Position numbers and translations under genes: made by a program. Under the pieces are notes generated by a model. That model did not search any database. It saw nothing but the letters and a program-made list of their open reading frames with translations, and had not been told where the DNA came from. A stretch of DNA of 33,156 bases from Candidatus Parcubacteria bacterium (GTDB taxonomy: Bacteria; Patescibacteriota; Patescibacteriia; CAIXNZ01), in NCBI GenBank assembly GCA_026395755.1, contig JAPLYC010000058.1, positions 1 through 33,156 of the forward strand. The letters are read 5' to 3'. Of this stretch, positions 1-33,156 are shown in pieces (positions within the stretch are counted from its first letter, which is position 1; every line of letters starts with the position of its first letter).

Positions 1-3000
1 TTGTCATCATTAGGATCAATTTGCAGAATTATTTTATCCTCGCTGGTACTCAAAATTATCGGCTGGTTTGGCACTTTGGCCAAGGTAAAACAGCTGGCCA
101 CTGAAGTAGCCGCAGATTCGCCGGCTGCGTTATATGCTTTAACATAACGGCTATACTGTTTATTTACGTCTAAGCCTGTCTCTTCAATAGAACTCAGATT
201 AGGTTGTTCCACAAACTTCTTCAAAGCATCTGTGCCCGCTTCAAAAACCCGAAAGCCCATTTCACAAGTGGCATTATCCTTAAAATTCCAGCTGATGGAG
301 GCGGAAGTCAAAGCCTGGCAGGATGGCACAACAGCTGTCGGATCTTCAGGTGCTGCATCAGTACAACTTGAACCTAGTGAACCGGGTGGCGTGCCGACGC
401 TGAAAGTCATTCCGCTATAATCATAGGTTGAAGCCCAAACATCATTATTTGTTCCACCATTGGAATCACCGCCAGCTAACCACATGCGATTCTTAAATAA
501 CGTAGCGGCAAAAAAATCTCGTCCCTGCCAAGCCGCAGCAGATGTGACTGCTGACCAGGAATTGCCGTCAAACGCCCAGACATCATTAGTCCAAAGAGCC
601 GGAAAAAAATAAACACTGCCGATCACATAATGATTACCTCCAAAAATATAAATTTTGTCATTATAAGATAAAGCTTCAAGCGTGTAGCGAGTGGACCAGG
701 GTGCAGCGCCTAAATTTGTCCAGGTACGGCCATTGGGTGTGCTATAAACATCATTTAAACTCACGTTATTCCAACCGCCCATGATATATAATTTATCGCC
801 ACTTCCGCTATTTAAAACTGCTGCGGCATGCATATCACGAGCCGGCCAAGTCGCTTTATTAACCTGACAGGTACCACCTCCCAGACATGGCACATTATCA
901 TTACATGGAGCATCCGGAGCAGTACCACCAACGCAAAATCCGCTATACCAGTTGGTACCATTAGGGCTGAACCAGACATCATTTAAATATTGGTTAGCGT
1001 TTGTACCTCCGCAAACTGAAGCTGGACAGTTGGCGTCAGTAGCGCAAAATAGTCCCCGATTAACACCACCAAAACAAATTTTACTACATACTCCGGCTGG
1101 TATTAGTGGCAAAGAAGCCGGGCATTGCGCTGGTACATCTGCAGTGCGTCTGCAAATTGATCCGGGCCTGGTACCTCCACTGCAACGGCCAAAGACCTGA
1201 CCGCCTGTCATCCAAAGGCCGTTATTAGTTCCAGAATTAAAAATAGTAACCGTTGGTTCATAACGACCAACCCAAGCAGGCGCTGGTTCCAATGCCCAGG
1301 TAGTAGCGTCGGTTGAGGACCAGACTTCTTCAAAATTGGCTGAATTACAAATAAAACCAGGATCACAATAAGTAGCTGTAATACCTGATGAGGCATTAAT
1401 ACCATTTGTACAATAAGTCACTGTCCCGCCAGAGCACCTGCCGTAACATATACCAGTACCGCTGTCGCAACCTCCGATTAAATATAATTTATTATTAAAA
1501 TTAATTACTTTTTGGCCATGACGCTTCGCCCAAGGTGCTACTCCTGTAGGAACTTCCAGTGTCCAATCAGCGCCTTCTTCAGAACTCCAAACATCATTTT
1601 GTAATCCTCCAAATTGGGGTGATAAACCTCCAAGAAGCCATAATTTTTCCGGCGCTGGTCCGGCCGGGTCAAAACTTACTAAAGACGGCCGCCAGCGCGA
1701 ACCAAAAATGGCATCATAATTTTGCCCGATTAAGGTCCAATCACTACCATTTGACGTATGCCAGACATCGTTCCAATTACCCCGAAATCTCTCATAACCG
1801 CCCAGCAAATAAATTTGATTATCTTTAACCACGGTTTCAAAACCGCGTCTGGCGCTCCAATGTGTCCAAGTACTTGGCTCTGAAGCATAATCATAATTTT
1901 TAAAATCAACTGTTGGGGCTATCTTGGTCCAATGGACTCCTTGTTCACCAGCTTGCGTAGTGGTAACCCAGACATCATTATAATCAATTTCAGCTGAAGT
2001 AATGATCATGCCGCCCATTAAATACATTTTTTCACCCAGATCAGGCGCATCACCCGGTTCATCAAAAACAACGACCCGATGTAAAGATCTGCCGTTTTCT
2101 GCCGGATTAAGAGGATTAGGACTGCCCCATTCAGGTGAATTTGTTACTAAATTCCAGGTAATGCCGTCAACAGATGAATATATATCTTTAAAATACGTAG
2201 GCACAGAATCCCTACCGCCAAGTATCCATAATTTTTTCGGTGCCGGTCCGCTGCCGTCTTCATCCCAGGCAACCATCTGATGGGTACCACGCTTGGACCA
2301 GGCTGGCGTGGTATTGGGACAGCCAGGATCTACATCTCCGACCAAACACGTCCAATCAACACCATTACTGGTAACCCAAACGTCATCATAATTAAAAGGA
2401 GCTGGATTGGTAAAACCAAAACCGCCGGAAAGATATAATTTATTATTTAAAACAGCCAGACCAAAAAGCTGCCTTTTAGCCCAAGCCGCATTTTCTTTAC
2501 CGGATACCTGCTGCCAAGTCAAGCCATCATTGGAATACCAGCTATCATTGAACAAATTGAGAATAGGTACATCATATGTATAATCCTCATAATAATTGCC
2601 GCCGTAAAACCATAACTGGTTATTAAATTCTGTCAGTCCAAAATTTGATCTGCCATTGACAGCGCCTTTACCGGGCCAGGGTGCGGCCGTAGGTCCAACC
2701 CAATTAACGCCATTATCGGCTGAGTACCAAATATCTTTACTGATACGGTCTTCCAGCCCGCCAATTACAAATATTTTATTCTGATAATTAACGGCGCCAA
2801 ATTGGCTTCTGGCTGGCCAAGCCATATCATTTGCGCTCATTTTCTGCCAAGTTGCGCCATTGCCCGGATGACAGACATAAGAACTGCCGCTTTTAGACAC
2901 AAAAACAGAGACATCATTAACGCCTAAAAAAGTGTCATTAGTTGGCACAGCTTTCTGGTAATCATTGCCGCCAACGGGATCTAAATCATAAGTGGCAAAA

Positions 3001-5141
3001 AGCAGGCTATTTTTTTCAATCTCAGCCCAAACGCGGTCAGGTGCAGTTACGCCGGTAGTCGCGTTAATGGTCACGGACTGACCGGATGAAAGACTATTCG
3101 GAGTCAGACTGCAAGATATTTTATTTGTCTGATAATTAATATTTAAATCGTCAATTACCGGAGTAACAGAATTAAGCGTTGTCACCAGCTCAGCTTTCCA
3201 GCGTAAATCGACGCCTAGGGTGGTAAAATTATGCAAAACATTATTAGTGGCAGCTTCCCAAGTTGCACCGCCGTCATTAGACAAAGAGTAATTAATAGTC
3301 TGGCCATTGAGCGTCTCATTTGCGGCTATTTTGGCATTGGTAATAAAGTCCGTGCCCGAATTAATATTTAAACTTTGAACAATGCCGGGTGCCTGATAAT
3401 CAGGCATTATTTTAGTAAACAACACATCGGTATTCGCACCTACGTTCTGCACCCAAATTGTATATAAATTACGATCTGGGCCAAAAGTAAAAATCGGATA
3501 ATTGCCAGATACGCCCGATAAATCATCATAAGTCGGAGGGCCAATCGTCCCGTCTATTTTTGTCCAACCAGTAGCCGGGACTCCCTTACTAATATAAATA
3601 TCGGCGTCATGCCAAATCACATAGGCTTTATTATTAAGCTGATCAATCTGTAAAATGGGGTTTAATGATGCGGTGGCATTGTTAGATAAATTATCATAAG
3701 AGGTAGGCAAGATCGTCCCGTCCATTTTTGTCCAACCTGGCCCGGGCGTCCATTTAGTAAAACAAATGTCATAATTCCCGGTTGCCTCATCAGTCCAAGT
3801 AATATAAGGATTTTTTGCTGAATCCAAACCCAGCTTAATCCCAAGGGAATGAAAGCCCGGAGTATTTGATACATTGTCATAACTGGGCGAGGTAGTGCCG
3901 TCCATCTTTGTCCAACAATCATTGATACCAAATCCACAGATTATTGGGCCAGCCCCTAAACTTACTTTTGAAAAATAAACTTCGGTTTTTCCTGCAACAC
4001 TATTCGGCCAAGCAACATAAGGTATATTTGGATCTGTACTTTTATCAATTTCCATATCAAAATCTTGATAAAAAACCGCAAACGTATTCGAAATATTCTC
4101 CTGGCCTATGGTATCGCCTGCGAAATTAGTCCAACAAGCTGTTTTTCCTACCCCACAAACCGAGCCATCATCTCCCTTTTTCCATCTGATAAAATACATA
4201 TCAGCAGTCTCCCGAAAAACTATATACGGGTTATCATTCTGATCAGGAATAGAACTTCTAGAAATCTTAATAATCGGTTTAAGGCCGGTAGTAGCAGATA
4301 TAAATTCATAACCCGGGAAATTATTCATTGCGCTCCAAATAGTGCCGTTCCATCGAGTAAAGTTAAGCTGAGAACTTGTCTCAGCAACAACATAGGGATA
4401 ATTATTTGAATCAAGATCAATATCAGGCCTGAAACAATCATAAAGAGGTAATATTTCATAGCTTGTTGGCACTGTTGTACCATTCATTTTGGTCCAGGCA
4501 TTAGCTGACGGAGTCCATTTGGTAAACCGCGCTTCATGACCGACTATTTGTTCAGACCAAACAATAAACGGATTATTACTAGAGTCTAAAACTAATTTGG
4601 GCATAGATGAGACAGTTGCTGTTTGAGAAATATTTTCCGGGCCGAGAACGGTTCCCGCCATATTTGTCCAACAGTCAGTTAAACTGCCGCCGCAAACTCC
4701 ACTGCCGGCTCCGGGAGTCCATTTGGTAAAAAAGATATCATATGACCCGACATCTTCTATCCATACTACATAAGGTATATTATTACTACCGACTTTAATT
4801 ATCAGATCAGAAACACTGGCAGAAGTTGGTAAACTAGAAATATTTTCATATCCGATAGCAGTATTGGCCGCATTAACCCACTCTTTCCCCCACAACCTGG
4901 CTTTGCCAGCCGGAGCAACCGCAGTTTCCCATTTAGATGTGGTATTAGTAACATCCTTAGCTACTGCATCATGGAAATCTTCAGTATATGACAGATAATC
5001 AGCTCTTACCTCCTGCAGATAATTATAGCTGAAAATTACAGCTAAAATTAAAACAAAAACCAAACTCAAAATAAGTTTAGTTTTAAAACTAAAAAATTTC
5101 AAGAAAAATGCTCTTTTTCTGATTTTCCTTGGATTTAACAT
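1..5141 (-). CDS. Giant secreted/anchored beta-propeller and Kelch-repeat surface protein, C-terminus outside window
   Basis: The ORF track misses this gene because its stop lies before base 1. The minus-strand frame from the ATG at 5141 stays open for at least 1713 codons. It begins with a basic stretch, a hydrophobic segment (LILSLVFVLILAVIFSYNY) and a possible AxA-like cleavage site (EVRA), so it is exported. Residues of about 90-580 hold eight repeats around a PYVVW-type strand, consistent with a beta-propeller. An Ig-like stretch follows. Residues of about 760-1570 hold about twelve Kelch repeats (pattern GR..F..V...KLYLIGG...NDVW.S.DG..W), enough for about two propellers, interrupted by Cys-rich inserts such as CVGGTAPDAPC. 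A fibronectin III-like region follows before the edge. It probably acts as an adhesin or cell-surface binding protein; the ligand is unknown. Shadow ORFs in this interval are the same DNA in other frames. Confidence 0.85.
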   Translation of the reverse strand, partial: MLNPRKIRKRAFFLKFFSFKTKLILSLVFVLILAVIFSYNYLQEVRADYLSYTEDFHDAVAKDVTNTTSKWETAVAPAGKARLWGKEWVNAANTAIGYENISSLPTSASVSDLIIKVGSNNIPYVVWIEDVGSYDIFFTKWTPGAGSGVCGGSLTDCWTNMAGTVLGPENISQTATVSSMPKLVLDSSNNPFIVWSEQIVGHEARFTKWTPSANAWTKMNGTTVPTSYEILPLYDCFRPDIDLDSNNYPYVVAETSSQLNFTRWNGTIWSAMNNFPGYEFISATTGLKPIIKISRSSIPDQNDNPYIVFRETADMYFIRWKKGDDGSVCGVGKTACWTNFAGDTIGQENISNTFAVFYQDFDMEIDKSTDPNIPYVAWPNSVAGKTEVYFSKVSLGAGPIICGFGINDCWTKMDGTTSPSYDNVSNTPGFHSLGIKLGLDSAKNPYITWTDEATGNYDICFTKWTPGPGWTKMDGTILPTSYDNLSNNATASLNPILQIDQLNNKAYVIWHDADIYISKGVPATGWTKIDGTIGPPTYDDLSGVSGNYPIFTFGPDRNLYTIWVQNVGANTDVLFTKIMPDYQAPGIVQSLNINSGTDFITNAKIAANETLNGQTINYSLSNDGGATWEAATNNVLHNFTTLGVDLRWKAELVTTLNSVTPVIDDLNINYQTNKISCSLTPNSLSSGQSVTINATTGVTAPDRVWAEIEKNSLLFATYDLDPVGGNDYQKAVPTNDTFLGVNDVSVFVSKSGSSYVCHPGNGATWQKMSANDMAWPARSQFGAVNYQNKIFVIGGLEDRISKDIWYSADNGVNWVGPTAAPWPGKGAVNGRSNFGLTEFNNQLWFYGGNYYEDYTYDVPILNLFNDSWYSNDGLTWQQVSGKENAAWAKRQLFGLAVLNNKLYLSGGFGFTNPAPFNYDDVWVTSNGVDWTCLVGDVDPGCPNTTPAWSKRGTHQMVAWDEDGSGPAPKKLWILGGRDSVPTYFKDIYSSVDGITWNLVTNSPEWGSPNPLNPAENGRSLHRVVVFDEPGDAPDLGEKMYLMGGMIITSAEIDYNDVWVTTTQAGEQGVHWTKIAPTVDFKNYDYASEPSTWTHWSARRGFETVVKDNQIYLLGGYERFRGNWNDVWHTSNGSDWTLIGQNYDAIFGSRWRPSLVSFDPAGPAPEKLWLLGGLSPQFGGLQNDVWSSEEGADWTLEVPTGVAPWAKRHGQKVINFNNKLYLIGGCDSGTGICYGRCSGGTVTYCTNGINASSGITATYCDPGFICNSANFEEVWSSTDATTWALEPAPAWVGRYEPTVTIFNSGTNNGLWMTGGQVFGRCSGGTRPGSICRRTADVPAQCPASLPLIPAGVCSKICFGGVNRGLFCATDANCPASVCGGTNANQYLNDVWFSPNGTNWYSGFCVGGTAPDAPCNDNVPCLGGGTCQVNKATWPARDMHAAAVLNSGSGDKLYIMGGWNNVSLNDVYSTPNGRTWTNLGAAPWSTRYTLEALSYNDKIYIFGGNHYVIGSVYFFPALWTNDVWAFDGNSWSAVTSAAAWQGRDFFAATLFKNRMWLAGGDSNGGTNNDVWASTYDYSGMTFSVGTPPGSLGSSCTDAAPEDPTAVVPSCQALTSASISWNFKDNATCEMGFRVFEAGTDALKKFVEQPNLSSIEETGLDVNKQYSRYVKAYNAAGESAATSVASCFTLAKVPNQPIILSTSEDKIILQIDPNDD

Positions 5142-5161
5142 GCTTGTTTAATTACACTTTT

Positions 5162-5191
5162 ATTATAGCACTCTGTGCTAAAATTGGCCAA
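5162..5191 (-). promoter_or_regulatory. Promoter of the Kelch surface protein gene
   Basis: On the minus strand TTGGCC, an 18-bp spacer and TATAAT preceded by TGC (an extended -10) lie 20 bp before the ATG. This predicts a leader of about 14 nt with no SD. The spacer contains the inverted repeat TAGCAC-TCT-GTGCTA (5166-5180), a plausible operator; no regulator is identified. Confidence 0.6.
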
Positions 5192-5200
5192 TATCCAATA

Positions 5201-5233
5201 AAAAAACTCCCGCGCATCATCAGGGAGTTTTTT
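5201..5233 (-). terminator. Rho-independent terminator after hpf
   Basis: Stem AAAAAACTCCC / GGGAGTTTTTT with an 11-nt loop lies just downstream of the hpf stop. T-runs on both sides make it potentially bidirectional. It separates the ligA-hpf transcript from the surface-protein promoter. Confidence 0.75.
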
Positions 5234-5250
5234 TTATACTTAATTTTAGC

Positions 5251-5568
5251 TTAATATTTCACATTACCGCGCATTTTTTCCTTATATTTCTTAATCTGCC
5301 GTTCCAATTCTTCTTTGGCCTCATTGATGGCGACGTATAAGTCGTCTCTTACGGCTTCGGCTCTTAACAGCTGTTTTTGGGGCACATTAATATTTATTTC
5401 CGCCCGAAATACATCACCTTTTTGATGATGATTGGATGTACGCCCGACATCAACTCTGGCAATTAGAGCCTGATCAAAAAACTTCTCCAAACTGCCGACC
5501 TTTTCATTGACATAATCTTTGATGGCTGGAGTCAAGTCCATATTAGTGCCTTTAATGTCGATTTGCAT
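5251..5568 (-). CDS. hpf: Ribosome hibernation promoting factor, short form (HPF/RaiA family)
   Basis: The 105-residue product matches the short HPF/RaiA family. It opens MQIDIKGTNMDLTPAIKDYV, has the central VDVGRT...FRAEININVP strands and ends in a basic helix (EELERQIKKYKEKMRG). The family binds the 30S subunit in the decoding and mRNA channel and helps store inactive ribosomes during slow growth. There is no C-terminal dimerisation domain, so it corresponds to short HPF or YfiA rather than long HPF. It is the last gene of the ligA-membrane protein pair-hpf series, 45 nt after the second membrane protein, and is followed by a terminator. No SD precedes the ATG. Confidence 0.92.
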   Translation of the reverse strand: MQIDIKGTNMDLTPAIKDYVNEKVGSLEKFFDQALIARVDVGRTSNHHQKGDVFRAEININVPQKQLLRAEAVRDDLYVAINEAKEELERQIKKYKEKMRGNVKY

Positions 5569-5580
5569 AATATTGGTTTA

Positions 5581-5596
5581 TTAGTTAATTAGTTAA
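5581..5596. repeat. Two tandem 8-bp units upstream of hpf
   Basis: TTAGTTAA occurs twice in tandem in the 45-nt gap between hpf and the membrane protein gene. It is short and AT-rich; no function can be assigned. Confidence 0.4.
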
Positions 5597-5613
5597 TATG
5601 AGAATAAAAATAC

Positions 5614-6078
5614 TTATTTAATTAAAAATCTTTCAATAAAAAAATATGCCAAAATCATATAAGATACAAAATTCATCAATAAGGATGAGACAAAAAGGTC
5701 TTTTTTACTTACGCTTTTAAAAAATAAGAGCAGCACTAGCCACTCAACAAGAATAGTCACAAAAAAACTGGTAACAAAAACCAGGGACTCCATTTGCAAA
5801 ACATTTAAACTCCTGCCCCAAAATAACATAAAAATAAGAGCGCCAAGAATATAAGTAACAATATTAGCGAGCAAAACAGCTACAATTATTTTCCAAAGCC
5901 GAATTTGATATTTTAGCAATTTACCCAAGGTCAAGTATAATACAAACATTTCCAAAACAATAATCGCGAAAAATAAGAATGGATCATAATTCATAAATGG
6001 CATATAACCATCCGCCCGCGCAATTTCAGGTAACATTAATAAAACTACAATGAAACTAAATAAAAAATATTTCTTCAT
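5614..6078 (-). CDS. Four-segment membrane protein, paralog of the adjacent gene (copy 2)
   Basis: The family is not recognised. The 154-residue protein has an N-terminal hydrophobic signal ending in an AxA-like site (LPEIARAD), followed by YMPFMNYDPF and three further long hydrophobic segments at about residues 35-55, 60-85 and 98-120, with a last one at about 130-148. It aligns without a gap to the neighbouring 154-residue protein, with about 101 identical positions (66 percent, counted by eye), so the pair arose by tandem duplication. Conserved shared motifs are YMPFM.Y.PFLF, LGKLLKY and VLQME.LV. The 37-nt gap to its paralog suggests cotranscription after ligA. Confidence 0.8.
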   Translation of the reverse strand: MKKYFLFSFIVVLLMLPEIARADGYMPFMNYDPFLFFAIIVLEMFVLYLTLGKLLKYQIRLWKIIVAVLLANIVTYILGALIFMLFWGRSLNVLQMESLVFVTSFFVTILVEWLVLLLFFKSVSKKDLFVSSLLMNFVSYMILAYFFIERFLIK

Positions 6079-6115
6079 AATTGCTTAATTAAGTCTAAAA
6101 ATATTTCTTCATTTA

Positions 6116-6580
6116 TTATTTAATTAAAAATCTTTGGACAAAGAAATAAGTCAAAATTGAATAAGAAACAAAATTCATCAAGAAAGAGGCGGCCAAAAGA
6201 TCCTTTTTTCTAACTGTTTTAAAAAATAGAATCAGGATTAGCCATTCAACTAAAATGGTCACAATAAAACTGGTGATTAAGACTAAAAACTCCATCTGTA
6301 AAACAGTTGAAGTCCTGCGCCAATATAACAGATAAACAAAACCTCCAAGAAAATAAGTTATTAAATTAGCGCTAAAAACCGCCAATATAATTTTCCAAAT
6401 CTTTATTGGATATTTTAATAATTTACCTAAAACCCAGTATAATATTAACATTTCTAACACAATAATCGCTAGAAATAAAAAAGGGTTATACTCCATAAAC
6501 GGCATATAAAGATCTGCCCAAACAACCTCAGGCAATATCAATGAGACTAAAACAAAACTTAACAAAAATATTCGTTTCAT
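6116..6580 (-). CDS. Four-segment membrane protein, paralog of the adjacent gene (copy 1)
   Basis: The 154-residue protein has the same length and architecture as the gene at 5614-6078: a signal segment ending LPEVVWAD, YMPFMEYNPFLF, and three or four transmembrane helices with a conserved acidic residue in each of IIVLEM and ILVEW. Its start is 3 nt from the ligA stop codon, so translation is probably coupled to ligA. No SD is visible. The function is unknown. The buried glutamates and the retention of both copies without a length change suggest the two proteins could form a heteromer; this is inference only. Confidence 0.8.
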   Translation of the reverse strand: MKRIFLLSFVLVSLILPEVVWADLYMPFMEYNPFLFLAIIVLEMLILYWVLGKLLKYPIKIWKIILAVFSANLITYFLGGFVYLLYWRRTSTVLQMEFLVLITSFIVTILVEWLILILFFKTVRKKDLLAASFLMNFVSYSILTYFFVQRFLIK

Positions 6581-6582
6581 AC

Positions 6583-8658
<2,076 letters not shown>

Positions 8659-8687
8659 TAAAATCAACCAGAATCTTAGCCCAAATA

Positions 8688-8716
8688 TTGACAAATTACT
8701 TGATTTATGATAGGAT
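8688..8716 (+). promoter_or_regulatory. Promoter of the P-loop kinase gene
   Basis: TTGACA, a 17-bp spacer and TAGGAT are followed by a leader of about 30 nt with AAGGAG 6 nt before a TTG start. It is divergent from ligA. Confidence 0.65.
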
Positions 8717-8752
8717 ATAATATTCTCAAAGATTACATAAAAGGAGAAGAAA

Positions 8753-9208
8753 TTGGAAAAACAAATCATAATTATGAGAGGCCTTTCAGGCTCAGGCAAA
8801 TCAACCTATCACAAAAAATATTACCCTGAGGCGGTAGTCTGCAGCGCCGATGAATTTTTCATAACGCCAACTGACGGAGAGTACAAACATGATCCGGCAA
8901 TGATTGGCCAGGCTCACCAGCAATGTTTTGCCAAATTTCTGAACGCAGTCGCCGAAGGCCAACCAGTGATTGTGGTGGATAACACCAATATCCAACGCTG
9001 GGAAGTCTCGCCTTATTACATGACCGGCATGGTCTTTGGTTATCAGGTGCTGATCGTCACCATTGATTGCACTCCCCAGACTGCCACCCAACGCGGAATC
9101 CATGGCACACCAATTGAACGAAATCAGCAATATTACCAAAATTTTGAATCTTCTCTTCCTTTCTGGCGTGAATTAAAAATCACCACTGAACCCAAAAGCA
9201 CCACCTAG
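8753..9208 (+). CDS. P-loop kinase of the AAA_33 / polynucleotide kinase-like type
   Basis: The 151-residue protein opens with IIIMRGLSGSGKST, a Walker A loop typical of the AAA_33 group, which includes T4 polynucleotide kinase-like and N4BP2-like ATPases. CSADEF and VVDNTNIQ match the second and third conserved stretches of that group. It ends with VTIDCTPQTATQRGIHGTP, the arginine-containing lid segment. ATP-dependent phosphotransfer is likely; the substrate (nucleic acid end or small molecule) cannot be read from the sequence. The TTG start is supported by AAGGAG at 8741-8746. It is a monocistronic unit between its own promoter and a terminator that overlaps the stop codon. Confidence 0.85.
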   Translation: MEKQIIIMRGLSGSGKSTYHKKYYPEAVVCSADEFFITPTDGEYKHDPAMIGQAHQQCFAKFLNAVAEGQPVIVVDNTNIQRWEVSPYYMTGMVFGYQVLIVTIDCTPQTATQRGIHGTPIERNQQYYQNFESSLPFWRELKITTEPKSTT

Positions 9209-9218
9209 TGGTGCTTTT
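9194..9218 (+). terminator. Terminator containing the kinase stop codon in its loop
   Basis: The perfect 11-bp stem AAAAGCACCAC / GTGGTGCTTTT has a CTA loop; the TAG stop spans loop and stem. Translating ribosomes would cover the hairpin. Confidence 0.85.
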
Positions 9219-9248
9219 ATTATTAAATCTACTGATATTGTTAAAGCG

Positions 9249-9987
9249 TTAAATAGCTGATAAATAAACGCCGGATAAAATCAAATTGCCAACCAGCAAA
9301 ACAACTATGGCCGCCCCGGCTAAAAAACTGCCCATAGGCAGCATATCTCCGATTTTTTTCTGTTTCGTCAATAATAATATCGTGGCAATGATACCGCCGA
9401 TTATATACGCTAAAGCTAATGTCAGTACAGTAAATTGCCAGCCCAGCATTACTCCCAATAAAGCACCCAGTTTAACATCACCCAAGCCCACCCATTTTTG
9501 AGCTGACAACAGATATTGAGCGCCGAAAAACCCGGCACCGATAATTCCCCCTCCTAACAATTCCCAATACCCAATTCCCAATTAAACTGATAAAAAAGGC
9601 CGGCCAAATAATTTTATCCAGAATTAAATAATGACGCCAGTCAAAAATCAGAATAAGCAGTAAAGTAGAAATAAAAAATAAATCCCGGACTAAAAACCAG
9701 CTAAAGGCTCCGTATTTTATAAAAACTAAGGCAAAAAGAATACCGGTTACCAGTTCAATAAAAAAATATGGTTTACCAATCGGCTTTTTACAGAAGCGGC
9801 AATTCCCTTTTAACCGTAAAAAACTTAGCAAAGGTATCAAATCCCGATTCCATATTTTTTTTCGGCAGTGAGGACAAAAAGAACGCCCCCAAAGAGGGAC
9901 TTTTTTTGCCAAACGATATAGGCAGCAATTTAAAAAACTACCAGCAATAATACCTAACAAAAAGAAAAACAAAATGTTTATTATCAT
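9249..9987 (-). pseudogene. pilD: Prepilin peptidase, frame broken at a 7-bp repeat array (possibly phase-variable)
   Basis: Two overlapping ORFs together encode one type IV prepilin leader peptidase/N-methylase. The 5' part (9478-9987) has the N-terminal helix GIIAGSFLNCCLYRL, the CPHC...CRFC zinc tetrad and the first aspartates (IFDWRHYLILDKI). The 3' part (9249-9581) has the second catalytic aspartate in GLGDVKLG and the last helices. The parts differ by one frame step: the span is 739 bp, one more than a multiple of three. The break coincides with four tandem 7-bp units at 9556-9583. Removing one unit gives an open frame of 243 residues reading SLIGYWELLGGGIIGAG across the junction; adding two units also restores it. 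Phase variation, a fixed null mutation and an assembly error are all possible. All other catalytic and zinc residues are intact, arguing against old decay. Confidence 0.85.
9556..9583 (-). repeat. Four-unit heptamer array inside pilD
   Basis: Minus-strand units are AATTGGG, AATTGGG, TATTGGG and AATTGTT. The array sits between helices of PilD at the frame break. Each unit change alters the frame by one. Confidence 0.85.
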
Positions 9988-9993
9988 GCTTAA

Positions 9994-10002
9994 ATTATAA
10001 CA
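9994..10002 (-). promoter_or_regulatory. Extended -10 of pilD, predicted leaderless start
   Basis: Minus-strand TGTTATAAT ends 6 nt before the pilD ATG, placing the start of transcription on the A of the ATG. No SD is present. Confidence 0.55.
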
Positions 10003-10019
10003 GTTTTTATACTAAAATA

Positions 10020-10053
10020 AAATCCGCCCGTCCCTTGCGAGACGAGCGGATTT
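10020..10053 (-). terminator. Terminator after the dockerin protein gene
   Basis: AAATCCGCCCGTC pairs with GACGAGCGGATTT (13 bp, one G-U) across an 8-nt loop, followed on the minus strand by a T-rich tract, 17 bp past the stop codon. Confidence 0.8.
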
Positions 10054-10069
10054 TTATATATCTTAGTAT

Positions 10070-11803
10070 TTATTCAATGGTAGGATATGCGGCTAAAATT
10101 TCAGGCGTGACATTATAAATTGTCTGGCCAAAATAATGAGCGGCTAAGTCTTGCAAAGTTTTAATATGACGCTTAAAACTATTTTCTATGATATAGATTT
10201 TAAAATCATTGATAGCGCGCAGCAAAGTACCGTCAGGATAAACTTTTATGCCCAAAACCGCCGGCTCTTCTGTCTCAGTTACAATTTGCGCATCAATATT
10301 TTCAGTTTCGCAAGTTTGTTTCTGGGCGGCAAATTGAGCCTCGGTCCACTCGCAAACTTCAGGAGTTTTCGTGATCATGTTCCTGGTTTGCTTGCCATCA
10401 ACGCAATCTGACCAATCGCTGTATGTTACCTCGGTGCAAACTGGAGCGATACCACCACCATAACTACCGCCGGAAACATCCGGCTTTGAATTACTGATGG
10501 TGAAAGTTGAACCGCTGGTTAAAACAATATTATTATAGGGAAAACCGCCGTTTATTGTTCTAACTGAAACTGTAGCTGTTAAATTACCAGTATTATTTAT
10601 GACCAAGTTGTAAGTAGCTTGTGAAGCATCAATTCTGGGCATATAAATATCAGTTGGCAAACCATTGTCAATATCCAAAAATGTCGCTTCAAATTGATTT
10701 AATGGCTTGCTATAAACAACTTTAATGGTTAAAATATCGCCATTTTTAACAGTAATTTTAGTAGCATAGGTTTCACCACCGTCTATTGAGTACAAAATTG
10801 ATGCCGTGGGTACATTGCAATTCCCTTTTTCTTCTTCAGTAACATCAGCTGATGCTGCATGGCTAAATTTAATCATGCTAATAACCATAGATAAATCGCC
10901 CGGGCCAATATAACCGTCGCCATCTAAATCGGCAGCTACTGTACGAGGGAGCTCTGACTTCATCATTTGAAGTATCAAGCCTATGTCTTTATAATCAATT
11001 TTATTGTCGCCATTGGCGTCACCTTTTGTACAACTGTTTGAGCTAGAATCTAATGCGCGTTTTGCAGCAGCTTCGGCGCTAAGCTCAGCAAGCTCAGCTA
11101 CTATTTCAGGATGAGCCGGCAAGTCAATTTTATATGTTTTTATTAAAAGGGAGATATCGCCGGCAGAAATAAAGCCGTCCAAATCCAAATCTGCGCATGG
11201 ATTACGCGGTTCCAATCCCTTTGCCATTTGGATCATAACTTCTGTATCATATTTATTGATCAGTCCGTCGCCATTTAAATCACCTGTAATGCCGTCACAT
11301 AAAGGATTATTAGGCAATTGATAAGGAATAGTTGGCACTGCTTCAACTAAGGGTTCGGGAATAGCTTCCAGAACCTGGGGTTCGGCTAAAATTTTCTCAT
11401 TATTTTGCTTGCCTTGTTCTTTAATTTCCTGGATTATAAGGGAAGCATCACCAGGACCGATAATATCATCGCCATCCAAATCAACCTTGGAATCGGCTGG
11501 AATTTGGCCAGTAATCATATCCTGAATTAAATCAGTATCCTGATTATTAAGTTCACCATCACCATTGGCATCACCCGTGATGACTGCGGGCTGATTGTCA
11601 ATAGAATCAACGACTGAGGGTTCGGTTACAGCAATGGATCCGGTGCTTGGAGCGACAACTGTTTCAGTGCTAGGAGCACTATCAATTGTTGATTCGGTCG
11701 TAACCGCATCTTCAGCAACTGCCACTAAGGGTAAAACCAATAATTGGCTGGCAATTATCAGTGTAATTAGAGTCCAATAAAAATTTTTCTTTGTCATAAT
11801 CAT
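10070..11803 (-). CDS. Secreted protein with three type I dockerin-like modules
   Basis: The 577-residue protein starts with a signal peptide (hydrophobic, VAVA cleavage at about residue 30) and a Thr/Ser/Val-rich linker. Three dockerin-like modules follow at about residues 77-127, 174-225 and 261-312, each with two F-hand calcium loops (GDANGDGELN, DLDGDDIIGPGD and equivalents). Type I dockerins bind calcium and cohesin modules. Next comes a beta-rich region, then a thrombospondin type 1-like stretch (YSDWSDCVDGKQTR), and a C-terminal YPDGTLLRAINDFKIYIIEN...KR domain. A cruder form of that last domain ends the Cys-rich protein at 13459. No cohesin or glycoside hydrolase is encoded here, so an assembly role on the cell surface is more likely than cellulolysis. 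No SD is seen; the start could be M1 or M3. Confidence 0.85.
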   Translation of the reverse strand: MIMTKKNFYWTLITLIIASQLLVLPLVAVAEDAVTTESTIDSAPSTETVVAPSTGSIAVTEPSVVDSIDNQPAVITGDANGDGELNNQDTDLIQDMITGQIPADSKVDLDGDDIIGPGDASLIIQEIKEQGKQNNEKILAEPQVLEAIPEPLVEAVPTIPYQLPNNPLCDGITGDLNGDGLINKYDTEVMIQMAKGLEPRNPCADLDLDGFISAGDISLLIKTYKIDLPAHPEIVAELAELSAEAAAKRALDSSSNSCTKGDANGDNKIDYKDIGLILQMMKSELPRTVAADLDGDGYIGPGDLSMVISMIKFSHAASADVTEEEKGNCNVPTASILYSIDGGETYATKITVKNGDILTIKVVYSKPLNQFEATFLDIDNGLPTDIYMPRIDASQATYNLVINNTGNLTATVSVRTINGGFPYNNIVLTSGSTFTISNSKPDVSGGSYGGGIAPVCTEVTYSDWSDCVDGKQTRNMITKTPEVCEWTEAQFAAQKQTCETENIDAQIVTETEEPAVLGIKVYPDGTLLRAINDFKIYIIENSFKRHIKTLQDLAAHYFGQTIYNVTPEILAAYPTIE

Positions 11804-11824
11804 AAAATTATTATTAATTAAATG

Positions 11825-11876
11825 TTTCAGCCAGAGGCTGATCTTCGCCTGAAGCAGACTGGCTGCCTTTGGCGGA
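11825..11876. repeat. GC-rich hairpin in the leader of the dockerin gene
   Basis: CAGCC-AGA-GGCTG forms a small hairpin, and a CTGGCTG segment 20 bp on could pair with it instead. The stretch ends in CTTTGGCGGA, similar to the GC-rich insert at 15465-15496. It lies within the predicted leader of about 155 nt. It may be a small mobile palindrome or a folded leader. Confidence 0.4.
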
Positions 11877-11911
11877 TATGTTTATTTTTTAAATATGTCA
11901 GTTTATTATAC

Positions 11912-11940
11912 TTGACAAAACTTAATTAATGTATTTTAAT
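11912..11940 (+). promoter_or_regulatory. Orphan plus-strand promoter facing a terminator
   Basis: TTGACA, 17 bp and TTTAAT read toward the hairpin at 12007-12043 with no plus-strand ORF between. If active it would make an RNA of about 95 nt. AT-richness makes chance occurrence quite possible. Confidence 0.3.
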
Positions 11941-11964
11941 ATATTGATTCTTAATTCATACGAT

Positions 11965-11993
11965 AGATTACCATATATTTACAAAAATGTCAA
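11965..11993 (-). promoter_or_regulatory. Promoter of the dockerin protein gene
   Basis: Minus-strand TTGACA, a 17-bp spacer and TAATCT preceded by TGG (extended -10) predict a leader of about 155 nt before the ATG at 11803. Confidence 0.6.
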
Positions 11994-12006
11994 GCCTGTT
12001 TATAAT

Positions 12007-12043
12007 ACTAAAAAATCCCTTGAAAATTTAGGGGTTTTTTAGT
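12007..12043 (-). terminator. Terminator after the major pilin-like gene
   Basis: ACTAAAAAATCCC pairs with GGGGTTTTTTAGT (one G-U) around an 11-nt loop. A/T tracts on both sides would allow function in both directions. Confidence 0.8.
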
Positions 12044-12068
12044 ATAATATATTATTTTTTCAGTAGTT

Positions 12069-12539
12069 TTATTTCTTATTAATACCTTCGGCATTAGCGC
12101 TATATTGACCAGCCAGCCCCAGACTACTGGGCTTTTCCGTGTTAAAAATAATTTCATAATCCTTGACATTACCCTGGTATAAATATTGCCTGTCAGCCAA
12201 AGGATCTTTGGGGATCGTAGCCATATAAGTAGTATCCTGACTGCAGGGAGTTTCCAAAGAAACTATAGCCCCGACTGCCTTGGCACATAATTTTTCACTT
12301 CCCTTTTGTCCCAAAACAACGGATTTATCAACTACCGGATACTGATCTTCATCACTATGATAAAATTCCAAAGCAGTTCGAACTTGTCTGATATCGCTGA
12401 TTCTTCTGGCATCCCTGGCCTTGGCCCGCTGATCATTTAAGGCAATGACCGAAATAGTCGCTAAAAGTATTATAATGGCGACAACAATCAACAATTCTAC
12501 CAATGAAAATCCTCCTTGTTTTTTATTATCTTTAATCAT
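12069..12539 (-). CDS. Type IV pilin-like protein
   Basis: The 156-residue protein has a short basic leader cut at G|FSLVE, with the invariant glutamate at mature position 5 and the hydrophobic stem LLIVVAIIILLATISVIAL, so it is a substrate for the PilD encoded nearby. The C-terminal domain holds GSEKLC...CSQ, giving a likely disulfide pair, and a YLYQGNVKDYEIIFNTE strand pair. It shares this pattern with the pilin-like protein upstream, from which it is separated by 4 nt. It may be the major pilin, since it is the canonical one of the two and has a terminator just after it. No SD is visible. Confidence 0.9.
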   Translation of the reverse strand: MIKDNKKQGGFSLVELLIVVAIIILLATISVIALNDQRAKARDARRISDIRQVRTALEFYHSDEDQYPVVDKSVVLGQKGSEKLCAKAVGAIVSLETPCSQDTTYMATIPKDPLADRQYLYQGNVKDYEIIFNTEKPSSLGLAGQYSANAEGINKK

Positions 12540-12543
12540 ATGG

Positions 12544-13011
12544 TTAAAAACATGGTTGACTAATTATTTGAATATTATTAGCGCAATTTTTTCCTTTTTT
12601 CAAGCCTAAATTTTTAAAATTGGAAACCAGATTAAATTCCAGCTGATAATTTTGCCCGTCATCACTTCTTTTATACCGATAGATATTGCCTTCAGCCAAA
12701 TATTGATTTGGAATCGGTTTTAATATATTTTGACTGCAATTGTCAGTTATTTTCTTAAAACCGTCCCCGCATAATTTTTCCGTACCGCTATATGAATCGC
12801 TTAGATTTATTATGCCGTTAGACTCGGGATAAAAATTATTTTTCAATAAATAGACTTCCAGCCCGCTTTTAATCTGATCGATTTCGGAAAAAACCTGAAT
12901 ATCTTTATTTTTTAAAGACAAATACCAAATTACGGCGACATCCATTGCCACTACCATAACAATAAGCAAAATAAAAATCAATACCTCTATTTTTGTAAAG
13001 CCGTTTTTCAT
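12544..13011 (-). CDS. Minor pilin / pseudopilin-like protein
   Basis: The 155-residue protein has a four-residue leader cut at G|FTKIE with the glutamate at position 5 and a hydrophobic stem (VLIFILLIVMVVAMDVAVIWYL). The globular part carries GTEKLC, CSQNILKPIPNQYLAEGNIYRYKR and YQLEFNLVSNFKNLGL, which parallel GSEKLC, CSQ, YLYQ and YEIIFN...LGL of the next gene, so the two are divergent duplicates. Two extra C-terminal cysteines (KNCANN and QPCF) are absent from the neighbour. An aspartate inside the stem is unusual. It is likely a minor pilin in the same fibre or its assembly complex. Confidence 0.82.
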   Translation of the reverse strand: MKNGFTKIEVLIFILLIVMVVAMDVAVIWYLSLKNKDIQVFSEIDQIKSGLEVYLLKNNFYPESNGIINLSDSYSGTEKLCGDGFKKITDNCSQNILKPIPNQYLAEGNIYRYKRSDDGQNYQLEFNLVSNFKNLGLKKGKNCANNIQIISQPCF

Positions 13012-13029
13012 TTATTTTGTTAGCTAGAT

Positions 13030-13419
13030 TTATTTTTTGCTTTCTTTTAAAATCTTCTTGATTTTATCAACAACTTCCGAAGGCATAAAATGAGCCTTAA
13101 TCAGATAACCCACGGCGCCCTTTTCAAATCCCTTTTTGACATCGTCTTTTTGACCCAGATTAGTCAGCAATACGACAGGGATGTTCGCCAAATCCTTATT
13201 TTTCTTCAAAGCGTCCAAGACGGCAAACCCGTCCATTTTGGGCATCAAAATATCCAGCAAGATGATATCTGGCTTTTCTTTTTCGGCCATTTCCAGCCCC
13301 TTTTTGCCGTCCTCGGCAGCTATAACTAAAAAGCCTTCAAGATCAAACTTAGTTGTGTACATTTCCACCAAAAAAGTGTCGTCTTCAACCAATAAAATTT
13401 TAATTTTTGCGTCTGCCAT
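13030..13419 (-). CDS. CheY-like single-domain response regulator
   Basis: The 129-residue protein is one receiver domain: acidic pair ED at 12-14 (LLVEDD), phospho-acceptor Asp56 in DIILLDILMPKMDG, Thr86 in VVLLTN and Lys108 in GYLIKAHF. There is no output domain, so it signals by protein contact. Its place between the pilM-linked gene and the pilins suggests control of pilus activity or motility, as with PilG/PilH-like regulators. No histidine kinase is encoded in the window. It lacks an SD. Confidence 0.93.
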   Translation of the reverse strand: MADAKIKILLVEDDTFLVEMYTTKFDLEGFLVIAAEDGKKGLEMAEKEKPDIILLDILMPKMDGFAVLDALKKNKDLANIPVVLLTNLGQKDDVKKGFEKGAVGYLIKAHFMPSEVVDKIKKILKESKK

Positions 13420-13458
13420 AATATAAAAGGATTAAGTATTAATTATCTTTATTTTTAA

Positions 13459-14349
13459 TTATTGAAAAAGAATTAATTCTGCTGAACTTAATATCCTGGG
13501 GTCCCAATCAACTTTACCGGAAACTATTTTCCCCATTCTCACTGTTTTAAAGCGATCGGCAATTAAATAAATTTCCTCTTCTTTGATTTCCCGAATGGCT
13601 TGGTTATTTTTAAAACTTGCGGTTAACGGATCAACTAGCCGCAATTCGCCGTTATAATCAATCAGATAAATATTTTTGTTTGTACTAAACTTGACCAGGG
13701 CACCGCGTAAAGGCGCTAATTCTGTGTCAGGCAAAATTACTTGCTGACACTGGCAATTAACGCAAGTCTGTTCAGAGCTACAGCCAATCAAATCACATTG
13801 TTCCCCGGTTTCAATTTTGCCATTGCCGCAAACTGGTTCAACCGGTGGTATGATTATTTGTTGGCATTGGCAATTAACGCAATTCTGATTAACTCCGCAG
13901 CCGCTTTGATCGCATTGTTCATTGGCTTCTATAGTGCCATTGCCGCAAATAGGTTCGGGGGGTGTCGGCGGTGTTTGGTTGGTGTTATCAATAACTACCG
14001 GCGGCAAATTAACATTATTAATATTAGTATTGTTAACAACAGTGACTGGTTTGGGCCTGGTAATCAGCCAATAAGTAACGCCAATTAGAACTGCTATTAT
14101 TATAACAAAAATTACGATAAAAGTTAACCGGCGTTTCCAAATATATTGTTTGAAAGAAAAGATTAAATTTACCTGCTCAAATTTCTCCCGGCTCAGGGTT
14201 TTGGGCGTTTCTTTTTTAGGTATAATCTTGGGTTTTTCCTTTGATTTGGAAGCTACAATAACCTGTTTTTCCGGACTATGCATTTTGATTTCAATTTCTT
14301 CCTTTTTAGTCGATTTTTCTCCTTCTTTACCTAAAAAGTCAATGGCCAT
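13459..14349 (-). CDS. Membrane-anchored Cys-rich protein of the pilus cluster
   Basis: The ORF track starts at 14415, but those 22 residues overlap pilM out of frame. The ATG at 14349 (MAIDFLGKEG), 5 nt after the pilM stop, is preferred. The 296-residue product has a cytoplasmic Lys/Glu-rich region, one transmembrane helix (LTFIVIFVIIIAVLIGVTYWL), an Asn/Pro linker and two Cys-rich repeats (CGNG.IE..EQCD..GC....CVNCQCQQ) of the Myxococcus-type family. It ends in a domain reading VKFSTNKNIYLIDYNGELRLV, related in style to the end of the dockerin protein. Genes after pilM usually encode PilN. The MAIDFLGK start and single helix could make this a highly modified PilN-position protein, but homology to PilN cannot be shown. 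Confidence 0.82.
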   Translation of the reverse strand: MAIDFLGKEGEKSTKKEEIEIKMHSPEKQVIVASKSKEKPKIIPKKETPKTLSREKFEQVNLIFSFKQYIWKRRLTFIVIFVIIIAVLIGVTYWLITRPKPVTVVNNTNINNVNLPPVVIDNTNQTPPTPPEPICGNGTIEANEQCDQSGCGVNQNCVNCQCQQIIIPPVEPVCGNGKIETGEQCDLIGCSSEQTCVNCQCQQVILPDTELAPLRGALVKFSTNKNIYLIDYNGELRLVDPLTASFKNNQAIREIKEEEIYLIADRFKTVRMGKIVSGKVDWDPRILSSAELILFQ

Positions 14350-14354
14350 ATATT

Positions 14355-15434
14355 TTAGATTATATCTCTCATAGCCAAACCCAGGGCAACGGCAAAACGG
14401 GGACCGATTTCCCAAAGCACAGGCCTTAATTCTTCCGGATAAATTACCCTGGCCCAGGGGTCGCCGATATAAGTTCTGACATTTAATTGCTCAGACAGAT
14501 ATTTATCCAAAAAATTACCGAGCAGAGCGCCGCCGCCTGTTAAAATTATTTTATCCAGTATTTTATCCTGGCCGAATTGTTCATAATATGTCTGCAGCAA
14601 ATATTTTATTTCCGTAACTAAAGGAGCCAAACCATCTTCAATCGGTTTCGGGAAATTTGTCATATTTTCCTGCTGCATCATGATGGCCAAATCCAGCTTA
14701 TAATTTTCTGCTTCGGAAATTGCGATATTCAAACTGTCAGCCACTGCCTTCGTGATCACTGAGCCGCCATAATTGATGCTGCGGTTAATAATCGGGATTG
14801 CCAAATTAACAATTTCCACGGAAGTTAAATTTTCGCCAATATCAATCAGCATGATTAAGGACTTATCAATACCGACCAAAGAACGGACTAAAGAAAAAGA
14901 CTCAATATCCAGGTTGGTTAATTGAAAGTTGGCCTGCTTAAAAATATCAACATAATTTCTTACAACATCCTTGGTCGATGCAGTAATTAAAAATCTGGCC
15001 GTGGATATTTTGGCTCCTGACGCTGCTTTTTCCACTTCGGAATCAGGGATGAGATTAAAATCAAAAACCATATCCTGCAAGGGCACGGCGGAAATCTTTT
15101 TCAATTCCTCGGCCAAAAGACCCTTGATTTTACTTTTATTATCAACATCTTTTTTTATCAGATTGGGCAATTTAATTACCGAAGTAAAAACCGAAGCCAC
15201 AGGCAAAGCAGCCGAAGCCAGATTAGTGGTAACTCCGGACCGATCCGCAAGCTCTTTCATCAAAGTAGAAGTCAAGTTTTTATTACTGATAAAATCACCC
15301 TTTAAAATATCGCTTTTTGATTCGGTATAGCCGTAAGTAATCAATTTCGGCCTGCCGTTTTCCGATACCAACTCCACCAACTTGATGGAATCAGGCGATA
15401 AATCAATACCTAAATAGCTGACTGGTTTAGCCAT
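14355..15434 (-). CDS. pilM: Type IV pilus assembly protein PilM (actin/FtsA-like ATPase)
   Basis: The 359-residue protein begins YLGIDLSPDSIKLVEL, the phosphate-1 loop of the actin/FtsA superfamily, and carries MLIDIGENLTSVEIV (phosphate-2) and ILTGGGALLGNFLDKYLSEQL (adenosine motif). The stretch LAEELKKISAVPLQDMVFDF is typical of PilM. PilM forms a cytoplasmic ring that links the inner-membrane alignment complex to the pilus motor ATPases. It heads the pilus transcription unit, with a promoter about 115 bp upstream, beyond a heptamer repeat. PilN, PilO, PilB, PilC and PilT are not in the window. Confidence 0.95.
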   Translation of the reverse strand: MAKPVSYLGIDLSPDSIKLVELVSENGRPKLITYGYTESKSDILKGDFISNKNLTSTLMKELADRSGVTTNLASAALPVASVFTSVIKLPNLIKKDVDNKSKIKGLLAEELKKISAVPLQDMVFDFNLIPDSEVEKAASGAKISTARFLITASTKDVVRNYVDIFKQANFQLTNLDIESFSLVRSLVGIDKSLIMLIDIGENLTSVEIVNLAIPIINRSINYGGSVITKAVADSLNIAISEAENYKLDLAIMMQQENMTNFPKPIEDGLAPLVTEIKYLLQTYYEQFGQDKILDKIILTGGGALLGNFLDKYLSEQLNVRTYIGDPWARVIYPEELRPVLWEIGPRFAVALGLAMRDII

Positions 15435-15440
15435 TTTACA

Positions 15441-15545
15441 TTAGATTTTAGTGTTTTAGATTTTCCACCTTCGCTCTTCGAGCTTCGGCGGACAGGTAGA
15501 TTTTGGATTATTACCTAGAACCTAAAATCTAAGATCCAAAATCTA
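15441..15545. repeat. Heptamer array with orientation switch and a 32-bp GC-rich insert
   Basis: Positions 15497-15545 divide into seven 7-bp units, from TAGATTT and TGGATTA to AAATCTA, AGATCCA and AAATCTA, so the motif flips strand mid-array and creates the inverted repeat AGATTTTGGAT / ATCCAAAATCT. Positions 15441-15464 continue the same grammar. Between them is a 32-bp GC-rich segment (15465-15496) flanked by TAGATTTT on both sides. It lies in the predicted pilM leader. Confidence 0.75.
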
Positions 15546-15550
15546 TTTAT

Positions 15551-15579
15551 ATTATACCACAAAATACCTAAAATTCACA
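15551..15579 (-). promoter_or_regulatory. Promoter of the pilM cluster
   Basis: Minus-strand TGTGAA, a 17-bp spacer and TATAAT just downstream of the RNase H-like stop give a leader of about 110 nt that contains the heptamer array. Confidence 0.5.
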
Positions 15580-15580
15580 C

Positions 15581-15988
15581 CTAGGCGCGCCGATCCAATT
15601 CCTGATTTAAAATTTCGTCAGCTTCTTCATTTTGAGTCCTGGGAATATGGCTGAATTTTACTTTCTTCAAGGAAATCGACAAATTCCAGGCCTTGATAAA
15701 TAAAGGCTGTAAACCCGGATCTTTAACCCGATATTCCTGCCTTAATTGCTTCACAACCAGTTCACTGTCCAAAAAACAATGAACCTCGGCGGGTTTGAAA
15801 TCTTTAGCCAATTCCAAGCCCTTAATTAGAGCCTTGTATTCCGCCTGATTATTTGTTGTCTCACCTATATATTCGGCGTGTTTCTTTAAGATTTTATCCT
15901 TTTCATCTTTAATTACGATTCCAATTGCTGCCGGGCCGGGATTGCCCCGAGCACCGCCGTCAGTAAAAAGCTTTAGTATTTTTGTCAT
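15581..15988 (-). CDS. RNase H-like protein (ribonuclease HI family, RVT_3 type)
   Basis: The product, 135 residues from the ATG at 15988, starts MTKILKLFTDGGARGNPGPA, the first catalytic Asp in the standard TDGG.RGNPGP motif. The second acid lies in NNQAEYKALIKGLELA, the third in FLDSELVV, and the fourth acidic site is near NEEADEILNQELD. This short form resembles the RNase HI-like proteins of many bacteria, which cleave RNA in RNA-DNA hybrids. The track start at 16039 adds residues encoded by two hairpins and is rejected. No SD precedes 15988. Confidence 0.9.
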   Translation of the reverse strand: MTKILKLFTDGGARGNPGPAAIGIVIKDEKDKILKKHAEYIGETTNNQAEYKALIKGLELAKDFKPAEVHCFLDSELVVKQLRQEYRVKDPGLQPLFIKAWNLSISLKKVKFSHIPRTQNEEADEILNQELDRRA

Positions 15989-16008
15989 AAAAAATATTTT
16001 ATCTATTA

Positions 16009-16038
16009 TTCCGCGTAGCGGAATGTTGCTTCGCAACA
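16009..16038. repeat. Two adjacent perfect hairpins upstream of the RNase H gene
   Basis: TTCCGC-GTA-GCGGAA is followed immediately by TGTTGC-TTC-GCAACA, each a 6-bp stem with a 3-nt loop. They lie 20-50 nt before the preferred start codon and may fold in the leader RNA. Confidence 0.7.
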
Positions 16039-16079
16039 CTTATTACTCAATTATAATAGCATTTTATTTGCAATTAAAA

Positions 16080-16100
16080 AAGCCCACTAGGCGTGGGCTT
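16080..16100 (-). terminator. Terminator containing the PilZ-like stop codon
   Basis: AAGCCCAC / GTGGGCTT is a perfect 8-bp stem with loop TAGGC, followed by a T-run on the minus strand. The TAG stop of the gene is in the stem-loop, as for the kinase gene at 9208. Confidence 0.8.
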
Positions 16101-16572
16101 GTGCTGAAACAGGCAGGCTGGCTACAAATTGCTCGTAGCTTGCGCTGTCTGAATTATGAATGATTTCTAAGCCCGTTAAATGACCCATGCCCTTAACGGC
16201 TGCCCAAGGTTTATGCCAAATCACTTTACAGATCAGCGTAATGCCTTTCTCTTCTTTGGGGATTCCCAGAAAAATCTGAAAAAAAACCCCGACATGTTGA
16301 TCTTGGACCAAGTTCACACTGCTGCAAATACGCAAGCCTATTTCCGAGATATCAACTATGGTGCAATTGGCATTTTGCGCTGCCAGCAATCGGGCATTCA
16401 GAGCTTCTGTCGGTATTTTCCGATTGATTTCTCTAGGAAGTTTAAAAGAACCCTCTGGTTGTCCTAAAAAAACAAAAAACCGCTCACTCGCAGGAACAAC
16501 CTTTCTTGGAGCTTGCCGCTTATCAGCCGGCAAGTTACCGCTGTCCGACCGGTCTTTTTCTTCACTAACCAT
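16087..16572 (-). CDS. PilZ-like domain protein (degenerate)
   Basis: The 161-residue protein has a charged, Pro-containing N-terminus, then CTIVDISEIGLRICSSVNL, which matches the D.S..G....S half of a PilZ domain, and later beta strands (GITLICKVIWHKPW, GHLTGLEIIH) in the expected order. The upstream RxxxR arginine motif that contacts cyclic di-GMP is not clear (NRKIPTEALNARLL), so nucleotide binding is uncertain. AAGGAGG lies 5 nt before the ATG, in contrast to the SD-less neighbours. The leader holds a terminator-like hairpin. Being next to the pilus region fits a pilus-regulatory job, but this is inference. Confidence 0.7.
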   Translation of the reverse strand: MVSEEKDRSDSGNLPADKRQAPRKVVPASERFFVFLGQPEGSFKLPREINRKIPTEALNARLLAAQNANCTIVDISEIGLRICSSVNLVQDQHVGVFFQIFLGIPKEEKGITLICKVIWHKPWAAVKGMGHLTGLEIIHNSDSASYEQFVASLPVSAQAHA

Positions 16573-16591
16573 TTCCCCTCCTTGTTAAATA

Positions 16592-16614
16592 AAAAAATCC
16601 CCCGTGGATTTTTT
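16592..16614 (-). promoter_or_regulatory. Terminator-like hairpin in the PilZ gene leader
   Basis: The perfect 9-bp stem AAAAAATCC / GGATTTTTT with a 5-nt loop stands just upstream of the SD. No plus-strand gene needs it as a terminator. It could attenuate transcription or restrict SD access. Confidence 0.5.
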
Positions 16615-16696
16615 CTCTTAATATTATTTTAACAAATTTTTAATCAAAAGAAAAATTTTGCTGTTGATAAATATTTTAGATACTTAAGATGTCTAA

Positions 16697-16776
16697 CGTG
16701 AATCGGTATCGACATCCGTTTCGTTATCCGTTTACCGTCAACCGAATCGTCAACCTAAACCGTATAACGAAAAACG
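16697..16776. repeat. CpG-lattice palindromic element, copy 1
   Basis: CpG cytosines stand at 16697, 16704, 16710, 16717, 16722, 16729, 16736, 16743, 16748, 16761, 16768 and 16775. Position 16755 reads CT instead of CG. The lattice is symmetric about 16733. Arms TTCGTTATCCGTTTA and TAAACCGTATAACGAA pair. It lies between the VIT-VWA terminator and the PilZ gene. Confidence 0.8.
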
Positions 16777-16785
16777 AATTAAAAA

Positions 16786-16815
16786 AAGGGCCCATGGTTT
16801 TCACCACAAGCCCTT
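16786..16815 (-). terminator. Terminator of the VIT-VWA gene
   Basis: A 13-bp stem with three G-U pairs closes on a GAAA tetraloop on the minus strand (AAGGGCTTGTGGT / ACCATGGGCCCTT) and is followed by seven T residues. Confidence 0.9.
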
Positions 16816-16849
16816 CGTTAACTTTGCAGCTAACGGTTAGTTGTTGATA

Positions 16850-19687
16850 TTAAGGAACAAGCGACCAGGAATCAGTGGGACGCGGATTGGTCGGATTGGT
16901 CTTCCAGTAAAGGTACTTGGAGCCATCGATGTTAGTGGGAATTTGGGGAATCCCCTTGGCTACTAGGCCGATTTCCTTGGCTGTCAGATACTGCCAGCAG
17001 TCCGCTTCTTTGGAACTTTTGGGCGGAATTGCCAGAGCATCCACAAGTTTCTGGTCCAGCTTCAAGTTGAACGCCCGCAGCCGGATCGCGAAGTAGAGAG
17101 CCATGGCTCGCTTGGATTCGCTCCAAGACTGGATTTCCTTGACCGTCAGTTTCAGGTTGGGGAAATACGCCTCGGCAACCAAACGATTGCCTTTGGCGAC
17201 TTCGATCAGGATGGCGATCAGCCGGTCAACCAGATCAGCCGCGTCCAGGGTGAAGCGGTCTGCGACCGTAGCACTGGCTTCATCATCGATATCCGGGCTG
17301 CCGATTGGCATTACCGCAAAGTCCTCGCAGACCTCATCACACGATTCCACTCCGGAATCTTCAAAGCAGCAGAGCTCATCGATTTCCGCAGGTTCATCTC
17401 CGCCCATAAGGCCAAAGGTATCAAGAGCAGACGAACCACGAGGAGGCGACGGTGAACAAAACGCGCTGGCGCCGATAAACCGTGAAGGACCCGGAGGCGG
17501 AGCAAACGCATAAGACTTCATCTGCAGTGACAGCTGTGGCCGCCCAGAGTCCTTGTCGTACTCCCAGACCATAGGCAGGTTGATCGGAATTTCCTTTTTT
17601 TCAGGCTTTTGACCCGGCACTTCCTTTACCGAAATGGCTACGAACGAGGTGTAAGCGCAGATAACGCCGTACTTCAAGCTGATTTGCACCTGCTTGGTTT
17701 TGTCCGGCGTTTCCCTGATAGCCTCACGCGCCCAGATCTGAGGGGCGAAGTCACAGTCTTTGCCGCTGGCCGGTTTGATGGTCCAGATTTCCTGCTGACC
17801 CGACGGATCCTTGCCGCTGATTTTGATTTCAGCCGGCAGTTCGCCGTCGAAGCGCAAGGCAATGGTCGCGGGCTGACCGACATAGACATCGGCCAAACCT
17901 GCCACTTCACCCTGACCTTCGACTTTGACATCGCGGAGCACGGGACCGGAAATCATGTTGGTCATGGTGTTGGCCGCCCGATCAAAATCCTCGCCCGGAT
18001 AGAACCACACAGCCGTTCCTTTGGTCTGTTTAGCCACATCCTTGAGCGTTGAATCATTGACCGCGCTGTCAATACCTGCGGCTATGATCCTGATGTCGGG
18101 ATCCAAGGTCGTCATGTCTTCGGTTTGGCCGTCGGAAACCAGCACAATCACTCTGGGTCGGCCGGAATCCTGAAACAGCTTGTAAGCTGCCTTCAAGCCC
18201 CTTCCCAGATAGGTGCTGCCACCCGCACGAATATCATTGATGCGAGTCCTGAGCTGTTCCGAGTCAGTGCCGATCGCTGCCAAAACCTGGGCATCGTTGG
18301 AATAGATAACTACACCGACTCGATGACCCAGCTGATCCTTCTCATTCTTGTCCACAACCTTACGCACGATTTCCTTCAACCCCTCGATTTTCGGACCATC
18401 CATGCTGCCGGACACATCAAGAAGAAAAACCATGTCACTGGGGACGTTGGCCATATCACCCGGAGGCAGAATGTTGACCAGGCAAAAACTTTCATCTTTG
18501 CCCGCATTCTGGAAAACCGCGATCTCAGGCCGTTTGGACAGAGATTTGTAAACCAGGGTGAAGTCCCTGTCCGTGCGGATGTCGCCGGTTTTCAGCTCGA
18601 TCTTGTCGTCCTTGGCCACTGTCTGCTCCTTGATGAGCAGGTCGTGAGACGGACAAGTCAGCTTGCAGCGGAAACCCGGTGCGAAAGACACGTTGATATT
18701 GGCGTCATAAGGCACGCCTTCGGGCGCCACGTTCGGAGTGATGCGAGAAGCATCCGGAACTTCGTCAGTATCCGATGCCCAGCCACCACCTTGCTTGCCG
18801 GTCGGAACACCAGGGATGAACCTCGGAGCCACGACCAGAGGCACGCGGAAGCGACCGCCGCCGTCCTGCCAGGGAATGCGCTGCACATAGGTGATTTCCA
18901 CTTTGATGGTTTCACCCTTTTCGATGCCGCCCACATTCATAGTGAAAATGTTTGGCCGTTCCTGTTCCATCAAAGCGCCATGATGACCCGCGTTGACCGC
19001 TTGGTCATATTCCCGTCTGGCCTGCTCCCGTTCTTTCAGTTCAGCCTGGATTTTCTTCTTTCCGATCTGCATGACACAGGCCGCAACGCTCGCTTCGTCA
19101 GGCAGAGGAAACGCGTAAACCGCTTCCACTGACTGCATGGCGTCATTGGTGAAAACCTGGATGCAGCGCACTCGCGCATGCGCGCCGTTGAGGGCCACGC
19201 GATACTCGATGTGTTTGAGTGGGATGCTCGGCTGAACCTGGGTTTCCTGTTTTTCGTTCTGAGCTTCCTTGGCTGCCGTTCCTTTTCCCTTACCCATAGT
19301 AACTTCTCCTTTTCCCTCTAATTTTGAGGGGTTGCTCTGGCCCGTGCTTGCGTGTTTCAGCAAACGTGGGCTGGTAGAGTCTGCCGTCGACCCGGAATTG
19401 TCAGCCACAAACTTGCCAAATTCTGCTTTGCCAAAATCACGTTTGATTTTAGCCAGCTGATGAACAGCATTTTGCAGAACCTTGACCTGTTTTAAGGCTT
19501 CAACCCGATCGCCGGCAGCGAGATATGCCAGTTCATAACACAATTCCGCATTGGCTTTTTTGAAAGCCTCATTTGGAGTCGAGCTATGCCTGACTATCCC
19601 AACCAGCTCTGGGAAATTCAAAGCTGGTCTGGCCCTTGTTTTGAGCAAGTTGAGAAGCTTCTCAGCCTCTCTTTTCTTGTTGCTCAT
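16850..19687 (-). CDS. VIT and von Willebrand factor A domain protein
   Basis: The track start at 19720 has no SD, whereas the ATG at 19687 has AAGGAGG 6 nt upstream, giving 945 residues. Residues 1-130 form a helical region of unknown type with a Ser/Thr-rich tail. A VIT domain follows at about 156-289 (YAFPLPDEASVAACVMQIGK, EKGETIKVEITYVQRIPW). Then comes a VWA domain whose MIDAS motif DVSGS is at about 424-428, with LVSDGQTED further on. The C-terminal third has a Pro/Gly-rich stretch, a Cys/acidic cluster (ELCCFEDSGVESCDEVCEDF) and a helical bundle. There is no signal peptide or membrane anchor, so it looks cytoplasmic. VIT-VWA proteins are metal-dependent protein-interaction platforms. 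Base composition is GC-richer than the flanking housekeeping genes. Confidence 0.9.
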   Translation of the reverse strand: MSNKKREAEKLLNLLKTRARPALNFPELVGIVRHSSTPNEAFKKANAELCYELAYLAAGDRVEALKQVKVLQNAVHQLAKIKRDFGKAEFGKFVADNSGSTADSTSPRLLKHASTGQSNPSKLEGKGEVTMGKGKGTAAKEAQNEKQETQVQPSIPLKHIEYRVALNGAHARVRCIQVFTNDAMQSVEAVYAFPLPDEASVAACVMQIGKKKIQAELKEREQARREYDQAVNAGHHGALMEQERPNIFTMNVGGIEKGETIKVEITYVQRIPWQDGGGRFRVPLVVAPRFIPGVPTGKQGGGWASDTDEVPDASRITPNVAPEGVPYDANINVSFAPGFRCKLTCPSHDLLIKEQTVAKDDKIELKTGDIRTDRDFTLVYKSLSKRPEIAVFQNAGKDESFCLVNILPPGDMANVPSDMVFLLDVSGSMDGPKIEGLKEIVRKVVDKNEKDQLGHRVGVVIYSNDAQVLAAIGTDSEQLRTRINDIRAGGSTYLGRGLKAAYKLFQDSGRPRVIVLVSDGQTEDMTTLDPDIRIIAAGIDSAVNDSTLKDVAKQTKGTAVWFYPGEDFDRAANTMTNMISGPVLRDVKVEGQGEVAGLADVYVGQPATIALRFDGELPAEIKISGKDPSGQQEIWTIKPASGKDCDFAPQIWAREAIRETPDKTKQVQISLKYGVICAYTSFVAISVKEVPGQKPEKKEIPINLPMVWEYDKDSGRPQLSLQMKSYAFAPPPGPSRFIGASAFCSPSPPRGSSALDTFGLMGGDEPAEIDELCCFEDSGVESCDEVCEDFAVMPIGSPDIDDEASATVADRFTLDAADLVDRLIAILIEVAKGNRLVAEAYFPNLKLTVKEIQSWSESKRAMALYFAIRLRAFNLKLDQKLVDALAIPPKSSKEADCWQYLTAKEIGLVAKGIPQIPTNIDGSKYLYWKTNPTNPRPTDSWSLVP
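19295..19312 (-). promoter_or_regulatory. Internal SD and in-frame ATG within the VIT-VWA gene
   Basis: AAAGGAGAAG stands 5-6 nt before an in-frame ATG (MGKGKGTAAK) at 19297, at the end of the low-complexity linker. It could initiate a short isoform of about 815 residues starting just before the VIT domain, or mark a former gene boundary. Confidence 0.5.
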
Positions 19688-19767
19688 TTTGGCCTCCTTG
19701 CCGTGATAGTCCTTGTTCATGGTTAACTATTACCGCATACCCTTGCCGCGTTTAACCTCCTTTCTTT

Positions 19768-19802
19768 AATCCTCCGAAGCTCAAAAAGAGCGTAGGAAGA
19801 TC
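19768..19802 (-). promoter_or_regulatory. Long hairpin in the VIT-VWA leader
   Basis: A stem of about 15 bp with two mismatches closes on a TTTTT loop in the leader, followed by AAAGGAGG (19756-19763) that has no start codon at proper distance. A structured leader is plausible. The rest of the 19688-20150 gap holds the two divergent promoters and no credible gene. Confidence 0.4.
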
Positions 19803-19879
19803 CTCAATATTTAAATGTCCAATCAAGATGCAATTCCATTACAACCTACTCCTCTGTCTCTATCATAGAACAATTTCCC

Positions 19880-19908
19880 ATCTTAAACAAATTACTTAAA
19901 ATTGTCAA
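19880..19908 (-). promoter_or_regulatory. Promoter of the VIT-VWA gene
   Basis: Minus-strand TTGACA, 17 bp and TAAGAT. An overlapping second candidate, TTGTTT, 17 bp and TATGAT, lies about 20 bp downstream. The leader is about 165-185 nt. Confidence 0.55.
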
Positions 19909-19934
19909 ATTCCAATGCAAAACATGCTTACTGC

Positions 19935-19962
19935 GCACTCCCAAGCTTCAGTAAAGGAGTGC
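19935..19962. repeat. Inverted repeat between divergent promoters
   Basis: GCACTCC and GGAGTGC are separated by 14 bp, about 27 bp upstream of the VIT-VWA -35. It is a possible operator or an old terminator lacking a T-run. Confidence 0.35.
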
Positions 19963-20032
19963 CCTTCTTTCCCATCTTCTCATTAATTAGACAAATTTTA
20001 GCCAAATTTACCGTAAATAAGCTCTAGAATCC

Positions 20033-20061
20033 TTGACAAAACTCAAAAAACATGCTATACT
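20033..20061 (+). promoter_or_regulatory. Promoter of the 115-residue orphan
   Basis: TTGACA, 17 bp and TATACT preceded by TGC. Because the track start at 20052 falls inside this promoter, the true start must be downstream. A TGCTT-ATCA-AAGCA hairpin (20073-20086) lies at the predicted mRNA 5' end. Confidence 0.75.
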
Positions 20062-20150
20062 ATGTTTATAAATGCTTATCAAAGCAAAGGCTCAAACAAG
20101 CCAAAAAGATTGGTACAACGAAAATTCAAATAACGAAGGAGAAGACGACA

Positions 20151-20498
20151 ATGGCAAACAAAGGTTTTGATTTCGAAGCTTCCGTTCCGGTGATGCGGGC
20201 TATGGGTCTTGGCGACAACACCCCGGGCAAGGGCTTTTCCCAGCTGATGATCTTCAGCCCCGGTCTGCGCGCTCCCCTGACCGTCAACCTCAGCGAAATC
20301 CTGTTCATCAGATCCGACGAGGTCGACGCCAAAACCTTCGCCCCCTGCTACGACGAGACCAACAAGGTGATGGCGTTCCCGAGTGAAGAATCCATCGTGT
20401 GGCACTTCCGGGCCTGGCAGATCCACCTGGATCGAATCCAGAAGGAAGAAGACCAGCCCCGACCGAGCGCCGAAAAAGAAATCACCATGACCATGTAA
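20151..20498 (+). CDS. Small orphan protein of 115 residues
   Basis: The family is not recognised. The ATG at 20151 is chosen because AAGGAG lies 8-9 nt upstream and the track start at 20052 overlaps the promoter. The product begins MANKGFDFEASVPVMRAMGL, has a hydrophobic middle (MIFSPGLRAPLTVNLSEILF), a single cysteine and an acidic/Pro tail. No signal peptide or transmembrane helix is present, so it is probably cytoplasmic. It forms a monocistronic unit with a consensus promoter, leader and GC-rich terminator, and is GC-richer than the housekeeping genes. The layout suggests strong expression. Confidence 0.75.
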   Translation: MANKGFDFEASVPVMRAMGLGDNTPGKGFSQLMIFSPGLRAPLTVNLSEILFIRSDEVDAKTFAPCYDETNKVMAFPSEESIVWHFRAWQIHLDRIQKEEDQPRPSAEKEITMTM

Positions 20499-20519
20499 AC
20501 GACCAAATCGGTCACCAAC

Positions 20520-20544
20520 CCCCGCGGACACAACATCCGCGGGG
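20520..20544 (+). terminator. Terminator of the 115-residue orphan
   Basis: Perfect stem CCCCGCGGA / TCCGCGGGG with a 7-nt loop and a TTTTCTTT tail. The CCCCGCG/CGCGGGG core recurs after the genes at 21439 and 24233. Confidence 0.9.
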
Positions 20545-20585
20545 TTTTCTTTATCCACTGGAGCTTTCCTGCCATCCGAAGTTTT

Positions 20586-20615
20586 AACGAAAGCTGGAGC
20601 AACGAAAGCTGGAGC
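20586..20615. repeat. Perfect tandem 15-bp repeat
   Basis: AACGAAAGCTGGAGC occurs twice head to tail between a terminator and the next promoter. The rest of the gap from 20499 to 20799 holds that terminator, this repeat and the promoter; no gene was seen. Confidence 0.85.
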
Positions 20616-20670
20616 GAAGATGTATTTTGCTTAAAATTAGCCAAACTAATCATTTTCACTCACAACCATA

Positions 20671-20699
20671 TTGACAAAATGCCTAAAATGTGGTATCAT
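20671..20699 (+). promoter_or_regulatory. Promoter of the two Cys-cluster genes
   Basis: TTGACA, 17 bp and TATCAT, about 100 bp before the first start codon. Confidence 0.75.
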
Positions 20700-20704
20700 T
20701 ATAT

Positions 20705-20720
20705 ATTCAGGAAACTGAAT
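20705..20720 (+). promoter_or_regulatory. Hairpin at predicted mRNA 5' end
   Basis: ATTCAG-GAAA-CTGAAT is a 6-bp stem with a GNRA tetraloop at the predicted transcript start, a structure that can protect mRNA from 5'-end-dependent decay. Confidence 0.6.
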
Positions 20721-20799
20721 TAGACGATATAAATTGGTCTTTCAAAAGTCCAAAAATCATAGATATTTACCTGGTTAACCCCAGAAAGGAGTAAGAATC

Positions 20800-21111
20800 A
20801 TGTCAGTCAAACAGCGTATTGCGGCCATACAAAAGCTGGGGACCATCCTGGCTTTCTCGATCCTTTCGGAAATGCAGAGGTTTTTCAAACCCGCTGAGAT
20901 TTCTTATGAGATCATTTCCAAGCGGATGGTCCTCGATGCTAATGCCGTCTATCTGAAGATCGAGGATGGAAAACCAGTAGTCTGCGGAACAAGTATGGAA
21001 ATCATCCAACATTTCTTCCGCAGCTTCGGGTTCAAAGACCTGCCCGGCAAACTTCCCTGCTATCCGCACTGCGTACAGTGCGCCGGGAAGTGCCTGGCTA
21101 ACGCCGCCTAA
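20800..21111 (+). CDS. Small orphan with C-terminal four-cysteine cluster (103 aa)
   Basis: The family is not recognised. AAAGGAG precedes the ATG at proper spacing. The helical N-terminal half (VKQRIAAIQKLGTILAFSIL) leads into a mixed region with IEDGKPVVCGTSMEIIQHFF. The C-terminus is CYPHCVQCAGKC, a C-x3-C-x2-C-x3-C cluster that could bind zinc or an iron-sulfur cluster. The next gene, 19 nt downstream and with its own SD, also ends in a four-cysteine cluster, so the two may be functional partners or distant relatives. Both are GC-richer than the housekeeping genes. Confidence 0.75.
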   Translation: MSVKQRIAAIQKLGTILAFSILSEMQRFFKPAEISYEIISKRMVLDANAVYLKIEDGKPVVCGTSMEIIQHFFRSFGFKDLPGKLPCYPHCVQCAGKCLANAA

Positions 21112-21130
21112 ACCAAGGGAGGAGGTCCCG

Positions 21131-21439
21131 ATGAACGTTTTTGACGAGCTGGAAAGAATCACTAACATGCGGGACCTGGGTGATTCGGTGGTGATTGAAA
21201 CCACTGATAATCGCACCCACACCGCCCACACCGTCCCCAAAACCGGACTAAAATTCTGCATCCTCGAGGAAATGCAGACCTTCTGTTTCCAAAACACTGG
21301 CGCCAACACAATCTGGTACTCAACCTGGAGCCAGATCTCGGACCAGCTGGAAGCAAAAGGAATCAACATCCCCGAAGAAATCAAGCCCTGTCGCACCTGC
21401 GACGGCACCCGCTGTCGCTTCTGGTGCACCAAGCACTAA
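21131..21439 (+). CDS. Small orphan with C-terminal four-cysteine cluster (102 aa)
   Basis: The family is not recognised. GGGAGGAGG lies just before the ATG. The 102-residue product has a beta-rich N-terminal half (GDSVVIETTDNRTHTAHTV), then CILEEMQTFCFQNTG and a helix (WSQISDQLEAKGI). It ends in CRTCDGTRCRFWC, a C-x2-C-x4-C-x3-C cluster. It is the second gene of a two-gene unit closed by a strong terminator. A metal-binding or redox role is possible; no catalytic motif is seen. Confidence 0.75.
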   Translation: MNVFDELERITNMRDLGDSVVIETTDNRTHTAHTVPKTGLKFCILEEMQTFCFQNTGANTIWYSTWSQISDQLEAKGINIPEEIKPCRTCDGTRCRFWCTKH

Positions 21440-21453
21440 AACCAAAACAAAGA

Positions 21454-21481
21454 CCCCGCCATGGATCAAATCCACGCGGGG
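21454..21481 (+). terminator. Terminator of the Cys-cluster gene pair
   Basis: CCCCGCCATGGA pairs with TCCACGCGGGG (one bulge) around TCAAA, followed by CTTTTTT. Confidence 0.88.
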
Positions 21482-21492
21482 CTTTTTTATTT

Positions 21493-21620
21493 CGGTAAAG
21501 CGGCCTTCGTAAAATGGCTACGATGCTCGTATCGTTAAACGGTTACGTTATTCGTGATTTAAAATCACCTAACCGCTAGACGCTAAACGATACGGGCTTC
21601 GTTACCTTAACCGATTAACG
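21493..21620. repeat. Variant CpG-rich palindromic element with 7-bp periodicity
   Basis: Arms CGTATCGTT (21528-21536) and AACGATACG (21586-21594) are centred on 21561, the centre of the inner palindrome GTGATTTAAAATCAC. CpG spacings are mostly 7 with occasional 5 or 6. The order differs from the four lattice copies, so it is a related but rearranged element. Together with the next promoter it fills the 21440-21719 gap. Confidence 0.65.
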
Positions 21621-21629
21621 TTTAAACAA

Positions 21630-21658
21630 TTGACTTTTTATATATTCCATGCTAAATT
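21630..21658 (+). promoter_or_regulatory. Promoter of the 837-residue orphan
   Basis: TTGACT, 17 bp and TAAATT preceded by TGC (extended -10). A weak stem GGGGAC / GTCCTT (21669-21687) is close to the predicted 5' end of the mRNA. Confidence 0.6.
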
Positions 21659-21719
21659 TCCCTATTCAGGGGACTTCTAGGGTCCTTGAAAATTAAAGAC
21701 TCTTCAATAGGAGGACGAT

Positions 21720-24233
21720 ATGGCAATTGGTATGATGATGTGTTGTAGGCCGGCATTACAGCAAGAGATTAGATTGGAACAGCGCTTAATGCTGCGGCTG
21801 GAACAGCGCCTGGTGCTGGCTCAAAGATTAGTCGACCAACTTGGCCTGCTTAATGAAGGCAACAAAGACGTGCTTTATGAAATCTTTCAGCTGGAAAGAT
21901 ATCAGGAAATGCTGAAAACCGGTAATTTTCATTCCCTGGAGGAATGGAAATTATTTCTGGCCAAAGAAAGCCAATCAAAGACAGTCTTGCCGGAATTTTC
22001 CCAACATGGCAGCCTAAGCCCGAAAAAGAGAAACAAGGTTTTAGTGCCTGAATTGGCTATTGCCTTGCTTGGTTTGATAAATCTGTATCACCAGGATCTG
22101 ATTCTTGGCGAGACGCAACTCAGCTGGGATCAGTGGCAAAGACAAGTCATTGATTACAGTCTCAAAATCGGCCAGACTGGTGAAAAGCCTTCTGAAACTT
22201 GGCAGCAGTTTCTGCAAGCTACGGCTAAAAAGACCGCTGACCAACCAGAGCAAGTGAATGATTTTTCCTCTGCGTTTTGGAATTTGCTTAATCAGGTCAA
22301 GGATAAAGGCGACTTGGAAATAACTGCTAGCCTTGATCTTATTGTCGGTTTTCTAAACCAACTTGATTTACAGCAAACCGGATCGCTGATCAAATTCATC
22401 AGCCAGGAAATCAAAGACCAATCCCATGGCATGATTGACCTGAAGGGTGATTTAAGGGAACTGTCCGATCTTACTCAGCTTGATGCCATTAAGTTTGCCA
22501 TCAAAATAATCTTGCAGGCGGTCCGCTATAAAACCGGCTCCAGATTTGATGGCGGTGCCAATACGGGCAGGCTGGAAATGGTTTTGAAACAGCCGGCCTT
22601 AATCGACTTTTTGAACGGTTTAACCGACCTGCCCCAAGTCATGGGCATGACCATCCTGACCGGTTACAATTTCGAGCAGGAAGCCGCCATTAGACTGATC
22701 AAACAACTTGATCAATTGGCTGCTGACAAGCATTTCCAAAAATCGCGTGATGACAAAAGGCTGATGTGGCGCTTTCTGACCATTATGCGGTTTGCTTATC
22801 AGCCCGACCAGTCTTTACAGCATTTTTTCAGCATTGCGACCAATACCGAAGAAATGCTGCGCGGATTTCAGGCCATTGAAAAATTGGCCTTGCAAAACCC
22901 GGGCAAACTGCCTTATCCTCTGGAAGCAACTTCTATGCAAGATCTGATTTCCTGGGGAGAAAACAGCACCAGAAGAAAATATCAGGAGACTTTGGGATTC
23001 ACTCAGGAAGAAATGGATCTCCTTACCCAAGATGAAGTTTACAGGCTGGTCACTCGTAATGACCTCCTGAAAATGGTCATGACCTATGCTGCGCTGTGCA
23101 AAGCCAACGGCTATGAGCCGGGCGCAAAGCTGGCCTCAGAAATTTTAAGACAAGCCATGTACAAACACTTTGAACGCTGGCGTTACAGCCATGAACAAAG
23201 CCAAAAACAGATTGGCTTTCTCTCAGATATTACTCCCTGGAGAGATGAGCACAAGCGCACCATGATCGTCGGGCTGTCTGATGCCTTCGAGCAGCGACTG
23301 GCAGCTATCAAAAGGCTGGTTAGTGAACTGGCTGTACTCTGGCAAAAACAAACCGGACAAGCAATCACAGCTGATATTGACGGGGAAAGCGAAGAGCTTT
23401 ACGCCAAACTCAGAAGTAAAAGTTTAACTCCCGAAGAACGGAAGCAAATTGGTGCCAGGGTCGGACAGATCAAAAAAGAGTACGCGCTGATACACGTACT
23501 AAAAGACCTGCTTAAACTCAGCCCGGAGAGCGTCAACTATATGAAGGGCATTAATTATCATCTCGGCCTGGTGGCTGAGAAACTCAATACTGATGAGGCC
23601 AGGATGCTGGTCAAGGCAATCATTGAGTTGATTAATGCTACTGATATCAATGCGATCAGTTATCTGACCTTTGAAGATAGTGATCGTCCTTATGAACTGA
23701 TGCAGGTTGGTGTCAGCCCCATCCAGAGCTGCCAGCGCTGGTACGAGTGGACTTGTCACAACCGCTGTCTGACCGCTTACGTGGTCGATGCCAATAAAAA
23801 AGTGCTCTGGGTAAAAAATAATCATTTTGACATCATTGGCAGATGCATTCTGCGGCTTTTGCCTTACGAATATGGCAAGACTGACAAAGAAACCATTCCC
23901 CTGCTGATCATTGAACGTCCTTACAGCAAAGCCTGGTCCAAGGAAATCGGCATCGGTATTTTACAATGGCTGGTGGAAAAAGCCGGTCAAATCAGCAAAG
24001 CGAATGATCTACCCGTACTGGTGGCGATCAAGGATCCACAATTGGTGGCAACCCTCAAAGAGGTTTTGCCCAAATCCAAAATCAGCACCAGAACCCTGCG
24101 TCTGGAATTACCCCCCTCGCTTAATGAATTTGAATACTCAGATTCCATGGGCGGTGATCTAAAATCAGGAGCGAAAATTGTTGACAAGGAATTTCATACC
24201 TTCTTTGTCGGCGACGCTTCTGACGAAGACTAA
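21720..24233 (+). CDS. Large orphan protein of 837 residues
   Basis: No family is recognised. The start is supported by AGGAGG 5 nt upstream. The first 40 residues hold two tandem RLEQRLML/RLEQRLVL units followed by AQRLVDQL, resembling in style the Gln-rich activator-interacting region I of sigma-54, though no DNA-binding part of sigma-54 follows. Residues of about 50-620 are largely helical. A distinct C-terminal domain starts near residue 650: FEDSDRPYELMQVG, SPIQSCQRW, a C...C pair (TCHNRCL), AYVVDANKKVLWV and IGRCILRLLP, followed by an alpha/beta stretch with LLIIERPYS. No signal peptide or transmembrane helix is seen. It is a monocistronic, GC-richer unit with a strong terminator. Confidence 0.8.
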   Translation: MAIGMMMCCRPALQQEIRLEQRLMLRLEQRLVLAQRLVDQLGLLNEGNKDVLYEIFQLERYQEMLKTGNFHSLEEWKLFLAKESQSKTVLPEFSQHGSLSPKKRNKVLVPELAIALLGLINLYHQDLILGETQLSWDQWQRQVIDYSLKIGQTGEKPSETWQQFLQATAKKTADQPEQVNDFSSAFWNLLNQVKDKGDLEITASLDLIVGFLNQLDLQQTGSLIKFISQEIKDQSHGMIDLKGDLRELSDLTQLDAIKFAIKIILQAVRYKTGSRFDGGANTGRLEMVLKQPALIDFLNGLTDLPQVMGMTILTGYNFEQEAAIRLIKQLDQLAADKHFQKSRDDKRLMWRFLTIMRFAYQPDQSLQHFFSIATNTEEMLRGFQAIEKLALQNPGKLPYPLEATSMQDLISWGENSTRRKYQETLGFTQEEMDLLTQDEVYRLVTRNDLLKMVMTYAALCKANGYEPGAKLASEILRQAMYKHFERWRYSHEQSQKQIGFLSDITPWRDEHKRTMIVGLSDAFEQRLAAIKRLVSELAVLWQKQTGQAITADIDGESEELYAKLRSKSLTPEERKQIGARVGQIKKEYALIHVLKDLLKLSPESVNYMKGINYHLGLVAEKLNTDEARMLVKAIIELINATDINAISYLTFEDSDRPYELMQVGVSPIQSCQRWYEWTCHNRCLTAYVVDANKKVLWVKNNHFDIIGRCILRLLPYEYGKTDKETIPLLIIERPYSKAWSKEIGIGILQWLVEKAGQISKANDLPVLVAIKDPQLVATLKEVLPKSKISTRTLRLELPPSLNEFEYSDSMGGDLKSGAKIVDKEFHTFFVGDASDED

Positions 24234-24242
24234 AAACCAAAG

Positions 24243-24266
24243 CCCCGCGAGACATATTCCGCGGGG
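24243..24266 (+). terminator. Terminator of the 837-residue orphan
   Basis: CCCCGCG / CGCGGGG with a 10-nt loop and a six-T tail, the same stem core as two other terminators of this accessory stretch. Confidence 0.88.
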
Positions 24267-24275
24267 TTTTTTATT

Positions 24276-24362
24276 CGTCTTACGTTTTTCGGTATCGTTT
24301 CTCGATTCGTCTAACGTTTAACGTAATACTAAACGATTACCGAAACCGAATATCGACCAACG
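24276..24362. repeat. CpG-lattice palindromic element, copy 2
   Basis: CpG cytosines at 24276, 24283, 24290, 24296, 24303, 24308, 24315, 24322, 24334, 24341, 24347, 24354 and 24361; 24329 reads CT. The lattice is symmetric about 24319. Arms TTCGGTATCGTTT and AAACGATTACCGAA pair. It fills the space between two convergent genes. Confidence 0.82.
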
Positions 24363-24371
24363 GTTTACTTG

Positions 24372-26138
24372 TTACATTACTTTCTTGGTCAGACTTGACA
24401 CCAACCCATCACTGTCGCTTATAACCTTTTTCACATCCACCAACCGCAACTCCAATTTTCTGGCGCCGTTGAACTCATTTAAATTTATTTCACAAATTAC
24501 CTCAATCAAGTCCTCATGTTTAATTTCACTAATCATTCCCCCCATGCCAAAACCGATGGCTTCAAAACTTTTAACCATATTGTCATGTTTGAGAAACAAT
24601 TTCAGATGTTTATTATCGTTTCCGACCGTGCGCACATTTTCTACTTTTAAATTTTTAACTAAAAATATTGGCTTCGGGTTACCCATGCCGAATGGTTCAA
24701 ATTTTTCTATTTGTTCAAATAATTCCCAGGTTAAATCTCCTAAATTCAATTCTCCTTCTATTTCCAACTTGGGTGATAAATCCTGACCTTTTAATTGATC
24801 CTCTGCTATTTGCATTATCCGTTTCTTGAAATCAGCAATATATTTACGGCTTTTCATGGTAAAACCCGCTGCTCCGGGATGTCCGCCGTAAATTTTAAAA
24901 CAATCAGCAACCTGTTCTAAAGCCGCAATCATATTAAATTCCGGAATTGAGCGTCCTGAACCCGCAATTTTTGTCAAAGTCTTGGTAATAATCAGAATTG
25001 GGCGGTTATATTCATCCTTTATTTTACCTGCGGCTAATCCGATAATTCCCAGCGGCCAATTATTACCTTCAGCCAAAATCAGATATTGCCGGTCAATATC
25101 CTGAATTTCCCCCTTTATCTCTTTCATTATTTTTTCAGTAACACTCTGGCGTTTTTTATTATTGTTTTCCAGATTATCAGCCAATATTTCCGCTTCTGCC
25201 TGATCTTCGGTTTTCAAAAGTTCATACGCGCCATTGGCATGTTCCATGCGGCCGGCGGCATTTAAGCGCGGACCCAAAACATAACCGATATTTTCCGAGT
25301 TCATTAATTCAGTTTCAGTCACCGGCCAGATTCCCGCTTTTTGCGCCAGAAGTTTTAAGCCGATTCTTTTGGTTTTATTCAGGACAATCAAGCCATATTT
25401 CACCAAAGTACGGTTTTCTCCCAACAAAGGCATAACATCAGTTACCGTACCGATGGCCACTAAATCCAGCAACCATTTTTCATAACCTGACGGAAAAATT
25501 CCCCTTTTATCCCTGGCCACAATAGCCTGGGCTAATTTATAGGCTACGCCAACACCGGCTAACTCGTAAAATGGATAATTACAGGCTTTTACTTTAGGAT
25601 TAATAATGGCGTATGCAGGGGGAAGTTTTTTAGGCTCAGCATGATGGTCAGTAACAATCACATCAATCCCCTTTTGATTGGCAAAAATAATTTCATTAAA
25701 ATTACTGATCGCGCAATCCACCGTAATTATGAGTTTTACTTTTTGTTTGACAAAGTATTTAATTGTTTTTAAAAAAAGCCCATAACCTTCTTTTTCCCGA
25801 TGCGGAATATAAACTTCAAAATCAGCGCCCATTTTCTGTAAAATATTAGCAACTACAACTGAACTTGTCACCCCGTCAGCATCATAATCCCCGTGAATGG
25901 CAATTTTTTCCTTATTAGCAACTGCCTGGTATATTCTGGCTACAGCCTTGTCCATATCCGGAAATAAAAAAGGGTCAAGAACATCCTGACCATAATCCGG
26001 GGTTAAAAAAGCATCAATCTGTTTTTGAGTAACTAAATCGCGATTAAAAAGCAATTGTAAAATCACACCCGGAATTTCCGGAAAACTCTTTTTTAATTCC
26101 AAACCAACCGGCTCTTTCAGAACCCACTTTTTGAGCAT
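24372..26138 (-). CDS. recJ: Single-stranded-DNA-specific exonuclease RecJ
   Basis: The 588-residue protein is a DHH-family nuclease that degrades single-stranded DNA 5' to 3' in recombination and repair. Motif I is HGDYDADGVTSS at about residues 82-93, DCAIS holds the next metal ligand at 141, and the DHH motif is VTDHHAEPK at 163-170. The DHHA1 motif appears as YGGHPGAAGFT in the second half, followed by an OB-fold region (FEPFGMGNPKPIF). The length is normal. No SD precedes the ATG. It converges with the orphan gene at 24233, with a CpG-lattice element between. Confidence 0.97.
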   Translation of the reverse strand: MLKKWVLKEPVGLELKKSFPEIPGVILQLLFNRDLVTQKQIDAFLTPDYGQDVLDPFLFPDMDKAVARIYQAVANKEKIAIHGDYDADGVTSSVVVANILQKMGADFEVYIPHREKEGYGLFLKTIKYFVKQKVKLIITVDCAISNFNEIIFANQKGIDVIVTDHHAEPKKLPPAYAIINPKVKACNYPFYELAGVGVAYKLAQAIVARDKRGIFPSGYEKWLLDLVAIGTVTDVMPLLGENRTLVKYGLIVLNKTKRIGLKLLAQKAGIWPVTETELMNSENIGYVLGPRLNAAGRMEHANGAYELLKTEDQAEAEILADNLENNNKKRQSVTEKIMKEIKGEIQDIDRQYLILAEGNNWPLGIIGLAAGKIKDEYNRPILIITKTLTKIAGSGRSIPEFNMIAALEQVADCFKIYGGHPGAAGFTMKSRKYIADFKKRIMQIAEDQLKGQDLSPKLEIEGELNLGDLTWELFEQIEKFEPFGMGNPKPIFLVKNLKVENVRTVGNDNKHLKLFLKHDNMVKSFEAIGFGMGGMISEIKHEDLIEVICEINLNEFNGARKLELRLVDVKKVISDSDGLVSSLTKKVM

Positions 26139-26167
26139 GAATATGTAAGTGAATAGTAAATAAATTT

Positions 26168-26275
26168 GTCATGATGAGCCCTTCAGCTCAGGGCAAGCTT
26201 TACGAGTTTACAGTGAGCGTAGCCGAACTGAGCCATGACGCCGACGAGTCACCCTTCGACTAAGCTCAGGGTGAC
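26168..26275. repeat. Composite inverted repeat of the GTCACCCT...AGGGTGAC type
   Basis: The right part is GTCACCCT (26248-26255) and AGGGTGAC (26268-26275) around TCGACTAAGCTC. The left part has GTCATG/CATGAC arms (26168-26173, 26233-26238). The right half, including the CGCCGACGA lead-in, recurs at 28480-28516. Such palindromes are widespread dispersed repeats in many bacterial genomes. Confidence 0.8.
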
Positions 26276-26282
26276 AAAAAAC

Positions 26283-26381
26283 CTACATCAAGGCCGGCCC
26301 GATGGTCCAGATCAGCATGGATAAAACAACGATGATGCTGAGGAAAATCCAGACGATTTTGATCATATTTTGTCTTTTCAT
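26283..26381 (-). CDS. Single-helix membrane peptide of 32 residues
   Basis: This ORF is too short for the track. It reads MKRQNMIKIVWIFLSIIVV and continues LSMLIWTIGPALM, a basic head with one long hydrophobic helix and a tail ending GPALM. It is the only coding candidate in the 377-bp gap between recJ and lepA. The clean amphipathic logic (positive N-terminus inside, uninterrupted helix of 20 or more residues) supports a real membrane peptide. There is no SD; an AT-rich TATATA-type stretch precedes the ATG, so a very short leader is possible. No function can be assigned. Confidence 0.65.
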   Translation of the reverse strand: MKRQNMIKIVWIFLSIIVVLSMLIWTIGPALM

Positions 26382-26401
26382 AGATATATATTGATAACTT
26401 A

Positions 26402-26450
26402 AACACAGAATTAATTTCACAGAAAGCGCTGAATTAGATATTTCTGTGTT
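26402..26450. repeat. Inverted repeat AACACAGAA / TTCTGTGTT
   Basis: Perfect 9-bp arms are separated by 31 bp, with nearby TTCAGTG repeats at 26451 and 26465. It lies between lepA and the membrane peptide and could be a degenerate dispersed repeat or a weak terminator of lepA. Confidence 0.55.
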
Positions 26451-26515
26451 TTCAGTGAATAACCTTCAGTGGTTTATACAATTCCATTTTATCAAATTAT
26501 TCGTTCTCAATCCAC

Positions 26516-28378
26516 CTACCGCTTAAGTATCTTCAAAAACGTCTCCGTCGGGATATCGACTGAACCGGCCCCGATTGCCGCCATTTTCTTTTTGCCTTTT
26601 TTCTGTTTATCCAAAAGTTTGTTTTTGCGGGTGACATCGCCGCCATAAAGTTTGGCAATTACATCTTTACGATACGCGCTTAAACGCTCACTGGCCAAAA
26701 CCTTACCGCCAACCGCGGCCTGCAATTTAACTACAAACCACTGTTTGGGCAAGCTCTCTTTCAAAGTAGTAACTATTTGCTTGCCGACTTTATGAGCTTC
26801 ATCTTTATAAACAATTGATGCCAATGATTCCACGGTCTCTTCAGCCACCATAATATCCAGACGCGCCACTTCAGCTTTTTGATAACCGCAAAATTCATAA
26901 TTCAATGAAGCATAGCCAGAGCTCAGGCTTTTTAACTTATCGTAAAAATCAGTCAAAATTGAAGCCAAGGGCATTTTATAATGTAAAATCACACGCTGAT
27001 CCAATTCCGAAGCTGACATTAAATATTCAGTATTGATATATTCTCCTCTTTTTTCCGCCACCAATTGCATAATCCCGCCCAGAAAATCCTTGGGCGAAAC
27101 AATATCAACCTTAATCAGAGGCTCTTCAATTTTTTCAATATAATTTGGATCGGGCAGATCAATAGGGCTTTTAATGACTATCTGATTTGCCTCCAGATTT
27201 TCAGCCAAAAAATCTCGGCTTTTTAATTGGGCAGCCAATTCCTTTTTCAAACCGGCTGATTTCAAAGTCACTTTATAACCGACGCTCGGTACGGTTACAA
27301 TTAAATCCAGATTGAATTCCCGCTTTAATCGCTCCTGGAAAATTTCCAAATGAAGCAGACCCAAAAAGCCGCAGCGAAAACCAAAGCCCAAAGCTGAAGA
27401 ATGTTCCGGTTCAAAAAATAAAGCGGCGTCATTTAATTTTAATTTATTTACAGCCTCGCGTAATTTATTAAACTCACTGCCCTCTTTACAAAAAATACCG
27501 GCAAAAACCATGGGGCGGACTTCCTTATAACCGGGTAAAGGTTCAACTTCAGCCCCTTTTACGGTAATGGTGTCGCCGACTCTAGACTTTTCCACGTCTT
27601 TTAGACCGGTAACTATATAGCCGATCTGACCGGCTGCCAAAATTTCAGTCGGATCCAAGCTGATTTTCATTTTACCGACTTCCAGAGTTTCAGTGATGGT
27701 CTGACTGGCAATAAAATAAACCGGCTGGCCTTTTTTTAATTCACCGTCAAAAACCCTGACATAAACAATCACGCCTTTATACTCATCATAAAAAGAATCA
27801 AAAATCAGAGCCCGAAACGGCTCCTGACTATTGGTTACAGGCGCCGGAACTCTTTTGATTACTGTATCTAAAATCCCCAAGACCCCTTCTCCTGTTTTGG
27901 CCGAACACATTAAAATCTCATCTTCCTTACAGCCTAAAAGATTAATAATTTCCATTTTAGTTTTAGTCACCTGAGCGTTGGGCAAGTCAATTTTATTAAT
28001 TACCGGAATAATGGTTAAATTTTGTTCAATGGCCAGATAGAGATTAGCAATCGTCTGTGCTTGTATCCCCTGGGTTGCGTCAACTAAAAGAATAGCGCCT
28101 TCAACGCAGGCCAACGAACGTGAAACTTCATAAGTAAAATCAACATGCCCTGGCGTATCAATCAAATTCAAAGTATAGTCCTGATATTTCATCTGGACCG
28201 GAGTTAATTTAATGGTAATACCTCTTTCCCGCTCCAAATCCATAGAATCCAAAATCTGGGCCTTCATATTCCTTTTTTCCACCGTCCCAGTCAATTCCAA
28301 AAGCCGGTCAGCCAGCGTAGATTTGCCGTGATCGATATGGGCGATGATGCAAAAATTACGGATATTACTTGAGTTCAT
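26516..28378 (-). CDS. lepA: Elongation factor 4 (back-translocating GTPase LepA)
   Basis: The 620-residue protein has all GTPase motifs: AHIDHGKST (G1), RGITIKL (G2), DTPGH (G3), NKID (G4) and SAKTG (G5). It also has the LepA-specific C-terminal domain with GGDVTRKNKLLDKQKKGKKKM. EF4 acts on stalled or mistranslocated ribosomes. The domain order is that of standard LepA, and the length is slightly above the typical 600. No SD is present; a TTGATT-N17-TAAAAT promoter ends 8 nt before the ATG, so the message should have almost no leader. Confidence 0.98.
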   Translation of the reverse strand: MNSSNIRNFCIIAHIDHGKSTLADRLLELTGTVEKRNMKAQILDSMDLERERGITIKLTPVQMKYQDYTLNLIDTPGHVDFTYEVSRSLACVEGAILLVDATQGIQAQTIANLYLAIEQNLTIIPVINKIDLPNAQVTKTKMEIINLLGCKEDEILMCSAKTGEGVLGILDTVIKRVPAPVTNSQEPFRALIFDSFYDEYKGVIVYVRVFDGELKKGQPVYFIASQTITETLEVGKMKISLDPTEILAAGQIGYIVTGLKDVEKSRVGDTITVKGAEVEPLPGYKEVRPMVFAGIFCKEGSEFNKLREAVNKLKLNDAALFFEPEHSSALGFGFRCGFLGLLHLEIFQERLKREFNLDLIVTVPSVGYKVTLKSAGLKKELAAQLKSRDFLAENLEANQIVIKSPIDLPDPNYIEKIEEPLIKVDIVSPKDFLGGIMQLVAEKRGEYINTEYLMSASELDQRVILHYKMPLASILTDFYDKLKSLSSGYASLNYEFCGYQKAEVARLDIMVAEETVESLASIVYKDEAHKVGKQIVTTLKESLPKQWFVVKLQAAVGGKVLASERLSAYRKDVIAKLYGGDVTRKNKLLDKQKKGKKKMAAIGAGSVDIPTETFLKILKR

Positions 28379-28386
28379 ATGGACTC

Positions 28387-28415
28387 ATTTTAGCAGAAAA
28401 AGCGGATAGAATCAA
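28387..28415 (-). promoter_or_regulatory. Promoter of lepA, leaderless or nearly so
   Basis: Minus-strand TTGATT, 17 bp and TAAAAT preceded by TGC; the -10 ends 8 nt before the ATG, placing the transcription start at or 1-2 nt before the start codon. Confidence 0.65.
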
Positions 28416-28438
28416 CTTCTAAAAGACCATAAAGTAAA

Positions 28439-28529
28439 ACGGCCGCTCTCGTGTCATGGTGAGCTTAGTCGAACCATACGCCGACGACGTCACCCGTTCG
28501 ACTAAGCTCAGGGTGACAAGAGCGGCCGT
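28439..28529. repeat. 91-bp long imperfect hairpin element
   Basis: Outer arms ACGGCCGCTCT and AGAGCGGCCGT (perfect, 11 bp) enclose inner arms GTCATGGTGAGCTTAGTCG and CGACTAAGCTCAGGGTGAC. Together they form about 33 bp of near-continuous pairing around a loop of about 20 nt. It starts about 25 bp upstream of the lepA -35. The inner part shares its right half with the repeat at 26248-26275. Confidence 0.85.
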
Positions 28530-28603
28530 TCGCTTCAAATTCGCATGTGTTAAATTACAATTGTTTAAATCTCACCAACCGCGATTCGCATTAATTAAAA
28601 AAA

Positions 28604-28622
28604 CCGAGCCTTGTGAGCCCGG
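28604..28622 (-). terminator. Terminator of the 108-residue orphan
   Basis: CCGAGCC-TTGTG-AGCCCGG, read on the minus strand as CCGGGCT/GGCTCGG with G-U pairs, is followed by a T-run. Its core GAGCCTTGTGAGCCC is identical to that of the murJ terminator. Confidence 0.8.
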
Positions 28623-28643
28623 CTTGTTCCATGGTGATGGGAT

Positions 28644-28970
28644 CTATTCGAACATTTCTTTTTTAAGTTCGAAAATTGCCGATCCCGTTTTGAAGCTCTG
28701 ATCTTTCTGAAAAAAGCTGCTGACCTGCTGAGCGGATAATTCGCAGCTTTCAATCACCCAACCGATCACTTTAGCTGCATAAATATCCTGGCCTTCAATA
28801 GCCGTTGAAACGACTTTAAAGTCATGGCCCTGGCCTTCAAACTTGATTGTCACTTTCTCCAGAAAAAAAATACTCAACTTCTGCCAGATGGAAATTTTGG
28901 CAACGATACTTATCCCATCCGCATAGACCCGGGAACCCTTTTCAACCAGAAAATAAAATCTCTGTTCCAT
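28644..28970 (-). CDS. Small orphan protein of 108 residues
   Basis: The family is not recognised. GGAGAG lies just before the ATG. The product starts MEQRFYFLVEKGSRVYADG and appears to be a compact alpha/beta protein (VTIKFEGQGHDFKVVSTAIEG, then helical ELSAQQVSSFFQKD). It has one cysteine, no signal and no transmembrane helix. It is a monocistronic unit between two near-identical terminators, with a TTGACA-N17-TATTAT promoter and a leader hairpin, the same layout as the orphans at 20151 and 20800. Confidence 0.75.
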   Translation of the reverse strand: MEQRFYFLVEKGSRVYADGISIVAKISIWQKLSIFFLEKVTIKFEGQGHDFKVVSTAIEGQDIYAAKVIGWVIESCELSAQQVSSFFQKDQSFKTGSAIFELKKEMFE

Positions 28971-29018
28971 CTTCTCTCTCCTTTTATCCCAAGTAAGATG
29001 AGTTAAGTTACAATCCTT

Positions 29019-29039
29019 ACTTCGCGTATATCACGAAGT
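29019..29039 (-). promoter_or_regulatory. Leader hairpin of the 108-residue orphan
   Basis: ACTTCG / CGAAGT arms with one inner mismatch and a further G-C pair, about 15 nt from the predicted transcript start. Confidence 0.5.
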
Positions 29040-29060
29040 GCTAAAAAATGCCCATATTAA

Positions 29061-29089
29061 ATAATAACATGAAATATGTTTTTTGTCAA
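29061..29089 (-). promoter_or_regulatory. Promoter of the 108-residue orphan
   Basis: Minus-strand TTGACA, exactly 17 bp and TATTAT, just downstream of the murJ terminator. Confidence 0.75.
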
Positions 29090-29112
29090 TAGTATTGGGA
29101 GTAGGAAAAAAA

Positions 29113-29131
29113 ACGAGCCTTGTGAGCCCGT
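29113..29131 (-). terminator. Terminator of murJ
   Basis: ACGAGCC-TTGTG-AGCCCGT with a nine-base T-run on the minus strand. The 15-bp core is identical to that of the 28604 terminator. Confidence 0.78.
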
Positions 29132-29135
29132 ATCT

Positions 29136-29177
29136 ATTAACTATTAGCCATTTGTCATTAGCCACAAGCCATTAAAC
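29136..29177. repeat. Six-unit heptamer array over the murJ stop codon
   Basis: Units ATTAACT, ATTAGCC, ATTTGTC, ATTAGCC, ACAAGCC and ATTAAAC lie in exact 7-bp register. The last unit contains the murJ stop codon. It is similar in kind to the heptanucleotide STRR arrays of cyanobacteria. Confidence 0.85.
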
Positions 29178-30821
29178 TTCAACGTTCTCGTCCATACTCT
29201 CCTTAGGATAATTTTCCTTTTCCTTAAAGATTCTCTTTTTCAGAGAATTAACAAAAGTTATCATTTCCTGAGATTTCAAAGCCAGGCCAACCACAATAAA
29301 GACGGCAATACCTACCAAGCCGGCGATTAAACCCTGCAAAAAAATACCGATAAAAGTCGTGGTGCCAAAATAAGGTTCAATACCGAATTTCATAAATTGA
29401 GTTACTACAGCCAGGGCCAAAGTCGCGACTGATATTTTAAAGACTGACCAAATCACATTTTTTTCATCCAGACTTCCGGCTCTGAGTCGCAAGCCTATCC
29501 ACAGCAAAGCAAAATTCAAAATGCTGGATATGGAAAAAGCCAAAGCCAGACCGCTGACACCCAGATCAAAATTATAACCTAAAAATTCAAAAGGTTTAAT
29601 TAAAATTAGGCTTAAAATTATATTAATCACTGAAGAAATTAAACCTAAAATGAAGGGAGTTAAAGAATTTTGAAACGCATAATAACCTCGGATTAAAAGC
29701 GGAATCAAAGCCTGGGCAAATAAACTAATCGTAAACATAGCCAACGTATCAATAGTCAAAACAGTATCCTCCCAAGTAAATTGGCCGGAACCCAAAATCA
29801 CACGTACGATCTGAGCGCGCAAAACCAGAAGTAAAACAGAAGCCGGGATCATAAAAAATAAAATCTGGCGGGTGGTATTGGAAAAACTATGAATAAATTC
29901 CTTTTTATCTTCTTTAATCGCCAAAGCTGCCAAAGTAGGAAAAGCAGCAATGGCAAAGGAGATGCCAAAAATACCGACCGGAAAAATCTGCAAATTATTG
30001 GCCAGATTAAATATGGCCAAAGACCCGCCGGCCAAAGTCGAAGCGACAATAGTAATAACAACCAAATTTAATTGATTGATTGCCAAGGTCAATGTTCTGG
30101 GCACCATAATTCTGCCGATTTTTTTAATGGCTTCATCCTTCCAATTAAAAATCAACTGATAGCGAAAACCCAACCAGGTACAGGACGGGATTTGAACCAA
30201 TAAATGTAAAAATGCACCCAGTACTACGCCCCAGGCCAAACCCTCAATGCCCCACCACGGCACAAAGACCAAAGCGCCGAAAATAATTCCCAGATTATAA
30301 AATATCGGAGCGAAGGAATAAACTAAAAATCTTTTAAAAGACTGCAAAACACCGCCCAAGACGCTGCTAATTCCCAAAAGAAGCGGACTTAGAAACATAA
30401 TACGAGTCAAAGCAATTGTAGTGGCCATTTTGTCACCGCTAAATCCCGGGGTAATCAATTGCATCAATTGCGGCGCAAAAATAAAAAGCAGCCCGCATAA
30501 AACCAGCAAACCTATAATTATCAGATTCAAAATTTCATTAGTCAAACGCCAGGCCTTATCATTTTCCTGTCGTTGTAAATATAAAGTAAAAATCGGGATA
30601 AAACCCGCTGACAAGGCTCCCAAAACCAAAAGGTTGAAAATCAAATCGGGTATTCTAAAGGCCGCATAATACGTATCCAAGGTATCACCGGCGCCGAATT
30701 GACCGGCCAAAATTCTGTCCCTGATCACACCTAAAAAACGGCTTGCCAATGAAGCCGCGCCCACGATAATGGCTGCCGAGGTGATAGTCTTGGACTCTCC
30801 GTTTATTAAGCTTTTAATCAT
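29172..30821 (-). CDS. murJ: Lipid II flippase MurJ (MviN family)
   Basis: The 549-residue protein has about 14 hydrophobic helices and the MurJ-specific N-terminus AASLASRFLGVIRDRILAGQFGAGD...DTYYAAFRIPD, with family arginines and aspartates in place. MurJ flips lipid II across the cytoplasmic membrane for peptidoglycan synthesis. The polar tail (KEKENYPKESMDENVEV) is cytoplasmic. There is no SD. The CpG-lattice element at 30824-30903 reaches to within 3 bp of the start codon, so the leader, if any, is made of that element. Confidence 0.95.
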   Translation of the reverse strand: MIKSLINGESKTITSAAIIVGAASLASRFLGVIRDRILAGQFGAGDTLDTYYAAFRIPDLIFNLLVLGALSAGFIPIFTLYLQRQENDKAWRLTNEILNLIIIGLLVLCGLLFIFAPQLMQLITPGFSGDKMATTIALTRIMFLSPLLLGISSVLGGVLQSFKRFLVYSFAPIFYNLGIIFGALVFVPWWGIEGLAWGVVLGAFLHLLVQIPSCTWLGFRYQLIFNWKDEAIKKIGRIMVPRTLTLAINQLNLVVITIVASTLAGGSLAIFNLANNLQIFPVGIFGISFAIAAFPTLAALAIKEDKKEFIHSFSNTTRQILFFMIPASVLLLVLRAQIVRVILGSGQFTWEDTVLTIDTLAMFTISLFAQALIPLLIRGYYAFQNSLTPFILGLISSVINIILSLILIKPFEFLGYNFDLGVSGLALAFSISSILNFALLWIGLRLRAGSLDEKNVIWSVFKISVATLALAVVTQFMKFGIEPYFGTTTFIGIFLQGLIAGLVGIAVFIVVGLALKSQEMITFVNSLKKRIFKEKENYPKESMDENVEV

Positions 30822-30823
30822 AT

Positions 30824-30903
30824 CGTAAATCGACTATCGGTTTCGTTGGACGTTACGTTATACGTTTAACGATAAACGTAACGAATGTCGATACCGAATA
30901 ACG
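30824..30903. repeat. CpG-lattice palindromic element, copy 3
   Basis: CpG cytosines at 30824, 30831, 30838, 30844, 30851, 30856, 30863, 30870, 30877, 30882, 30889, 30895 and 30902, symmetric about 30867. It fills the gap between the CcdA-like gene and murJ and shares long identical stretches with the copy at 32915-33001. Confidence 0.88.
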
Positions 30904-30908
30904 AATAA

Positions 30909-31775
30909 CTATTTTAATAATAACAATCCCACACCAATTAATATCTGCGCAATTCCCATACTCAATTTCATCCATTTATTAAACCTTTCCTGAACATCCT
31001 TGGCTTCAAAAATATGATGGGTTTTTACTAAAATTGCATAAACAAGAACTAATGGCGTGATAAACATTAAATTATAAAGCAGTAAATATAAAATTGTCCT
31101 GATATAATGAAAAGTCTGAGTCATGATGGCAATGGAACCGACATACAAAGGCAAAGAGCAAGGCAATTCAAATACAGTCACTGCCATACCTAATAGTATC
31201 GTAGTATGCCAGTCAACTTTTCTGATTAATTTTAATAGAAGTGGCACTCGGCCTTTGGAAACACCCAAGGAAAACCATTTGCCATAAGCAAAAAAATCCT
31301 TGATATTGATAAGCGCCGCAACCCAAACCGCGGCGACAATAACATATTTTATAATATGACTAAGTTCCTGATACCAGGACTGAGAAATTAGCTGATATAC
31401 AAATTGTGAAAATACGACCCCAATTAAAAAATAAGTGACAAAAACAGTAGCAATATAAATCAGACCTAATCTGACCATACGGTGCGGATCATGGGCAAAA
31501 ACCAAAAGATAACCTAGCAGCAAAATCAGCATGCCAATGGCACAGGGATTAATGCCGTCCAAAAGACCGGCAGTGGCAATCAAGGCAAAGCTGATTCCCC
31601 TATTTTCCAGCATAGTCGCCAATTGCAAGCCCTGCTGAGTGCAGCCGTTATTGCCGGCCTGACATACCTGACTGTTTTCCGTTGGCTGCGCCAAAACATG
31701 ATCTACGCCAAACATTAAAAGCGGAACCAAAATCAAAAAAAGAAGTAATAAGATTATTTTATAATTATTTTTCAT
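30909..31775 (-). CDS. CcdA/DsbD-like thiol-reductant membrane transporter
   Basis: The 288-residue protein has a signal-like N-terminus, an extracytoplasmic loop with two cysteines (CQAGNNGC) and about six to seven helices. GLLDGINPCAIGMLILLLGYL and ELPCSLPLYVG are the paired Cys-Pro motifs of the CcdA/DsbD transmembrane fold, which passes electrons from cytoplasmic thioredoxin to the outer face. No cytochrome genes are nearby. In this setting it more likely services disulfides of the Cys-rich surface proteins. The ATG overlaps the ackA end region (1-nt gap), so translation is coupled. Confidence 0.82.
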   Translation of the reverse strand: MKNNYKIILLLLFLILVPLLMFGVDHVLAQPTENSQVCQAGNNGCTQQGLQLATMLENRGISFALIATAGLLDGINPCAIGMLILLLGYLLVFAHDPHRMVRLGLIYIATVFVTYFLIGVVFSQFVYQLISQSWYQELSHIIKYVIVAAVWVAALINIKDFFAYGKWFSLGVSKGRVPLLLKLIRKVDWHTTILLGMAVTVFELPCSLPLYVGSIAIMTQTFHYIRTILYLLLYNLMFITPLVLVYAILVKTHHIFEAKDVQERFNKWMKLSMGIAQILIGVGLLLLK

Positions 31776-31776
31776 A

Positions 31777-32904
31777 TTATTTTAACTTTTTTGCCAATTC
31801 AACAATTAATTTTTCCTCATTAGCCGGAATGACAATACTCTTATACTTAGGCAAATCTTTCAGAATTAAACGCCTGATAATTTCGCTTCGTTCGCCTATG
31901 CCTCCCGTAAAGACCAAAGCATCAACTTTCCCTAAAATTGCGCTATATGCGCCAATGTACTTTTTTATATTATAGATAAATATATCTAATGTCAACTTAG
32001 CAATTTCTTTGTCCTTGGTTCTTGTTTTTCCCGGCAGTTTAAAGCCTTTAACCAGATAGCCGGCTTTAACCAGAATTTCCCGCATATCCATACTTCCTGA
32101 CAGCCCAAAAAGGCCGGAACGCTTATTTAACATTTCATTGACTTCATCTTCGGACATTTTTAAGCTGCGAATTAAATATAAAGGAATAGCCGGATCAATG
32201 CTGCCAGATCGGGTAGACATAACCAAACCTTCTAAAGGCGTAAATCCCATAGAAGTATCAATTGCCTTACCATTTTTAATGGCAGTGATACTGCAGCCGG
32301 ATCCCAGATGACAAGTGATTAAATTCAATTTATTTAAAGATTTTTTTAATTTTAACGCTGCCTGTTCAGCCACATACTGATGGGAAATACCATGAAAACC
32401 GTAGCGCCTGATTTTATATTTTTTGTAATAGCTTAAAGGAATAGCATAAATATAGGCATGCTTGGGCAAAGTCTGATAAAAACCGGTGTCAAAAACCGCC
32501 ACATCAGCGACTTCAGGCATATATTTTTGGCTGGCTTTAATGCAGGCAATCCCGACCGGATTATGGAGAGGCGCCAATTTATTATAAGTTTCCAATCTGG
32601 CCAGAACTTTTTTCGTGATCAAAGTCGGCTTGGTAAATTCTTCACCGCCATGAACAACCCGATGCCCGACCAAAACAATGCCGGATTTCAAATCCTCAAT
32701 TTTCGAAACCAAAAGACGAAAAGCCTGCTCATGCGTCTCGACTTCCTCAATTTCTTTTTTATCACCGATTTTAATAAACGAATTCATCAGTCCAATCCGC
32801 TCCACGATCCCCTCTCTGACCGATTTCAAATCAGCAAAGTTAAAAATTTTAAACTTCAAAGTCGCACTGCCCGCATTGAGGACTAGAATATATTTTTGTT
32901 GCAT
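31777..32904 (-). CDS. ackA: Acetate kinase
   Basis: The 375-residue protein matches AckA, which interconverts acetyl phosphate plus ADP with acetate plus ATP. It carries VLNAGSATLKFKIF (phosphate-1), VGHRVVHGGEEF, FDTGFY, YGFHGISHQYV, HLGSGCSITAIKNGKAIDTSMGFTPLEG and FTGGIGERSEIIR. It is slightly shorter than typical (about 395-400), mainly in the last third. For a fermentative cell lacking respiration this is a substrate-level ATP source. It has no SD and is followed with 1 nt gap by the CcdA-like gene. Confidence 0.96.
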   Translation of the reverse strand: MQQKYILVLNAGSATLKFKIFNFADLKSVREGIVERIGLMNSFIKIGDKKEIEEVETHEQAFRLLVSKIEDLKSGIVLVGHRVVHGGEEFTKPTLITKKVLARLETYNKLAPLHNPVGIACIKASQKYMPEVADVAVFDTGFYQTLPKHAYIYAIPLSYYKKYKIRRYGFHGISHQYVAEQAALKLKKSLNKLNLITCHLGSGCSITAIKNGKAIDTSMGFTPLEGLVMSTRSGSIDPAIPLYLIRSLKMSEDEVNEMLNKRSGLFGLSGSMDMREILVKAGYLVKGFKLPGKTRTKDKEIAKLTLDIFIYNIKKYIGAYSAILGKVDALVFTGGIGERSEIIRRLILKDLPKYKSIVIPANEEKLIVELAKKLK

Positions 32905-32914
32905 AAATTTTAAA

Positions 32915-33001
32915 CGTTATAAGTTAATCGGTTTCGTTTGGCGTTACGTTATACGTTTAACGTTAAACGAAACGTATCCCGATACCGCAAAACGATTTAC
33001 G
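32915..33001. repeat. CpG-lattice palindromic element, copy 4
   Basis: CpG cytosines at 32915, 32929, 32935, 32942, 32947, 32954, 32961, 32968, 32973, 32980, 32986, 32993 and 33000, symmetric about 32958. The centre is the perfect 16-bp palindrome CGTTTAACGTTAAACG (32954-32969... arms flanking 32961). The last CpG lies in the final sense codon of the upstream hydrolase gene. Confidence 0.88.
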
Positions 33002-33155
33002 ATTTCACTACTTTAAACATTCCCGCATGCCCCGGAATAATATAATCAGCCAAATTGACCACCCGAGCCTGATTCTTTAATAGCGCCTTTTTGTCCTTAA
33101 CCATAATATTTTTCTCTTTTTGTTTGGCCCAAAATAAATCACCCACAATAGCAAT
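32997..33155 (-). CDS. Metallo-beta-lactamase-fold hydrolase, C-terminal 52 residues only
   Basis: The frame enters from the window edge and ends at TAA (32997-32999). AIVGDLFW supplies the conserved late Asp strand of the fold, and the end reads RVVNLADYIIPGHAGMFKVVKS. This closely matches the ADWIIPGHG.MFKV signature that closes many small metallo-beta-lactamase-fold hydrolases (last histidine ligand in PGH). The substrate is unknown. Its stop codon is embedded in CpG-lattice copy 4. Confidence 0.8.
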   Translation of the reverse strand: MAIVGDLFWAKQKEKNIMVKDKKALLKNQARVVNLADYIIPGHAGMFKVVKS

Positions 33156-33156
33156 C

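Follow-up and report, generated by a model that had tools for sequence, protein, structure and literature searches.

Degenerate 7-nt repeat arrays in a Parcubacteria genome and their relation to small dispersed hairpins

Heptameric repeats are known to be over-represented in bacteria, and polymerase slippage was suggested earlier as an explanation (work cited in PMC4692102 and PMC4679880). The heptanucleotide and long simple sequence repeats (SSRs) of bacteria, such as the STRRs of cyanobacteria, GGGAATC in Xanthomonas and GGGGAYT in Nostoc, consist of degenerate intergenic 7-nt units, the same gap can be altered between related species and some copies are inverted, but each genome is dominated by one or a few words (PMC4692102). 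The TAACTGA repeats of Beggiatoaceae likewise form many intergenic sets of 7-nt direct repeats; they differ in being built from one exact word, nearly always in direct orientation, and related words are rare (PMC4679880). Degenerate heptamers of two word classes that pair into a hairpin have been described for P6b of the Nostoc tRNA-Leu intron, that is, at one intron position (PMC3488679). Finally, ERIC- and MITE-like palindromes and REPs are short, dispersed and intergenic, and their mobility is non-autonomous or unexplained (PMC2229807, PMC3733652).

The window analyzed here, a 33,156-nt stretch of DNA from a Candidatus Parcubacteria genome, contains degenerate heptamer arrays at 9556-9583, 15497-15545 and 29136-29177 (scores 14, 11.5 and 11.5), all three of which had been pointed out in a sequence-only reading. 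In contrast to bacterial SSRs, the repeats of this genome use many words and include inverted arms that match each other as well as dispersed hairpins with sharp ends; unlike the Nostoc intron repeats they form a genome-wide intergenic set; and, in contrast to ERIC, MITE and REP sequences, no transposase was found and no target duplication established for them. As the sequence-only reading had supposed, such arrays seem not to have been reported from genomes of this type, since a search of mostly open-access literature found no paper on them in Parcubacteria, Patescibacteria or the candidate phyla radiation. Heptamer over-representation as such is thus already known, while the hairpin-ladder form was not found described. 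The features discussed below are:

9556..9583, minus strand: AATTGGG-type array inside a prepilin-peptidase-like gene, whose ORF shifts frame here (tblastn)
15439..15546, minus strand: hairpin of family F4 with AAAATCTA-type arms, which pair; it holds the array at 15497-15545
15465..15496, no strand assigned: distinct short palindrome CCACCTTCGCTCTTCGAGCTTCGGCGGACAGG inside the F4 copy, variably present among copies
15551..15556, minus strand: TATAAT-like -10 box (TGTGGTATAATATA in both species) upstream of the F4 hairpin
16697..16785, no strand assigned: copy of family F1 (sequence matches)
24283..24371, no strand assigned: F1 copy, missing at the orthologous gap of the sister genome (sister comparison)
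29114..29130, minus strand: hairpin resembling an intrinsic terminator, with a trailing T run, immediately downstream of the murJ array (read from the sequence)
29131..29171, minus strand: the murJ array, five to six degenerate GGCTAAT-type heptamers (score 11.5)
29172..30821, minus strand: murJ (PF03023, 325 bits; relatives 73-91% identical), its 3' end adjoining the array
30828..30908, no strand assigned: F1 copy in the gap upstream of murJ, the same site being filled in the sister genome (sister comparison)
32927..33010, no strand assigned: F1 copy, missing at the orthologous gap of the sister genome (sister comparison)

The array at 29131-29171 reads TGGCTTG TGGCTAA TGACAAA TGGCTAA TAGTTAA TAG on the minus strand; it is directly preceded by the stop codon of murJ, and on its far side lies the terminator, of which a 25-nt near copy is found at 28597-28621. 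A whole-genome DNA search with this array recovered only the array itself and the terminator match, a search for phage relatives found none, an Rfam search of the window gave no match, and the inverted-partner score of 5 equals the background, so that this is a lone array without an inverted partner. The closest MurJ proteins are encoded by a Candidatus Parcubacteria MAG (91% identity) and by Falkowbacteria, Uhrbacteria and Buchananbacteria MAGs (73-76%). Among six murJ ends, which were read by eye and without a statistical test, heptamers of GGCTAAT type are found here, of AAAGTTC type with a core like that of family F2 in the sister genome (G001), of AATTAGG type in L057 and of GAAGTAC type in L056, and L054 and L055 showed no clear array at this position. 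These differing heptamers agree with an excess of arrays starting at most 5 nt from stop codons in the genome under study (7 compared with 1.3 expected).

The preference for a step of 7 nt extends over the whole genome. Arrays were scored by one rule throughout (match +1, mismatch -1.5, score of at least 11), and a 403-kb sample, consisting of the window and 40 contig stretches, was taken from the assembly (1.46 Mb in 120 contigs, with a contamination estimate of 6.6%). This sample contains 47 arrays of period 7, and the remaining periods between 4 and 15 yield 0-10 each; first-order Markov shuffles gave 0.67 period-7 arrays (about 0.05 per window-sized stretch), and tandem 7-nt units thus occur above chance, as they do in SSRs. 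Autocorrelation of the noncoding DNA was 0.305 at lag 7 compared with 0.279-0.296 at lags 4-6 and 8-10, which bears out the genome-wide lag-7 excess anticipated from the window. Over 1.73 Mb from this and 25 related genomes, 138 noncoding lag-7 arrays were found as against 2-28 at lags 5, 6 and 8-11, and 48 arrays fall within predicted ORFs. Per 100 kb, and with some genome samples of 20 kb or less, lag-7 arrays number 11.7 in this genome, 15.9 in the sister genome, 17.5 in both G003 and G037, 25 in G025 and 36 in G016; their density is zero in G010, G014, G022, G026 and 100 kb of Escherichia coli K-12. The lag-7 excess is therefore common to several relatives in the class Patescibacteria and absent from others. 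Heptamer arrays, some of them hairpins between stop and start codons, are also present in Clostridia MAGs that entered the comparison by chance through the MurJ search (L058, L062, L066; words ACTGTNN, GTAAGAG and CAATTGA). Loss of MutS was considered as a cause of the arrays and rejected: the genome under study and its sister have MutS, and G003, G016 and G037 are without it. MutS is encoded in most of the sampled genomes of the same family, yet in only 8 of the 38 sampled genomes overall.

The words had been described as unrelated between loci. They do differ by locus, but they are not fully independent, as 13.5% of the array pairs within this genome agree with at most one mismatch compared with about 4% in the nulls. 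The sister genome shares the word set (14.6%) and G003, a member of the same family, does not (0.7%); each genus thus seems to have its own word dialect, and the 7-base arrays of other genera are made of words of their own. Most arrays do not share flanking sequence. Common flanking k-mers were rejected as a general mark of the arrays, none being strong and the ATTTNGGAA core marking the single family F2; a common register of stop codon and array, although suggestive by eye, was not significant (p 0.19), and a preference for words that contain a stop in the sense orientation (0.72 vs 0.66 antisense and 0.60 shuffled) was too weak.

Many arrays are paired. An inverted partner with the same word lies within 150 bp of 59 of the 140 noncoding arrays in the sampled set of 26 genomes. 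When words are taken from other arrays, about 4 would be expected (Wilcoxon p 1e-11), and same-orientation partners are not in excess, which identifies these 59 arrays as hairpin arms. The same test gave no inverted partner for the other 81, the murJ array included. With ORFs called by a simple longest-ORF rule, hairpins between codirectional genes begin 7 nt past the stop codon and extend to 10 nt from the next ORF (both medians); in some cases a promoter box takes the place of the stop codon. Arrays are densest in codirectional gaps (0.88 per kb) and rarest in convergent ones (0.30), with divergent gaps in between (0.58). About one in nine spacers between codirectional genes in the sampled Patescibacteria holds a heptamer array, and the arrays may thus shape mRNA ends.

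Several hairpins are members of dispersed families of approximately 80-135 bp, for which the match counts given here include both orientations of the palindromes as well as fragments. F1, the 'CpG lattice' of the sequence-only reading, is an imperfect palindrome with CG about every 7 nt and 47 matches in this genome. F2 has AAAGTTC-type arms around the ATTTNGGAA core (9 matches in this and 35 in the sister genome), F3 has CAATAAT-type arms (24 and 69 matches), and F4 has 26 matches in this genome, the best with 94% identity over 66 nt, and a single match of 20 nt in the sister. Aligned F3 copies have common sharp ends and unrelated flanks. At each 7-nt step CAA (TTG in the other arm) is conserved at about 2 bits, compared with roughly 0.3-1.7 bits for the bases in between, and the autocorrelation of conservation at lag 7 is 0.29 for one arm and 0.57 for the other. 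In RNAalifold mainly the fixed triplets are paired, with only one compensatory pair. Several F3 copies, though not all, have TTAA-like ends. An internal 7-nt ladder of this kind is not known from ERIC, MITE or REP palindromes. Orthologous gaps are both filled and empty, a feature which, together with the common ends and unrelated flanks of F3, is shared with MITE and ERIC elements: when the genome under study (G000) is compared with its sister, three sites are empty in the latter (15439-15546, 24283 and 32927) and one is shared (30828). Elsewhere in the window, at 5614-6580, two adjacent membrane-protein genes with DNA 76% identical over 300 nt represent a tandem duplication; at the equivalent position the sister genome shows no more than a gap of 43 bp.

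The array at 15497-15545, with a run of CTAAAAT-type heptamers at 15513-15543 (score 11.5), belongs to such an element. The F4 hairpin that contains it lies downstream of a -10-like box and ahead of the following start codon, and this box is common to the sister genome, which lacks the hairpin. The nested CCACCTTCGCTCTTCGAGCTTCGGCGGACAGG(TAG) palindrome is missing from the F4 copies L226 and L228, lies elsewhere in L227 and, in L231, occurs outside F4. Among L226-L231 it is thus found at differing places in some F4 copies and also alone, and constitutes another, REP-like repeat set within the hairpins. A process rather than one mobile sequence had been proposed for the arrays. For the period this holds, because unrelated words share the step across genera and in Clostridia, which one mobile sequence cannot cause; for individual loci it is not supported, as 59 of the 140 arrays are hairpin arms and several hairpins belong to dispersed families, the array at 15497-15545 to one of them. 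Nor are all arrays intergenic, as 9558-9583 (CAATTCC CAATACC CAATTCC CAATT; score 14) lies inside the prepilin-peptidase-like gene. This gene occupies two overlapping frames at 9249-9987, which are split at the array, and is intact in the sister genome; in a tblastn search with the intact sister protein the two frames join at 9556-9583. The frame break is either a real frameshift or an assembly error.

We favor, with moderate confidence, the view that many arrays derive from small dispersed hairpin elements built in 7-nt steps, being either their arms or single arms that were left behind. It is supported by the dominance of period 7, the inverted partners, the dispersed families with the sharp-ended copies and periodic conservation of F3, and the filled and empty sites in the sister genome; the G.U excess given below would agree with it as well. 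Each step of a stem would consist of a short fixed motif (CAA in F3, CG in F1, AAAG in F2, AAATC in F4) with freer bases in between, and every genus would have its own set of families. The elements would occupy untranslated spacers, where most start no more than about 10 nt from a stop codon, or else behind a promoter box, and stop about 10 nt short of the next ORF. Copies may have spread as non-autonomous palindromes by means of some factor, and the period might be kept by something that reads or copies DNA or RNA in 7-nt steps. In transcripts the stems may act as UTR hairpins that protect the mRNA or insulate neighboring genes. The lone murJ array would then be a single-arm remnant at a site of fast sequence turnover, which is the weakest step of this scheme. 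Against this view stand the 81 arrays without an inverted partner and the flanks that most arrays do not share; moreover, no mobilizing enzyme was found, Y1 transposase genes are not near the arrays, and no target-site duplication was established.

The main rival, which we consider rather unlikely, is that the arrays are plain heptanucleotide SSRs that arise when the polymerase slips or through recurrent tandem duplication of 7 bp, with hairpins arising secondarily by template switching between arms. Such an origin had been suggested for the window, and it would agree with words that vary by locus, flanks that are mostly not shared, different words at the murJ ends of relatives, the arrays within predicted ORFs and the earlier slippage idea for over-represented bacterial heptamers. 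Slippage should, however, leave neighboring units more alike than distant ones, and unit identity in 59 partner arms does not decay (0.703, 0.710 and 0.700 at lags 7, 14 and 21), although consensus was used to select these arms and may have weakened any trend. Together with the inverted partners, the sharp-ended dispersed families and the one fixed motif at each step, as in the F3 triplet, this leads us to disfavor slippage.

Less probable still is that the hairpins were selected as UTR RNA structures independently of any mobility, the step reflecting a ligand that contacts about 7 nt, for example a cold-shock protein; CspB is described as binding heptamers (PMC4679880). The location of the hairpins, with a start codon on one side and a stop codon or promoter box on the other, would fit this explanation, and so would the densities of arrays, highest in codirectional and lowest in convergent gaps. 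It would also fit an excess of G.U over A.C mispairs on the sense strand in an enlarged set (95 vs 61, p 0.008), counts in which family copies are not independent and shared ancestry and strand-biased deamination are not corrected for. In a first, smaller set the difference was not significant (62 vs 46, p 0.15), and the excess could equally be due to a C-to-T bias on the non-template strand; RNA-level pairing of the stems thus has limited support. The single compensatory pair in F3, the different words in each genus and the high turnover at orthologous sites also speak against RNA selection. Mobilization as REP-type palindromes by Y1 (RAYT) transposases is very improbable, for although intergenic palindromes occur in many copies and array density correlates weakly with Y1 gene number (26 genomes, rho 0.46, p 0.018, relatedness ignored), arrays lie close to Y1 genes less often than to other genes (3 of 23 compared with 6.0 expected), unlike REPs that flank their RAYT gene, G013, G034 and G036 have arrays yet no Y1 match, and F3 ends carry no GTAG-type tetranucleotide. 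Several divergent Y1 transposase-domain genes are found per genome, eight of them here, many with weak scores.

If many arrays do derive from hairpin elements, two loose ends, the 7-nt preference of bacterial repeats and the spread of small palindromes, would be joined in one set of elements. More doubtfully, many bacteria might have machinery for copying or binding that recognizes not a word but a geometry, a short fixed motif recurring at 7-nt steps of a hairpin, and each lineage might thereby evolve dispersed heptad-ladder hairpins of its own, filling untranslated operon gaps. Genomes rich in these elements and their relatives without them offer a direct comparison for what sets the 7-nt step. 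As a further observation, a GTCACCCTGAGCTTAGTCGAAGGGTGAC-type palindrome occurs in several spacers of the window, including 26236-26276 and 28448-28522, and a palindrome related to GTCACCCTGAGCTTAGTCGAAGGGTGAC lies inside the hairpin downstream of murJ in the Falkowbacteria MAG (L057, approximately 1540-1610).
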